Shown here: positions 1 to 64,000 of the stretch, one piece after another
Numbering within the stretch: position 1 is the first letter of the stretch
Layout of the letters: each line of letters opens with the position of its first letter
Origin: Pseudomonadota bacterium
Lineage (GTDB): Bacteria; Pseudomonadota; Gammaproteobacteria; JAKAQQ01
Length of the DNA stretch: 64,000 nt
Assembly (NCBI GenBank): GCA_021798115.1
Contig: JAJZYM010000001.1
Location: 108,421-172,420 of the forward strand
Direction of reading: 5' to 3'
The notes under the pieces: generated by a model
The model's input: the letters and a program-made list of their open reading frames with translations, nothing else
What the model was told of the DNA's origin: nothing
The model's database searches: none
Position numbers and translations under genes: made by a program

Positions 1-587
1 GCGGGGTGACGGGCGGATCGGGCCTCAAAGCCGCCGTCCTTTCCGGACGTGGCCCCTGGAGCGGAAGTCGACTCGTGCTTACAGCCCTCAACCACCTGGG
101 CCAGGCGGCACTCATCACCACCGGCTCGGGGGTGGTGATGGACGACGAGCCCCTCCCGGTCGACAACACACGCACTCTCACCTATTTGGCTCAAGTCTCG
201 AGTTTCACCAGCGCCAACGTCGGATCGACCACAGCGGTGAGTCCCGGGACAGTCACCTACGGCTTCGCGCTCACCGCCATCCCGCACATTCTCCGCCACC
301 GCCGCATCGAACTCTCGGTGTTCCTTTCGCTCTCCAGCCTGGACGCCCTCGCCACCTTGAAAAGCGGAGGAGAGACCATCGAGGGCCCCGATATCTCGAG
401 CCGGGATCTTGCGTCGACGGTGATTGTCCCCTCGGGAGCCACGCTCGTGCTCGCCGGCTACCAAAAACTCGACGCGGATCGACGACAGACAGGAGGCCTA
501 GGGGATTGGAGCACCCAAGCAAGCCGCACCCGCAGCCTGATCGTGGTGACGGTCCAGGCCCGTCTTCTCGACGGAGGACGCCCATGA
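1..587 (+). CDS. pilN: PilN-like type IVb pilus secretin, C-terminal part (5' truncated by window edge)
   Basis: Secretin-type C-terminus (NTRTLTYLAQVSS...SPGTVTYGFALTAIPHIL...VIVPSGATLVLAGYQKLDADRRQTGGLG) followed directly by pilO/P/Q/R/S-like genes. Confidence 0.8.
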   Translation, partial: GVTGGSGLKAAVLSGRGPWSGSRLVLTALNHLGQAALITTGSGVVMDDEPLPVDNTRTLTYLAQVSSFTSANVGSTTAVSPGTVTYGFALTAIPHILRHRRIELSVFLSLSSLDALATLKSGGETIEGPDISSRDLASTVIVPSGATLVLAGYQKLDADRRQTGGLGDWSTQASRTRSLIVVTVQARLLDGGRP

Positions 588-1780
588 AGATCGTCACCAT
601 CGGAAATCAGCATCTTGCCTTCGGTCTGACCTGGTTCGGTCGTCGTCCGGCCCGCTCTGCACGGCACCAAGCCCGGAACCTCGGACACCGTCTCCGCAGA
701 GACGAGGCGTCGGTGGTGTTCGCCGAACGAAGGGGGCCCATCGCACAACTTGGCGTAGCCCCCGAAGCCGTGACCCTCTCCCGAGAGATCCGTGCACTGG
801 CCCCCGCCTGTGTGGCCGAAGGTGAAGGCGATCTTCTCGTGCTGCTGCGCCTAGACGAAGAGACGGGCTGGATCCTCGCCGTGCGCCAGGGCATCATCCT
901 CGTCCACGGCGACCGCATCGTCCCGTGGACAGAACGTGCGCGGACGTTCGAGGAGCTTCAGATCCATCTCGAGAACCCCCGGACCGTTGTCGAGGAAGAC
1001 CCCGCGCGCGCCCGTGATTACCTCCGGACACTAAGCTGCAAGACGGCACCACGTCTCGAGTCGGTCAGGCTCCGACCGTGGGAACCTCAAAGGCGTTGGC
1101 TCTTTGCCCTCCCAATGGTCGCTCTGTGTGTTCTCCTCGCTTACGGACTCGACTCTTCACCCACGCATGTCCCGCGGGCAATTTCGCCCGTGCATCCCGG
1201 GCGTCTAGCGCTTCTCCATCTCTGGCGTCATGGACGCTCTCCCGGCGCCTGGCAAAGAGTTTGTCTGGCGCCGCTCCTCGCACTCCCGTTGGTTCGCCAC
1301 GGCCGAGAACTCCAGACTCTGCATTGCACACCCGACGAGCTCGTTGCTCGTTACAGAGCGCCCTTGGGTCTCCCCAAGCCTGTCCTGCGACGACCTCGCC
1401 CGGGACGCACCGGATCGAGGAGCGTGATCGTTCGAGACTTGGTCCGTCCCCGTGAACCGGCTCCCGCACCCGCACGCCTGAACACACCAGGGGTAACCGA
1501 CAGGCAGGTCACGCGGCTCCTCGCGATCCTCGGTCTCCGTGCGGCCCCGACCGCATGGCGCCCTTGCCTCGGACCCAATCAGGCACGGTCGCCCGGCTTT
1601 GAGCGGCTGCGTTGCCGGCGCATGCGTGTGACGCTCACACGTGAGCCCACGGCCCGCCTTCGCCTCCTGCTGAGTGGCCTTTCATCGGCCCGGGCTGTGC
1701 GCATCCGTCGCCTCGTCGCTCGCTTATCACCACCCACTTGGACTCTCGAGGGCATGCTCTATGCAGAAGAAACTCCCTGA
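584..1780 (+). CDS. pilO: PilO-like type IVb pilus assembly protein
   Basis: ATG at 584 overlaps the preceding stop; position between secretin and ATPase; single TM segment after the N-terminal domain (RWLFALPMVALCVLLAYGL). Confidence 0.6.
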   Translation: MKIVTIGNQHLAFGLTWFGRRPARSARHQARNLGHRLRRDEASVVFAERRGPIAQLGVAPEAVTLSREIRALAPACVAEGEGDLLVLLRLDEETGWILAVRQGIILVHGDRIVPWTERARTFEELQIHLENPRTVVEEDPARARDYLRTLSCKTAPRLESVRLRPWEPQRRWLFALPMVALCVLLAYGLDSSPTHVPRAISPVHPGRLALLHLWRHGRSPGAWQRVCLAPLLALPLVRHGRELQTLHCTPDELVARYRAPLGLPKPVLRRPRPGRTGSRSVIVRDLVRPREPAPAPARLNTPGVTDRQVTRLLAILGLRAAPTAWRPCLGPNQARSPGFERLRCRRMRVTLTREPTARLRLLLSGLSSARAVRIRRLVARLSPPTWTLEGMLYAEETP

Positions 1781-2321
1781 TCGTTGTCTCTTTGGACTGA
1801 TCGTAGGCTCGCTGCTCCACGGTTCGGTCGCCGTGCTTCCCGGACGGCCGACGGCCCCACCTTCCGCACCGCCTCCGCGCAGGCTCCGGATCAATTCCCC
1901 CCGCCCGCCGCTCACCCTTTCCCGCCTCTCGGCGCTCGAGTCTGCCATCTTACGCCTGCGTTACGAGGTCGCCATCGCCAAACTGCGTCATCAGCTCGCG
2001 GCGCTCCAACCTCGTCCTCGCTCACCCCTGCCCCTGTCCACCGTCCGTACCGTCCTTCAGATCAGGAAGCCTGTCGTCCCCCGTTCCCCCACCTGGCGGG
2101 TAGTTGCCATCCTCGGGCGGGGACGAACGTTGAAAGCTGTTCTGGCAACCGGTGCCGGGCGAGAGACCGTGGAAGCCGGTTCGCGACTCGGCGCATCCCG
2201 CATCGTGCATGTTGCCCCGAACGCCGTGTGGATCAAAAGGGCCGGGACCCTTCGCCGGCTCCCCGTGGTGATTTGCGGCCGGCGGATCGGCTGCCGACGC
2301 CCGAAGAGGAGTCAGCCGTGA
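1761..2321 (+). CDS. pilP: PilP-like type IV pilus biogenesis protein
   Basis: Signal-like N-terminus MQKKLPDRCLFGLIVGSLLHGSVA, coiled-coil-like segment, position in pil operon, overlaps upstream stop. Confidence 0.5.
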   Translation: MQKKLPDRCLFGLIVGSLLHGSVAVLPGRPTAPPSAPPPRRLRINSPRPPLTLSRLSALESAILRLRYEVAIAKLRHQLAALQPRPRSPLPLSTVRTVLQIRKPVVPRSPTWRVVAILGRGRTLKAVLATGAGRETVEAGSRLGASRIVHVAPNAVWIKRAGTLRRLPVVICGRRIGCRRPKRSQP

Positions 2322-3781
2322 GCACTTCGCTACCCGACGGGGGAATCCCGGACGATCTGCAGGGGGCCCTGGTCATTGAGCCCAGGAACATCTACGTCGC
2401 CGAATCACGACGGCGCGACCCCCAAACTCTCGAAATCGTCTGGATGCTCACCGAGAGGGAGCGGACGGTCCACTGGGTGGGATTCGAGGAACTTGCGGCC
2501 CGTCGTCGCGCGGCTACCGCCGCGCCCGGCGCCGATCACGCCCACGCGGTCCGGGAGGCGCAAAGCCTCTTCGCTCAAGCGGCGGCTCTCCACGCCACCG
2601 ATCTTCATCTGCGCCTGTGGGGAGAGAGGACCGATATCCTCGTGCGACTTCACGGAGAACTGCGCACGCTTCTGCAAACGACCCGCTACGAGGGCGAACG
2701 GCTTCTGCGCGCCATCTACGGGACGATGTCGGATGTGGCTGCCCCCGCATACAGTCCGCTGGAGCCCCAGGACGCGCGTGTCGCCCGAAGCGAGCATCTT
2801 CCGCCAGGAGTGCACAGCCTGCGCATTGCGACCGGCCCGACGGTCGGTGGGGCTCAGATGGTCGTGCGGTTCTTGTACGAAGACGCTCTCGGCGTCCCTC
2901 CCGAAGCCGACGCCCGCGGTGTGATCGACCGGCTCGGCTACGACGGGGGCAGCGGAGAACTCCTGCACGCGGCGCTCGACCGGCCCGGCGGGCTTCTCGT
3001 CGTCGCCGGACCGACGGGCGCGGGAAAGTCGACGACCCTGAAGTACCTTCTTGAAGCCCTCCACCGACACCGCCCGGGCCTGAACATCCAGAGCCTGGAG
3101 GATCCTCCCGAATACCCGATCCGCGGCGTCGTCCAGGTCCCCGTCCTCGGTGAGGGATCGGCCGACCGTCGTGCGGTCATTCAAACCTATCTCCGTCACG
3201 CGCTGCGCGTCGACCCCGATGTCCTCATGATCGGAGAAATCCGTGACCGTGAGACTGCCGCCCTCGCGGTCGAAGCGTCACTCACCGGCCATCAGGTCTG
3301 GAGCACCATCCACGCCAACGACGCCGATACGGTTACCACCCGTCTCGGCGAGAAGCTCGCCGGAACAGGCTGGGGACGAAATCCGCGGATCCTCGAAGAC
3401 CCCACGGTACTGCACACGATCGTCTACCAGCGGCTCTTGCCCCGTTTGTGTGGCGCGTGCCGCTGCCTCCGTCCCTTGTCTGAGGCGGTCACACTGCCCG
3501 CCATGACCCGCCGTCGTCTCGCCGACGCCGGATTCGACACCGACCATCCTGTCGCGGTGCGCCATCCCGATGGGTGTGACGCCTGTCACGGGGTCGGCGT
3601 GGACGGACTCCTCGTCGTCGCCGACGTACGTCCCGGTGGGCAGGACCACGCGGGGGAGGTCGCCCCGGCGCTGCGCGCCCGGGCCCTTCGTCTCGTCGCC
3701 GAGGGGCGCGTCGATGCCCTCGACGCCGAACGGGCCGTCGGTCCACTCCATCCGGAACACGGGGGGGGCCAGGTTTTGTGA
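2318..3781 (+). CDS. pilQ: PilQ/GspE-family type II/IV secretion ATPase
   Basis: Walker A GPTGAGKSTTLKYL, Asp/His boxes (LMIGEIRDRETAALAVEASLTGHQVWSTIHAND); GTG start at 2318. Confidence 0.88.
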   Translation: MSTSLPDGGIPDDLQGALVIEPRNIYVAESRRRDPQTLEIVWMLTERERTVHWVGFEELAARRRAATAAPGADHAHAVREAQSLFAQAAALHATDLHLRLWGERTDILVRLHGELRTLLQTTRYEGERLLRAIYGTMSDVAAPAYSPLEPQDARVARSEHLPPGVHSLRIATGPTVGGAQMVVRFLYEDALGVPPEADARGVIDRLGYDGGSGELLHAALDRPGGLLVVAGPTGAGKSTTLKYLLEALHRHRPGLNIQSLEDPPEYPIRGVVQVPVLGEGSADRRAVIQTYLRHALRVDPDVLMIGEIRDRETAALAVEASLTGHQVWSTIHANDADTVTTRLGEKLAGTGWGRNPRILEDPTVLHTIVYQRLLPRLCGACRCLRPLSEAVTLPAMTRRRLADAGFDTDHPVAVRHPDGCDACHGVGVDGLLVVADVRPGGQDHAGEVAPALRARALRLVAEGRVDALDAERAVGPLHPEHGGGQVL

Positions 3782-4830
3782 ACAAGGTCTCCGCACGTCT
3801 TGGTACGGGATTCCGACACGACGATCGCGTTCGGTTCTACGCCCGTCTCGCCACGCTCCTCCGCCACGGGATCCTCCTCGAAGACGCTCTCACCCGCCTG
3901 GCCCGCCCACGCCGGAATCGCCGCCCCCCCGCGTGGGCACGGCAACTCGTGGCGTCGCGTGGTGAGCTTCTGGCTGACCGTCTCGGTGCGCTCATACCGA
4001 GCGATGAAGCGCTCCTCCTTCGTGCCGGGGAACGTTCCGGTCGATTGGCAGAGGCTCTAGACCGTCTCGCGGAGCATCTCAATCGAGTGCGACGCCTGCG
4101 TGCGCGTCTGTGGAGTGCGTTGGCCGCCCCGCTCATCCACATCACGCTTCTCACCGGAGCCATCGTCTTCGTCGCCTGGCGCGTCGTTCCGGTTTTCGTC
4201 CGGGCGGCACCGCACGCACACTGGCACGGGGCGGCGTCGGTCCTCGTGGTTGTCTCGGCGCTGCTTCGCCAACCCCTGGTGCTCTTCTTCCTTGTGCTCA
4301 TTCCCTTGGCCCTCGGAGGAGGAATCCTCTGGTCCTTCGATCATTTTCTTCCACCCTGGCGTGCCTGGCTCGACCGCTTCCCTCCCTGGTCGCTCTACCG
4401 TCTCGAGTGCGGCGGGATCTGGCTGCTCTCGATTTCTGCTCTCGTAGGCGCGGGCTGCCGTCTCCGCACCGCCGTCGAGGAAAGTGTCCGCGGAGCCAAA
4501 CCCTGGTTGCGGCAGCGGTGCTCGGCGCTTTTGAGCGAGCTGGCGTGCGGGCACGGTTTCGGTGAGGCGCTTGCGCGCACCGGATACGCCTTCCCCGACC
4601 CCGAGGTGATCGAGACGCTGCGTTGTCTGGGGGAGTTGCCGGACTTCGCCCAAACCCTTGAGCGCACCGCCCGGGCCTGGGCGGAAGAGACGGAACGGAC
4701 GATCGCCCAAGAGGCCCGCACTCTCGAAATTCTGGCCTACGTTGCCCTCGTGCTCGCCTTCCTCGCCTTTACCACAGGCTTCGTGGCCCTCAACACCCAG
4801 CTGGGATCGGCGGCGTTCGCCGCCCCCTGA
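3778..4830 (+). CDS. pilR: PilR/GspF-family inner membrane protein
   Basis: FYARLATLLRHGILLEDALTRLA... with several TM segments, overlaps pilQ stop by 4 nt. Confidence 0.8.
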   Translation: MNKVSARLGTGFRHDDRVRFYARLATLLRHGILLEDALTRLARPRRNRRPPAWARQLVASRGELLADRLGALIPSDEALLLRAGERSGRLAEALDRLAEHLNRVRRLRARLWSALAAPLIHITLLTGAIVFVAWRVVPVFVRAAPHAHWHGAASVLVVVSALLRQPLVLFFLVLIPLALGGGILWSFDHFLPPWRAWLDRFPPWSLYRLECGGIWLLSISALVGAGCRLRTAVEESVRGAKPWLRQRCSALLSELACGHGFGEALARTGYAFPDPEVIETLRCLGELPDFAQTLERTARAWAEETERTIAQEARTLEILAYVALVLAFLAFTTGFVALNTQLGSAAFAAP

Positions 4831-4861
4831 TTTCTCAACCTCACCGGAGATTCGTGCCTCA

Positions 4862-5371
4862 ATGAAACACACTCGCCACCGCGCACACAACCAAGGGGGC
4901 TGGACGCTCCTCGAGCTTCTCGTCACCATCATCGTCGTCGCCGTCCTTACCGCCGGTGTTCTCCTGCTCTACCGTCAAGCCACGGGCGCCGCCAACACCG
5001 CCCGGGCCGAAGACCTCCTCACATCGATTCAGGCGTCCGTCCACGAGATCTACGCCGACGAAAACAGCTATAGCACCCTCGACAGCTCGGTTCTGAGCGG
5101 GGGCAGTCTCTCCGCCGATCGGCGCGACCCCTGGGGCGGCACGATTCACGTGCGCCCAACCGCGGGAGGACACCACTTCACAATCAGCTTTGGACGCGTT
5201 CCCCACACCGCCTGCCTGCGTTTGGGGGCCAGCCCTGTCGACGGAGGCTGGACCTCGCTCAGCATCAACCAGGTTGGCGTCTACGATGGGACGCAACCCC
5301 CAAACCCCGGTGCGGTCCTCTCGGCGTGCCGGAGCGCGACTCACGACCGGCTCACCTGGACGTCGTCGTGA
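4862..5371 (+). CDS. pilS: PilS-like type IVb major prepilin
   Basis: Prepilin N-terminus GGWTLLELLVTIIVVAVLTAGVLLLYRQA, pilin-sized, in pil operon. Confidence 0.82.
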   Translation: MKHTRHRAHNQGGWTLLELLVTIIVVAVLTAGVLLLYRQATGAANTARAEDLLTSIQASVHEIYADENSYSTLDSSVLSGGSLSADRRDPWGGTIHVRPTAGGHHFTISFGRVPHTACLRLGASPVDGGWTSLSINQVGVYDGTQPPNPGAVLSACRSATHDRLTWTSS

Positions 5372-5820
5372 AGACTCTCCTCGCCGTGGTGGCGCTCCTC
5401 GGACTGGGCTGGGCCGCGCTTCCTCCCCAGTCCCACGGCTCGGACCGGCGGGCCCAGGCGCGCCGTACGGCGGCACTTTTTCTCGCCGTCGTACGCAACG
5501 TCTGGCCCCCGCGGAGCAACCCTCATGCTCTCCTCCCGCTCCCCGCCGGTTGGACCCGCCACGTGGGCACGCGGCACGTGTATGTCGACGCCCCCCTGTC
5601 GGGCAACACAGTGCTTCGGGTCGCGCCCCTCCTCGCTCCCCTTGTGAGCGCCGGACGCGTGCGCGGGCACACCCTGGTGAGCTTTCTCTGCGGGCCCCTC
5701 CTCCGGAAACTTCCGTTGCGCTTGCCGGATCGTTCGACACTGGTCGTCCTGCCTCCGTGGCGGGATGTGCCCCTTCCCGCTGGTTGTACGGTCTCCGCCG
5801 AGACGCGAGAACAGCGATGA
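5368..5820 (+). CDS. Small pilus-associated protein, possibly PilM-like
   Basis: GTG start overlapping pilS stop; N-terminal hydrophobic segment; size and position resemble PilM of ICE-type pil clusters. Confidence 0.45.
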   Translation: MKTLLAVVALLGLGWAALPPQSHGSDRRAQARRTAALFLAVVRNVWPPRSNPHALLPLPAGWTRHVGTRHVYVDAPLSGNTVLRVAPLLAPLVSAGRVRGHTLVSFLCGPLLRKLPLRLPDRSTLVVLPPWRDVPLPAGCTVSAETREQR

Positions 5821-7100
5821 AAGCCAGATCCCGACCACACGGTTGGTCGCTTCTCGATGCGCTCCTCGCGCTTTTCCTGAGCGCCGCTCTCGTCTCCCTC
5901 TTTGTCAGCTGGGCGCGAATCGGCACACAGAGGATGCTCGCACGCGGCTTGGCTTCGGGCCTCCACGCGCAGCTTCGTGCCCTCGTGGCGTACGCGCGTC
6001 TGTTGCAGCTGCACGGGGACCGCCCCCTGCCCCTGGGGAAGGAATTCGTGCCTGTCCCCCATGCCCGGCTCGTCTCCTCGGGAGTCCTGGCGCCCTATCT
6101 CTCTTCGGTCAATCCCCTCGGCCAACATTACCGCGACTTCCTCGCCGCGCCGCACCACGGCCTCATCGAGGCGATCGTTCTCACCGAGGGAGGAAGCGAC
6201 GGTTCCCGCGCCCGCCGTCTTGGAGCCTTGGCCGTCCTTGCGGGAGGAACGCGTATCGGGGAAGTCCTACCAACCCCGGCCGCAGGATGCACGGCACGGG
6301 GAGACGGCGGGGCCTGGTGCCTTCCCCTTGAAGATGGCCTCCCCAACCCCGGTCCCGGCCATCTCGTGGCCCTGCAGGAGGTCGACCCCGCGCGTCGGCT
6401 CGATCTCGCTCTTGATCGCTACCGGGTCGGCAACGGTCAGGAATGGAACACCATGCACACCCGACTCGGTCTCGGAGGGCACCGGGTCGCGGGGGCGCGT
6501 AGTTTCCGTCTTCTCGACGGAACCACCCTCGGATCGGGAAACGGCGGTTATCTTCGTCTGGGCCGACGCGCTGGAGCCACCGCCCAGCCCTACATCCGCT
6601 GGGCCTACGCCGGACCCGGTGGTCCAAGCAGCCTCAGGCTCTCGGCTCTGGCTCCGGATACCCTCACCTTGAGCGCACGGCATCGCGCGGCCCGCTTCGA
6701 TGTGACGGGCACCTTGGCGACACGTGGAGATGTGACGGCCGGCGACGGTCTCTTCGCGCTCTCGACCAGTCTCGATCATCTCAGCATCTACAAACTCTGC
6801 CCACCTTCCGTCCCCGGTTGCGCCCAGGGGCCGGCGGACGCCCGTGTCCCTGTCCCAGAGTGTCTGACCGGCGAACAGCCCGCCATCTACGCCGTACCCG
6901 AGGAGATCGTCACGGATCCGGCACAGCCTCTCGAAGGCGAAAGCGCCTACGTCGTTCCGCACACGGACAGCTGGGACGTCGGGCTCGCCGCCCTCCTGGA
7001 TGAGGGGCGGCGCGCACGCTGGGCAGCCGTGCCCGGCGACGTCCTGGTCGCCACCCGTTGCCGCCATACCACCTCTCCCTCCCCGGAGCACTTCCCGTGA
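5817..7100 (+). CDS. pilV: PilV-like minor pilin / tip adhesin
   Basis: Prepilin-like N-terminus (HGWSLLDALLALFLSAALVSLFVSW) with a long extracellular C-terminal region; position after pilS. Confidence 0.65.
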   Translation: MKARSRPHGWSLLDALLALFLSAALVSLFVSWARIGTQRMLARGLASGLHAQLRALVAYARLLQLHGDRPLPLGKEFVPVPHARLVSSGVLAPYLSSVNPLGQHYRDFLAAPHHGLIEAIVLTEGGSDGSRARRLGALAVLAGGTRIGEVLPTPAAGCTARGDGGAWCLPLEDGLPNPGPGHLVALQEVDPARRLDLALDRYRVGNGQEWNTMHTRLGLGGHRVAGARSFRLLDGTTLGSGNGGYLRLGRRAGATAQPYIRWAYAGPGGPSSLRLSALAPDTLTLSARHRAARFDVTGTLATRGDVTAGDGLFALSTSLDHLSIYKLCPPSVPGCAQGPADARVPVPECLTGEQPAIYAVPEEIVTDPAQPLEGESAYVVPHTDSWDVGLAALLDEGRRARWAAVPGDVLVATRCRHTTSPSPEHFP

Positions 7101-7702
7101 TCACACGCCGACATCTTCTTCTCCCTTTCGTCCTGTTGCTGCTGCTTGTGCCGATCCTCCGAACGGCCACCGGCGCGATCGACTCGAGCACGGTGGGGGA
7201 CCCTCTCCAATCGGCTCCCGTAACCCAAAAAGACAATCATCTGGTGGCCAACACGCCTACGGCTCGCGCACAGGCACCCTACCAGGGTCGCTGCCGAACC
7301 ATCCGCTACCGTGCCGCCGTCGCACTCACCGGCGCAATCGTTCATCTCCTCTGTCCCTGGGGTACGGCGATGCTCGGTTGGAGCGTCCCGATCCGCACCA
7401 CCCCTTGGCGCTGTGCGACAGGGCGTTACCGCCCGGACGGACCGGCCTGCCTGGTCCCCCCTCTGCCCGATCCGAGCGTGTCACTTTGCCGAGGCGGGCG
7501 CATTCCTCTCTACAACTACCACGTGCTCGGAAGCTGCACAGACGCCGGGTCGGGTCAAGGCCTCGACGTCGCCATTACGGTTGCCCAGACGACGGTCGTG
7601 AACACCCGGCGCGCGGCGCGACACGGGCGGCGTGCCATCTGCTGCCCGTTGCGCACGATCTACACGAAGGCGCGTGCTACGGCGTCCCCGACGCACCCTT
7701 GA
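7097..7702 (+). CDS. Secreted Cys-rich protein of unknown function at end of pil operon
   Basis: GTG start overlapping the pilV stop; signal peptide-like HLLLPFVLLLLLVPILRTATGA; eight Cys in the mature part. Confidence 0.55.
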   Translation: MITRRHLLLPFVLLLLLVPILRTATGAIDSSTVGDPLQSAPVTQKDNHLVANTPTARAQAPYQGRCRTIRYRAAVALTGAIVHLLCPWGTAMLGWSVPIRTTPWRCATGRYRPDGPACLVPPLPDPSVSLCRGGRIPLYNYHVLGSCTDAGSGQGLDVAITVAQTTVVNTRRAARHGRRAICCPLRTIYTKARATASPTHP

Positions 7703-7805
7703 AAACGAAAGGCCCACCAAGTCTGGATGTGTCTCAACGAACACAGAAAGACCCACGCGGACGCGGACACCGCCGGGTCGGCTACGATTCGGACAGCCAT
7801 GATGT

Positions 7806-7882
7806 TGGCGCGCCCGACAGGGTTCGAACCTGTGACCTCAGCCTTCGGAGGGCTGCGCTCTATCCAACTGAGCTACGGGCGC
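7806..7882 (-). tRNA. tRNA-Arg (anticodon CCG)
   Basis: Reverse strand GCGCCCGTAGCTCAGTTGGATAGAGC-GCAGCCCTCCGAAGGCTG-AGGTC-ACAGGTTCGAACCCTGT-CGGGCGCGCCA; complete cloverleaf with encoded CCA. Confidence 0.97.
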
Positions 7883-8215
7883 ATGACGCATGTTTCTTGG
7901 ACATCAACGTCGGAGGGCAGCGGCAGGCCCCAGCGCTGTCGAACAGCACCGGAGGCAGGCGACAGGAGCCTTCCGCTTGAGATCCGAGTACCGATCTCCA
8001 CAGCTTTTTGAGTATACCCTTCCTCGCCTGACGAAAGCGTCTACCCCACCGACACTGATGCAAAACCGCAAGAGTCTGCCGAGGATATCGCTTCCCCCCT
8101 CCTCCCAAGGCCACCGGGCCGATCGCGGACGGGAGGGCCATCTTCCTCCTCACCGGACGGGATAGACGCCGCGCGCTGGCTTATAATTCAGCCATCTTTT
8201 CCAGGGGCATGCACC

Positions 8216-8764
8216 GTGGATCTCGAGGATCGCAAGTTCCTTTTCTCGTTCGCGCTCGTGCTTGGCACGCTGGTGGCCATTGCGGTGATCGCAATCTTCC
8301 TCGCCCTCGGTCTGCAGCGCGCTTCCGGGGATGCCCATTTTTCGCGTGGGCGCCTGGCCCAACACCTGGCCTACGAGCGTGTCGCCCCCATAGCCCATGT
8401 GGCCGTCGCCGGAGGCACCTCCGCAACAGCCACACGCGCCAAAACCACTCCCTCCTACATCGACGGGGGAGCGGTCCCGAAAAACATCCACGGATTCATG
8501 ACGGGACAGGGCTGTTTCGCCTGCCACGCCGTCGATACGAAAGTCGTCGGTCCGGCCTACGCCTGGGTGGCTTACCATTATCGGGGCGACAAGACGGCGG
8601 TTCTTCATCTCGCTCACAAGATCATCCACGGAGGGGCCGGTGTCTGGAATCCCTGGACCGGGGGCATTGCCATGCCCGCGCATCCCGAACTCAGCCTGGC
8701 ACAGGCCGAAGCCATGGCCCGTTGGGTGCTGGCTCGCCACCCCATAGCTCCTCCGCACCCCTAG
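8216..8764 (+). CDS. Membrane-anchored c-type cytochrome
   Basis: N-terminal TM segment, heme motif CFACH, distal Met (GGIAMPAHPELSLAQAEAMARWVLA). Confidence 0.8.
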   Translation: MDLEDRKFLFSFALVLGTLVAIAVIAIFLALGLQRASGDAHFSRGRLAQHLAYERVAPIAHVAVAGGTSATATRAKTTPSYIDGGAVPKNIHGFMTGQGCFACHAVDTKVVGPAYAWVAYHYRGDKTAVLHLAHKIIHGGAGVWNPWTGGIAMPAHPELSLAQAEAMARWVLARHPIAPPHP

Positions 8765-9259
8765 AGCACAGACGAAATTTTTCGTCCGGGGAAACGGCCT
8801 CGCCCTGAGACTGTACGCTCTCGCCACAAGAGCGACGGGTATCTCAGAAAACATTCGTTCCGCCTGGCAAGCGGAACTCGGAGTCCGAGCGACATCCCAC
8901 CTCTCGCGCGGGGGGAGCCCTGCGAGCTCGGGAGCGTCCGGCGGAAAGCGAATCAGCCTCGGCAGGAAGAACGGTCGGGGGCCGAGCACGCCATCAAGAC
9001 ACTTCCGCCGGCAGGGGGCGCCCGGCGAGGCCTGCAGAGCCGGACCTTCCGGGCTCTTCGGCAGAAAATGGGATGATCGCTGCTCCCGGCTCCGTGACTC
9101 CACGCCTCAGGAAAGGCATGCCAAACCCACGATCGTTCTCGCGGCTCTGGCGGACTCGAGAAGCTTCCCTTCGTTGCAACCTTCCAATCACAAACGATCA
9201 CCCGACGGGCTGAGCTCTACCCGGCACCGTGCCTCTCCGCCACGCTGAGGCGAAAAAAT

Positions 9260-9562
9260 TCAGACGGAAGGTGAGGAAGAACGACGGCCACCGTGCCCCG
9301 ATCCGCCCGGGCCGTGGCTCCGTGTCTCGAGTTCGGTAAGACGCCGCTCGACCTCTTCGAGCATGCGACGCGCTTCGAGAAGCGAGGAGCGCAACAGTTC
9401 GAGATCGTCCCGCGTGACCAGGTTAAGCCGCGCGTAGGCCGACTCGAAGAGGACACGCGCGTTGCGTTTGGCGTCCTCCCCCAAGCGACGGAGATCTTCC
9501 GGCAACAACGCTCCGATCTTGTCGCGCAGATCGTCAAACCGTTGGGAGTTGGTGCAGTTCAT
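9260..9562 (-). CDS. ubiK: UbiK/YqiC-family ubiquinone biosynthesis accessory factor
   Basis: Short coiled-coil protein MNCTNSQRFDDLRDKIGALLPEDLRRLGEDAKRNARVLFESAYARLNLVTRDDLELLR typical of the family. Confidence 0.75.
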   Translation of the reverse strand: MNCTNSQRFDDLRDKIGALLPEDLRRLGEDAKRNARVLFESAYARLNLVTRDDLELLRSSLLEARRMLEEVERRLTELETRSHGPGGSGHGGRRSSSPSV

Positions 9563-9702
9563 GACCCTTGCCTCCGGGAGTACACCGCAGACCTTGCTGC
9601 TGACCGTAGCCTTACGATAACACAGCACGCGATCCACAAGGGACCACGTGAGATCCCTCCGGTTATGATGGGTCTGTCAGCTTTGCCCGTCCCAGTCAAT
9701 CC

Positions 9703-9888
9703 ATGCAAGGGTCGCACGCGAGTTCGCCCCCACCGAGACAGCCTCCCGCACGCAACCATCGCCCGGGGCGCTCCAGTCTCATCTTGGTAGCCTTTGCGCT
9801 CATCGTCACGATTGTTTTCGTCGTCGGAGGGCTGATCCAGAACCGTTTCATCCTGGACATCGTGCGTGATCTCGCGATCGTCTTCTAA
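9703..9888 (+). CDS. Small single-TM hypothetical protein
   Basis: 61 aa with one TM segment (SSLILVAFALIVTIVFVVGGLI). Confidence 0.4.
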   Translation: MQGSHASSPPPRQPPARNHRPGRSSLILVAFALIVTIVFVVGGLIQNRFILDIVRDLAIVF

Positions 9889-10651
9889 CGCCCCTCCCTC
9901 AACCTCCTCAACCCCCACACCCCCCACCCATGGGCGGCGCATCGGGCGTGGAGTCGATGAGCTTCGTCCGCTCCGCCTCGAACGAGGGATCAACCCCCAC
10001 GCCCGCGGTTCGGCGCTGATCGCCCTCGGAAACACCGAGGTCTATTGCACCGTGGGGTTCGAGGGGCGTGTCCCCGGCTTTCTTCGCGGTCGCGGGCGTG
10101 GCTGGCTCACCGCTGAATATGCCATGCTCCCACACGCCGGACGCGAGCGGAACGAACGCGACGCCTGGCGCGCGCGTCCCAACGGACGCGGTCAGGAAAT
10201 CCAGCGTTTCCTCGGGAGGGCGCTACGCGCGGTCCTTGATCTCGAAGCCCTCGGCGAATCCACACTTCTGGTCGACTGTGACGTGCTGCGGGCGGACGGG
10301 GGAACGCGCACGGCGGCGGTCACTGGTGCCTACGTGGCCTTGCACGACGCCGTCCGTACCCTGCGCGCCGAGGGCCGCCTGAACGGCGATCCCCTGCACG
10401 GTGCGGTCGCCGCCGTGTCGGTTGGGATCTGCCATGGCGAGATCCTTCTCGACCTGGACTACGAAGAGGACCGGGAGGCCGAAGTCGACTGCAACGTTGT
10501 CATGAACGACCTCGGCGCTTTCGTCGAGATCCAGGGGGCGGCCGAGGGGCATGCCTTTCACCGTAGAGAACTCGATGCACTGTTGGACAGGGCTGCGGGG
10601 GGGATCCGCGTGCTCCTCGAGGCCCAACGGCGCGTGCTCTCCTCCCCGTGA
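9866..10651 (+). CDS. rph: Ribonuclease PH
   Basis: GRGVDELRPLRLERGINPHARGSALIALGNTEVYCTV...LTAEYAMLPHA...; exact start codon uncertain (GTG 9866 in the track). Confidence 0.93.
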   Translation: MISRSSSNAPPSTSSTPTPPTHGRRIGRGVDELRPLRLERGINPHARGSALIALGNTEVYCTVGFEGRVPGFLRGRGRGWLTAEYAMLPHAGRERNERDAWRARPNGRGQEIQRFLGRALRAVLDLEALGESTLLVDCDVLRADGGTRTAAVTGAYVALHDAVRTLRAEGRLNGDPLHGAVAAVSVGICHGEILLDLDYEEDREAEVDCNVVMNDLGAFVEIQGAAEGHAFHRRELDALLDRAAGGIRVLLEAQRRVLSSP

Positions 10652-11274
10652 GTCTCCGTCCGTTCCTCCTGGCCTCTTCGAATCGGGGCAAGATCCGCGA
10701 AATCGCGCGTGTCCTCGCCCCCAGCGGTTACCGACCGCTCGCCCAATCCGAACACGGCATTGTTGCCCCCCCCGAGACCGGCGACAGTTTTCTGGCCAAC
10801 GCCCTCCTCAAGGCCCGCCACGCTGCACGAACGGTCCGAGATCTTCCCGTACTCGCGGATGACTCCGGTCTCGAGGTCGACGCCCTCGGAGGACGACCCG
10901 GAGTTCAGACGTCTGATCTTGCAGGCGTCGGGGCAAGCGACGAGGCCAACGTGGCCCGTCTTCTCGAGCTTCTGACCCCCTACCCCGAACCCGAACAACG
11001 GGCGGCCCGTTTCGTCTGCTGCCTCGTCTGGCTGCCGTTCGCCGAAGCCGAACCGCACATCTTCACGGGGATCTGTCAGGGACGCATTGCGCCGGCTGCC
11101 CGCGGGCACAACGGATTCGGCTATGACCCCGTTTTCGAGCTTCCGCAGCTAGGGCAAACCCTCGCCGAAATCGATCCGGCAACCAAAGACACCGTGAGCC
11201 ATCGTGGTCGTGCCCTGGCGACCCTCCAGTCTTTTCTGAACGACCGCAATCCCTTGGGTGAACGAGCGCCATGA
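10648..11274 (+). CDS. rdgB: RdgB/HAM1-family XTP/dITP diphosphatase
   Basis: LLASSNRGKIREIARVL, VLADDSGLEVDALGGRPGV, GHNGFGYDPVF, TVSHRGRAL. Confidence 0.95.
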   Translation: MSLRPFLLASSNRGKIREIARVLAPSGYRPLAQSEHGIVAPPETGDSFLANALLKARHAARTVRDLPVLADDSGLEVDALGGRPGVQTSDLAGVGASDEANVARLLELLTPYPEPEQRAARFVCCLVWLPFAEAEPHIFTGICQGRIAPAARGHNGFGYDPVFELPQLGQTLAEIDPATKDTVSHRGRALATLQSFLNDRNPLGERAP

Positions 11275-11289
11275 AGCGTCCCCAGCAAG

Positions 11290-11298
11290 TTATGCACA
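11290..11298 (+). promoter_or_regulatory. DnaA box (TTATGCACA)
   Basis: Exact match to TTATNCACA. Confidence 0.55.
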
Positions 11299-11474
11299 GT
11301 GGGGACGGCCTTCCGGACGGCATGCAGTTGCAGCAGGGCACTCGCCCGGTCCGGGAGGAGAAGCCGTCAACTCATTGAAACACATGATTTTATGAGATGT
11401 AAACTTTCTGGACACTCGGAAGAAACTAGGGGATTCGTAGCCTCCGCTGCGCTCGCGGGCGTTCCATCCACAGA

Positions 11475-11499
11475 GTTATCCACAGTTTTTGTGGATAAC
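11475..11499. promoter_or_regulatory. Inverted pair of perfect DnaA boxes (GTTATCCACA-GTTTT-TGTGGATAAC)
   Basis: TTATCCACA at 11476-11484 (+) and 11490-11498 (-), forming a 10-bp inverted repeat. Confidence 0.65.
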
Positions 11500-11546
11500 G
11501 TCCCCGACATTGCCGCGAGCCTCAGAACCGCCATGGGAGTCCTCCG

Positions 11547-14246
11547 TTGAATTCCGCTCGGCCCGTCCGTCTGCGCGACTACACGCCCTATCCCTACATC
11601 GTCCGGGGGGTCGAACTCGATTTCTCTCTTGACGGGGAGACAACGCTGGTGCGCAGCCGTCTGCGTCTCGAGCGTCGAAGCGGCCTCTCCGATCCGACCG
11701 CTCCGCTCAAACTCGACGGCCGTGATCTCGAACTTCTTGAGATCCGACTTAACGGACGGAGACGCGAGCTCGGGAAAGATGCTGATCTCGAACGTGGATC
11801 CCTCGTCCTCCCCGGGGCAGGCTCCACCCCTCTCGTCGAGACGCTCGTTCGGATCCACCCCGCGCAGAATCGGGCTCTTTCCGGCCTCTATCTCTCGCGC
11901 GGCATTCTTTGCACCCAGTGCGAAGCCGAGGGGTTTCGACGGATCACGTACTACCCTGACCGGCCCGACGTCCGTGCGCCCTTTCGGGTCCGTCTCGAGG
12001 CCGACCGTGAGCGCTTTCCCGTGCTTCTGACAAACGGCAATCTCGTTGAGGAAGGGGCTCTGCCCACCGGTCGCCACTACCGGCTCTACCACGATCCGGT
12101 TCCCAAGCCCTCCTATCTCTTTGCCCTTGTCGCCGGGACGCTCACACGACGCACGCGAACGGTCACGACAGCCGACCGGCGAACGGTCGCACTCGAGCTC
12201 TTTGCCGACCCCGCCCGTGCCGACCGCGGGGACTTCGCGCTCGAGTCCCTCGCCCTCGCTCTGCGCTTCGATGAAGAAACGTTCGGGCGTCTCTATGACC
12301 TCGAGCGTTATGCCCTCGTCGCCATCGAGGATTTCAACATGGGGGCCATGGAGAACAAGGGGCTCAACATCTTCAACGCCAAATATGTCCTCGCCACTCC
12401 CGGGACGGCGACCGACGACGATTACGACCACATCCTCGCGGTCGTGGGCCACGAATATTTTCACAACTGGACGGGCAACCGCATCGGGATCCGCGACTGG
12501 TTTCACCTCGCTCTCAAGGAAGGCCTCACGACCTGGCGCGAGCAGCTCTTCAGCGCGCGTCACGGCGGATCCCCGCTCGTGCGCCGCATCCGAGACGTCC
12601 GCCTTCTGCGCACCCGCCAGTTCCCCGAAGACGCCGGCCCCCTCGCCCATCCCGTGAGACCGCCCTCCTACATCGCCATCGACAACTTCTACACCACCAC
12701 CGTCTACGAAAAGGGAGCGGAACTCTTTCGTCTCGCCGCCGCCCTCCTCGGTGAAGAGACGATGCAACGCGGTCTCGCCCTCTACTTCGCGCGTCATGAC
12801 GGCGAGGCGGTCACTCTCGAAGATTTTCGCCAAGCCCTCGAGGACGCCAGCGGACAGGACCTCACCTCTTTCCAGCGGTGGTTCGATCAGGCCGGAACGC
12901 CCCGCGTGCGTGTGCGCACGCGCTACGACCGCCGCCGACGCCAATTCGACATCACCCTGAGCCAACGTACGCCCAGCCCCGCCGGCACACGACACCCGGC
13001 TCCTGTCGTCATTCCGGTTCGTCTCGGGCTCCTCGATCGGCGGGGCGAGGCTCTGAGCTTCCGTGACCCCACCACGCGTGCCCTCTGTCAGGAAACGACC
13101 TTGGTTTTCGCAAGCGCAACGGCTCGTTTTCGTCTCGACGATGTGTCGCGTCGTCCCCTGGCCTCTCTTTTCCGCGGCTTCTCAGCGCCTGTCGTCGTCG
13201 AAGGCAAACGCGACGACGAGGAACTCGCGGTCCTCGCCGGGCACGATCCCGACGGTGTCAACGCCTGGGACGCCCTCCAGGAACTCTACGTGCGGGCACT
13301 CCGCCGCCTCGCCGCGGGGCGATCACGACCCCTCGACACACTCCTCCGCGTCCTCCGCCGACTTCACGAACGTGACGACGACGGAGCTCTCCTCGCCGAA
13401 ATGCTGCGTCTGCCCGATACGGCATGGCTCTGCGAGCAGCTGCGGCCCTACGATCCCGCACGGTCCGAACGATTGCGCGACCGCCTCCACACCGAGCTCG
13501 CACGGCGCCTTCGCGACCACTGGTCGACCCTGTACGAGCGAACCCGTCCCACGTCACCCTACCGACCGAGCCGCGAGGAGAAGGCCCGACGCGCCCTCAA
13601 CAATGTGGCGCTGGGCTATTTTGCCGGCGGGGAACACGAACCGGGGCATCTTTTGGCCCAAGCGCATTACGAACGAGCGGACAATCTCACCGATCGCCTC
13701 GGAGCGCTTCTCGCGGTGAACGACGCTCCGTCCCCGGTGCGAACCCGGCTTCTGGACGATTTCCGCCGCCGGGCGGGTGACGAACCCGTCCTCCTTGATC
13801 TCTGGTTCAGCCTCGAGGCCCGCGGCCACGGCGAGGGGACACTCGGGCGGCTGCGTCGGCTCCTCGACGACCCCGACTACGTCCGCACCAACCCGAACCG
13901 TGTCCAGGCCCTTCTCGGCACCTTCACCAGCGCAAACCTGGCGGCTTTTCATCGCACTGACGGGGAGGGCTACCGGCTTGTCGCCGGTGAGCTTCAGATC
14001 CTGGACGGAATCAATCCCCTCGTCGCGGCACGCCTTGCCAAAGCGTTCAGGGATCCCGGCCGACTCCGCACCCGGCAACGCATTCTTCTCAACAGCGTCC
14101 TGGGCGAGCTCCGTGCACGGCGCGGACTCTCACAGGACCTGACCGAAATTCTCGACCGTCTTCTCAGACACAGCCACAGACTTTCCGGCGGTGCGCACGC
14201 CGGCAGGGCGGCCTCTCAGTCGAGGGGCCCGAGAAAGAGTTCCTGA
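11547..14246 (+). CDS. pepN: Aminopeptidase N (M1 family)
   Basis: GAMENKGLNIFN, HEYFHNWTGNRI zinc motif, full length 899 aa. Confidence 0.96.
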   Translation: MNSARPVRLRDYTPYPYIVRGVELDFSLDGETTLVRSRLRLERRSGLSDPTAPLKLDGRDLELLEIRLNGRRRELGKDADLERGSLVLPGAGSTPLVETLVRIHPAQNRALSGLYLSRGILCTQCEAEGFRRITYYPDRPDVRAPFRVRLEADRERFPVLLTNGNLVEEGALPTGRHYRLYHDPVPKPSYLFALVAGTLTRRTRTVTTADRRTVALELFADPARADRGDFALESLALALRFDEETFGRLYDLERYALVAIEDFNMGAMENKGLNIFNAKYVLATPGTATDDDYDHILAVVGHEYFHNWTGNRIGIRDWFHLALKEGLTTWREQLFSARHGGSPLVRRIRDVRLLRTRQFPEDAGPLAHPVRPPSYIAIDNFYTTTVYEKGAELFRLAAALLGEETMQRGLALYFARHDGEAVTLEDFRQALEDASGQDLTSFQRWFDQAGTPRVRVRTRYDRRRRQFDITLSQRTPSPAGTRHPAPVVIPVRLGLLDRRGEALSFRDPTTRALCQETTLVFASATARFRLDDVSRRPLASLFRGFSAPVVVEGKRDDEELAVLAGHDPDGVNAWDALQELYVRALRRLAAGRSRPLDTLLRVLRRLHERDDDGALLAEMLRLPDTAWLCEQLRPYDPARSERLRDRLHTELARRLRDHWSTLYERTRPTSPYRPSREEKARRALNNVALGYFAGGEHEPGHLLAQAHYERADNLTDRLGALLAVNDAPSPVRTRLLDDFRRRAGDEPVLLDLWFSLEARGHGEGTLGRLRRLLDDPDYVRTNPNRVQALLGTFTSANLAAFHRTDGEGYRLVAGELQILDGINPLVAARLAKAFRDPGRLRTRQRILLNSVLGELRARRGLSQDLTEILDRLLRHSHRLSGGAHAGRAASQSRGPRKSS

Positions 14247-15415
14247 AGATCAAGGAGCATGTCGAGGCCACGGGTCGTCGGACGCCACCGGGAACCCTCG
14301 GAACGGGCCAGCCCGAGCTCTTCGGCACGTCTCCACGATCCCCGCCACTCCGCAGGATCCTCTCCGGTCATCCTCCGAAGATCCCCCTCATCGAAACCGT
14401 CGACGAGCCGCCAGGCATTGAGAAAAAACTCGCTTGCGAGAAGCGCGCCTTCCACCGCCGTTTGCTTGGCACCCCCGGCGTGAGCGGCGGCACCAAGGTA
14501 GCGGTCGGGCGCGCGCGGCCGCTCCTCGCGCAAGACCGAAAGCCGTCTCGAAGCCCCTGAGCGGCCCTCGAGGGAACTGATCTTGGCGTGCGCGCCCGCC
14601 CCGATCCCAAGGTAGTCGGCAAAACGCCAGTAGCCGAGATTGTGTCGTGAACGATGCCCCTCCCGAGCGTAAGCGGAAATCTCGTAACGGGCGTAACCCG
14701 CACGGGCCAGCCGCTCGCGCCCCATCTCCAGAAGGCGCGCGCGCATGTCCTCACCGAGGCGCGCCGGAGGCCGGCGAGCGAACGGGGTGCCCGGTTCGTA
14801 CGTCAGCTCGTACCAGGAAATATGATCCGGCTCGAGACGCAAAAGCCTGTCCAGGTCCTCGACCGCTTTCTCCGCCGTCTGCCCCGGCAGCCCCGTCATC
14901 AGATCAAGATTAATGCTGGCGAAGCCGGCCTCACGGGCTGCGGCGTAAGCGAAACGGGCCTGCGCGGCGTCATGAATCCGTCCGAGCGCCCGGAGGGCGC
15001 AGTCGTCGAGGCTCTGCACACCGAGCGAGAGACGGGTTACACCGGCCTCGACGTAGGCCCGCCAACGCCCGCGGTCGTCCGCTCCGGGGTTGGCCTCAAG
15101 GGTGATCTCGGCATCGTCGGCCAAGGGGAGAAGACGGCGTACACCGGCCAAAAGATCGGCGATCGATTCCGGTGAAAACAGGTTTGGCGTGCCGCCTCCG
15201 AAAAAGATCGTCGCAACAGGGCGGCGACCGTGACGGGCGACGGTGAAGGCAAGATCACGCATGAGGGCTTCAAGATAGGCCGCCTCGGGAAGAGGACCGC
15301 GACGGACGTGGGAGTTAAAGTCGCAGTAGGGACACTTGCGCAAGCACCAGGGGAAATGGACGTAAAGACCCCAGCCGAGACCGGGGTCGGGGACAGAACA
15401 GGACGAATTCATCAA
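14216..15415 (-). CDS. hemW: HemW-type radical SAM heme chaperone (oxygen-independent coproporphyrinogen oxidase-like)
   Basis: LYVHFPWCLRKCPYCDFNSH radical SAM motif, FFGGGTPNLF. Confidence 0.92.
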   Translation of the reverse strand: MMNSSCSVPDPGLGWGLYVHFPWCLRKCPYCDFNSHVRRGPLPEAAYLEALMRDLAFTVARHGRRPVATIFFGGGTPNLFSPESIADLLAGVRRLLPLADDAEITLEANPGADDRGRWRAYVEAGVTRLSLGVQSLDDCALRALGRIHDAAQARFAYAAAREAGFASINLDLMTGLPGQTAEKAVEDLDRLLRLEPDHISWYELTYEPGTPFARRPPARLGEDMRARLLEMGRERLARAGYARYEISAYAREGHRSRHNLGYWRFADYLGIGAGAHAKISSLEGRSGASRRLSVLREERPRAPDRYLGAAAHAGGAKQTAVEGALLASEFFLNAWRLVDGFDEGDLRRMTGEDPAEWRGSWRRAEELGLARSEGSRWRPTTRGLDMLLDLQELFLGPLD

Positions 15416-15551
15416 AGGCGTTGAGGGTGTTCGGTGTCAGAAGATGTCAAGTCTTTGAACATCCTAGCAAGATATCCGTATCAGCAGGTGGCAGAGACAA
15501 AGCAAAGAATATGAATTAGAATATTCACTTGGATATACGGAGACAGCTCAC

Positions 15552-16793
15552 ATGACGGAGCAGAACGATCCCCTTTCGCTCCAAAAGCGCTACGGCGCGC
15601 GCAACTACGATCCCCTGCCCGTGACGCTCGTCCGCGGCGAGGGGGCCTACGTCTGGGACGACCGTGGCCGACGCTATCTCGACATGATGAGTGCGTACTC
15701 GGCGTTGAGCCACGGTCACCGTCATCCACGCCTTCTTGCAGCCCTCAACGACCAGCTCGGCCGGATTACTCTGACCTCCCGGGCTTTTGATAACGACCGT
15801 CTCGGTCCCTTCCTCGCCAAAGCCTGCACTCTCACGGGTATGGACAAGGCCCTGCCCATGAACACGGGTGTCGAGGCGGTCGAGACCGCCCTCAAAGCCG
15901 CCCGCAAGTGGGCCTACCGTCACAAGGGCCTCCCCCAAGACCGCGCCGAGATCATTGCCTGCCAAGGCAACTTCCACGGGCGGACCATTGCGGTCCTTGG
16001 TCTCTCGAGCGAAGAAAGTTACCGCCGGGGATTCGGCCCCTTCCCGGCGGGGATGAAAACGATTCCCTACGGCGATGCCGGAGCTCTCGAACAGGCGATC
16101 ACTCCCGCCACCGCTGCCTTTCTCGTCGAGCCGATCCAGGGCGAAGGGGGCATCATCGTACCGCCGGAGGGGTACCTCCGGGCCTGCGCCGACATCTGCC
16201 GTCGGCACCGTGTCCTCCTTCTGGCCGATGAAATCCAGACCGGCCTCGGCCGCACAGGTCGCCTTCTTGCCGTCGAACACGAGGGCGTGCATCCAGACGG
16301 ACTCATGCTCGGGAAGGCTCTTGGCGGAGGACTCCTTCCTGTCTCGTTGTTCCTCGCCCGCCGTGAGCTCATGGACGTCTTCACACCCGGGGATCACGGA
16401 AGTACTTTTGGCGGCAATCCTCTCGCGGCCGCCGTCGGCCTGGCTGCCCTCGACGTTCTCGTCGAAGAGGATCTCTCCACCCGCGCCGCTCGCCTCGGAG
16501 CAGAGTTTCTCGCGCGCCTGCGCACGCTGGCCCCTCCTCTCGTGCACGAGATTCGCGGCCGTGGTCTCTTCGTTGGCATCGAACTTGCCCCGGGGCCCGT
16601 GAGCGCCCGCGAAGTCTGCCTCCTCCTCCTCGAGGAGGGGATCCTCGCCAAAGATACCCACGAAAACGTCATCCGCCTTGCCCCTCCCCTCATCGTGGCG
16701 GAAGCCGATCTCCTCCATGCCGCCGACACCGTGTCCCGCGTGCTCGTGCGGGTCGCGACCGCAGCGCGCTTCCCTCACGCCCGCACCGGCTGA
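15552..16793 (+). CDS. rocD: Ornithine aminotransferase
   Basis: YGARNYDPLPVTLVRGEGAYVWDDRGRRYLDMMSAYSA...LPMNTGVEAVETALK...LLADEIQTGLGRTG. Confidence 0.93.
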   Translation: MTEQNDPLSLQKRYGARNYDPLPVTLVRGEGAYVWDDRGRRYLDMMSAYSALSHGHRHPRLLAALNDQLGRITLTSRAFDNDRLGPFLAKACTLTGMDKALPMNTGVEAVETALKAARKWAYRHKGLPQDRAEIIACQGNFHGRTIAVLGLSSEESYRRGFGPFPAGMKTIPYGDAGALEQAITPATAAFLVEPIQGEGGIIVPPEGYLRACADICRRHRVLLLADEIQTGLGRTGRLLAVEHEGVHPDGLMLGKALGGGLLPVSLFLARRELMDVFTPGDHGSTFGGNPLAAAVGLAALDVLVEEDLSTRAARLGAEFLARLRTLAPPLVHEIRGRGLFVGIELAPGPVSAREVCLLLLEEGILAKDTHENVIRLAPPLIVAEADLLHAADTVSRVLVRVATAARFPHARTG

Positions 16794-16869
16794 GCTTGTT
16801 CCCGTAGAGGAGCGGCGGGCACCTTGGGCTACAATGGAGTGTCGCTGTGACCCACGAGAAAACGTGACG

Positions 16870-17511
16870 ATGATGCGCCGCCGAACGGTCCTTCCCCTCG
16901 CCGCCCTTGGCTTGGCCCTTTTTTCTGTCTCAGCTCTGGCCACCCCGCACGAGATGCGGCAGGAGATGATCGAGCGCGGCAAGACCCTCACTTTCGCCTG
17001 CATCGGTTGCCACGGCATCCGGGGGTACAACATCCCCTACCCCAACTACAACGTTCCCAAAATCGCCGGCCAGAACCGCGCCTACCTCCTCGCGGCCCTC
17101 AAGGACTACCGCGACGGACTCCGCCAGTTTCCGACGATGGTGGCCGAAACACGGGCTTTTACCAAACATGAGCTCAGGGAAATCGCCACCTACTTTGCCA
17201 GTCTTCGCGGACGGGTGAAAACCCGTACCCCGATCTACAGCCGCAGCGAAGCGAAACGCGGGGCGAAACTCGTGAGCACCTGCGCCGCCTGCCACGGGCT
17301 CCACGGCATCGCTGTCGCCCCCGAGTTCCCCGATCTCGCCGGTCAGTACCCCTCGTACCTCGAAAGAGCACTTGAGGAATACAAACATGGTCTGCGCAGG
17401 AACGCCATCATGAACGGTATGGCCGCTTCGTTGACCCATCGCGAGATCGTCGAGATCGCGAATTATTTCGCCAGCCAGAAAGGCCCTCTCGGGCAGATCC
17501 CGGGGGCCTGA
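16870..17511 (+). CDS. Di-heme c4-type cytochrome
   Basis: Signal peptide plus two CxxCH motifs (CIGCH, CAACH) in repeated domains. Confidence 0.88.
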   Translation: MMRRRTVLPLAALGLALFSVSALATPHEMRQEMIERGKTLTFACIGCHGIRGYNIPYPNYNVPKIAGQNRAYLLAALKDYRDGLRQFPTMVAETRAFTKHELREIATYFASLRGRVKTRTPIYSRSEAKRGAKLVSTCAACHGLHGIAVAPEFPDLAGQYPSYLERALEEYKHGLRRNAIMNGMAASLTHREIVEIANYFASQKGPLGQIPGA

Positions 17512-17565
17512 TCCCGACGCCCGGGCGGATGCCGTGCCCCAACAAGACCCATCCCACTCGGCGAT

Positions 17566-18054
17566 GTGTCGGTTCTTCCCGGGTGGAGGTGTGCGCTGTT
17601 AGGCACCCATCCGCTCCCCCGCCATCCCACGGCGGTGCTTCGCCGGTCGCTTGATCCGGCCGCCGCCCTCCGGGCCCTGAGTTCGGGAGCCGCCTTCCCG
17701 ACGGTCTATCTTTACGGTCCCCGCGGCCGTCTTCGTCTCAGAATCCGCGGCGACGACCGGGACACGATTCCAACTCTCCTGGCAGCCCTGCAGAATTTGC
17801 CGAAGTCGCGGCCCCATGAGAGTTTCTGGCCAACGCTCGCCGGCCTCTGGCGCGCCAGCCACGCCCTCTCCTCCGCCCCAAACTCCGCCCCCCCCTCCGG
17901 GCGACCCACCCTGATTGAGACCTACGCGGGTTGGAACCCCGCATGCCGGCGCCTACAGCACGGACTCCTTCGTCTTGCCGCCCGTTTCCCGCAACACACA
18001 CGGCCCCGAATTGTGACCCTCACCATCCCCCTCCCTGCCCTGCCCAAGAGGTGA
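17566..18054 (+). CDS. Hypothetical protein
   Basis: Open ORF in a co-directional cluster; no family recognised. Confidence 0.4.
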   Translation: MSVLPGWRCALLGTHPLPRHPTAVLRRSLDPAAALRALSSGAAFPTVYLYGPRGRLRLRIRGDDRDTIPTLLAALQNLPKSRPHESFWPTLAGLWRASHALSSAPNSAPPSGRPTLIETYAGWNPACRRLQHGLLRLAARFPQHTRPRIVTLTIPLPALPKR

Positions 18055-18062
18055 TCCCCCCC

Positions 18063-18491
18063 ATGAGCAAAGACCGTTTGTCCCTACTGCCCACCCTCGT
18101 CGTCTTCGGCCTCGCGGCCGCCTTGAGCTGCGCCCGGGCCGCGGCGATCCGCCCGCGCACCGAGATCCGTATCGCCGCCTTCCACGCCGCCCTCGCCTAC
18201 GGCATGCCCAACGTGGCGGGAGCGCATCTGCATCTCCATCACGTCATCAACTGTCTCGTTGCACCTTCCAACCCGCACTTCGATCCTCATGTCCTTGAGC
18301 CCTGCCGCGGCCTCGGCCACGGAGCTCTCAACGATGTCGCGGCGAGCTCCCCAGCCCATATCCTTATCGCCCGGGCTTTCGCGCTGGCCTTGCGCGCCGA
18401 GGCAAGCCGGAAATTTACGGTAGTCCACACGCTCGCCGGCCGCATCCACACCGATCTTCTTCGAGCGCTCGCCGCGCTGCCCAAACCCTGA
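18063..18491 (+). CDS. Hypothetical secreted His-rich protein
   Basis: Signal peptide-like N-terminus; AHLHLHHVINCL motif. Confidence 0.5.
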   Translation: MSKDRLSLLPTLVVFGLAAALSCARAAAIRPRTEIRIAAFHAALAYGMPNVAGAHLHLHHVINCLVAPSNPHFDPHVLEPCRGLGHGALNDVAASSPAHILIARAFALALRAEASRKFTVVHTLAGRIHTDLLRALAALPKP

Positions 18492-18497
18492 GCCGCC

Positions 18498-18992
18498 ATG
18501 AAACGCACGCACCTTTGCTGGGCGCTTGTGCCCGCCGCTTTCGCTCTCCTCGTCCCGGCAGCCATTGCCTCGACGCCGGCGATCCACCTGTCCCGACTCA
18601 TGTCGGAGCACGCCTACCGCAAAGCGGGGCTCTCCCGCCTGAGCCCCGGCGAACGGGAAGCGCTTGAGAGCTGGATCGCCCAACATCTGAAGGCCTTGGT
18701 CATCGCGGCCCGCCCCAACAACAAGGCGACCGCCCGGTTTGGACTGCCCCACCCTGAATTCCCATCCATGCCGTCACGCATCACAAGCCACCTCAAGGGG
18801 GTCTTCACCGGCTGGAGCGGACACACTCGGTTTCGTCTGCGCAACGGCGAGGTCTGGGTCCAGGACGGGTACGGATCGTTCAGCACCCCAGCCCTTCACG
18901 ATCCGCGTGTCGTGATCAAAAAACTTCTCGTGGGCTACGTCCTGCGCGTTCCCCCGTACGGGGCTGAGGTTTTCGTCCGCCGCGTACGCTAA
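18498..18992 (+). CDS. Hypothetical secreted protein
   Basis: Signal peptide-like N-terminus (LVPAAFALLVPAAIAS); closely spaced downstream of the previous gene. Confidence 0.55.
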   Translation: MKRTHLCWALVPAAFALLVPAAIASTPAIHLSRLMSEHAYRKAGLSRLSPGEREALESWIAQHLKALVIAARPNNKATARFGLPHPEFPSMPSRITSHLKGVFTGWSGHTRFRLRNGEVWVQDGYGSFSTPALHDPRVVIKKLLVGYVLRVPPYGAEVFVRRVR

Positions 18993-19014
18993 CCCAAAGC
19001 GACACGCCGCGGGC

Positions 19015-20001
19015 TCAACCGTCGGCGCCCACGACCCGGTTGCGTCCACCCTCCTTCGCCCGGTAAAGGCGGCGATCGGCTTCTTGGACAAGCGCTGAAG
19101 GATCGAACGGGCGGGCACCGGTGGCCACCCCCGCGCTGATCGTCACCGTCAACCCCAGGGCAATCTCCGCCCACGGGTAGGCAGCTACCGCCGCACGCAA
19201 TTTTTCGCAAACGCCGTTCGCCGAGTCGACGTGTGTGAGCACCACGATAAACTCTTCGCCACCGTAGCGGCCGACGAGGTCACTCTGACGCAACTGACAC
19301 CGAAAGATATGGGCAATCTCGGCAAGCACACGGTCCCCGATCGGATGCCCGTAGTGGTCGTTGATCGTTTTGAAGTGGTCCACGTCGAAGAGAGCCACCG
19401 CGATCTCCAGGATGTCGGGGTTGTTTACGAGAGTGTCGAACACCCGGTCGATGTGGCGGCGGTTATAGAGGCGGGTCAACGCGTCGTAACGGGCCAGCTC
19501 CTGGACCTCCTGGTAGCGCCGCTCGAGATCATCCAAGCTCCGCTCGTATCGAAGGCGCCAATCGAGGGCATGAAGGCGGCGCTCGTTCTCCGCGAGACGG
19601 GAACGCAGTTCGGCTTTCTCCCCTTCAAGGGATGTGGCCCACGACTGCAGGCGCGCCCGCTCGGCTTCGAGCTCGACTTGCCGCGCCCCGAGCGCCACGA
19701 CGCGACGTGAGGTCTCCTCAAGGGTTTTGCGCAACGCCTCCTCACGCGCGCGGCAGGCGTTGTCTTCCCGTTCCCGAAGCCGCGCGAGAAAGGCGACCCC
19801 CGCACCGGCCATCACGGCCGAGAGGGCATCGAGGAGTCCGCTGGCTCCGAGACCCATCCCGAGAGCCAAGGTGAGCAGCGATGCGCCCGCAACGAGAAAA
19901 CCCCTCGTGACCCAAGAAGACCGCCCCGACGCCGGGGCCGCGACGAGGACATAGACAAGCGCCACGGTCAGCGGTGGAAGAAGAAGCACCAAAAACGACA
20001 T
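19015..20001 (-). CDS. Membrane GGDEF diguanylate cyclase
   Basis: Several N-terminal TM segments, coiled coil, DALTRLYNRRHIDRVF...GRYGGEEFIVVL. Confidence 0.9.
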   Translation of the reverse strand: MSFLVLLLPPLTVALVYVLVAAPASGRSSWVTRGFLVAGASLLTLALGMGLGASGLLDALSAVMAGAGVAFLARLREREDNACRAREEALRKTLEETSRRVVALGARQVELEAERARLQSWATSLEGEKAELRSRLAENERRLHALDWRLRYERSLDDLERRYQEVQELARYDALTRLYNRRHIDRVFDTLVNNPDILEIAVALFDVDHFKTINDHYGHPIGDRVLAEIAHIFRCQLRQSDLVGRYGGEEFIVVLTHVDSANGVCEKLRAAVAAYPWAEIALGLTVTISAGVATGARPFDPSALVQEADRRLYRAKEGGRNRVVGADG

Positions 20002-20041
20002 TCCCTGCACTCGCCCGTTGCCAGGAAGCCACCCGCGTAGT

Positions 20042-20803
20042 CTACGCCAGCCCTCCCTCGTTCGGTGACCGAAGCGAAGGAGAGGCCCCCCCGTGCCCGG
20101 CCGAGGAAGCGGTCGGGAGAAGACGTGTCCGTGCGCGCATGAGATGAGCGGCACTGGTGTAGAGGGGCCTCTTGACGAGCACGTAAAGAGCCCGCGCACG
20201 CTCCGCGTCGCACCACCGCCCGCGGAGCCAGAGATGGGTGATCCCACAGGCCACTCTGTCGGCGCGAACATAGAGCTCAAGGAGACGAGCGGCTTGTGGC
20301 GAGCGGGCCGTCAGTCGGTAACGCTGCGTCTCCCGATGAACCGGTGACTCTTCACCGTCCAAGGCGAGAAGGGGTTCCAGACGTTCCAGGCACCGCCCGT
20401 AATGCTCCTCCAGACGGTCGAGTTGTTGCCGAACCAGCCGGTGACCACGTCGGCCCGCCTCCTCACCGGCACGCACGGCGGGATAGGTCACAAGGGCATA
20501 GAGTGTCGCGTCGAGCCTCGGATAAAGACGTTCCAGAGTCCGCTGAACCACGCGGTCGGCCAGATCCACCGCGACCTCGAGCCGAACCCCTGGTCCGTGC
20601 GCTCGTTGGAAGAGCTGCGTCTCACGGGAGACGACCGATCTGACGCCGTGTTCCTCCGCTGTTCGCGGCGGAGGGTCAGGGACAAAGGAACGGTCGAAAC
20701 TCACGCGGGTCACGGAAAGACATCCGAAGGGAGCACACCTCCCAGTCTTCCGATTCGTGAGCCGCCGCGCACCCACCAACCACGTCCGTTGCGGTCCCGT
20801 CAT
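20042..20803 (-). CDS. DUF1845/AcaB-like (integrating conjugative element type) protein
   Basis: ETQRYRLTARSPQAARLLELYVRADRVACGITHLWLRGRWCDAERARALYVLVKRPLYTSAAHL resembles the DUF1845 family; start inferred. Confidence 0.45.
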   Translation of the reverse strand: MTGPQRTWLVGARRLTNRKTGRCAPFGCLSVTRVSFDRSFVPDPPPRTAEEHGVRSVVSRETQLFQRAHGPGVRLEVAVDLADRVVQRTLERLYPRLDATLYALVTYPAVRAGEEAGRRGHRLVRQQLDRLEEHYGRCLERLEPLLALDGEESPVHRETQRYRLTARSPQAARLLELYVRADRVACGITHLWLRGRWCDAERARALYVLVKRPLYTSAAHLMRARTRLLPTASSAGHGGASPSLRSPNEGGLA

Positions 20804-20859
20804 GAAGGAGACAGCCCGCCACCGGGGAGCGATGATGAAGCGCTCACCGTTCGTAGCCG

Positions 20860-22395
20860 TTGTCATTGCCGTCCGGTCCGCGATTTTTACTGCCGTCTCT
20901 TCTCGCGGTTCTCTTGTCTGTGCTCGTTTGGTCACAGACGTCCGTGTCGTTGGCTTGGTTGCTCTTGCTCGCTCCGCTACTCGGTCGTGCAGAGCCGGGA
21001 TGGGAACGTGTGCTCGTCGCCCTCGGTTATTCGTTGGGCTGTCTCACGGCCCTGCTCGCCCCTCTGGCCACAGTGCTTCGGCACGAGGTGCTGACCGTGG
21101 CCGCCGCGACCCTGATCTGGACCCTCCTGACATCCGTCCCCTGGTTTCTTGCTCGCGGGCGGAACGCGGCCCTGCACTTCGTCGGGAGCCTCTGCGCCCT
21201 CGCTCTCACGGCCCTTCCACCCCTCGGTGCGGTCGATCCTTTGACACCTGCGGTCGGAGCCACCGACTGGGCGGAGGGACTGGGAGCCTGGGGACTCGCC
21301 GCCTACGCCAGCCTTTTCTCCCTGCTGATCGTCCTGACGGCCCGCCCCCGCTCTCGCCCGTTGTGGCTCTGTGCCGCAAGCCTTGTCCTTCTTCTCCTTC
21401 TGGGCGCCACCCCTCACGCGTCCCTGCCCACCCCCCGCGCCGTCGGACTGAGCGGGCATTGGGGCACCGAACCCCGGAGCCTCACTGCCCAAAAGCGCCG
21501 TATCGATCTCCTGAGTCATCTGCTCGAGCGAACGCGCCGCGCTCACCCCAAAGCACGTCTCTACGTGCTCCCGGAGTTCTTCTTGGGACGTTTCGACCGG
21601 GGGGTCGCACGTTGGCTGAAGCCTCTGGCGCGCAACCTCGCTCGCCATCACAGCGAAGCCATCGCCGGAGCGGCCGTGGGCCTGCGCGACTCTTCGGGGG
21701 GAACCCGCTGGACGGACGGCGCGGTGGCGTTCGGTGAGAGTCGTGCTCTCATCGTCACCCGCCAGCCCGCCCCACTGGCCGAGTGGCGACCCGGACAGCC
21801 AGGATCTTTCCCGACCTACTGGTGGCCGTGGAGCCACCCGCCCGCCGGAACCCACTTCGGGGGCTTTGTGGAGTCGCACAAGCACGGCAAACCGCGGCGC
21901 ATCGCGGTGGCCGTCTGCTACGCCGGGACGCTTGCCTGGACATGGCTGTGGAGTATGCGCCACGGCACGCCGATCCTCGTCGCGGCTCCCGAAAGTTTTC
22001 TCTGGACCCGGGCGCGCGGCCCCCGACGTCTCGAGACCCGGCTCGTGGACGCCTGGGGCCGACTTTACGCGATCCCGGTGGTGTTCGCGCGCGCGCTCCC
22101 GAGGTCAGCCCCCGGCGGTCGAACCCGTGTTTCGTCGACGAGGACGCGGAGACAAGAGCCGGTGCCAGCTCCACGCCCGACAGTATGGGCAGGACATCCG
22201 CCGATCGGTCTCCACGGGGATGTCGACCAGGTAGCTCGCGCCGCAATCGTCACAGGTGACCACGCAGGCCAAGCCCTCATCCACGTAGCGGAGAAGCTGC
22301 CAGACGCACTCGATCGGAGAAGGCCGGATGCCCAAACAACGGCAGCGGCGCTGATGCAGCCGGTAGGCGCTGAGAAACGTCTCGAGATGGGATAG
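20860..22395 (+). CDS. TraB/Lnt-like conjugal transfer protein (TM region plus nitrilase-like domain)
   Basis: Multiple TM segments then nitrilase-like YVLPEFFLGRF...VAVCYAGTLAWTWLWSMRHGTPILVAAPES; TTG start; C-terminal ~97 codons overlap the antisense flhC-like gene. Confidence 0.6.
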   Translation: MSLPSGPRFLLPSLLAVLLSVLVWSQTSVSLAWLLLLAPLLGRAEPGWERVLVALGYSLGCLTALLAPLATVLRHEVLTVAAATLIWTLLTSVPWFLARGRNAALHFVGSLCALALTALPPLGAVDPLTPAVGATDWAEGLGAWGLAAYASLFSLLIVLTARPRSRPLWLCAASLVLLLLLGATPHASLPTPRAVGLSGHWGTEPRSLTAQKRRIDLLSHLLERTRRAHPKARLYVLPEFFLGRFDRGVARWLKPLARNLARHHSEAIAGAAVGLRDSSGGTRWTDGAVAFGESRALIVTRQPAPLAEWRPGQPGSFPTYWWPWSHPPAGTHFGGFVESHKHGKPRRIAVAVCYAGTLAWTWLWSMRHGTPILVAAPESFLWTRARGPRRLETRLVDAWGRLYAIPVVFARALPRSAPGGRTRVSSTRTRRQEPVPAPRPTVWAGHPPIGLHGDVDQVARAAIVTGDHAGQALIHVAEKLPDALDRRRPDAQTTAAALMQPVGAEKRLEMG

Positions 22396-22686
22396 GTCCC
22401 ACACCCACGCAAGAGGCAACCAGGCAGTCCGATAGAAGAGACCGCCCTCGATCCGCCGCCAGCGTGTGGCCTGCCACCAAGCCGCCGATTCAGCACCCCA
22501 TTTCCCCGGGCGTGGTGGACGCCCGACGATGTCACGGTAAATACGGCGTATGGTGCGTGCACCAAGAGAGGGCAAAAGGCGCTTGATGAACGGCGGACGA
22601 GCCCCGAGGGCACTCAGGCGCTCGGCTTTGCGCAGAGCGGCCAGGCGGAGGCCGGTCTTGGTTTTCTTAAAGATTTTTGATGTCAT
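22105..22686 (-). CDS. FlhC/AcaC-like transcriptional regulator
   Basis: RIYRDIVGRPPRPGKWGAESAAWW...AYRLHQRRC...IECVWQLLRYVDEGLACVVTCDDCGASYLVDI...SCPYC with two CxxC zinc motifs; AAGGAG RBS upstream of ATG. Confidence 0.65.
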   Translation of the reverse strand: MTSKIFKKTKTGLRLAALRKAERLSALGARPPFIKRLLPSLGARTIRRIYRDIVGRPPRPGKWGAESAAWWQATRWRRIEGGLFYRTAWLPLAWVWDLSHLETFLSAYRLHQRRCRCLGIRPSPIECVWQLLRYVDEGLACVVTCDDCGASYLVDIPVETDRRMSCPYCRAWSWHRLLSPRPRRRNTGSTAGG

Positions 22687-23064
22687 GGATAAGAACTCCT
22701 TGCAGTGGTGGACTGAGGATGTACGTTGCTGGAAACGTCTCGGACAAAGACCGCACCCCACGCACCACAAGGTCATGACCTCGGCAGTGCCTCGCCGGTA
22801 ATCGTCTTGGCGAGCGGCGAACTGTTCTCCTCCCCCCAAGCAAGACCGTGCCCCCGGACCGGTCCGGAAGCGAGCACAAGCTTTTCCAAAGACTTTGCCG
22901 AGCTCGCCCTCCGGGTCTCCCGGAAGGCCGGGGGCCGTCCCCCCACTCGGCGCGGGAATTATACCGAAAAGTGTCCGGCCCCTTGCCGCCCAGGATGTTG
23001 TCCATGACCCACAAGCGTGGTATAACCATAGGGCTGTCCTTGATCGTCAAGTGGAGCCTGTGTC

Positions 23065-23631
23065 ATGCGCCGTTCACGTTTGCTGGTTGCCCTCGCCGCA
23101 CTCACACTCGGACTGGCCGCCTGTGCGGTGCCTGTCCGCACGGAGTATGTGCACCGTCTTGACTATCAACGTCTCAACACGTTCGCCTGGCTCCCGCTGC
23201 CCCCAACAGCCGTACGCAACCCACTCCTGCAAAGCGGCATCATCGAGGAACGGATCAAGAGCGACATCGTTTCGATCCTTCGCGCCAAGGGGTATCACGA
23301 GAGTCGGCGTCGGGCACACGCCAGCTTCCTTGTCACACTTCACCTCGTGCCCTATCGGAAAATCGTCTCGCGCCCGAACTTTGGCTACGGATACTTTTTT
23401 GGTTATGACGATTTCTTCGGCCCCGGCAACCTCGTCTTCATGAACAACAATAATGTTTCGGCCCACCGCCGGGGCTACATCGTCGTCGACATCATTGATG
23501 GTCGGACACACAAGCTGGTCTGGCGTGGTTGGATCAGCCGCGGACTTCATCGTTGGAACTTCACTCGCCGTGCCCTCCATCACAGCCTCGTGCGGATCCT
23601 CAAGCGGTTCCCGCCCACGACAGCGGGGTGA
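23065..23631 (+). CDS. DUF4136-like lipoprotein
   Basis: Lipobox LGLAAC; RLNTFAWLP...IKSDIVSILRAKGY...YIVVDIIDGRTHKLVWRGW. Confidence 0.75.
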   Translation: MRRSRLLVALAALTLGLAACAVPVRTEYVHRLDYQRLNTFAWLPLPPTAVRNPLLQSGIIEERIKSDIVSILRAKGYHESRRRAHASFLVTLHLVPYRKIVSRPNFGYGYFFGYDDFFGPGNLVFMNNNNVSAHRRGYIVVDIIDGRTHKLVWRGWISRGLHRWNFTRRALHHSLVRILKRFPPTTAG

Positions 23632-24512
23632 ACGCCGACGAGAAGGACGTCACGGCGGCCGGAGTGCCCGCGGAATCTGATGAGCGCGATCTCATGCATC
23701 ACGGCGAGGAAGCGGTCCGTCTCCTCGCCGTTGAGGGATCGCGCCTCTACACAACCGTCTGGAGACGTCTTGCGGCACGCTTGGGTTGGATCGTCACAAT
23801 CGTCGAGCCGGAGGCCGTTTTTTCCGGCCCTCCCTCTTCGATTTCCCGCCCGCACGATCTCGTCCTTCTTTCGATGTCGGCGGCCGATCCCGCGACACCG
23901 GATCTGATCCGCCGCCTGCGGACGGTTCCCGATTATCGGGCAACGCCCTTGATCCTCGCCACCACGGCCGGCGAAACCCCAACGCTCTCCCGCCTTTTGG
24001 CCTCCGGTCTTGATGCCGTCGTCGAAAGGGCCGATCTTGCACAAGTCGAGCGCGCCCTCTGTTTCTTCCAAACCATCCTGGGCCCCGTTCCGCGGGTCGC
24101 CTGCATTGAAGATAGCCGTGTCGCCGGCCACCGCATCCTGAGCGTGCTGGCGGGGCGGCACCGCCTCCACGTCGAGCACCACACCGATCCGGCAGACGCC
24201 TTGAGCATTCACCGTCGCGAACCCTACGACATCGTGCTTCTCGACTGGACTTTCCCGGGGCCACTTCAGGGGCCGGCGATTACCGAAGCGCTTGCCGAAG
24301 AGGGGGAGCCTGTGATTCTCGTGCTCTCGGATGCCGAGGATCTCCATCACCTCCCACCGCAGACCGCGATGTGGATCGACGCCGTCCTACCCAAGAAGGG
24401 AATCGACGCGCAGCTGCCCTGGGCGCTCACCGCCCGCTTGCGCGAGCTTTACCTCCGCCGGCTTCTGCGCGCCCGGGCGAGCGGCTCGTTCGTCGCCCCC
24501 CCACCGCCCTGA
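23628..24512 (+). CDS. Tandem receiver (response regulator-like) protein without output domain
   Basis: C-terminal receiver VACIEDSRVAG...YDIVLLDWTFPG; N-terminal receiver-like half with LVLLSMSAAD in place of the Asp motif. Confidence 0.6.
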   Translation: MNADEKDVTAAGVPAESDERDLMHHGEEAVRLLAVEGSRLYTTVWRRLAARLGWIVTIVEPEAVFSGPPSSISRPHDLVLLSMSAADPATPDLIRRLRTVPDYRATPLILATTAGETPTLSRLLASGLDAVVERADLAQVERALCFFQTILGPVPRVACIEDSRVAGHRILSVLAGRHRLHVEHHTDPADALSIHRREPYDIVLLDWTFPGPLQGPAITEALAEEGEPVILVLSDAEDLHHLPPQTAMWIDAVLPKKGIDAQLPWALTARLRELYLRRLLRARASGSFVAPPPP

Positions 24513-24531
24513 GGTGCCAAACGGGGCATGC

Positions 24532-25284
24532 TCAGGAGGGCGAACGGGGCGGTCGAGCCCAGCGACGGCTGAAAAGAATCCCCAACTCGTAGAGAAGGTA
24601 CATCGGCGTACCGAGGAGAATCATCGAGAGGGCGTCGGGAGGCGCCACGAAGGCGGCGATCACGAAACAGATGAGAAACGCATAGCGCCGGTGACGGCGA
24701 AGCGCCTCGTGCTGCACGAGACCAAGGGCCACAAGAAGAGCCAACACGACCGGTGTCTCGAACACAAGACCGAACGCCAGCATGAGATGGAGCGTGAACG
24801 TGAGGTAGCTTCCGATGTCGGTCATCACCCGCACGCCCGCGGGAGCAACCCGATCGAAGAAATGGAAGGCGAGGGGGAGAATGGCGAAATAGCAGAACGC
24901 TGTACCGGCGTAGAAGAGCGACACGGCCGCCGCAAGGAAAGCTCGGATGTGGCGGCGTTCGTGCCGGTAGAGCCCCGGTGCGACGAACGCCCAGAGCTGA
25001 TAGAGGGTGAAGGGGGCCGTGACGAAGAGGGCGATGAGAAACGCCACCTTGAGCGGAACGATGAAGGGGGCGGTCACACGGGTCGCGATGAGCCCTCCGC
25101 CTCGGGGCAACGCCGCCGTCATGGGTGCCGCGAGGGCGACGAAGAGCCGATTTGCGAACGGCAGAAGTGCGACGAAGACGGCAAAAATCGCCAGCGCGGC
25201 GTAAAGAAGTCGTCGCCGCAACTCGACGAGGTGCCTGACGACCTCTTGAAGACGCGCGCCGCCTTCGCCCCCGAGGAGGCTCAC
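24532..25284 (-). CDS. tatC: Twin-arginine translocase subunit TatC
   Basis: HLVELRRRLLYAAL...APFTLYQLWAFVAPGLYRHERR; six TM segments. Confidence 0.95.
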   Translation of the reverse strand: MSLLGGEGGARLQEVVRHLVELRRRLLYAALAIFAVFVALLPFANRLFVALAAPMTAALPRGGGLIATRVTAPFIVPLKVAFLIALFVTAPFTLYQLWAFVAPGLYRHERRHIRAFLAAAVSLFYAGTAFCYFAILPLAFHFFDRVAPAGVRVMTDIGSYLTFTLHLMLAFGLVFETPVVLALLVALGLVQHEALRRHRRYAFLICFVIAAFVAPPDALSMILLGTPMYLLYELGILFSRRWARPPRSPS

Positions 25285-25517
25285 CGCGGATCTCCCTGCC
25301 CTCCGGTGCCGGTATTCTGTTCGTCCCCGGCGACCTTCTCGAGCGCACCGAGCCCGACTTCACGGTCGAGATCGGCCCGCACGTTTGACCACAGTCTCCG
25401 CATCCGCCCCACCCACAGACCCACCCGCCGTGCCAGCGAAGGGATCTCGTCCGGCCCAAGGACGAGAAGGGCCAGAAACAGGAGAATCAGGATCTCGCTG
25501 TCGCCGAGATCAAACAC
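25281..25517 (-). CDS. tatB: Twin-arginine translocase subunit TatB
   Basis: MFDLGDSEILILLFLALLVLGPDEIPSLAR. Confidence 0.88.
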   Translation of the reverse strand: MFDLGDSEILILLFLALLVLGPDEIPSLARRVGLWVGRMRRLWSNVRADLDREVGLGALEKVAGDEQNTGTGGQGDPR

Positions 25518-25596
25518 GAGCGCTCTCCTCAGCCGCTACGGAAGACGGACTGTGTAAGGAAGCAACGATGGGCTCGCGCGGGACCCCGGCCGACGT

Positions 25597-25827
25597 TCAG
25601 GGGGCGCGGGGAGGAGGAGACGACGAGCCGGCTTCCGCCGTCTCGTTCTTTCGCTCCTCGGGTTTGCGTTCTTCGTCCTTGTGCTCGCCTTGCAGGCCTT
25701 CACGGAAACTTCGAACCGCCGCCGCCAGATCGGATCCGACGTTCTTGAGTTTTCCGGTCCCAAAAATCATGGCGACGATGATCAGGAGGATGATGAGATG
25801 CCAGATGCTGAATCCATCGAGACCCAT
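25597..25827 (-). CDS. tatA: Twin-arginine translocase subunit TatA
   Basis: MGLDGFSIWHLIILLIIVAMIFGTGKLKNVGSDLAAAVRSFREGL. Confidence 0.92.
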   Translation of the reverse strand: MGLDGFSIWHLIILLIIVAMIFGTGKLKNVGSDLAAAVRSFREGLQGEHKDEERKPEERKNETAEAGSSSPPPRAP

Positions 25828-25879
25828 CGGACTCGCCTCCAGCCGCAACGCGGCACACGCACACTGAACTCTGTCTATT

Positions 25880-26341
25880 CTACTCCTGTGTGGTGGTGGC
25901 GGTCAGCCGGCAGACGAAAGGGACGGGCCCGTCGTGTTCCGCCGCAATCCGCATCGCCGCTCCAAAACGACCGCTGGCAACACGCCCGCTGTGGAGATGC
26001 TTGAGGCGCTCACACAACCTCTCAAAGAGCTCGCGGGCGCGGGCGGGGGGGGCTGCAGCGCCAAAATCGAGTCGTCCGCTCGCCGCCGCCTCGGCCGTGA
26101 GAACGAAGGCCGGAACGAGCAGGATCTCCGCCGCGCTCTCGGCACAAGCGCAGGCCAAGCGTCCGCTCCTGTCGGGGAAGACCCGAAGGGTCAGCAGGCG
26201 GCGCGCGCCCTCCCCCACGAGCGCATCTGTGTCCTCACGGACGAACCCCACCTGGACCAAAAGCCCCGGGCCGATGGCGCCGAGCGTTTCGCTCCCGCAG
26301 CGGACCGCGGCCGCGCGCACGCGCTCGACGAGAAAAATCAT
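25880..26341 (-). CDS. dtd: D-aminoacyl-tRNA deacylase
   Basis: MIFLVERVRAAAVR...IGPGLLVQVGF...LLTLRVFPD; size fits. Confidence 0.75.
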   Translation of the reverse strand: MIFLVERVRAAAVRCGSETLGAIGPGLLVQVGFVREDTDALVGEGARRLLTLRVFPDRSGRLACACAESAAEILLVPAFVLTAEAAASGRLDFGAAAPPARARELFERLCERLKHLHSGRVASGRFGAAMRIAAEHDGPVPFVCRLTATTTQE

Positions 26342-26566
26342 GAACCACCCTCCGCGGCCGCACATCACCTTTCTGGCCTTTCGAGGATAACATCCTCACC
26401 CGAAGCGCAATCCCAACGCTTTCGCGTTCCTCCGTCGCGCAGCAGCGTCGTCGCCGATCCCGCCCCGGCAGCGTGACGGGAGAGCCTCCGTCCGACCCCT
26501 GAGCCCCGCGAAGGCCGCCCGACCCTCTCGTACAATGGGCTTTTCCGAACCCTCGTCCGAGCTCCG

Positions 26567-27562
26567 ATGGCGACCCCGGATCACCCTTCGCCCTCGCGCG
26601 GTCGGCTCGTACTCGCTTTCGCCGTGGCCTACCTGATCTGGGGGACCACCTACGCTGCCATCCGGATCGGCGTCCTCGCCTGGCCACCTTTTCTCTTCGT
26701 CGGTCTGCGCTTCACCCTCGCGGGCGTCGTCCTTCTCGGTTTTGCCCGCTTGCGCGGCGAGAAGCTCCTCCTGCCGCGCGCCTCGTGGCCTCCGATCCTG
26801 ATCTTGGCCGTGCTCCTCATCGCCGTCTCGAACGGCCTGGCCTCGTGGAGTGAGGTCAGTGTCCCGTCGGACGAAACGGCGCTTCTCGGCGCGACGACCG
26901 CTCTGTGGATCACCGGTCTTGGGGCGCTCGGACCGCACGGAACCCGCCTCAAACGTCGAGGCATTGTGGCTCTGTTTCTGGGTCTCGTCGGCTCTGTCCT
27001 GTTGCTTGCACCACGGAACGGCTGGCACGCCGTGCCGCTCGCCGGTTACGTTGCGATCATGCTTTCGAATCTCGCCTGGGCGACGGGGGTCCTTTACGGG
27101 CGCCGCCCCCGGGCCGCCGCCCTTCCTCTTCTCACCGGGGCCGGCTGGCAGATGCTCACGGGAGGCGCTCTCCTCCTCGTGGCCGGATGGTCTCTCGGGG
27201 AAACCCAAACGTTTTCCTGGTCGCTTCCGGGATTTCTCACCATGCTCTATCTTGCGCTGGCGGCCTCCACCCTCACCTACACCGCCTATCTCTGGCTGGT
27301 TCCCCGGGTCAGCCCCCTCGCGCTCGGGAGCGTCAACTACATCAATCCCCTGGTCGCCGTGGTCTGCGGCTGGTGGCTTCTCGGCGAACGGCTCGATGGG
27401 CTTGAGATCGTGGGCGGGGCCGTCGTTCTTCTCTCCGTCGTGCTCGCCATCCCGAACCAACGAAAATCCCGGCCAGGACCGCAGCCCCCCACCCCCGGCC
27501 CCTCTCCCCTGACGGGGGAGGCCGTTCTTGGAACGTCCGTCCTGGGAGAGGGCGGGCCCTGA
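26567..27562 (+). CDS. EamA/DMT-family transporter
   Basis: Ten TM-like segments; IWGTTYAAIRIGVLAWPPFLFVGLRF; YINPLVAVVCGWWLLGERL. Confidence 0.88.
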   Translation: MATPDHPSPSRGRLVLAFAVAYLIWGTTYAAIRIGVLAWPPFLFVGLRFTLAGVVLLGFARLRGEKLLLPRASWPPILILAVLLIAVSNGLASWSEVSVPSDETALLGATTALWITGLGALGPHGTRLKRRGIVALFLGLVGSVLLLAPRNGWHAVPLAGYVAIMLSNLAWATGVLYGRRPRAAALPLLTGAGWQMLTGGALLLVAGWSLGETQTFSWSLPGFLTMLYLALAASTLTYTAYLWLVPRVSPLALGSVNYINPLVAVVCGWWLLGERLDGLEIVGGAVVLLSVVLAIPNQRKSRPGPQPPTPGPSPLTGEAVLGTSVLGEGGP

Positions 27563-27567
27563 GCGGC

Positions 27568-29178
27568 TCAATCCGTGTCGAAGCGATCAAGCCAGCTGCG
27601 TGGAGGCGGCGGCGGAGTCATCGGCTCCGGCATCCCTAGGGCCGGTGGCAGGATCTCATAGAGAGTCAAACCTCCCTGGGCCGGGATGGTCAACAGAGGG
27701 CGGAACCACGGGGATTGCGGCGCGGGGACAAGTTCAAGAGATGGGGGTGGGTGATTCGCCGCCGGGAGAAGGGCATCGGGAACGAGGAGATAAGTTCCGG
27801 CGGCAAAGCGTTTCTCGTGAAGATCCCGGTAGAGTGCGCGGGCCGAACGCACCCACGGGAAAGGCCCGCCCGTGACGGGCTCGAGCTCGTAGACCGTGGG
27901 CGGCTGCGGCCAGGTGTAGCTCACAAGAAGCCCCGGGTGGGCCTTGATCCAGGAACGAAGCCGCGGAAGACCGCGGAAGGTCTCGGGTGTCGGCACCACA
28001 AGCCACGGGCGAGTGAGTCCGCTCAAAACAAAGACGAAGACGAGAGCGATCAGGGTGAGGACCACCACCGAAAGTCCGCGGAAGACACGGTCCACGAATG
28101 TGGAAAGACGCCCCGGAAGCTCGCTCAGGGAAAGAAGAGCCAGGGCGGCCAGCGCCGGTGCTGCCGGGAGGAGGTATTTGCTCTGCTTGGAGACGGCAAG
28201 CGAAAAGAAGACGATCGTCCAAAGCGCCCAGACTCCAAGAATCCTCCACGCCGGCTCACGGCGGTGACGCCAGAGGAGAAAAAACGCCCAGGGGAGAAGG
28301 AGGGACCAGGGAGCAAAGTCGCCCCAGATCGTGTGCGCATAAAAGAAGACACCGTGGAAGTGGTCGATCCCCTGTGTGTAGCGGGTGAAATTCTGGTAAA
28401 CGAACGTCGCCCGATCGAACGCCCAGCCGATCTGCAGGCCGCAGGCCACCGCCCAGAGAGCGAGGGGTGTGAGCGCAAGAATCACCCCCCGAAAGGGGCG
28501 GAGGGGAGCGAGTTCGCTCCAAAGCGTCCGCCACCACGGCGGAGACCAGGGACGAAACGAGCCCATATCGCCGAGGAGATCGAGACCCATCGCCGGCAGC
28601 GTGATCGCGAGACCCACCGGCCCCTTGGCCAAGGTGGCCACTGCAGCCCCCGCCCACAGCTCCCAGGGGAACCCGCGCCCGGAACCTCGGCGCAGACGCA
28701 CATAGCCCGTGTAGGCGACGAGCACTCCGAGCGAGAGCCAGCTGTCGGTGTGCGCGAGAAAGAAATTGTAGAGAGCGATCGGAAGCGCCCCGAGAACCAC
28801 GGGGAAAAGGGTGATGAAGCGCTCTGGAAGAGCAAGGCTCCGGGTCAAACGTCGGGCGAAGAACAGCCAGAGAAAGTAGGCGGCCATGCCGGGAACGCGA
28901 ACCGCGGCCACCAACGGGAGGCCCGTTGCGCGTGCGAGGGCGGCCAGCCAGTAGTAGAGCGGCGGGTACTCGACGTAGGGAACCCCGTTGATCGTGGGGA
29001 CGAGAAAATTTCCGCGCGCGAACATCTCGCGCACGATCTCGGCAAAACGTGGCTCGGTCGCAGGAATCGGCCCGTAACCAAAGAGCCCGATCGCCCAGGC
29101 GAGCGCGAAGAGGACGAGCGCCGCGTCGACGACGCGGCGGAGACGACGGTCGGCTTCGGTGAGAGTCGCGTCGGACAC
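27568..29178 (-). CDS. ArnT/PMT-like family 39 glycosyltransferase
   Basis: GPIPATEPRFAEIVREMFARGNFLVPTINGVPYVEYPPLYYWLAAL; many TM segments. Confidence 0.85.
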   Translation of the reverse strand: MSDATLTEADRRLRRVVDAALVLFALAWAIGLFGYGPIPATEPRFAEIVREMFARGNFLVPTINGVPYVEYPPLYYWLAALARATGLPLVAAVRVPGMAAYFLWLFFARRLTRSLALPERFITLFPVVLGALPIALYNFFLAHTDSWLSLGVLVAYTGYVRLRRGSGRGFPWELWAGAAVATLAKGPVGLAITLPAMGLDLLGDMGSFRPWSPPWWRTLWSELAPLRPFRGVILALTPLALWAVACGLQIGWAFDRATFVYQNFTRYTQGIDHFHGVFFYAHTIWGDFAPWSLLLPWAFFLLWRHRREPAWRILGVWALWTIVFFSLAVSKQSKYLLPAAPALAALALLSLSELPGRLSTFVDRVFRGLSVVVLTLIALVFVFVLSGLTRPWLVVPTPETFRGLPRLRSWIKAHPGLLVSYTWPQPPTVYELEPVTGGPFPWVRSARALYRDLHEKRFAAGTYLLVPDALLPAANHPPPSLELVPAPQSPWFRPLLTIPAQGGLTLYEILPPALGMPEPMTPPPPPRSWLDRFDTD

Positions 29179-29245
29179 GGGTCAGGACGAAGAAAGCGGT
29201 CTTTCAGGATAACCGAGCCGCCTACCGTGGAGCTATGCTGCATCC

Positions 29246-30103
29246 ATGGTCAACTACCGCCACCGCCACCACGCCGGCTCGGTGCATGATCTCGTCAAAC
29301 ATCTGGCGCTCGTGACCCTGCTCCGGCGCCTCAACGAACGAGCGGCGCCCTGGTGCTTTCTCGACACGCACGCCGGCGAAGGCTGGTACGAGCTCGCGGG
29401 CTCGGACACCAGCGAAGCCGAAGAGGGGATCGGGGGCCTCCTGGCCCGCGAACGGGCGATCCGTCACCCGCTCCTCCTCGCTTTTGCGGAGCTGCTACGC
29501 GCCTTCGCCGGTCCGGGGAATCCGCCCGCACGCTATCCGGGATCGCCAGCGCTGGCCGCGCTCCTCGCACGCCCCTCCGACCAACTGATCCTCGTCGACA
29601 CCACCGTCACGCCGCGCCTGCCGTTTCCCACCCCAGTGGGCGGCGCACGCATACACGTCCACCGGCGCGACGGCTTCGAGGCCCTCGAAGGGCTCCTCCC
29701 ACCGGCCGAGGGTCGCGGTCTCGTCCTCGTCGACCCCCCCTACGAGAAGCGCGACGAAAGCTCCCGCCTCGCCGACGGTCTGCCCCGTGCCGTCCGTCGT
29801 TTCCCCGCCGGTCGTTTCCTGGCCTGGTACCCGTTGAGCCGCCGCGTCGTCCCGCCGCGTCTCCGCGGCGGGACGGAGGCGGACGAGATCCTGCGTCTCG
29901 AGGCTGTCTGGGACGCCCACGCCGCTGTGCGAGGCACCGGCTTGATCATCGTGCGTCCGAGCGAAGAGTGCCGCGGGGCACTTCTCGAGGCCTGTCAGGA
30001 ACTCCTCACACTTCTCGGGCGGCCCGCCCAGATCACGGTGCGTGTCGAGGGGGGCGGCACGGAACGTCGCGCGCACACCCCCCGACACCCGGGGGCGCGG
30101 TGA
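29246..30103 (+). CDS. rlmJ: 23S rRNA (adenine2030-N6)-methyltransferase RlmJ
   Basis: NYRHRHHAGSVHDLVKHLALVTLL...FLDTHAGEGWYEL...GLVLVDPPYE. Confidence 0.92.
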   Translation: MVNYRHRHHAGSVHDLVKHLALVTLLRRLNERAAPWCFLDTHAGEGWYELAGSDTSEAEEGIGGLLARERAIRHPLLLAFAELLRAFAGPGNPPARYPGSPALAALLARPSDQLILVDTTVTPRLPFPTPVGGARIHVHRRDGFEALEGLLPPAEGRGLVLVDPPYEKRDESSRLADGLPRAVRRFPAGRFLAWYPLSRRVVPPRLRGGTEADEILRLEAVWDAHAAVRGTGLIIVRPSEECRGALLEACQELLTLLGRPAQITVRVEGGGTERRAHTPRHPGAR

Positions 30104-30495
30104 TCGATCGTGCGGCCGTTCTTCTCGTGCTCGCGGTACACCTTGCGGTCATCGTTTTCAATGTCGCCGGGCTCATCCTCATCCCGCTGGGCGCAAGGCG
30201 CGGCTGGCGGTTCGTCCGGAGACGGGACCTCCGGCTCCTCCACCTGCTCTCCCTCACGGTGGTTGCGCTCCAAGCGGTCCTCGGCCGCGCGTGCTTCCTC
30301 ACGATCCTTCAATCGCGGCTCGAGGGACGCGTGGGGCGCACGCCGCCTCTTCTGGCACATTGGATCGACCGGGTGATCTATTGGCCTCTGCCGCTCGCGT
30401 TCTTCACCGCTCTTTACGTGGCAGTGTGGATTTACGTCCTCGCGCTCTGGTATTTCGTACCGCCGGGGAGGTCGGGCGCAAAGGGCTCTCCTTGA
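30100..30495 (+). CDS. DUF2784-like membrane protein
   Basis: FVRRRDLRLLHLLSLTVVALQAVLGRACFLTILQ; overlaps rlmJ stop. Confidence 0.7.
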   Translation: MIDRAAVLLVLAVHLAVIVFNVAGLILIPLGARRGWRFVRRRDLRLLHLLSLTVVALQAVLGRACFLTILQSRLEGRVGRTPPLLAHWIDRVIYWPLPLAFFTALYVAVWIYVLALWYFVPPGRSGAKGSP

Positions 30496-32773
30496 GCAGC
30501 CGGCAGAGCGTCCGCTCAACGTCCTCTTCGCGCACGAGGACATGGTCGGCGGCGGGCCCGAGCGGAATGTAGACATCCTCTCCCGTGAGCCTCTCCTTCG
30601 ACCCCTTGTAACCGGCCTCGTCAAGGAGCGTGAAGATCTCCTCGGCCACGCCGCCTGTCCGTCGCCCCTCGTCGACGACGAGAACCGCTGCGCGGCCCGC
30701 GCTCTCGCGCACCAGCACGTCGGCGTTGAGCGGCTTGAGCCAAAGAAGATCGACGATGCGGATCGCCGGGGCTCCCGCCCGGCGCAGACGCTCGGCGGCG
30801 CGCAGCGTGAAGTACGTTCCGTTGCCGTAGGTGAAGACGACGAGCGACGCATCGTCCGGCCCGTAGATCCGCGGGCTTCCCACCGCCTGGGCCTCCCCGG
30901 GCGCAGGGTAGGCAGCGAGCCAGCCGCCGTCCTTTTCCTCGTAGAGATCCTTCGTCATGTAAAGCGCAATGGGTTCGAGGAAGACCGCCACACGTCCGTC
31001 GACCCGCGCGAGAGCGAACAGGGTGCGGAGAACACGCACCGCATCATCCCCACGTCCGGCGGTCGCCACAACGAGCCCCGGAATGTCGCGCAGCGCGGTG
31101 ATGGAGTTGTCGTTGTGGAAATGCCCGCCAAAACCCTTTTGATAGGCCAGCCCCGGAAGGCGGAGAACAAAACCATTGCGGAACTTCCCGGCGGAAAAGT
31201 ACTGCAAAGAACAGGCTTCCCCGCGGATCTGGTCGCAGGCGTTGTGAAAATAGGCGAGATATTGGATCTCGGGGACGGGCAGAAGGCCGAGGTGGGCGGC
31301 TCCCTGGGCAAGCCCGAGGATGGTCGTCTCGTCCAGGAGGGTGTTGAAGACACGTGCGGGCCCGAAACGGGCATGCAGCCCTGCGGTCACGGTGTAGACC
31401 CCACCCTTGCGGGCCACGTCCTCACCGAAGACCACGGCTTCGGGACGCTGGGCCAGAAGATCAAACAGGGCCGCGTTGATCTGCCGCGCAAGATGGCGGG
31501 GCGGTTGCTTCTCGGGAAGAGCCGCCTCTCCGCCGAAGGCTTCCACCCGCCTCTCGGGGGCGGCCAGCCGCGTCGCCTCGCGCATCACCTCCTCCGCGTG
31601 GTAGGGCGCGAGAGGGGCGATCACCTCCGCGGCCGAGGCCAGTTTCGGACGCCCGAGAACGTCTTCCGCACGGGTCTCGATCTCGCGGCGAATCGCCTCG
31701 TAACGATCGAGAAGCCACTCCGGATCGACCGCCCCGAGAGCGCAGGCGCGCGCCGCGCCGACGAGAAGAGGGTCGCATCGCTCGTCCGCTTCGATGTCCG
31801 CCAGGGCACGGTAATCGGTCTCGGTATCGGTCCCGGCGTGCCCGAGGAGCCGTACGACCCGAAGACGGAGGAACACCGGCCTGCGACTGCTCCGGCAGAG
31901 GTCGAGCGCGCGGCGGCTCGCCTCGTAGGCGGCGACGGGGTCGAGTCCGTCGGCCTCCACGTAGGCGGTCGCGGGCCGGGCGCTCATGCCTGCCCGCACC
32001 CAGTCCCGCGGGGTCGGAACCGAGATGCCGTAGCCGTTGTCTTCGCAAACCCAGAGCACCGGGCAGGGGAGCCCCTGATACGCCGTCCACGAGGCGGCGT
32101 TGAACGCCGCCTGGGCGCTTGCGTGGTTGACGCTCGCGTCGCCGAAACTCACCATCACGACCGCGTCGGGTGCCCCCCCCGCCACACCGACCCGATACGC
32201 GTGCGCGAGGAGAGCGGCGGTTCCGCAGCCCTTCGGTAGATGGCTGGCGATCGTGCTCGTCTGCGGAGGCACACCGAGTTCCGCACTTCCCCAGACCTTG
32301 TGCCGACCCCCACTCACCGGGTCCTCGGAGCTGGCGACCAGACCCAGAAGAACTTCCCGCACGAGGTCGAGACCCGGCTTCTTGCGCGCCCGCTCGAACA
32401 TGAAGGCCCCGCTCCGGTAGTGGAGGAACACGCGGTCGTCCAGTCGCAGCAGGCGTCCCAGCACCGCGTTGCCCTCGTGTCCCGCTCCCCCGATGGTGTA
32501 GTAGCCGGCCTGGCGGAGGCGAAGCTCACGGGCCACGTAGTCGAGTCGACGTGCGCGCATCTGGGACTCGAGAATCTCACGCAAGGCCCCGGCGGTGAGT
32601 GTCCCCTCGTCTCCGACAAGCGCCTCCTCGCACAAGAGCGGCCGGCCGGAGGATGGCCACGAGCGCACTGTCTCGGTAAACAGGCTGTCGACCACCCGGT
32701 GGCGGTGGAGGAGACGTGTCGCGCTCTTGAGCAGGGCGGCCGTGGGCCGCGGCGAATCAGAAGGCACTGACAC
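30404..32773 (-). CDS. Alpha-keto acid dehydrogenase E1, fused alpha and beta subunits
   Basis: TPP-type alpha half (GDASVNHASAQAAFNAA) and beta half (VVFGEDVARKGGVYTVTAGL...FGPARVFNTLLDE) in one ORF. Confidence 0.88.
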   Translation of the reverse strand: MSVPSDSPRPTAALLKSATRLLHRHRVVDSLFTETVRSWPSSGRPLLCEEALVGDEGTLTAGALREILESQMRARRLDYVARELRLRQAGYYTIGGAGHEGNAVLGRLLRLDDRVFLHYRSGAFMFERARKKPGLDLVREVLLGLVASSEDPVSGGRHKVWGSAELGVPPQTSTIASHLPKGCGTAALLAHAYRVGVAGGAPDAVVMVSFGDASVNHASAQAAFNAASWTAYQGLPCPVLWVCEDNGYGISVPTPRDWVRAGMSARPATAYVEADGLDPVAAYEASRRALDLCRSSRRPVFLRLRVVRLLGHAGTDTETDYRALADIEADERCDPLLVGAARACALGAVDPEWLLDRYEAIRREIETRAEDVLGRPKLASAAEVIAPLAPYHAEEVMREATRLAAPERRVEAFGGEAALPEKQPPRHLARQINAALFDLLAQRPEAVVFGEDVARKGGVYTVTAGLHARFGPARVFNTLLDETTILGLAQGAAHLGLLPVPEIQYLAYFHNACDQIRGEACSLQYFSAGKFRNGFVLRLPGLAYQKGFGGHFHNDNSITALRDIPGLVVATAGRGDDAVRVLRTLFALARVDGRVAVFLEPIALYMTKDLYEEKDGGWLAAYPAPGEAQAVGSPRIYGPDDASLVVFTYGNGTYFTLRAAERLRRAGAPAIRIVDLLWLKPLNADVLVRESAGRAAVLVVDEGRRTGGVAEEIFTLLDEAGYKGSKERLTGEDVYIPLGPAADHVLVREEDVERTLCRLLKESPLRPTSPAVRNTRARGRKSTLPRKER

Positions 32774-33914
32774 CGGTGATCTCGCGACCGACAGCGAGCT
32801 CGTGGATCGTCTCCGTACCCTCGTAGGTAATCACCGACTCGAGATTGAGGCTGTGACGGATCGGCGGGAACTCAAGCGTGATCCCCGCCCCGCCGAGAAG
32901 ATCCCGGGCGTCACGGGCTATCTCGAGGGCGCTGCGCACGTTGTTCCATTTGGCAAGAGACACCTGCGCGGGGCGGAGTGCCCCCGCCCGCTTGAGAACA
33001 CCCAGACGGTGGGCAAGGAGCTGCGCGGTAGCGAGTCCCCGGACCATCCGCGCGAGGCGTTGCTGGACGATCTGTTTTTCGGCCAGCGCCCCACCAAAGA
33101 GCCGTCGCTCTGCGGTGTAGGTGCGCGCCGTCTCGAGGCACGCCCGAGCCGCTCCACAGGCTCCCCAAGCAATGCCGTAACGCGCCTGGGTGAGACAGCT
33201 CAAGGGCGCCTTGAGCCCCCGCGCCTCGGGAAGGCGCTGGCGTTCGGGCACACGTACCCCGTCGAGATAGAGTGCCGAAGTGACCGAGGCTCGAAGCGAG
33301 GCCTTGTGTTCGATATCGGTGGCTGCAAAGCCCGCCGTTCCCTTCTCGACGAGAAACCCGAGGACGCCCTCCTCGGCCTGCGCCCAGACGACCGCCACAT
33401 CGGCGATCGATCCGTTCGTGATCCACATCTTGGCCCCGTCCAGGATCCAGTCGCCGCCGCTGCGTCGGGCCCGCGTGCGCATGGCGGCGGGGTCCGATCC
33501 TCCGTGGGGCTCGGTGAGTCCGAAGCAGCCGAGAGCCTCGGCACGCGCCAGGCGCGGAAGCCAGATTTTCTTCTGCTCTTCGCTGCCGTAGGCGTGGATC
33601 GGATACATCACGAGGCTCGATTGCACGGAGACGAAACTCCTGAGTCCGCTGTCGGCGCGCTCGAATTCTTCACACACGAGCCCGTAGGCGACGGGGCCGA
33701 GGCCCGGGCAGCCGTAGCCTTCGAGGCTCGTCCCGAGAACGCCGAGGGCTCCGATCTCCGGCACGAGCTCGCGGGGGAAGCGCCCCTCCTCGAAGGCGGC
33801 CGGGACGAGCGGAAGCGCACGCTCGTCGACGAAGCGAGCCACCGTGGACCGCACCAGTTCTTCCTCAGGCGAGAGTGTCGTGAGGAGATCGAGAAAATCT
33901 TCCGGCGTGGGCAT
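32757..33914 (-). CDS. Acyl-CoA dehydrogenase, glutaryl-CoA dehydrogenase-like
   Basis: FGLTEPHGGSDPAAMRTRAR...YEGTETIHELAVGREITGVSAF. Confidence 0.9.
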   Translation of the reverse strand: MPTPEDFLDLLTTLSPEEELVRSTVARFVDERALPLVPAAFEEGRFPRELVPEIGALGVLGTSLEGYGCPGLGPVAYGLVCEEFERADSGLRSFVSVQSSLVMYPIHAYGSEEQKKIWLPRLARAEALGCFGLTEPHGGSDPAAMRTRARRSGGDWILDGAKMWITNGSIADVAVVWAQAEEGVLGFLVEKGTAGFAATDIEHKASLRASVTSALYLDGVRVPERQRLPEARGLKAPLSCLTQARYGIAWGACGAARACLETARTYTAERRLFGGALAEKQIVQQRLARMVRGLATAQLLAHRLGVLKRAGALRPAQVSLAKWNNVRSALEIARDARDLLGGAGITLEFPPIRHSLNLESVITYEGTETIHELAVGREITGVSAF

Positions 33915-34003
33915 GGCGGTTTCGTCCCGACGAACGGGCGTGCGCCCGTGAGGGTGTGGCTTGGGGAAACGCCCCCCGGAACGATGGACCGGGAGGCGCG
34001 GAC

Positions 34004-34486
34004 TCAGAACGGTTGGACGCGCGCCACCCCGTTCTGGCTAATCAGGACTTCCACCTGTTCTCCCAAGCGCCAGTTGGTGCGCCCGGCCTGTTGGGTCACA
34101 GCGATGAGACGGCCGTTGTTGAGCCGGACGGTGAGCTGTACGCCGTTCGCGGCGCCCATGCCGCTTCCGATGGCGTGGCCAGCCAGGGCCCCAAGAACGA
34201 CCCCCCCGACCGTGGCGAGAGCCCGCCCGTTACCCGACCCGAAGCTGTTGCCCGCAATCCCTCCGGCCACGGCTCCGACGGCGGTTCCCGCCTCACCGGA
34301 GCTGATTCCGCCCCGCGCGGTCCCGCCCTTGATCTTGACGAAATGGACGGCGACGAGTGTCCCGAGCTCGACACGCTGGAGACTGCGTGTCTCGTTGCGG
34401 TAATAGGACGAACCGCCGAGGTTGCTGGCGCAGCCCGACAGGACGAGGAACCCGGCGCAGGCCAGGAGCACAGAGAACTTCTTCAC
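34004..34486 (-). CDS. Glycine-zipper outer membrane lipoprotein (SlyB/Pcp-like)
   Basis: Lipobox VLSGC; AGTAVGAVAGGIAGNSFGSGNGRALATVGGVVLGALAGHAIG. Confidence 0.82.
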   Translation of the reverse strand: MKKFSVLLACAGFLVLSGCASNLGGSSYYRNETRSLQRVELGTLVAVHFVKIKGGTARGGISSGEAGTAVGAVAGGIAGNSFGSGNGRALATVGGVVLGALAGHAIGSGMGAANGVQLTVRLNNGRLIAVTQQAGRTNWRLGEQVEVLISQNGVARVQPF

Positions 34487-34675
34487 GTAGAGAACACCTC
34501 CAAAACGACCAGGTCGGGCGAATCCGCGCCCCTTGGGCCGCCGCCCGTCCGTGACCATTCTAACGCCGGAACGACCTCCAGGAGGACACCACACATCGAA
34601 GACGGCGCGGCGGCGAGGAGAATCTTTCATATCACTGTCATATTCAGGAAAGAAGATTGTTGCATTCCTGTTGCC

Positions 34676-36010
34676 ATGTGGTGCCCCGTGCGTCATCCAC
34701 TCCGCCCCACCCTCGTCTGCCTCATCCTGGTCACGGTCCTGGTCGGCCGGGCCTGGGCCCACGGCTCTTCTCCCGCCTGTCCACGCCGAGATCGGCTTCC
34801 CCACGGCTGGGCGTGCCTGCGGGGACTTCTGCGCGTCTACGATTTTGCGCGTCTCTACAGCGGGGCGACGGCCCCGTCCAACCAACACGCCCTCTCCGTG
34901 GGGGGGATGCTCGACCTCGAAACTCACCCTTTCCTCGAGCCCCATCTCGGCGCACGGGTCACGTTCTGGGATGCCCAGGGACTGCCCGGCCTGGAGAATC
35001 ACGCCCAAGACAACACGCATTTTGATCCGACGCTCTACGGTCTTCGCCCCGTCCGTGCGCTCACCCAGGCGTATCTCTCCTGGCGCACGGGGCCGTGGCA
35101 CATCGACGTCGGCGACCGGATTCTCGACACGCCCTGGATGTCGGGCTCCGACTCACGCATGGTGCCGGCTTCCTACCAAGGCGCTAGCCTGGAGACCGAG
35201 TTCGGAGGCTGGGATTTCGAACTGTTGCGCGTGACGCGCTGGAAGAGCCGAACTTCGAGCGATTACTCGGCCACAACGCTCTACAACAGCCCGGGCACGG
35301 CCGGTATCGAAGGCGGGGATCCCGTCACCGCTGTGGGTTCTCGCCGCACTCCCGGCGCGTTCGCTCTCGGCCTTCATGCCCCCGCGGGCGCCCTCCGAGT
35401 CGGCCTGTGGTACTACGATTTCGACGAATACGCCCGACTGACCTACGGGACCCTCACGGGGCCGACACTGTCTTTCTCCCCCTGGCGCCCGGGCTGGAAA
35501 ATCCAGGCACTCCGGGAATGGAGTTCGGGCCCCAACCTCCTCGGAACCCCCGTCGATGCCCTCGGGGCAGGCGCCGAACTCCTCGTCCCAACCTTTCTTC
35601 GTTCTCTCGTCTTCACGCTCGCCTTTGACCGGATCGCTCCCCACAGCGGAGAATTCGACACGGGCGGCATCGTCTCGCCGTACACGGCCGGCTACGCCAC
35701 CGACCCCCTCTTCACCACCTCCATGATCGCCGGCCTCGTCGAGAAGGGACCGGGCTCGGCCGTCCGCCTGGCGCTCACGGACCGTCCTCCGGGAGGGACA
35801 ACGCGGATCATCGTGTCCTGGGCCCGCTACTACACCGCCCCACGCCTGCCCGACACGAGCGAAACCGACCTTGACGTCACCTGGTGGCCACAGGCAGCGT
35901 CGGGCCGCCTCTCGCTCCGCAATCGTCTCGGCATTCTCACCGGACTGACCCCCCCTTCGCCTCTGGGGGTCTTCGTCTACGAGCGCCTCATGTTGGCCCT
36001 CCGTTTCTGA
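34676..36010 (+). CDS. OprD-family-like outer membrane porin
   Basis: Signal peptide; LRVYDFARLY...GLRPVRALTQAYLSWRTGPWHIDVGDRILDTPWMSGSDSRMVPASYQGASLE; C-terminal Phe. Confidence 0.7.
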   Translation: MWCPVRHPLRPTLVCLILVTVLVGRAWAHGSSPACPRRDRLPHGWACLRGLLRVYDFARLYSGATAPSNQHALSVGGMLDLETHPFLEPHLGARVTFWDAQGLPGLENHAQDNTHFDPTLYGLRPVRALTQAYLSWRTGPWHIDVGDRILDTPWMSGSDSRMVPASYQGASLETEFGGWDFELLRVTRWKSRTSSDYSATTLYNSPGTAGIEGGDPVTAVGSRRTPGAFALGLHAPAGALRVGLWYYDFDEYARLTYGTLTGPTLSFSPWRPGWKIQALREWSSGPNLLGTPVDALGAGAELLVPTFLRSLVFTLAFDRIAPHSGEFDTGGIVSPYTAGYATDPLFTTSMIAGLVEKGPGSAVRLALTDRPPGGTTRIIVSWARYYTAPRLPDTSETDLDVTWWPQAASGRLSLRNRLGILTGLTPPSPLGVFVYERLMLALRF

Positions 36011-36095
36011 CACCGACCGGGACTGTTCCTTGACAGACGGCATGGGCTCGCTTACGCTGGCCGCGTCCCGGCCGACTGCCAGACCGTCGCCACCT

Positions 36096-36692
36096 ATGGC
36101 CTCCACACCCGAACCCGCTCTCCCGTCACCGCCTCCCGAAGGCCGGAGCGGGGATCCGCTCGCCGCGGCGTTTCTCGCCTGCCGGCGGCAGGATCCACGT
36201 GGCCTCGAGAAACTCTACGAACTCCTTGCCCCGCAACTCTTCGGGTTCCTGCGACGTATGCTTCCGAGAAAAGATCTTGCGGAGGAAGCGTTGCAGGACA
36301 CGTTCGTCAACATCTGGCGAAGGATCGAGGACTACGACGGCGCCCGCGGCGAAATCCGCACATGGATTTTCGCCATTGCGCACCACCGGGCCGTTGACAT
36401 CCTGCGCCGTGAGCGACGCCTCGTGCCGACACCGGATACGGACCTCGAGTCTCTGCTCGCGACCGCACCGCCCGAGACGGCGCACGAACCGCTCGCCCGA
36501 CTCGAGGAAACGCGCTTGCGCGACTGCCTCGGGCGCCTGTCCCAGGACCAGCGCCGGGTTCTTTTCCTGGCCTACTACCACGACCGGACTCAAGAGGAGA
36601 TTGCCCGCACGCTCGGATCTCCCCTGGGCACGGTCAAGAGCTGGATGCGCCGCGGGCTCCTCGGCTTACGCCGCTGCCTCGAAACGCCATGA
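36096..36692 (+). CDS. ECF RNA polymerase sigma factor
   Basis: LEKLYELLAPQLFGFLRRML...AEEALQDTFVNIWRRIEDYDGARGEIRTWIFAIAHHRAVDILRRERR...GSPLGTVKSWMRRGLLGLRR. Confidence 0.92.
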   Translation: MASTPEPALPSPPPEGRSGDPLAAAFLACRRQDPRGLEKLYELLAPQLFGFLRRMLPRKDLAEEALQDTFVNIWRRIEDYDGARGEIRTWIFAIAHHRAVDILRRERRLVPTPDTDLESLLATAPPETAHEPLARLEETRLRDCLGRLSQDQRRVLFLAYYHDRTQEEIARTLGSPLGTVKSWMRRGLLGLRRCLETP

Positions 36693-37381
36693 AACTGCCC
36701 GAAGGCGAAGCGCGCGAACTCCTGGCTGCCGAGTACGTCCTCGGCACACTCACCCCCACCGTCCGCCGGCGTGTTGAGCGTTGGATCTTCCTCCACCCGG
36801 AGCTGGCCGAGAGCGTCCGCCGCTGGGAGCACGATTTTGCCCGCTTTGCCGCTCTCGCCACCCCTGAAACGCCGCCCGTGCGTTGCCGCCGCCGACTCGA
36901 GAGCTTTCTCAAGAACGAGCGACCCCGCCGGCGTCTCACGCTGATCGCCGCAGGCTTCTGGCGTTACGCCGCGCCCCTCGCCGTCGCCGCCTCCCTCTTC
37001 CTCGTGGCGGTCTTGGTCGAGCGGGTCCGGACGGTCGAGCGTCCACCCGCCGGAATCGCCGTCCTCGTCGGCCGGCACGGCCACGCGCACTGGGTGCTGA
37101 CGATGGGTCACGACCGGATGCGCGTCGTGGTCGTGGGGCGCATTGCCCTGCCGCCGCACAAGAGCTACGAACTCTGGTTTGAGCCCCGAGCCGGCGCGCG
37201 CATGGTCCCCGTCGGACTCTTGCCCAGCCGGGGGCTCATGACCGCGCGTCTTCCAGCCGCCGTGTACGTGCGTCTGGCCCACGCGCATCTGCTTGCGGTG
37301 AGCCTCGAGCCCGCGGGCGGTTCCCCCACCGGCCGGCCGACCGGACCGGTTCTCGCCACGGCTACGCCCCAAGCGGTCTGA
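36689..37381 (+). CDS. Anti-sigma factor (RskA-like)
   Basis: Starts 4 nt inside the sigma gene; cytoplasmic N-terminus, single TM, C-terminal PPHKSYELWFEPRAG. Confidence 0.85.
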   Translation: MKLPEGEARELLAAEYVLGTLTPTVRRRVERWIFLHPELAESVRRWEHDFARFAALATPETPPVRCRRRLESFLKNERPRRRLTLIAAGFWRYAAPLAVAASLFLVAVLVERVRTVERPPAGIAVLVGRHGHAHWVLTMGHDRMRVVVVGRIALPPHKSYELWFEPRAGARMVPVGLLPSRGLMTARLPAAVYVRLAHAHLLAVSLEPAGGSPTGRPTGPVLATATPQAV

Positions 37382-37451
37382 TTCATCCGCGCCCGCGGCT
37401 CCGGGCACCCAAAGATACAATGGGCGCCTCCCCGGGCGTCGGTCGTGATCG

Positions 37452-38813
37452 TTGGACCATTCCCCCCCCTCCCTCGTCCGTCGCCTGGGCGCTTTCAGTG
37501 GCGCCATGGTCGTCGTCGGCATCGTCATCGGGACGGGGCTCTACCGTGTGCCTCCGGTCGTGGCTGCCGCCTTCTCCACCCCGTTCGGTCCCCTCGCCCT
37601 CTGGGCGGTCGGCGGGGTCATTGCGCTCTCGGGAGCGCTCGCCGTTGCCGAACTTGCCGCCATGTTCCCTGACGCGGGAGGCCTCTACGTTTACATCCGG
37701 GAGGCTTTTGGTCCCGCCGCCGCGTTCCTCTTCGGCTGGATGTGGCTCCTCACCGACCCGATCTCCTGGGCCGCACAGGCGCTGGTCTTTTCCGAGTATT
37801 TCGGAAGTCTTCTTGGACTCGCGCCGCTCGCCGAGCACCTCACGGCCGCCCTGCTGATCGTGGCCCTCGCCCTCATCCAGACACGCTCGGTCGGAGCCGC
37901 TTCGTGGGTCCAGAACATCTTCACGAGCCTGAAAATTCTCACGCTCGTCGCCCTCGCCGTCGCCCTCGCCGTGGCCGTGCGTCAACCTCAAGCGGTTTCC
38001 GTGTCCGTGCACAGCGGTCGAGGAGCGGGGGGAATCGTGCTCGCACTCCTGGCCGTTCTCTGGGCCTACGACGGCTGGGAGAACCTCACGGCCCTGGCCG
38101 GCGAAGTCCGTGATCCGGGACGGAATCTCCCGCGTGCACTCTTCGGCGGGACGCTCCTCGTCCTCCTCCTGTACATCGGAGTCAACGCCGGCTATCTCCA
38201 CGTCCTGGGAACCGCGGGGGTAGCGGCCAGCCGCTCGGTGGCGGTCGACGCCCTGCGCGGGACGGCGGGCGGAGCCACCCTCACTCTGGTCGCTCTCATG
38301 GTCATGATCTCGGTGCTGGGTTCGCTCAACGGCAGCATGCTCTCCGACCCGAGGGTGTTCTACGCCCTGGCCCGAGACGGCCTTTTTTTCCGGGCGGTCG
38401 GACGTGTCCACCCCCGTCACCGCACACCCTACGTGGCCACGTTCCTCGGGACGTTCCTTGCCGCGGCCTTCGTCCTCACGCGCTCCTTCACCGATCTCGC
38501 GGCCGCCTATGTTCTCGGCATCTGGCCTTTCCTCATGCTCGCCGTCCTCGCGCTCTTCCGCTTGCGCCGCACCCAGGCCAGCCGACCCCGTCCTTACCGG
38601 ACCTGGGGATACCCGGCCGTCCCGATCCTCTTCCTCGCGGCCTCGGCGTTGGTCCTTTTCGGCGCGTTGTGGCAAGAGCCGCGGCGTGTCGCTCTGAGCC
38701 TCGCGCTCACCGCCGCCGGCTTACCGCTCTACTACTTCTGGAAATCGAGAGGCGCCGGTGGGCCGCCGACGCCGCAGGACCAGCCTCCGCGCAAAGATCC
38801 CCCGGGGTCGTAA
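37452..38813 (+). CDS. APC-family amino acid permease
   Basis: MVVVGIVIGTGLYRVPPVVAAAF; ~12 TM segments; ALWAVGGVIALSGALAVAELAAMFP. Confidence 0.88.
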   Translation: MDHSPPSLVRRLGAFSGAMVVVGIVIGTGLYRVPPVVAAAFSTPFGPLALWAVGGVIALSGALAVAELAAMFPDAGGLYVYIREAFGPAAAFLFGWMWLLTDPISWAAQALVFSEYFGSLLGLAPLAEHLTAALLIVALALIQTRSVGAASWVQNIFTSLKILTLVALAVALAVAVRQPQAVSVSVHSGRGAGGIVLALLAVLWAYDGWENLTALAGEVRDPGRNLPRALFGGTLLVLLLYIGVNAGYLHVLGTAGVAASRSVAVDALRGTAGGATLTLVALMVMISVLGSLNGSMLSDPRVFYALARDGLFFRAVGRVHPRHRTPYVATFLGTFLAAAFVLTRSFTDLAAAYVLGIWPFLMLAVLALFRLRRTQASRPRPYRTWGYPAVPILFLAASALVLFGALWQEPRRVALSLALTAAGLPLYYFWKSRGAGGPPTPQDQPPRKDPPGS

Positions 38814-39727
38814 GCCCGGGCTTCCCACTCGAGGGCGATCCCCGGGCCCTGCCCGAAGGGTTCGGCCCCAGCATCAAAGTCCCCGACGACGCGGAGCTCG
38901 AGCCGCTCTCCCGGAAGAAGCTCGAGAGGCTCGGGAAGCGGCAAGTAGACCTGCTCCCAGTGCGTCGGCGGATCAGCCGGAGAGGTCGTGAGGATCTGGC
39001 CGGCAAAACGCGCCCGCCAATAGTGCGCAAAACCGTGGACGGCCGTCGGAACGGGCGCCTCCCAGGCGGCAAGACCCGCCCGCGGCTGCGGGCCGTCATG
39101 CAGGAAATCGTATTGCGTCCAGACCCGCTCCGGCGAAGGCCAAGCGACGAGATCCGTACGGGCAAGGCGCCGCACGTACGCGTTGCCGAGCGCGAGATCG
39201 CGGATTTTCGTGACGTCCAGGGGAAGATCCGTCCCTGTGAGCCAGCCCGCGATTTCGTGATGCAGAGTGGCGGACGAGACGGGCGCGAGAACGAGCTCGA
39301 GACTCTCTGGGAGCATCCGCCCGCCCGGGCGGAGATACCGCCGTCGGGCGTCGTCGAGGAGAGCGACAATGCCCTCGTCCGGCCCCAGATTTCCAAGCGT
39401 CTCGGAAACGACAATGTCGGCCGGCTCCGGATCGAGAACGTAGCGAACATCCTCGGGATAAATGCTGATGCGGTCGGCCAGTCCCCGAAGGGCCACGAAT
39501 TCTTCCGCCCAGGCGGCCACCAGCGGTTCACGCTCGTAGAGAACGACACGGCGGGCCCCCGCGAGGGCGGCGAGGACGCCGAGCAAACCGGTGCCCGCAC
39601 CGACGTCGGCAACCACACTTTGGCCGGCCACAACGACCTCGGAGAGCGCTCGTCGCAAGACCTCACATCTCCGCCGGTCGCTCAGAAGACGGCGATGATA
39701 ATCGGCAAGGGTCGCGGGATCCGTCAC
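38732..39727 (-). CDS. SAM-dependent methyltransferase, PRMT-like architecture
   Basis: VVADVGAGTGLLGVLAALAGARRVVLYERE motif I; IVVSETLGNLGPDEGI double-E-like loop; beta-rich C-terminal half. Confidence 0.65.
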   Translation of the reverse strand: MTDPATLADYHRRLLSDRRRCEVLRRALSEVVVAGQSVVADVGAGTGLLGVLAALAGARRVVLYEREPLVAAWAEEFVALRGLADRISIYPEDVRYVLDPEPADIVVSETLGNLGPDEGIVALLDDARRRYLRPGGRMLPESLELVLAPVSSATLHHEIAGWLTGTDLPLDVTKIRDLALGNAYVRRLARTDLVAWPSPERVWTQYDFLHDGPQPRAGLAAWEAPVPTAVHGFAHYWRARFAGQILTTSPADPPTHWEQVYLPLPEPLELLPGERLELRVVGDFDAGAEPFGQGPGIALEWEARAYDPGGSLRGGWSCGVGGPPAPLDFQK

Positions 39728-42204
39728 AGCCCCCCGCCTCCTTCGTCGAGAGCGCGGAGTGCCGCGTACGAGCGCCGCGAGAGCCGAGGGGCCGCTGCCG
39801 CGGCCAGCAGGAGAAAGAGCGCGGCGGCAACCAACGCCGCGGGAAGCATCCAGAGCAGGGAGGGCTCCGGCAGGTGGAGAAAGGATGCGAGTGCGCGCCT
39901 TGTGACAAGGATCCCCCCGATGCCCCCGACCAGCCCCGCCGCGAATCCCAGAAGGCCGGCTTCCTCGAGTGCCAGTCTCCGAAGGCGCTTCGGTCCGAGC
40001 CCCCAGAGGGTGAGAAGCGCCCTTTCCTCACGCCGCTCCGCAGTGCTTTCCTCAAGAGCCGACGCAGCGAGAAGAAGAGCGGCCAGGAACAGACTCACGG
40101 CCTCGAGAAGGACGAGACTCCGGGCAGCCGCAAGCGCTCGGTGCACGAGTCGCAAAAGCGCCGTGACGTCAACGGCGCTCACCCCGGGGCTCCGGCGCAG
40201 GACATGGGCAAGACGGGCCACGTCCGACGGCGGCACGGCAAGAGAAGTCAGGTAACTCCGCGGGAGGCCGCGGAGGGACGGCGGCGAGGCGAGAACGAAG
40301 AAGTTCGGGCGGAAACTCCACCAGTCGACGCGGCGGATCGATGTGACCGTCAGGGCAACCGACCGTCCGGCCACCCGGTAGGTGAGGGTCGAGCCGACCC
40401 CGAGGTGCAGAAGATGGGCGAAACGCCGGGAGAGCGAGGCCTCCGCCGGTACCCGCGCGGACGGCCAGAAGTGCCCGGCAAGAACTTTGTTGCCGGGCGG
40501 GAGACGACGGCTCGTGCTGAGATTCTGATCGTGCCGGAGGAGCCAGGCCGCTCGGCGGTAACGGGGGGAAGAGGCACGGACGGGACGGCCGTCGATGCGG
40601 GTGAGCCGGGCGGTGACGAGTGGAGCGTAGCGCGGGCGGCCCAGCCCAGCGCGGGCGAGCGCACGCGCAAGCGGGGCGCGGGCGTCGGGCGTGATGCCGT
40701 AGAGGAACCAGTTCGGGTGGCCTCGCGCAAGACCGTGTTCGAGGTCGTGAACGATGCCGTGCTCAACCCCGACGGCCGCGAGCGCGAGGCCGATGGCGAA
40801 GGCGAGGGCGCTCGCCTCGAGCGCCGATGCCCAACCGCGTCGCGCGAGGGCGTTGGCGGTCCACCACAGTCCCACGGAACGCCCACGCACGAAACGCGCC
40901 AAAAGAGCAAAGCCGGTGCGGAAGACAACAGGCAGAACCACGGCGCCGAGTGCCAGGCCGAGAAGAAGCCACGGATCCCTCCACCCGACGCTGGGGACGA
41001 GGAGGACGCCCAGGAGGAGAAGAGCGACAGCGAGGAAGGGACCGTTCGTGCGTCGCGGCGGAAGGCGCGAGGTGCGGAGCGCCGCGGCGGGGCTCCCTCT
41101 GGCCAACCCCCCGAGGACTCCGGCCCACAGGGCCAAGGCGAGGACAGCGATGGCAACGGCGGCGGCCAGGAGCGCCCCGAAAACGGGCAGCGGCGCCCAC
41201 GCAAGCGGCAACTTACCCCGAAAAAGAAAGGCGACGAGCGCAACGTAGAGGAGTGCCAAAGGGACACCCAGAAGAGCCGTGGCGAGAAGAGGCCGTGCGA
41301 GAGCGGAGAGCAGGCCACGACGCAAGCGCCGTCTCCCGACCCCTTGGGCGATCAGGTACGCGGCCACAGGGGCGAGACGGCGAACCGCGGCACGCGCGGT
41401 CAGCCCGAGCGCGAAGACGGCGAGAGCGACGATCGCGAGCACCACGAGCGCGGCGTAACGGGTCAGACGGCGGCTCGTGCGACGCAAAGCGCGCACGACC
41501 TGACGGCGCTGCCGTACGGTGGGCCGGGGGCGCAGGGTCCGGACCCAGGCCAGGTAGGATGCCAACGCCGCCCGGGGTCCGTCCAGACTGAGGCCGTAGT
41601 CGACCCGGCTCTGGGGCACGACGAGCCGTGTGGCGTGCAGGGTAGCGGCACTCATGACGAGGGGCGGGGCGAAGAGCGACGCCCGCCAACCGATCCCGGG
41701 GGCGCTTTCGAGAAGGCCGGCGACACGCAGACGCGCGACCCCCACGGCGATGCGTCCGCCCACGCGGGTCTTGAGAAACGCGGCCAAGGCCGGGGCCACC
41801 CACACACGGCCCGCTGCGGGGGGCAGGCGACTTCGGGTCGGGCGTCCACTCTTCCCGCTCCTCAGGTGGAAGCTTCCGCGCAAGGGATAACCGGGACCGA
41901 CGGCAAGAACGGTCGCGAGCGCGACTCTCGAGCCGTGAACCGCCGCCGTCGGGAAACGGACCCAGGAGGCGGAGCGCAACCCCTCTCTCCGGGCCCGTCT
42001 CGCAAGCGCGGGGGAAAGGGGGCGCGAGAGGGCCAAGGTGGCCCTCCCTCCCAGAAGATCGGCGTCCCGGCGTGCGAGCCCCGCCAAGAGAGCTCCACGC
42101 AGCACAAGGAAAGCGCCGAGTGCGCCGGTGGCGAGAACGACCGCCGCGCGCGCGCGCCAGCCGAAGGCACGGCCAACGGCGCGGTCGAGAGGGGAGTTTG
42201 GCAC
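39724..42204 (-). CDS. FtsX-like ABC transporter permease (YbbP-type)
   Basis: 826 aa, two sets of TM regions, next to an ABC ATPase and tesA as in the ybbA-ybbP/tesA arrangement. Confidence 0.85.
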   Translation of the reverse strand: MPNSPLDRAVGRAFGWRARAAVVLATGALGAFLVLRGALLAGLARRDADLLGGRATLALSRPLSPALARRARREGLRSASWVRFPTAAVHGSRVALATVLAVGPGYPLRGSFHLRSGKSGRPTRSRLPPAAGRVWVAPALAAFLKTRVGGRIAVGVARLRVAGLLESAPGIGWRASLFAPPLVMSAATLHATRLVVPQSRVDYGLSLDGPRAALASYLAWVRTLRPRPTVRQRRQVVRALRRTSRRLTRYAALVVLAIVALAVFALGLTARAAVRRLAPVAAYLIAQGVGRRRLRRGLLSALARPLLATALLGVPLALLYVALVAFLFRGKLPLAWAPLPVFGALLAAAVAIAVLALALWAGVLGGLARGSPAAALRTSRLPPRRTNGPFLAVALLLLGVLLVPSVGWRDPWLLLGLALGAVVLPVVFRTGFALLARFVRGRSVGLWWTANALARRGWASALEASALAFAIGLALAAVGVEHGIVHDLEHGLARGHPNWFLYGITPDARAPLARALARAGLGRPRYAPLVTARLTRIDGRPVRASSPRYRRAAWLLRHDQNLSTSRRLPPGNKVLAGHFWPSARVPAEASLSRRFAHLLHLGVGSTLTYRVAGRSVALTVTSIRRVDWWSFRPNFFVLASPPSLRGLPRSYLTSLAVPPSDVARLAHVLRRSPGVSAVDVTALLRLVHRALAAARSLVLLEAVSLFLAALLLAASALEESTAERREERALLTLWGLGPKRLRRLALEEAGLLGFAAGLVGGIGGILVTRRALASFLHLPEPSLLWMLPAALVAAALFLLLAAAAAPRLSRRSYAALRALDEGGGGL

Positions 42205-42206
42205 CC

Positions 42207-42890
42207 TCAGGCAGCCCTCAGGCGTCCGGCCTCAAGCCGGTAACGGCTGTCGCAACGGGCGACGAGGGCCTCGTCGTGGGTGGCGACGAGGAGCGCGGTG
42301 CCATGTTCCCGTCCGAGCTCCATCAAGAGTTCCCACACCGCCCGGGCGTTGTCTCGGTCGAGCCGCGCCGTAGGCTCGTCGGCGAAAAGCAGCAGAGGCC
42401 GAAGGGCGAACGCACGAGCCACGGCGACACGTTGCTGCTCGCCGCCCGAAAGCGCGCTCGGTCGCGCCCTCATGCGACGCGCGAGCCCCACGGCTTCAAG
42501 GGCTTCGCGGGCCCGCTCCTCGGCGTCCGCGTCCCCACGGAAGGCCAGCGGAAGACGCACGTTTTCGAAAACGTCGAGAAGCGGGAAGAGCTGGATGTCC
42601 TGAAAGACGAATCCGAAATGAGCCAGACGCAAGGACGCGCGCTTGTTTTCCTCAAGCGCGTAGAGATCTTCCCCGCGAAACAGCACCCGCCCTTCCCGCG
42701 GCGGCTCGAGCCCGGCGGCCAGCGCGAGAAGAGTCGTCTTGCCCGAGCCCGAGACGCCGAGCAGGGCCGTTCGTGCGCCCCGCTCGAGGGTCAAGCTCAC
42801 GCCATCTAGAATGGACGCTGCCCCCTCGCTGCCGGAGTAAGCGTGAGACACATGCTCAAGACTGAGAAGAGGGCCGGAACCGGCGTTCAT
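42207..42890 (-). CDS. ABC transporter ATP-binding protein (YbbA/LolD-type)
   Basis: GVSGSGKTTLLALAAGLE Walker A; SALSGGEQQRVAVARAFALRPLLLFADEPTARLD. Confidence 0.93.
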   Translation of the reverse strand: MNAGSGPLLSLEHVSHAYSGSEGAASILDGVSLTLERGARTALLGVSGSGKTTLLALAAGLEPPREGRVLFRGEDLYALEENKRASLRLAHFGFVFQDIQLFPLLDVFENVRLPLAFRGDADAEERAREALEAVGLARRMRARPSALSGGEQQRVAVARAFALRPLLLFADEPTARLDRDNARAVWELLMELGREHGTALLVATHDEALVARCDSRYRLEAGRLRAA

Positions 42891-43550
42891 CGCGTGGCGG
42901 AGAGGGCCTGGGCGCGGGTGGCCGTCGCCGTGAGTATAGCCTTCGTTCCGCTTCTCCCGAGCGTGTGGGCCGGCGCGCCCCCCCCGCGCACCATCCTTGT
43001 TCTCGGCGACAGCCTGAGCGCCGGTTACGGTCTCCCGCGCGGGACCTCCTGGGTCGATCTTCTTCGCCGACGCCTCGCCCGTCACAATCCCGGCGTGCGG
43101 GTCATCAACGCCAGTGTGAGCGGTGAGACTTCGGGCGAAGGACGCTCGCGCCTACCCGAACTCCTCGCCCGCTGGCACCCCTTTCTGCTCATTCTCGAAC
43201 TCGGTGGCAACGACGGCCTGCGTGCGTTGCCCCCCTCCGTTCTCGCGACCAACCTGAGCGCGATGATCGCACGTGCGCGGCGTTCCCGCGCCTGTGTCCT
43301 TCTTCTCGGCGTGCGTCTTCCCCCCAACTACGGAGCGCGCTACGAGCAGGCTTTTGCCAATGCGTTCCGGCGGGCCGCCCGTTCGGCCCGGATCCCGTGG
43401 ATCCCGTTCTTCCTTGCCGGCGTGGCCACCCATCGCCGCGACATGCAGTCCGACGGACTCCACCCCAACGCCCGCGCCCAGCCTCTCATTCTGGCCCGGA
43501 TCTGGAAGAGCCTGGCTCCCCTCTTGCGCCCGGGCGCCTCTTGTCGCTAA
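42843..43550 (+). CDS. tesA: SGNH-family arylesterase/thioesterase
   Basis: TILVLGDSLSAGYGLPRGTSWVDLL; LELGGNDGLR; DGLHPNARAQ; divergent from ABC genes; start may be ATG 42852. Confidence 0.9.
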   Translation: MRHMLKTEKRAGTGVHRVAERAWARVAVAVSIAFVPLLPSVWAGAPPPRTILVLGDSLSAGYGLPRGTSWVDLLRRRLARHNPGVRVINASVSGETSGEGRSRLPELLARWHPFLLILELGGNDGLRALPPSVLATNLSAMIARARRSRACVLLLGVRLPPNYGARYEQAFANAFRRAARSARIPWIPFFLAGVATHRRDMQSDGLHPNARAQPLILARIWKSLAPLLRPGASCR

Positions 43551-43582
43551 TATCGGCCATCGCCCCCCGGGAGTCCTCCCCG

Positions 43583-45286
43583 ATGGAAAAGATCTGGCTC
43601 AAGCACTACCCGGCGGGTGTTCCGCACGAAATCGATCCGAGCGTCTGCCCTACACTCCGTTCGCTCCTCGAGGAAAGCGTGGGACACTACCCCGAGCGGA
43701 GCGCGTTCGAGGCCCTGGGTGCCTCCCTGAGCTACGCGCGCCTCGACGTTCTCAGCCAGCGCTTTGCCTCCTACCTCCAGAACCAGGCCGGCCTCACCAA
43801 GGGCGACCGCGTGGCCCTCGTCCTCCCGAACCTTCTCCCGTATCCCGTCGCCCTATTCGGCATCCTGCGCGGCGGATTCGTCGCCGTCAATTGCAACCCC
43901 CTGTACACGCCCACGGAGCTCGCCTTCCAGCTCAAGGACTCTGGGGCCCGGGCCGTCATCACCCTTGAGAATTTCGCTGCCACGCTCGAACAGGCCCTGG
44001 CCGGAACGGCGGTGCGTACGGTCATCTTGACGCGCCTCGGAGATCTTCTGGGTCTCCGAGGACCGGTCGTCACCGCCGTCGCCCGTCACGTCAAAGGGCT
44101 CGTCCCCCCCCACGGTCTTCGATCCGCGGTCGCGTTCCACCGCGCGCTCCGCCTCGGGGCCACGACGCCGATGACGGATGTCCTCGTCGAGCCCGACGAC
44201 GTCGCCTTCCTTCAGTACACAGGAGGGACGACCGGCGTACCGAAGGCGGCGGTCCTCCGTCACCGCCACGTCGCCGCAAACGTGCTGCAGATCAGCGCCA
44301 ATCTCGGCGGGGATCTCCTCACGCAGCCGCAGGTCGCACTCACCGCACTCCCGCTCTACCACATCTTCGCCCTCACCGTCAACGCCTTCCTCATCACCCG
44401 CTTGGGCGGCACGAACGTCCTCGTACCGGACCCCCGCAACCTGACGGCCCTGGCCGAGCTCATGCGTCGGCGGCGTTTCACCTTCGTAAGTGGAGTCAAT
44501 ACTCTGTTCAACGGGCTTCTGCATACCCCGGCATTCCGCTCGGCGGACTTCTCCGCTCTCCGCTTTACCGTGGGCGGCGGAGCGGCGGTGCAGGGCGCCG
44601 TGGCCCGCCGCTGGAAAGAAGTCACGGGCTGCGCGGTCATTGAAGGCTACGGACTCACCGAGGCCTCACCGGTCGTCAGCACCAACCCCATCGACACGAC
44701 CGAACACGACGGCTCGGTGGGATTCCCCGTCCCCTCCACCGAGGTCTCGGTCCGGGGCGAGGACGGACAGGAGCTCGGGATCGACGAAGTCGGGGAGCTG
44801 TGCGTACGCGGACCTCAGGTCATGGACGGCTACTGGCAGAAACCCGAGGAGACGCGCAAGGTCATGACCGATGATGGATTCCTCCGCACGGGAGATCTCG
44901 CACGGATCGACGAGCGCGGGCGGATCTTTATCGTCGATCGCAAGAAGGATCTCATCCTCGTCTCGGGATTCAACGTCTATCCGAACGAAATCGAAGCCGA
45001 GCTGGCCGAGCTCGAGGACGTGAAGGAGGCCGCCGCCGTCGGCATCCCGGACGAAAAATCGGGGGAGTCCGTCATGCTCTTCATCGTCCCCTCGAACCCG
45101 CGGCTCACCAAGGAACGGGTCATGGAGTTTTGCCGCGAGCGTTTTACCGCCTACAAGCGGCCGCACGACCTCTCGCGCATCGAGTTCCGCGAGAGTCTTC
45201 CCAAATCGAACATCGGCAAAATCCTCCGGCGCAATCTCCGCGAGGAATACGTGTCCCGCAACTCAAGACCGTCGTCCCCCGCCTGA
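43583..45286 (+). CDS. fadD: Long-chain fatty acid-CoA ligase
   Basis: LQYTGGTTGVPKAAVLRHRH AMP-binding motif; full-length 567 aa. Confidence 0.9.
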   Translation: MEKIWLKHYPAGVPHEIDPSVCPTLRSLLEESVGHYPERSAFEALGASLSYARLDVLSQRFASYLQNQAGLTKGDRVALVLPNLLPYPVALFGILRGGFVAVNCNPLYTPTELAFQLKDSGARAVITLENFAATLEQALAGTAVRTVILTRLGDLLGLRGPVVTAVARHVKGLVPPHGLRSAVAFHRALRLGATTPMTDVLVEPDDVAFLQYTGGTTGVPKAAVLRHRHVAANVLQISANLGGDLLTQPQVALTALPLYHIFALTVNAFLITRLGGTNVLVPDPRNLTALAELMRRRRFTFVSGVNTLFNGLLHTPAFRSADFSALRFTVGGGAAVQGAVARRWKEVTGCAVIEGYGLTEASPVVSTNPIDTTEHDGSVGFPVPSTEVSVRGEDGQELGIDEVGELCVRGPQVMDGYWQKPEETRKVMTDDGFLRTGDLARIDERGRIFIVDRKKDLILVSGFNVYPNEIEAELAELEDVKEAAAVGIPDEKSGESVMLFIVPSNPRLTKERVMEFCRERFTAYKRPHDLSRIEFRESLPKSNIGKILRRNLREEYVSRNSRPSSPA

Positions 45287-45351
45287 GAGGACGACGGTCG
45301 TCCACGGCGCTCCACACGCGTGGCTGGTGCCCCGCCCGAGCCGCCCGCTCT

Positions 45352-45726
45352 TCAGATCAGACTGCCGATGAGATCGTCGGCCAGGCCGAAGCCGGCGCCC
45401 ATCGCCAGGCCCGAGGTGAGGTTGGAGAGAAAACCGCCCCCCCCGCCCCACCCTCGGGGCTGTACGTTCGTCGTGGGGTGCGTGTTGAGCTCGCCCTCGA
45501 GCGTCTGGATGTACTGACCCAACTGCTGAAGGACCGCCATCGCCTGCTGCTGCTCCTGCTGGACTCCGAGGCCCACTTCGCGCAAATCCATCACGAGGTC
45601 GCGGGCGGTGTTCTTGTCGGAGATATTGGCCGCGATCTTTTGGGCCAGGGCCTGGATTTTGGAGACAGTGTCCTGCGCCTGCTGTTGGACCTGCTGAATC
45701 TGCTGAACGGCGGTTTGATAATCCAT
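45352..45726 (-). CDS. Gln-rich coiled-coil protein with Gly-rich C-terminus, unknown function
   Basis: MDYQTAVQQIQQVQQQAQDTVSKIQALAQKI...; GWGGGGGFLSNLTSGLAMGAGFGLADDLIGSLI; GGAGG-type RBS upstream. Confidence 0.55.
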   Translation of the reverse strand: MDYQTAVQQIQQVQQQAQDTVSKIQALAQKIAANISDKNTARDLVMDLREVGLGVQQEQQQAMAVLQQLGQYIQTLEGELNTHPTTNVQPRGWGGGGGFLSNLTSGLAMGAGFGLADDLIGSLI

Positions 45727-45884
45727 GGATGGCAACCTCCTCAAAGGATACGGATGGAGAACTAGGAAACGAGCCGGCGTCTCGTGAAGGGGACACGCGA
45801 ACGGCGGCTTCGTTATCCTATCATTTAGGCGTCCCGCTCTGAATCGGGACACTCGATTGACCGCACACCTCGAGAGTTCTTGCC

Positions 45885-47171
45885 ATGCCATCCCATTTCC
45901 CCCGCCGCGTCGGTATCTACGGCGCCATCCGCATCCCGTTCGCCCGTGCCTACAGCGCCTACCCGAGCGACACCAACCTCTCGCTGCTCGCTGTGGCTCT
46001 CCGCGCTCTTGTGGAGCGGACAGGCCTCAAAGGCGAGCGTCTCGGAGAGGTGGTGGCCGGCGCCACCATGGTCGATCCGCGCGAGTGGAATCTCGCCCGC
46101 GAGGCTCTTCTCGAGTCCGGCCTGGCCCCCGAAACCCCGGGGATCGATCTCGCACGAGCTTGCGGCACAAGCGCGGAAGCGGCCGTGGCGGTCGCCAACA
46201 AGATTGCCCTCGAACAGATCGACGTCGGCATCGCCGCCGGCGTCGACTCGATCAGCGGACTGCCCCTCCTTTACCCACGCCGCTTTGCCGCCCTCGCCGC
46301 TCGCAGCGCCCAGGGGAGAAGCACCGGTGAGCGCCTCAAACCCTGGTTGGGTCTGCGTCTGCGCGATCTCAAGCCCGAGCCCCCGCGCGTCAAGGAGCGG
46401 ATGACCGGACTCACCATGGGCGAATCCTGCGAGCTCATGGCCAAGACCTGGAACATCGGCCGTGACGAGCAGGACCGTCTTGCCCTGGAAAGCCACCAGA
46501 AGGCCGCACGCGCCTGGAAGGAAGGCTTCTATAACGATCTCGTCGTCGGCCATAGAGGTCTTGAACGCGACAACAACGTGCGACCCGATACGAGCCTCGA
46601 GAAACTCGCCACCCTGCGTCCGGCTTTTGATCGCAGCCCCTCGGGGACTTTGACCGCAGGCAACAGCACGCCTCTCACCGACGGCGCTGCGGCTGTCCTG
46701 CTGGCCAGCGAGGAGTGGGGTCGCGCGCACGGACTCGAGCCCTGGTCGTTCCTCATCGATGCCCAAGCGGGCGCCGTCGATTTCTTCGGTCCCCAGCGGG
46801 AGGGACTGCTCATGGCTCCCGCCTATACCGTTCCGCGCCTTCTCGACCGCAACGGACTTGCGCTCGGAGACTTCGACTACTACGAGATCCACGAAGCGTT
46901 TGCCGCCCAAGTCTTGTGCACGCTCAAGGCGTGGGAATCGGCGGATTTCTGCCGCACCCGACTCGGGCGCGACGAGCCGCTCGGAGCCATCGACCGCACA
47001 CGGCTCAATGTCAAGGGTGGAAGCATTGCCCTCGGTCACCCGTTCGGTGCCACCGGCGCCCGGATTGTCGGAGGGCTCGCCAAGCTTCTGCGCGAGAAGG
47101 GGCGGGGCCGCGGTCTCGTCTCGATTTGCACCGGTGGCGGGATGGGCGTCACGCTGATCCTCGAGCGTTGA
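45885..47171 (+). CDS. Acetyl-CoA C-acyltransferase (thiolase)
   Basis: IDLARACGTSAEAAVAVAN; GNSTPLTDGAAAVLL; HEAFAAQVLC; GGSIALGHPFGATGARI. Confidence 0.92.
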   Translation: MPSHFPRRVGIYGAIRIPFARAYSAYPSDTNLSLLAVALRALVERTGLKGERLGEVVAGATMVDPREWNLAREALLESGLAPETPGIDLARACGTSAEAAVAVANKIALEQIDVGIAAGVDSISGLPLLYPRRFAALAARSAQGRSTGERLKPWLGLRLRDLKPEPPRVKERMTGLTMGESCELMAKTWNIGRDEQDRLALESHQKAARAWKEGFYNDLVVGHRGLERDNNVRPDTSLEKLATLRPAFDRSPSGTLTAGNSTPLTDGAAAVLLASEEWGRAHGLEPWSFLIDAQAGAVDFFGPQREGLLMAPAYTVPRLLDRNGLALGDFDYYEIHEAFAAQVLCTLKAWESADFCRTRLGRDEPLGAIDRTRLNVKGGSIALGHPFGATGARIVGGLAKLLREKGRGRGLVSICTGGGMGVTLILER

Positions 47172-48163
47172 CCTCCCTCGCCCGCAGGGGTCTCCTCCTC
47201 GTCAACCTCGGTACCCCGGATGCCCCCACCCCGAAAGCTTTGCGGCGCTACCTTGCGGAGTTTCTCGCCGATCCGCGCGTGATCGGACTGCCCGCTGTCC
47301 TCTGGCAACCGATTCTGCACGGCCTCGTGCTGCGAACGCGCCCGCGGCGCTCCGCCGCCCTCTACCGATCGATCTGGACCGCCGAGGGCTCCCCCCTCGC
47401 CGTCTACACCCGCCGGCTCGCCGCCGGAGTCGCCCGCGCACTCAACGCCGGTGCCTCACCCACGGTCGTCGCTTACGCCATGCGCTACGGACGGCCGGAC
47501 GTCGAGGGCGTGGTTCGTGAACTTCTTGAACGGCACGCAATCGAGCGGCTCGTGGTCCTGCCCCTCTACCCGCAATACGCCGCCTCCTCGAGCGGCAGCG
47601 CCTTTGACGGCCTCGGCGCCAGCCTCCGCAAGACGATGCGCATCCCGCACCTTGACTGGATCGCCCACTACCACGAACAACCGTCCTACATTGACACCCT
47701 TGCTGCTCATCTACGCCGTCAGCGCGCAGTCGGCTCCCCGGATCGTTACCTTCTCTTTTCCTTTCACGGCCTTCCACGCTCAAGCCACAACCGGGGCGAC
47801 CCCTACTACACCCAGTGCCTTGCCACGGCCGAGCGGCTGGCAAGCGCTCTCGAACTTCCTCCCGGGGGCTGGAGTCTCGCTTTCCAGTCGCGGTTCGGAC
47901 CGGCGGCGTGGCTTCCCCCGTACACCATCGAGGAGGTTCGCCGACTCGCGCGCAACGGCGTCCGACGGCTCGACGTGACCTGTCCGGGTTTTGCCTGTGA
48001 TTGTCTCGAGACACTCGAGGAGATAGCTCGCACCAACGCAGAGGCTTTCCTTGAAGCGGGCGGAGAAGACTTTCGCTATCTTCCCGCTCTCAACGACGAC
48101 CCGCTGCACGTTGCCCTCATCTGTGAGCTCGTGGCCCCCTTCTTCGAAGCTCTGCCCTCGTGA
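47168..48163 (+). CDS. hemH: Ferrochelatase
   Basis: GLLLVNLGTPDAPTPKALRRYLAEFLADPRVI; FSFHGLPRSSHNRGDPYYTQC; TTG start overlapping thiolase stop. Confidence 0.93.
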   Translation: MTSLARRGLLLVNLGTPDAPTPKALRRYLAEFLADPRVIGLPAVLWQPILHGLVLRTRPRRSAALYRSIWTAEGSPLAVYTRRLAAGVARALNAGASPTVVAYAMRYGRPDVEGVVRELLERHAIERLVVLPLYPQYAASSSGSAFDGLGASLRKTMRIPHLDWIAHYHEQPSYIDTLAAHLRRQRAVGSPDRYLLFSFHGLPRSSHNRGDPYYTQCLATAERLASALELPPGGWSLAFQSRFGPAAWLPPYTIEEVRRLARNGVRRLDVTCPGFACDCLETLEEIARTNAEAFLEAGGEDFRYLPALNDDPLHVALICELVAPFFEALPS

Positions 48164-48215
48164 CTTTTCCGGAGAGCGGGACGCGAGCGGATGGGAGGAT
48201 AATCAACGCATCCGT

Positions 48216-48292
48216 GGGCCTGTAGCTCAGCCGGTTAGAGCAGGGGACTCATAATCCCTCGGTCCCAGGTTCGAATCCTGGCGGGCCCACCA
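48216..48292 (+). tRNA. tRNA with CAT anticodon, probably tRNA-Ile2 (lysidine type)
   Basis: GGGCCTGTAGCTCAGCCGGTTAGAGCAGGGGACTCATAATCCCTCGGTCCCAGGTTCGAATCCTGGCGGGCCCACCA; GACTCATAATC context like ileX. Confidence 0.93.
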
Positions 48293-49086
48293 ATCAAACC
48301 CATCATAAAAAATTGCCATGAGTCATGCGTCTTTGCCAACGGACACTCTGGCAGGAGTCGTGACTCGTCGAAGCCGATGGATCCTGCGGCCGCTTGTTGC
48401 AACGGCGGATTCGAGAGTTCGACTCTGGCAGTTCGTTCGCCGATGTATGGTGACAGGCTCCGTTCAGAGCCTCAAAACTCGCCGGCACGTTGCCGTCCGT
48501 CGTTCCCGATCGTAGCCTTGACCCTTTCATCCCAGACTCTTTGCTGCCCGGCCCCGCTAGCGCCGGGATACCCTCGCTCGCGTGATCAGGGGACCGGGGA
48601 CAAGTCTCGAACAGTCCACCGTCGATGATCTGTGGTCTTCGCCGATTCCGTCTCTGTCTGCGCGCTTTGCGCGCGCGCATCGCCGCGTGCTGCGAGGCCA
48701 GCACACCGTATATCTCGATAGCGGATTAGGGCGGGTTATGCCATGGCTCTGTTCGATCTAGAGCGCACGCAAGACACAGACGGCCCCGAAGCCGGGCGTA
48801 AACGTGGTCTGGCCGGACCACTGAGGCAAGACACACCCTCGGATTTCAGCGCACCAGCCCCTCAATAGAGAGACAGAAACACTCCGGGAGGGGCAACACA
48901 TGACTATAAAAATCAATGTTTTTCATGTCCTTACATATCACCCTAGGACAGGCCCCAGAAGTGGCTTGCAGACCGAGTGGAAACCGTATATACAAGGCGC
49001 GCCGTGCAGCTTTCACGGACCCCCACGCGGGGGCCGGAGAAGGGTTGGGCACGGTCTTTCCCTTTGCTGGACCCGGAGTCCTCCCC

Positions 49087-50451
49087 ATGCGTGATCTCGC
49101 CCTCTCCGACGACGTCGAACCTCCCGGAAGTAGCCTCGAAGCCTCTTCGGCCGCCGCCTACGACCTCTTCCCGGAAATTGCCCCGGCGCCGCTCCGATCC
49201 CCCCACCGCCTCACCCAGCCCAGCCGCTCCCGCGACCCCGCACCAAAAAACAAAAAAAACCATCACTATGTTCCTTCCTTCGTCATCAGTGAACGCTCCG
49301 ACAGCTACCGTCGACACTTTCATCCCGAGGCCAGCATCCGGGAATGGAACGATTGGCGGTGGCAACAGCGCCACCGCCTGCGGAGCTTGGACGACCTCGA
49401 ACGTGTCCTGACCTTGACGGACGACGAGCGGGAAGCCATCGCCCGCCACTCGGGACCGCTTCCTTTCGGGATCACGCCCTACTACGCCTCCCTTCTCGAT
49501 CCCGAGAACGCCAACCAGGGACTGCGCCGCACGGCCGTCCCCACCTTGGGCGAGTTTGTGCGCACCGCCGGCGAGGAGCTCGACCCGCTTGGCGAAGACA
49601 GCACAAGCCCGGTTCCGGGGCTCGTCCACCGCTACCCCGACCGGGTTCTCTTTCTCGTCACCGGGCTCTGCGCGGTCTACTGCCGCTATTGCACACGCGC
49701 CCGCCTCGTCGGTGCCACCGGAGAGGGCAGTCTCAAGAAACACCAGATCGAGGATGCCCTCGCATACATCGCCGCGACCCCATCGATCCGCGACGTCCTG
49801 ATCTCGGGCGGCGATCCTCTGAGCCTCGACGACGAGCGCCTCGACTGGATTCTGGGGCGTCTCCGCGCGATGCCGCACGTCGAGTTCATCCGCATCGGCA
49901 CGAAGAATCCGGCCGTGCTCCCGCAGCGCATCACGCCGGCTCTCGTACGGATCCTCAAAAAACACGGATCGCCCTGGATGAGCATCCACTTTACGCATCC
50001 GGACGAACTCACCCCGGAAGTGGCTCAGGCCTGCGCCCGACTCGCCGACGCCGGTGTCCCTCTCGGCAGCCAAACGGTCCTCCTCCGCGGGGTCAACGAT
50101 GACGTCCCGACGATGCGGCGACTCGTTCACGGACTCCTCAAAATCCGTGTCAAACCCTACTATCTCTACCAATGCGACCCGATCGCCGGTTCGTCCCATT
50201 TCCGGACACCCGTGGCGCGAGGGCTCGAAATCATCGAGGGCCTGCGCGGACACACGACAGGTTATGCCGTGCCAACCTACGTGATCGACGCCCCAGGAGG
50301 CGGCGGGAAAATTCCGCTCTTGCCCAACTATGTCGTGGGGCGAGACGGAGACAACATCGTGCTGCGGAACTACGCCGGACGACACTTCCGCTATCCGGAT
50401 CCCGAAGGTGCGCTGCAAGATCCGACCGCCAACCCATGCGCGTCGGCCTGA
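49087..50451 (+). CDS. KamA-family lysine 2,3-aminomutase-like radical SAM enzyme
   Basis: CAVYCRYCTRARLVG radical SAM motif; DVLISGGDPLSLDDERLDWIL; RIGTKNPAVLPQRIT; PYYLYQCDPIAGSSHFRTPVARGLEI. Confidence 0.9.
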   Translation: MRDLALSDDVEPPGSSLEASSAAAYDLFPEIAPAPLRSPHRLTQPSRSRDPAPKNKKNHHYVPSFVISERSDSYRRHFHPEASIREWNDWRWQQRHRLRSLDDLERVLTLTDDEREAIARHSGPLPFGITPYYASLLDPENANQGLRRTAVPTLGEFVRTAGEELDPLGEDSTSPVPGLVHRYPDRVLFLVTGLCAVYCRYCTRARLVGATGEGSLKKHQIEDALAYIAATPSIRDVLISGGDPLSLDDERLDWILGRLRAMPHVEFIRIGTKNPAVLPQRITPALVRILKKHGSPWMSIHFTHPDELTPEVAQACARLADAGVPLGSQTVLLRGVNDDVPTMRRLVHGLLKIRVKPYYLYQCDPIAGSSHFRTPVARGLEIIEGLRGHTTGYAVPTYVIDAPGGGGKIPLLPNYVVGRDGDNIVLRNYAGRHFRYPDPEGALQDPTANPCASA

Positions 50452-51413
50452 CGTACGACCTCCGGACCGGCGCGCACAACGATAGCGAAGCAGAGTACGA
50501 CGCCCCGGAGACGATCGACGCCCTCTCTCAGGCGATCGCCGCCCTGGGCCACGAAGTCGTGCGGATCGGGGGACTCGATGCCCTTCTCTCCGCCCTCGTC
50601 GGCGGGAAGCGCTGGGACCTCGTCTTCAACATCGCCGAGGGTCGGGGAGGGTTCGGTCGTGAAGCACAGGTTCCGGCGGTGCTGGACGCATACGCCGTGC
50701 CGTACACGTTTTCCGATCCCCTGACGCTATCGATTGCCCTCCACAAGGGGATGGCCAAGCGCCTCGTTCGTGACGGCGGCGTAGCCACAGCCGACTTCGT
50801 GGTTGTAGAAGAGCTCTCGTCGCTCGAAGCGCTCGAGCTGCCGTTCCCCCTTTTCGTGAAGCCGGTCGCCGAGGGATCGGGCATTGGAGTTTCCGATCGG
50901 GGGCGGGTCACCAATCGAACCGCGCTCCACCAGACCGTGCAAGCCCTTCTCGAACGCCACCGTCAACCGGTTCTCGTCGAGCGCTATCTCGGAGGGCGCG
51001 AGTACACCGTGGGCGTCTTGGGAACCGGTGGCTCCTCCCGGGCGATCGGTACCCTCGCCGTCGAATCCCTCGGGGGGGCCACGGGCGTGCTCCCCGCCTA
51101 CGGACTCGAGGAAAAGGAACGCTACGAGCAACACGTCCGCTACCGCCTCGTCGAAGGTGCCGAAGCCCATCCCATCGAGGCTCTGGCCATCGCCGCCCAC
51201 CGCACGCTCGGTTGCCGTGATCTCTCGCGGGTGGACGTGCGTTGCGACGACGCGCAGAGGCCGCATTTCCTCGAAATCAATCCTCTCCCCGGACTCCACC
51301 CGGTCCGTTCCGACATCGTCATCCTGGCCCGCACCCGCGGGCTCACGTACGACGGGCTCATCGCCGCGGTCCTCGAAGAGACCCTCCGGCGCCCGAACGC
51401 CCATGCCGTCTGA
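50436..51413 (+). CDS. D-Ala-D-Ala ligase-like ATP-grasp enzyme (copy 1)
   Basis: LVFNIAEGRGGFGREAQVPAVLDAYAVPYTFSDPLTLSIALHKGMAKRLVRDGGV...FVKPVAEGSGIGV...FLEINPLPGLHP; starts inside the kamA-like gene. Confidence 0.88.
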   Translation: MRVGLTYDLRTGAHNDSEAEYDAPETIDALSQAIAALGHEVVRIGGLDALLSALVGGKRWDLVFNIAEGRGGFGREAQVPAVLDAYAVPYTFSDPLTLSIALHKGMAKRLVRDGGVATADFVVVEELSSLEALELPFPLFVKPVAEGSGIGVSDRGRVTNRTALHQTVQALLERHRQPVLVERYLGGREYTVGVLGTGGSSRAIGTLAVESLGGATGVLPAYGLEEKERYEQHVRYRLVEGAEAHPIEALAIAAHRTLGCRDLSRVDVRCDDAQRPHFLEINPLPGLHPVRSDIVILARTRGLTYDGLIAAVLEETLRRPNAHAV

Positions 51414-52404
51414 CCACGCGACGATCGCGATCCTTTACGATCGTCCACAACCGAAGGCCGACGCGGACGAGCAGGAACGGCTCGAGGTCGTCGCCGCCGT
51501 CCGTACGGCACTCGCGACACTCGGACTCACCACCGTTCCTGTTGTGCTCGGCGCAAACCCTCAGAGCTGTCTCGCGCGCCTGCGCGCGCTGCACCCGAAA
51601 GCCGCTGTGAATCTCGTCGAGGGATGGAGAGGAGATCCTGTATACGAGATCCTTGGCCCACTTCTCTGCCGTGCCGCGGGGGTCCCCTGCAGCGGGAATC
51701 CCGCCCACGTGCTTGCGCTCGCCGGGGCGAAAACACAACTGAAAGAGCACCTCCTCCGGCGCGGGTTGCCGACGCCGTCGTGGATCCGCAGCCTTGGGGC
51801 CTGGCGTCCCGACGACGCTCCGTATCTCATCAAGTCGATCGAGGCCCACGGTTCCCTTGGACTCGACCGTCACGCCCTGGTCCGTAGTCCGGCCGAAGCC
51901 GAGGCCCGCCTGCGGGCACTGCGCAGACGACACGGGGGAAGCTGGTTTCTCGAACGCTACGTGGAAGGCCGGGAGTTTCATGTCTCTCTCCTCGGCAACC
52001 CCGCGCGGCCGCACAGCCCCCCCCGTGTTCTCCCGGTAGCCGAGACGGTCTTCGCCGACTGGCCGGAGCACGAACCACGAATTGTCGATTACCGGGCCAA
52101 ATGGCGGCCGGCAAGCCGGGCCTACCGTAAGACCCAAAGACGCTTTCTCGACCACCCCAAGGACGCCCCTCTTCGCACCGCCCTCGCCCATCTCGGTCGA
52201 CGCGTGTGGAACACCATCGGCCTCGAGAGTTACGCCCGGCTCGACATCCGCGAAGGGCGGGACGGCCGGCTCGAAATCATCGACGTCAACCCCAATCCCT
52301 CTCTGCATCCGCAGGCCGGCTTCGTTGCGGCGGCCAACGCCGCCGGCATCGACTACGCGCGGCTGGTGGTCACTCTTCTGCCGTGCACGGCAAGCGACTC
52401 TTGA
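51403..52404 (+). CDS. D-Ala-D-Ala ligase-like ATP-grasp enzyme (copy 2)
   Basis: AAVNLVEGWRGDPVYEILGPLLCRAAGVPCSGNPAHVLALAGAKTQLKEHLLRRGLPTP...LEIIDVNPNPSLHPQAGF; overlaps copy 1 stop. Confidence 0.85.
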   Translation: MPSDHATIAILYDRPQPKADADEQERLEVVAAVRTALATLGLTTVPVVLGANPQSCLARLRALHPKAAVNLVEGWRGDPVYEILGPLLCRAAGVPCSGNPAHVLALAGAKTQLKEHLLRRGLPTPSWIRSLGAWRPDDAPYLIKSIEAHGSLGLDRHALVRSPAEAEARLRALRRRHGGSWFLERYVEGREFHVSLLGNPARPHSPPRVLPVAETVFADWPEHEPRIVDYRAKWRPASRAYRKTQRRFLDHPKDAPLRTALAHLGRRVWNTIGLESYARLDIREGRDGRLEIIDVNPNPSLHPQAGFVAAANAAGIDYARLVVTLLPCTASDS

Positions 52405-52943
52405 CCGGGAAGCTGACCGACTGGCGCCTCCGGCCCCTTACGGGAGCCGATTGCGCCCCCCTCCTTCGCCTCACGGCCGATCTCGATGCGTTCTTCTCGC
52501 CGGAGGAAGTCGCCGTCGCCGGGGAACTCATGACCGAGCGTCTGCTTCGCGGAACGGCCTCGGGCTACGAGTTTCTCGTCGCGGAACACGACCGAACTCC
52601 CGTCGCCTACACCTGCTACGGGGCCATCCCCGCGACCGAAGGCCGGTTCGATCTCTACTGGATCGTGGTTTCGCCGCGGTTGCGCGGGCAAGGTCTCGGT
52701 CGCGGACTCCTCCGGGCGACCGAAGAGGACATCCGCACGAGACTGGGGGGGCTCCGTCTTTATGCCCAGACATCTTCACGCGCGGCCTACGCAGACACCC
52801 ACGCTTTCTACCACGCGATGGGCTACCGGCTTGTGGCCACGCTCGAGGATTACTATCGGACGGGAGACGGTCAGCGCATCTATGTCCGTAACCTTGACCG
52901 GGCTCCGGATAGCCCCGCCGAATCCTCTTCCGGAGGAGTATAA
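52383..52943 (+). CDS. GNAT-family N-acetyltransferase
   Basis: LYWIVVSPRLRGQGLGRGLLRATEEDI; YADTHAFYHAMGYRLVATLEDYY; GTG start inside previous gene. Confidence 0.88.
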   Translation: MHGKRLLTGKLTDWRLRPLTGADCAPLLRLTADLDAFFSPEEVAVAGELMTERLLRGTASGYEFLVAEHDRTPVAYTCYGAIPATEGRFDLYWIVVSPRLRGQGLGRGLLRATEEDIRTRLGGLRLYAQTSSRAAYADTHAFYHAMGYRLVATLEDYYRTGDGQRIYVRNLDRAPDSPAESSSGGV

Positions 52944-52988
52944 TCTCCCGTTCCCGTCCCGACGCCCCAAGGGAGGCCGCCTCGCATC

Positions 52989-53204
52989 ATGCCCATCGTA
53001 CGTGTCAAGGACAACGAAAGCTTCGACGCCGCTCTCCGGCGCTTCAAACGAACCTGTGAAAAAGCCGGTGTGCTCACCGAGATTCGCCGCCGGGAGTACT
53101 ACGAGAAGCCCACACAGGAGCGCAAACGCGAACGGGCCGCGGCCATCAAGCGGCACACCAAGAAAATGGCGCGGGACAACACCCGCATGAGCCGCAACTA
53201 CTGA
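52989..53204 (+). CDS. rpsU: 30S ribosomal protein S21
   Basis: [48 protein letters not shown]. Confidence 0.97.
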
Positions 53205-53212
53205 CACAGTCG

Positions 53213-53659
53213 ATGACGCTCAAGGAGCGACTCGCTGCGGAGACCACGGCTGCGCTCAAGGCCGGCCGCAAGGACGAGGTCGGCCAGCTGCGCTACATCG
53301 CCGCCGCCATCAAGCAACGCGAAGTCGACGAGCGACGCACGCTCGAAGACGGCGATGTCGTGGCGGTCCTCGGCAAGCTTCTCAAGCAGCACGAGGAATC
53401 GCTGGCCCAATTCCGTGCGGCCGGCCGCGCGGAGCTCGTCCAACGCGAAGAGGAAGAAATCCGCCTCTTGCGTCGCTATCTGCCGGACCCGCTCACGGAC
53501 GACGAGATCACCCGTCTCGTTGAGGAGACGATCAGCGCCCTCGGGGGAATCGGGACAGCCCGGATGGGCGATGTCATGAGCGCTCTGCGCGGCAAACTGG
53601 CCGGGCGCGCCGACCTGCGTGAGGTCAGCGTCCGCGTCAAGACCCGTCTCGGCGCCTAA
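53213..53659 (+). CDS. GatB/YqeY-domain protein
   Basis: MTLKERLAAETTAALKAGRKDEVGQLRYIAAAIKQREVDER. Confidence 0.93.
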   Translation: MTLKERLAAETTAALKAGRKDEVGQLRYIAAAIKQREVDERRTLEDGDVVAVLGKLLKQHEESLAQFRAAGRAELVQREEEEIRLLRRYLPDPLTDDEITRLVEETISALGGIGTARMGDVMSALRGKLAGRADLREVSVRVKTRLGA

Positions 53660-53682
53660 CCCCACCCCGGCGGCAGGACGCC

Positions 53683-55314
53683 GTGTCCCCACCCATTCCC
53701 CAGGACTACATCGACGATCTCCTGGCCCGCAGTGACCTCGTCGCTCTCGTGGGGGCACGTGTCGAACTCCGACGAAGCGGGCACGAGTACATCGGCCGCT
53801 GTCCCTTCCACGAGGAACGCACCCCCTCTTTCACGGTGAGCCCACAGAAAGGGTTCTACCATTGCTTCGGCTGCGGGGCTCACGGTTCGGCGCTGGGGTT
53901 CCTCATGGCGTTCGAACGGCTCGAGTTCCCCGAAGCCGTCCGCCGCCTGGCCGAAATGACAGGGGCTCCCCCCCCGCCGGGAGGAGCCGCGACCTCGCCG
54001 AAATACCAGCCTCTCTATGATCTCTTGGACGAGGCCGCGTCACTTTACCGCCGTGCACTCGCCGACAGTCCGCTCGCCCTGGCTTATCTACGGCGCCGCG
54101 GCGTCCGGAGCGAAACCACCGCGCGGTACGCGCTCGGCTACGCCCCCACGACAGGAGCCCTCGGACCACTCCTGACCGATACGGGGCCTCGCTTGCGCCT
54201 TCTCGAGGAGGCCGGCCTCATCCGCCGCCGTGGCCGAGAAACAATCGATCTCTTCCGGCACCGTCTCCTCTTCCCGATCCGGGACACACGGGGGCGAACC
54301 GTCGGCTTCGGCGGGCGGGCCCTCGATCCTGATCAAAAACCCAAGTACCTCAATTCCCCCGAAGGTCTGCTCTTTCACAAAGGTCGTCTTCTCTACGGCG
54401 AGCACGAGGCGCGCCTTGCCCCACGCCAGGCGGGTCCTCTCGTCGTCGTCGAAGGCTACATGGACGTCCTCGCCCTCGCCCAGGCCGGGTTCGATCCTGT
54501 GGTGGCCTGCCTTGGGACGGCACTCACCGACATCCAAGCCGAACGGCTTTTCCGTATTGATCCCCGTGTCGTCTTCTGCTTCGACGGTGACGAGGCCGGA
54601 CGACGGGCGGCGGGCCGCAGCCTCGAAAAACTCTTGCCCCTCTACCGGCCCGAATGGCGTCCGGCCTATCTCGAGTTGCCCGAGGGGGAAGATCCCGACA
54701 CGCTCCTTGCGGGAGAAGGTGCGGAAGGCTTTGCCCGCCGCCTCGAGAGCGCTCTGCCTCTGAGTGATTTCTTCTTTGTTCACCTCGAACGATGCTGTGG
54801 ACCCCTCACCACCATCGAGGCGCGGGCCCGCTACGCCTCTGAAGCGCGACGGCTTCTGGCGAATGTCCGGGATCCGGTCTTTCGCGACCTGCTCGGCCAG
54901 GAATTGGGCAAGAAACTCGGCCTCACGCGCCCCCCACCATCTTCCGGTCCACGGCAAACGACGCGTCCAGGACGCCCTCCTGCCCCCGACGCCATGCGCC
55001 GCCTCCTTCACCTACTCGTCCACCATCCCGAGCTCGCGGGCGAGCTCCCGCAAGAAGACGAGCTCGCATCTTGGACGTTCCGCGGAACGGAATTTCTCAA
55101 GCTCCTTCGCCGCCTGCTCCACGAGCAGGAAGATCCCCCGACGACAGGCGAAATTCTTTCACATTTCCCACCCGGCAGTCGTGAGCGCACCTTCCTCAAT
55201 CGCCTTGAGGCTCAAGAGCCCCTCCTCCCCCCGGACAACGTCCGACTCGAGATCAAGGCCACGGTCGAGCTTCTCCGCCGACGGCACAACCGGGCCGCCA
55301 AATCGCAACGGTAA
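53683..55314 (+). CDS. dnaG: DNA primase
   Basis: CPFHEERTPSFTVSPQKGFYHCFGCGAHGSALGFLM zinc motif; VVEGYMDVLALAQAGF; FCFDGDEAGRRA. Confidence 0.96.
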   Translation: MSPPIPQDYIDDLLARSDLVALVGARVELRRSGHEYIGRCPFHEERTPSFTVSPQKGFYHCFGCGAHGSALGFLMAFERLEFPEAVRRLAEMTGAPPPPGGAATSPKYQPLYDLLDEAASLYRRALADSPLALAYLRRRGVRSETTARYALGYAPTTGALGPLLTDTGPRLRLLEEAGLIRRRGRETIDLFRHRLLFPIRDTRGRTVGFGGRALDPDQKPKYLNSPEGLLFHKGRLLYGEHEARLAPRQAGPLVVVEGYMDVLALAQAGFDPVVACLGTALTDIQAERLFRIDPRVVFCFDGDEAGRRAAGRSLEKLLPLYRPEWRPAYLELPEGEDPDTLLAGEGAEGFARRLESALPLSDFFFVHLERCCGPLTTIEARARYASEARRLLANVRDPVFRDLLGQELGKKLGLTRPPPSSGPRQTTRPGRPPAPDAMRRLLHLLVHHPELAGELPQEDELASWTFRGTEFLKLLRRLLHEQEDPPTTGEILSHFPPGSRERTFLNRLEAQEPLLPPDNVRLEIKATVELLRRRHNRAAKSQR

Positions 55315-55328
55315 AGCAATGAAGGGTC

Positions 55329-55616
55329 ATGACCAGGACAGGAGCAGGAATGCGCCGTCTCTTCCTCTACCGCGGTGTGTCCTACGGATTCGCGGGCGGA
55401 CTCGGGCCCTGGATTCTCGTGTTCCTCGCGGGCCTCGGCGTCGCGGGCCCCTGGCCCGCTCCGGCCGCCTCTACGACGACGCCTTCCGTCCCGCGAGGGG
55501 CCCGCGGTTGGCCCTACGCCGCCGTTCTCTTACTCCGATGCGCCCTCCTCCTCGGCTGGCTCGGAGCGGCGCACGCGGTCCGCTCTAAACTCCGTCACCT
55601 CGCAAAACTTCTCTGA
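55329..55616 (+). CDS. Small membrane protein, unknown function
   Basis: Two hydrophobic segments; directly after dnaG. Confidence 0.4.
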   Translation: MTRTGAGMRRLFLYRGVSYGFAGGLGPWILVFLAGLGVAGPWPAPAASTTTPSVPRGARGWPYAAVLLLRCALLLGWLGAAHAVRSKLRHLAKLL

Positions 55617-55788
55617 CGGCCATCACGCCACATCTCCTCGACCACCCAACGGGGAGACCCCCCCTCTCTCCCACCCACACCGTCCACGTGTCCCGGACGT
55701 ATCCCGCGCGGGACTCAAAATCGAACGGGACGGGCCCGCGGACCCCGAGATCCGTCCCCGTCGAACGGAGCACGAGCAAACCTCACCC

Positions 55789-56997
55789 TCAGCCGTGCGA
55801 GACGCCGACTGTGATCACGACATCACCATTCTTTCCGTTTTGAGCCACCGAGTCCTCGATCTGTCCTCCACGACCGCCGGCTATCATGCCAGCCCCTGGT
55901 CGAACCACGGTCGGGTTGAGGGCCGCCCCACCCCGTCCTCCACCACAGGGACCGCTCTCCCCGTACGGATGTCTCCACGTCCCGGAAGGAGTACCCTCTC
56001 CGATGAAGCCCCCGCCGGCTCCCCCGTGTTCATAGCAGCTCTCGCCACCGAGGGTCCCAGAGCCGCCCCCGCCCCCGTAGGCCCCGCTGCCACCCATACC
56101 CCCAGGCTGATCCCAGGCACAGGCGGCCCCGCCGCCCCCGCCCCCACCGTAGCGGCCTCCCGATCCTCCCGCACCTCCGCAGCGTTCACCGCCCGGGCCC
56201 CCCGACCCGCCGTAGCCGAATCCTCCCTGCCCCGGTCTGTCCCCCGAAGCTCCTCCGCCACCCCCTCCGACGAAGATGGTGAGGGCCTCACCGCCGTAGA
56301 GGCAATGCGGACGACAGTCGGCCCACGCTCGACGACCGGAGACGACGGAGAAAAAAACCGGCGGGATGATCTCGGCAGCACTCCCCCCGTTGCCTCCGAC
56401 ACCGCCGGCGATGTCGTCACCGAAAAGACCTCCGCCTCCACCTCCGCCTCCGGGAGCCATGACGAGGGGCGAGCCCGCCGCCAAGACGGCCGAGGCTCCT
56501 CCACCTCCCCCGCCTGCGCCAAAGCACTTGGATTCGCTCTCGCAGGTGTAGGCTCTACCCACTCCCGGCGCCCGTACCCACCCCGAGTTGCCTCCTCCGC
56601 CCGACCCCCCGTACGCCGCGATCTCGATGAAACCGGCCGCGGGTGGAACGACCCATTTGTAGACGCCCGGCTTGTTCCAGCTCTTGAGAGAACCGGATCC
56701 GGAAAATGGGTTGGGAGAGGCGCCCGGTACCGGCGGCATGTGGGCTTCCAGGGCCTTGAGACGGGCCATGTCACGAGCAATCTTGGCCTGGTCGCCGGCG
56801 ATCTTGGTCTGGATCGTGGAGAGGGACGTGGCGGGACCCGCTCCCGAGACGGACGGGGTCGTCTGGGCTCGGGCCTGACGACCGTTTCCACAGGCAGCGA
56901 CAGCAAGGACAAGACCGCTCAGAAGCAGCAGCGAGAAAAAGCGACGGGTGTCGCCCCCAGTGGCGGTCAACCCCGTTCTCCCCGGCAACTTGAACAC
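55789..56997 (-). CDS. Glycine-rich lipoprotein
   Basis: Lipobox LAVAAC; GVYKWVVPPAAGFIEIAAYGGSGGGGNSG... then long Gly-rich region with interspersed Cys. Confidence 0.7.
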   Translation of the reverse strand: MFKLPGRTGLTATGGDTRRFFSLLLLSGLVLAVAACGNGRQARAQTTPSVSGAGPATSLSTIQTKIAGDQAKIARDMARLKALEAHMPPVPGASPNPFSGSGSLKSWNKPGVYKWVVPPAAGFIEIAAYGGSGGGGNSGWVRAPGVGRAYTCESESKCFGAGGGGGGASAVLAAGSPLVMAPGGGGGGGGLFGDDIAGGVGGNGGSAAEIIPPVFFSVVSGRRAWADCRPHCLYGGEALTIFVGGGGGGASGDRPGQGGFGYGGSGGPGGERCGGAGGSGGRYGGGGGGGAACAWDQPGGMGGSGAYGGGGGSGTLGGESCYEHGGAGGGFIGEGTPSGTWRHPYGESGPCGGGRGGAALNPTVVRPGAGMIAGGRGGQIEDSVAQNGKNGDVVITVGVSHG

Positions 56998-57921
56998 GTT
57001 GGGTTCTCCATTTTCAGAACATCAAGTCAAAGGCGGAGCGAGCTTGATGACAAGCGTCCGCCCCGTCAGTAGAGTACAGGGGCTTTCGCCCAGATTGCAA
57101 ACCCCGGATCTCGCGCCATCGCGAGGAGAGAGGAGCCCCAGCACGATGTGCCCGGGTGCTCTCGCGGACCGAGAAACGTTGCCATCAGATCGCGTGGCAC
57201 GTCTGACCGGAGGCCCGGACTTGCCGTACTCGAAGGAGCCGGCCGACATGTCGGATGTGATGCGGAAGAGTCGCCATGGTCCGCGCCTCATGATCCATGG
57301 ATGCGGAGGCACAGCCGAGGAGCCAACACTGGCCACAAGCGCTCACCTCCGAGTTTGACTCACCAACACCCTCGTGCACAAGCGGCAGCACGTACAGGGC
57401 GCGGGGCGAATTCGGTGCCTTTCAGCCTTGCGACCGCTCTAACGCATCGTGGACGTGTTGCAACCGACGAGGGACCACAAGCTAGCGAGGCTCCCCGTAC
57501 CCTGTATGACACACTTGGAATTCTCCCCCGAGACGAGACCATGAGCCCTGATCGACCGTACACTTGCCCGAAACGCGTCCTGCTCGTGGTAAGCGGTCTC
57601 AACCCCGCAAGTGGTGACCGAGACCTCTACGCGCACATCCGCCAACGGTCCTCTTTCGTGCCGACGGGGAGATGCCTGAATAATCAGCCGAATCATGACA
57701 GGGGAATCAGGGAATGATGCCGCAATGTTGCACGTCAGAACTGACACCGCTGACCAAAATCATGTCCCGCACGCTCAACAGGCATCCGCGGAGTATCTTG
57801 AATGCGACCCGCTCCGCGGCTCACTACAGCGGAGTTGGGCACATCCAGGGACGCCCACCCAATGCCCTCGCGTGAACCCGCTTCTGTACCGACAGATACG
57901 TCGCGTGCCCGCGGGCGTGGA

Positions 57922-58122
57922 TCAGTCTTTCTCGATGAGCGACGAAAGAGCGTCTCCGTGGCTCATGACCTGACCCTTGACGTTGACGGTCAGGTCGGTT
58001 TCCGGCTTGTAGTCTCCGACCAGCTGGCCGCGAACGTTTCTGGCGCTTTTGTGGCCGTCGTCATGGGTGTCGATATGGCCCTGGAGTTGCCCCCGGACAT
58101 TTTTGATGTATTCGCGTTTCAT
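57922..58122 (-). CDS. Small NVRGQ-repeat protein
   Basis: Three repeats KNVRGQLQGHIDT / RNVRGQLVGDYKPET / VNVKGQVMSHGD; GGAGG RBS just upstream of ATG. Confidence 0.6.
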   Translation of the reverse strand: MKREYIKNVRGQLQGHIDTHDDGHKSARNVRGQLVGDYKPETDLTVNVKGQVMSHGDALSSLIEKD

Positions 58123-58779
58123 GGCAGGCCTCCTGTTTCAGGATGCATTCGTAGTATAGGACCATGCGCGACGGTCTGCGTCGCATGAGGTTTCATCCCG
58201 CTCCGTGGAGCAACCCTAAAATTTGCTGACGTGAAACGCAGGTTGGTTGAGCCCGAATAGGGATTCAGTTCTCGAATCCCCATCAACGGGCCTGATACCG
58301 CAGGATTGAATCCAACAGACCCCTGGAGGTGATGAGCGCGCAACCTCCCACGATGTTTTGTGCCGTGGAGCGATTCTTGAATTTGCATGCGTTACGAATT
58401 CAGGATCAACGTGAATCAGCTGCTCATTTGCTAAAGTGGCCAGCCGTCCATCGAGACATGGAAATAGAGAGTCGATCATGAGCGCGTCCGTACCTTCATC
58501 ACGGCATGACACGGCCTGACAATCACTCTGGCGACAGGCCACAAACTCTCTCCGCAAGTCAGACCTTTCTTCTCGACAACGTGCTTCTCAGGGAACCCCT
58601 ACGTCCGGACCACATCAAGCCGCGGTTTCTCGGACAATTGGAGGGCATGCCCCGGACTCCATCTCCTCAACATCCAACCTCTCCGTGTCGCACGGACCCA
58701 GCGGAGGCAGCCATCAAGGGCCGGCACCGTTACGCCAGGATCTATCCGGCGCCCCGACGCCGACACACTCCTGGCCGTG

Positions 58780-59228
58780 AGTCGCCACGCCTTGGCGAAC
58801 CGTCACCGTGTCGATCTCATCCTCGCCGGGAAGCCGCCGATTCAGACCCCGCGGCTGCGCCTCCACGGAGATTGTGCCCGACGGTTCCAAAGCCACACTG
58901 CAAGCCCTGAACCGCGGCCATGTTGGCCTGGACAGTGTGATCGACTCATACGCTTGGCGGCCGACAATGGCTTGGGGGAGATCGGCTACGGCAAGCCTTT
59001 CCGTGTGTATCACAACAAGGATGAGTTCGGCCGTGGACACGCCTCCATGAACGGGATCGAGGGCTCCCGGGGATTCGCCGAACCGGGCTGGCACGGTCTC
59101 GTGGCCTGAACAAGCCTGCGTTCCACCGCCTCTGAATCAGAGTGTAGGGTTCGGATCAACGATCACCGGCAAAGCCTGTATCAGCTTCTGCTGAAGTTGT
59201 ACCGGGACAGACCGCTGTTCGGTTCATG
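58780..59228 (+). pseudogene. IS1595-like transposase remnant (frameshifted)
   Basis: Pieces in different forward frames read EIVPDGSKATLQALNRGHVGLDSVIDSYAWR / GLGEIGYGKPFRVYHNKDEFGRGHASMNGIEG / VRINDHRQSLYQLLLKLYRDRPLFGS*. Confidence 0.65.
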
Positions 59229-59399
59229 ACCCTAAACAAAATCAATAATATAAAGTGACTCTTCTGATGCTGAAGAGTAGGATCTTGTGCAATCTACCAT
59301 GAATGGCCATATAATTTGAGGTTCAGTTTTCTTTTCTGACCCTCCCAGCCGCAGCGAGCGATTGAGCTGGCGATTCAGCCGGGAGGCGAGGTTCACTCC

Positions 59400-61274
59400 A
59401 TGAGCGATGACCGCAACACCCATCTTCTCCATCTCATCGCCAAAGGACGAGAGCAGGGGTATCTGACGTTCTCGGATATCAACGACTATCTCCCGAGCGA
59501 GGTCAGCGACCCCGAGCAGTTCGACGAAATCATCAGCGTCATCACGGAGATGGGGATTCCGGTCCACGAGACGGCCCCCGAGGATGAAACCCTGATCCTC
59601 AATTCGGGCTTCTCGATCCCGACCGACGAAGAAGTGGTCGAAGAGGCGGCCGCCACTCTGGCCAGCGTCGAGGCCGATTTCGGGCGCACAACCGACCCGG
59701 TACGCATGTACATGCGCGAGATGGGGCAAGTCGACCTCCTGACGCGCGAAGGTGAGATCCGGATCGCCAAACGGATTGAGGAAGGCCTCAACAAAATGTA
59801 CGTCGCACTCAGTACGTTTCCCGGCGCCCTCGCGCGGCTGCTGGCAGAGTACGAACGGGTCGGCAGCGGAGAACTCAAGCTGACCGAAGTCATCCTCGGG
59901 TTCCGCGACCCCAACACGGGCGTGAGCGTCGAGGCCAACGGACAGCCGACCCTGGCGCGGAGCACGACGGCGAACGCGGACGTGAAGGACGCGGCCGAAG
60001 CGAGCGGCGGCGAAGACGACGACCTCGAGGTCGACGACGAGGGCTCCGCTCCGGGGGAGACCGGACCAGACGCCGAAGCCGTCGCCGCACGCATGCGTGC
60101 GTTACATCGCTCCTACCAGCGGGCCATGCGGGCGCTGGCCAAGACGCCGGGGAAGATGCAGGCGTTCCGGGCCCTCAAGTCCGCGGCCGAGACCATGCGG
60201 ACGCTGCGTCTCGCACCGCGTGCCCAGGAACTTCTCACCCGTGAACTCCTTCAGACCATCGAGGAGATCCGGCGGATCGAACGGGCCGTTCACGAAATTT
60301 GCGTCGTTCGCGCGGGCATGCCACGCGAGGATTTTCTTCGCACCTTCCCACCTTCGTGCACCGATCCCCACTGGCTCGATCGTCACATCCGCGCCAAGCG
60401 CAAGTGGTCTTCAGCTCTGCGCGCCGGACGAAACGACGTGGTTGCACTTCAAGCCCGTCTCTCCGAGATCGAGGCGCTTCATCACCTCACGATCGCCGAC
60501 ATCAAGGAAATTCACCGTCAGCTCCTGCGCGGAGAGAGCCAGGCAAGGCGGGCCAAGAAAGAGATGGTTGAGGCCAACCTACGTCTCGTCATTTCCATCG
60601 CCAAAAAATACACGAACCGCGGTCTTCAGTTCCTGGATCTCATCCAGGAAGGGAACATCGGTCTCATGAAGGCTGTCGACAAGTTCGAGTACCGACGCGG
60701 CTACAAGTTCTCGACCTACGCCACGTGGTGGATTCGTCAAGCCATCACCCGCTCGATCGCCGACCAGGCGCGGACGATCCGCATCCCGGTTCATATGATT
60801 GAAACGATCAACAAACTCAACAGTGTCTCCCGCCAGCTTCTTCAGGAACTCGGACGCGAGCCCACGGCCTCGGAAGTCGCGGCGCGCATGGAGATGCCGG
60901 AAGACAAGGTGCGCAAGGTCATGCGTATCGCCAAGGAGCCGGTGTCGATGGAAAACCCCGTCGGCGAGGACGAGGATTCCCATATCGGTGACTTTCTTGT
61001 CGACGAGGCGAGTGTGAGCCCGGTCGAATCGACGACCTCGGAAAGCCTCACCACCACCACGCAGGACGTCCTCAATTCCCTCTCGCCCCGCGAGGCGAAA
61101 GTCGTCCGCATGCGCTTCGGCATCGGGATGAGCACCGAACACACCTTGGAAGAGGTCGGCAAGGAGTTCGAGGTCACCCGGGAACGAATCCGGCAGATCG
61201 AGTCGAAAGCCCTGCGCAAGCTCCGCCACCCCTCCCGGGCCGAGCGTCTGAAAAGTTTCCTCGACGAGAGCTGA
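59400..61274 (+). CDS. rpoD: RNA polymerase sigma-70 factor RpoD
   Basis: [102 protein letters not shown]. Confidence 0.97.
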
Positions 61275-61280
61275 AACCGC

Positions 61281-61949
61281 TCAGGTTTCCGCCCACAGAC
61301 GAATGAGATTGGCGTGGATCTTGTTCACGAGGCGCGCCTCCTCGCTCTGCGGGGCCACGTCCTGAACCCACCGCATGAGCCGCACGAGGTCGGCCACGAG
61401 ATCCCTCTTGGGCTCCTCGCGAATCGCGCTCTGGACGGTTGTGATGGCCGCAAGGCGCGCCCCCCGACGCACGGGCTCGACGCGGTGAATGTAGTAGGCC
61501 GGATACACCACCGCGGCTCCTGAGGACAACTTGACCGCCTGATCCCCATAGCCAGTTCTGATCACGAGTTCCCCCCCGTCGTATTCTTCCGGCGCGGAAA
61601 GAAAAAGCGTGACGGACAGATCGGCACGCATGGGCGGCGGTGGACCAAGAAGCGGGAAATCGACATGATCCTGGTAGTACATTCCGACGTCGTAGCGATT
61701 GAACATCGGGGTCATGATCCGTTGCGGGAGAGCCAGAAACTGGAACAGCTGATGACGCAGGAGTGCATCGCGGACAAACCCGCGGACGGCCTGCGTACGC
61801 TCGTCGTCGGCCAGCTGGAGATTGTTTTTCCGGCTCCGTGATCCGGGACCGGCCGTTTTTGTGCCGTCCGCAAAATCGAGGGTTTCGATCTGGGTTCGGA
61901 CGGTGCGCACTTCCTCGGCGGTGAGGACATTATCGATGGCAAGAAGCAT
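61281..61949 (-). CDS. PKHD-type Fe(II)/2-oxoglutarate-dependent hydroxylase
   Basis: FNRYDVGMYYQDHVDFPLL; YDGGELVI; YPAYYIHRVEPVRRGARLAAITTVQSAIRE. Confidence 0.9.
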   Translation of the reverse strand: MLLAIDNVLTAEEVRTVRTQIETLDFADGTKTAGPGSRSRKNNLQLADDERTQAVRGFVRDALLRHQLFQFLALPQRIMTPMFNRYDVGMYYQDHVDFPLLGPPPPMRADLSVTLFLSAPEEYDGGELVIRTGYGDQAVKLSSGAAVVYPAYYIHRVEPVRRGARLAAITTVQSAIREEPKRDLVADLVRLMRWVQDVAPQSEEARLVNKIHANLIRLWAET

Positions 61950-62066
61950 GTCGGAAGCGGGCCGGTTTCGTTCTCACCATTCTAAGACGGACCGCTCGCT
62001 GCTGCGGCACACGGGAGAAAACGGCAACACCTGCTAGAATTTCACCAGCCCCACGAGGATCACTCC

Positions 62067-63050
62067 ATGACCAAACCCGTCCGCATCGCCGTCACTGGCG
62101 CCGCCGGCAACATCGGCTACGCCCTCGTCTTCCGTCTCGCGGCGGGAGATCTCCTCGGACCGGATCAGCCCGTTGTCCTGCAACTTCTCGAAATCCCCCA
62201 GGCGGCCCAAGCTCTCGCGGGCGTCGTCATGGAGCTGGAGGACGGAGCGTTCCCTCTCCTCCACGATGTCGTGGCCAGCGATCGGGCGGAGGTAGCGTTC
62301 CGCGACGCCGACCTGGCGTTCCTCGTCGGCTCCCGCCCGCGTACCGCCGGCATGGAACGCAAGGATCTTCTCCGCGTGAACGCGGAGATCTTTGCCCACC
62401 AGGGACGCGCACTCGATCGGCACGCCGCCCGTGATGTGCGTGTTCTCGTCGTCGGCAACCCGGCCAACACCAACGCCCTGATTGCCGCGAGCAACGCCCC
62501 TTCGCTCTCTGCCCATCAGTTCAGCTCGATGATGCGCCTCGACCACAACCGTGCGGTCTCCGCGCTGGCCCGCAAGGCGGGGACCATGACCCGCGACGTC
62601 GATGGAATCGTCGTTTTCGGCAACCACTCGAGCACACAGTTCCCCTGCCTCGACCACGCGACGGTGCGGGGTCGAGCGGCGCTAGAGCTCGTCGAGCGAA
62701 GCTGGTACGAGAAGGAATTCATCCCCACCATCCAGCAACGCGGAGCCGCAGTCATCAAGACGAGGGGCGCCTCCTCGGCGGCTTCGGCAGCCTCCGCCGC
62801 ACTCGACCATATGCGGACCTGGATCCGGGGCACGGAGGGGTCCTCCTGGACCAGCATGGGGGTCGCGGCCGATGGGAGCTACGGTGTGGCCCCCGGCATT
62901 TTCTTCGGCTACCCCGTACGGACATCCGAGGGGGCCTACCGAGTGAACCAGGATCTCAAGCTCGATGAGTTTCAGAGGGCTCGGATCGCCGCCAGCGAAA
63001 AGGAGCTTCGTGAGGAACGCGAGGGGATCACCGATCTTCTTCCCCGTTAG
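62067..63050 (+). CDS. mdh: Malate dehydrogenase
   Basis: [25 protein letters not shown]-type NAD motif; [29 protein letters not shown]. Confidence 0.95.
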
Positions 63051-63280
63051 AGCCTGGCCGACACGAAAACAGCCTCCAGCCAAGGAAGGCTGAGGCAACA
63101 TCTTCATGATCCGGAGCTCTTGAGTCACCCGGACACTACTCCCTAGCCCAAGAGAACAGCCCCCGGTTCTGCGACCAAGCGTCCATCAATTTCTATTTCC
63201 AGAAACTCACACGACGGACCTTGGCCCCCTCTGCGTAATCACCAGGGCCTGTACCCAAAACGTCCCCCGGTTGATTCGAT

Positions 63281-63309
63281 TTGACAAAGGGTAAAATAGG
63301 TGTTATAGT
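63281..63309 (+). promoter_or_regulatory. Sigma-70-type promoter upstream of GntR gene
   Basis: TTGACA (63281-63286), 17-nt spacer, TATAGT (63304-63309), in a strongly AT-rich island. Confidence 0.65.
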
Positions 63310-63376
63310 TTAGTATATATCTACATGACATATATTTAACATTATATTTTCATTAAGTTTTATTGGATATCCCGCT

Positions 63377-63745
63377 TTGGCAGACTGGCTCCCCGATTCC
63401 CCGATCTACCTTCAAGTCCGCGAACGGCTTGCCGACATGATCCTTGACAGTCCTCTCCACGACGGCGACCCTCTCCCTTCGGTCCGCACGATCGCGAGCG
63501 ACTATCGGCTCAACCCACTGACCGTCCTCAGAGCCTTCCAGATGCTCGAGGATGAAGGGGTCATCGAAAAAAGACGCGGTATCGGCATGTTCGTCCGGCA
63601 GGGCGGCCGCGAGCGGCTTCTCGCCCTTGAGCGTGAAGTGTTCCGCACGCGTCACTGGCCCAAGATTCGCCGCACGATCAGCCGCCTCGGCCTCGATCCC
63701 GCAACACTGCTCAACTCTCCTCCGAATAAGGACCAGACACCATGA
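63377..63745 (+). CDS. GntR-family (YtrA-like) transcriptional regulator
   Basis: SPIYLQVRERLADMILDSPLHDGDPLPSVRTIASDYRLNPLTVLRAFQMLEDEGVIEKRRGIGMFV; TTG start. Confidence 0.88.
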   Translation: MADWLPDSPIYLQVRERLADMILDSPLHDGDPLPSVRTIASDYRLNPLTVLRAFQMLEDEGVIEKRRGIGMFVRQGGRERLLALEREVFRTRHWPKIRRTISRLGLDPATLLNSPPNKDQTP

Positions 63746-64000
63746 ACGATCCCATTGACGCCACAGGCCTTCGCAAAAACTACGGGGGGATTCGCGCTCT
63801 CGACGGAATCGATTTCCACGTTCCCCAAGGGGCTTTTGTGCTGCTTGTGGGACGCAACGGAGCCGGAAAGAGCACGTTACTCCGGGCACTTTCCGGCCAA
63901 ACCTTCGCGGAGGGCACCCTCCTCGTCCTCGGCTCGGATCCACGACGGCATCCGGGGCACCCCAACGCTCGCCTGGCGTACAGGGGGGAACGCCCCACCC
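63742..64000 (+). CDS. ABC transporter ATP-binding protein (truncated by window end)
   Basis: ATG at 63742 overlapping GntR stop; LVGRNGAGKSTLLRALSGQ Walker A; reading frame open to window end. Confidence 0.88.
   Translation, partial: MNDPIDATGLRKNYGGIRALDGIDFHVPQGAFVLLVGRNGAGKSTLLRALSGQTFAEGTLLVLGSDPRRHPGHPNARLAYRGERPT

Follow-up and report, generated by a model that had tools for sequence, protein, structure and literature searches.

A candidate DARS2-like DnaA-reactivation site between rdgB and pepN in a gammaproteobacterial genome

Introduction

Which function is served by a cluster of DnaA boxes in the non-coding gap between rdgB and pepN? The question arises from a gammaproteobacterial genome of 1.88 Mb (38 contigs, about 97% complete). 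The window, that is the whole stretch of 64,000 nucleotides that was analysed, corresponds to C36:108421-172420. An earlier note on this DNA had named a chromosomal origin, a datA-like or DARS-like site for DnaA titration or reactivation, a DnaA-regulated promoter of pepN and a simple hairpin as candidates, and had not singled out one of them.

Reactivation of DnaA at DARS sites was worked out in E. coli (PMC4245941, PMC5742627). There, ADP-DnaA assembles on boxes I-III of the site and releases ADP, and IHF and Fis tune this reaction (PMC5742627, PMC4245941, PMC8682772). The DARS core is defined by three equally spaced boxes with box I opposed, and the head-to-head contact of DnaA across boxes I and II is what sets these sites apart (PMC5742627). 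Conservation of DARS was stated for species close to E. coli (PMC4245941, PMC5742627; eight species in a figure of PMC8682772), and from these papers it was already known that the DARS2 core is conserved in E. coli-proximal beta- and gamma-proteobacteria. Judged by its sequence, the cluster described here is very probably a single-copy DARS element, a reactivation site for DnaA that resembles DARS2, and we infer its function from this resemblance.

Results

DnaA boxes in the gap between rdgB and pepN

The gap between the stop of rdgB at 11274 and the start of pepN at 11547 comprises 272 non-coding bp, as noted before, and both flanking gene names were confirmed by NCBIfam. All four DnaA-box-like sites of the earlier note, at 11290, 11464, 11476 and 11490, were recovered (Table 1). 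The core (11464..11498) reads CCATCCACA–3 bp–TTATCCACA–5 bp–TGTGGATAA, and its box III agrees with the consensus at 7/9 positions.

Table 1. Features of the rdgB-pepN gap and its neighbours (window coordinates).
Feature	Position	Strand	Remarks
rdgB (non-canonical purine NTP pyrophosphatase)	10648..11274	+	left neighbour, context; TIGR00042 above cut-off
Distal DnaA box TTATGCACA	11290-11298	+	oriented as boxes II and III; 165 bp from box III
Putative IHF-type site CAACTCATTGAAA	11368..11380	-	starts 99 bp before core pattern; consensus TAAnnnnTTGATW in this orientation
Fis-consensus-like 15-mer GTAAACTTTCTGGAC	11399..11413	+	starts 68 bp before core; one mismatch to GnnYAnnnnnTRnnC
Candidate DARS core, box III CCATCCACA	11464-11472	+	box II 3 bp away
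Candidate DARS core, box II TTATCCACA	11476-11484	+	box I 5 bp away
Candidate DARS core, box I TTATCCACA	11490-11498	-	opposed to II and III
pepN (aminopeptidase N)	11547..14246	+	right neighbour, context; TIGR02414 above cut-off

With at most one mismatch, TTATNCACA was observed 13 times in the window compared with 6.5 expected, and the three perfect copies in the window all lie within the 272-bp gap. Genome-wide such boxes are rare, with seven perfect copies, the three in the gap included; TTATCCACA occurs three times in the genome, two of these inside the gap, where base composition predicts 3.7 over the whole genome. The exact three-box arrangement has an expectation of 2e-8 chance occurrences in the whole genome. 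When the gap was used as nucleotide query against its own genome it matched itself alone, and it is therefore not a repeat element. The AT-rich stretch described previously is real (67% A+T at 11365-11412, compared with 43% in the gap as a whole and about 35% over the contig) and corresponds to the region of the IHF- and Fis-like sites. At 11278-11308 the distal box is flanked by CGTCCCCA and TGGGGACG, which form a perfect 8-bp inverted repeat that is absent from G001 and G002.

Core geometry and its occurrence in other genomes

The core of E. coli DARS1 (L052 308-342) reads TAATACACA-3-TTATCCACA-5-AGTGGATAA and that of DARS2 (L051 1136-1170) TTCTTCACA-3-CTATCCACA-5-GGTGAATAA, both in the orientation found here. 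Order, orientation and gaps (3 and 5 bp) of the core in the window are identical to those of both E. coli cores. The locus has the three-box core with opposed box I and the spacing shared by DARS sites, and it is intergenic and lies outside oriC, about 108 kb from dnaA and from the turn of the GC skew. Among the candidates of the earlier note it is the DARS-like reactivation site that agrees with these matches.

As a descriptive figure over related and not independent genomes, as are all spacing counts given here, the I-II gap was exactly 5 bp in 72 of the 75 inverted pairs among the matches listed for genomes of the class when it was left free between 0 and 20 bp, though the contrasts are very large. 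The remaining three listed pairs have a gap of 17; in two of these cases boxes III and I of the same element had been paired. The inverted box pair was present in 177/369 genomes, while the reversed pattern turned up in a handful. Although this pair search did not include box III, NNNNNCACA stood in tandem at exactly 3 bp in 50 of 60 sampled pairs; in the same sample the runner-up gap accounted for 5 pairs and most gaps for 0-2.

The full core was found with up to 2 mismatches in 216/399 genomes of the phylum and, by hand count, in about 122 of 137 sampled genomes of the class. DARS1 and DARS2 of the E. coli type were recovered in this search as positive controls, and the reversed-pattern control at the same tolerance gave 0 hits in the 399 phylum genomes. 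Lengthening each gap by 1 bp reduced the count to 18/399 and 4/137, respectively. About 10% of the sampled class genomes are without a core. In family f108 of the class this applies to 10 of 11 genomes and in f183 to three genomes of about 1 Mb, which suggests lineage-specific loss in both cases. Outside the class, DARS-like cores were seen in families f207, f211, f215 and f228 of the same phylum, with often 2-5 per genome in f207; the full-core search found none in other large families of the phylum.

Flanking sites and the wider module

The surroundings of the core were compared at 71 distant named loci, which were taken from among the matches listed with an exact core and are neither random nor independent. 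At 36 of these 71 listed loci a co-oriented distal box lies 157-181 bp from the core pattern, in 20 cases at 171 or 172, whereas an inverted distal box, or one on the other side of the core, was found at 0 of the 71. The distal box carries C at position 5 in 3/36 cases, compared with 58/60 for core box II. In Legionella (L101, L105, L109) a same-orientation box lies 107-108 bp away on the box I side and none at the usual distal position, possibly a different layout.

The IHF-type site is placed at -99 in three congeners. An IHF-like match at -125..-85 was present at 41 of the 71 listed distant loci (shuffle mean 4.5, maximum 11), and in 34 of the listed loci it starts at -101 or -102. The Fis-like 15-mer recurs at -68 in two congeners, also with 1 mismatch, and matches to the Fis consensus are found at -70 in six genomes of sister genera. 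At 22 of the 71 listed loci an exact Fis consensus lies at -75..-58 (shuffle mean 0.98), 18 of them exactly at -69; with one mismatch tolerated, as is necessary for the site in this species, chance alone would give about 15/71. The labels IHF and Fis rest on the consensus match together with the fixed position, and binding of both proteins at these sites is predicted on this basis. The order of the module is core–Fis-like–IHF–distal box, compared with core–IHF–Fis in E. coli DARS2.

A titration site, which soaks up DnaA and leaves its nucleotide unchanged, would profit from the fact that any high-affinity cluster titrates DnaA and that two of the three genomic TTATCCACA copies are assembled here. 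Titration depends, however, on number and affinity of the boxes, not on a fixed 5-bp inverted pair with a third box at 3 bp, and IHF- and Fis-type sites in fixed phase are not required for it, so that we regard this reading as unlikely. Quite improbable is also a datA-like site, which with IHF would promote hydrolysis of the ATP bound to DnaA. E. coli datA is likewise a non-origin cluster of DnaA boxes with an IHF site, and the present combination of boxes and IHF-type site is separated from the dnaA region by about 108 kb; but according to its literature description, on which our comparison is based, datA promotes ATP hydrolysis via mainly head-to-tail contacts, whereas a box I opposed next to box II marks DARS sites (PMC5742627), and the core equals DARS1 and DARS2 exactly. 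Both datA-like hydrolysis and pure titration would appear to leave the strict head-to-head spacing of 5 bp unexplained.

Conservation in the family and change of locus

All nine genomes of the family contain one core each, and second copies were not found in the family with up to 3 mismatches. In three species of the genus the 32 bp from position 4 of box III through box I are identical. A distal box of the TTATGCACA type is present in 9/9 family genomes, and its distance from box III is about 165-170 bp. The module lies between rdgB and pepN in the window's genus, and in six genomes of two sister genera between a psd-like and a GAF-like gene. Because the distance is kept despite the different locus, the distal box and the core have moved as one unit, or stayed as one unit while the genes moved.

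The core comes about 200-400 bp after hemW, usually at the end of rph-rdgB-hemW, at 11 or more other loci in gammaproteobacteria; gltA or xseA are further neighbours, and one core of G027 comes after pepN. The commonest setting was a position just upstream of priA, which encodes the replication restart helicase, and co-oriented with this gene (24 loci, L053-L132); a search of the open-licence literature for DARS in Pseudomonas or linked with priA gave no relevant paper. An rph-rdgB-hemW arrangement of gammaproteobacterial type with a DARS core was also seen on a contig labelled as actinobacterial ('Candidatus Planktophila lacus', L064, CALQLF020000015.1), which is probably mis-binned.

A promoter of pepN under control of DnaA, as considered in the earlier note, would fit with the short distance of 48 bp between the end of the core and the annotated start of pepN. 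This explanation is very unlikely, as the module stands between psd and the GAF-like gene in the six sister-genus genomes, and the core adjoins hemW, priA, gltA or xseA elsewhere and in G027 is placed after pepN. A scan of the locus for sigma-70-like promoters found none, and with the module placed elsewhere in relatives the pepN promoter was rejected.

GC skew and the position of dnaA

The distance between core and dnaA varies in other genomes: as a share of the chromosome it corresponds to 3.7% and 17% in G139, to 8% and 34% in G027 and to about 35% on either side in G088. Here it amounts to 108 kb or about 6% of the assembly. For the GC skew, the 317-kb contig C36 was analysed. The cumulative skew falls steadily through the cluster and turns at 225-258 kb, and the turn, together with dnaA, is about 108 kb away from the cluster. 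The cluster does not coincide with the skew turn and dnaA, as an oriC usually does. At the skew turn, dnaA is accompanied by boxes of its own. This region, G000:C36:225000-229000 outside the window, has about 50% A+T in a contig of 64% G+C. Its boxes are few and loosely spaced, one of them being TTATTCACA next to the stop of dnaA, and consensus boxes are scarce for an origin; this stretch is the probable true origin region.

The cluster itself is the densest group of consensus boxes on the contig and lies beside an AT-rich stretch, as might be expected of a chromosomal origin. The skew is nevertheless negative on both sides of it, with the cumulative minimum at C36 225-258 kb beginning at dnaA, and the same core is found far from dnaA in complete genomes, which makes an origin at this place extremely unlikely. 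We give practically no credence to a hairpin acting as a DNA or RNA structure, for example as terminator: although folding of its 10-bp stem is favourable (-10.7 kcal/mol, z -3.4), it has neither a T-run nor a terminator call, the pairing is broken in the sister genera (box II TTTTCCACA, box I ATATCCACA or TTATCCACA) with TTWTNCACA largely retained, the arms of the E. coli DARS sites mismatch too, and box III is conserved outside the stem.

Discussion

Proposed mechanism

The module with its geometry, its conservation and its mobility between loci is accompanied in this genome by dnaA and by Hda-like and Fis-like genes. The Fis-like gene shows 41% identity to E. coli Fis. With PF00308 alone one DnaA-domain protein was reported, and a full-length Hda-like gene (G000:C34:84449-85141) surfaced with TIGR03420, where it scores 116 bits against a curated cut-off of 194.8. 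Because the Hda-like proteins of the whole family also score below this cut-off, Hda appears to have diverged in this lineage.

If the cluster is a DARS element, hydrolysis of ATP after initiation would yield ADP-DnaA, which could be produced with the help of the Hda-like protein and would assemble on boxes I-III. Since boxes I and II face each other across 5 bp, the DnaA molecules on them would meet head to head. This contact would loosen the bound ADP, and the apo-DnaA would depart and take up ATP, so that the level of ATP-DnaA would be raised for the next round of replication. IHF and a Fis-type protein might bend the DNA and draw the distal box toward the core, and this bending may switch the site on or off over the cell cycle. 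Binding of DnaA, IHF and Fis, release of ADP and an effect on the timing of initiation are thus all predictions by analogy with E. coli. A negative feedback by ATP-DnaA acts through box V, located next to the Fis sites, in the E. coli system (PMC8682772). The distal box may serve a similar purpose here, which is speculation because its orientation and the order of the helper sites differ from E. coli.

New within the open-licence literature are the breadth of the core, the other order of the helper sites, the constant position of the distal box and, in this lineage, the presence of a single copy. A more general proposal, which we hold to be evenly balanced between right and wrong, is that the widespread gammaproteobacterial DARS, including that of the former betaproteobacteria, is a four-part module of about 210 bp (core, Fis-type site, IHF site and distal box of the same orientation) that relocates as a whole and in many lineages occurs once per genome. 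On this view the DARS1 and DARS2 pair of E. coli, with its IHF-then-Fis order, would be derived. If true, a DnaA switch with reordered helper sites, often in one copy per genome, would exist across most of the class. It could be tested in single-DARS organisms, which lack the redundancy of the two E. coli sites, and there would be a simple route to DARS sites in any gammaproteobacterial genome.

Comparison with the E. coli sites

With E. coli DARS1 (bioD-uvrB) the candidate element shares order, orientation and gaps of the core, with II and III side by side and I opposed. In DARS1, however, neither a distal box nor, with up to 1 mismatch, an IHF-type site at the corresponding position was found, and IHF and Fis are dispensable for its activity in vitro (PMC5742627).

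With DARS2 from the mutH region it has in common the core of boxes I-III with its gaps (5 and 3 bp) and its opposed box I, an IHF-type site in like orientation on the box III side (TAATGCATTGACT at -90 in E. coli, CAACTCATTGAAA with one mismatch to the consensus at -99 here) and another DnaA box beyond this site. In DARS2, however, the full box closest to the core lies at 179 bp in inverted orientation, whereas the distal box here is co-oriented with II and III at 165 bp, and given this opposite orientation the regulation may differ from that of DARS2. The neighbouring genes are also different (mutH there, rdgB and pepN here), so that the neighbourhood is not shared. Seen from the core of DARS2, the IHF sites come first and the essential Fis sites after them (PMC4245941), and an exact Fis consensus was found there at -128; here the Fis-type site at -68 lies between core and IHF site. 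Because this recurrent Fis-like site falls between core and IHF site, we classify the element as DARS2-like and not as DARS2 itself.
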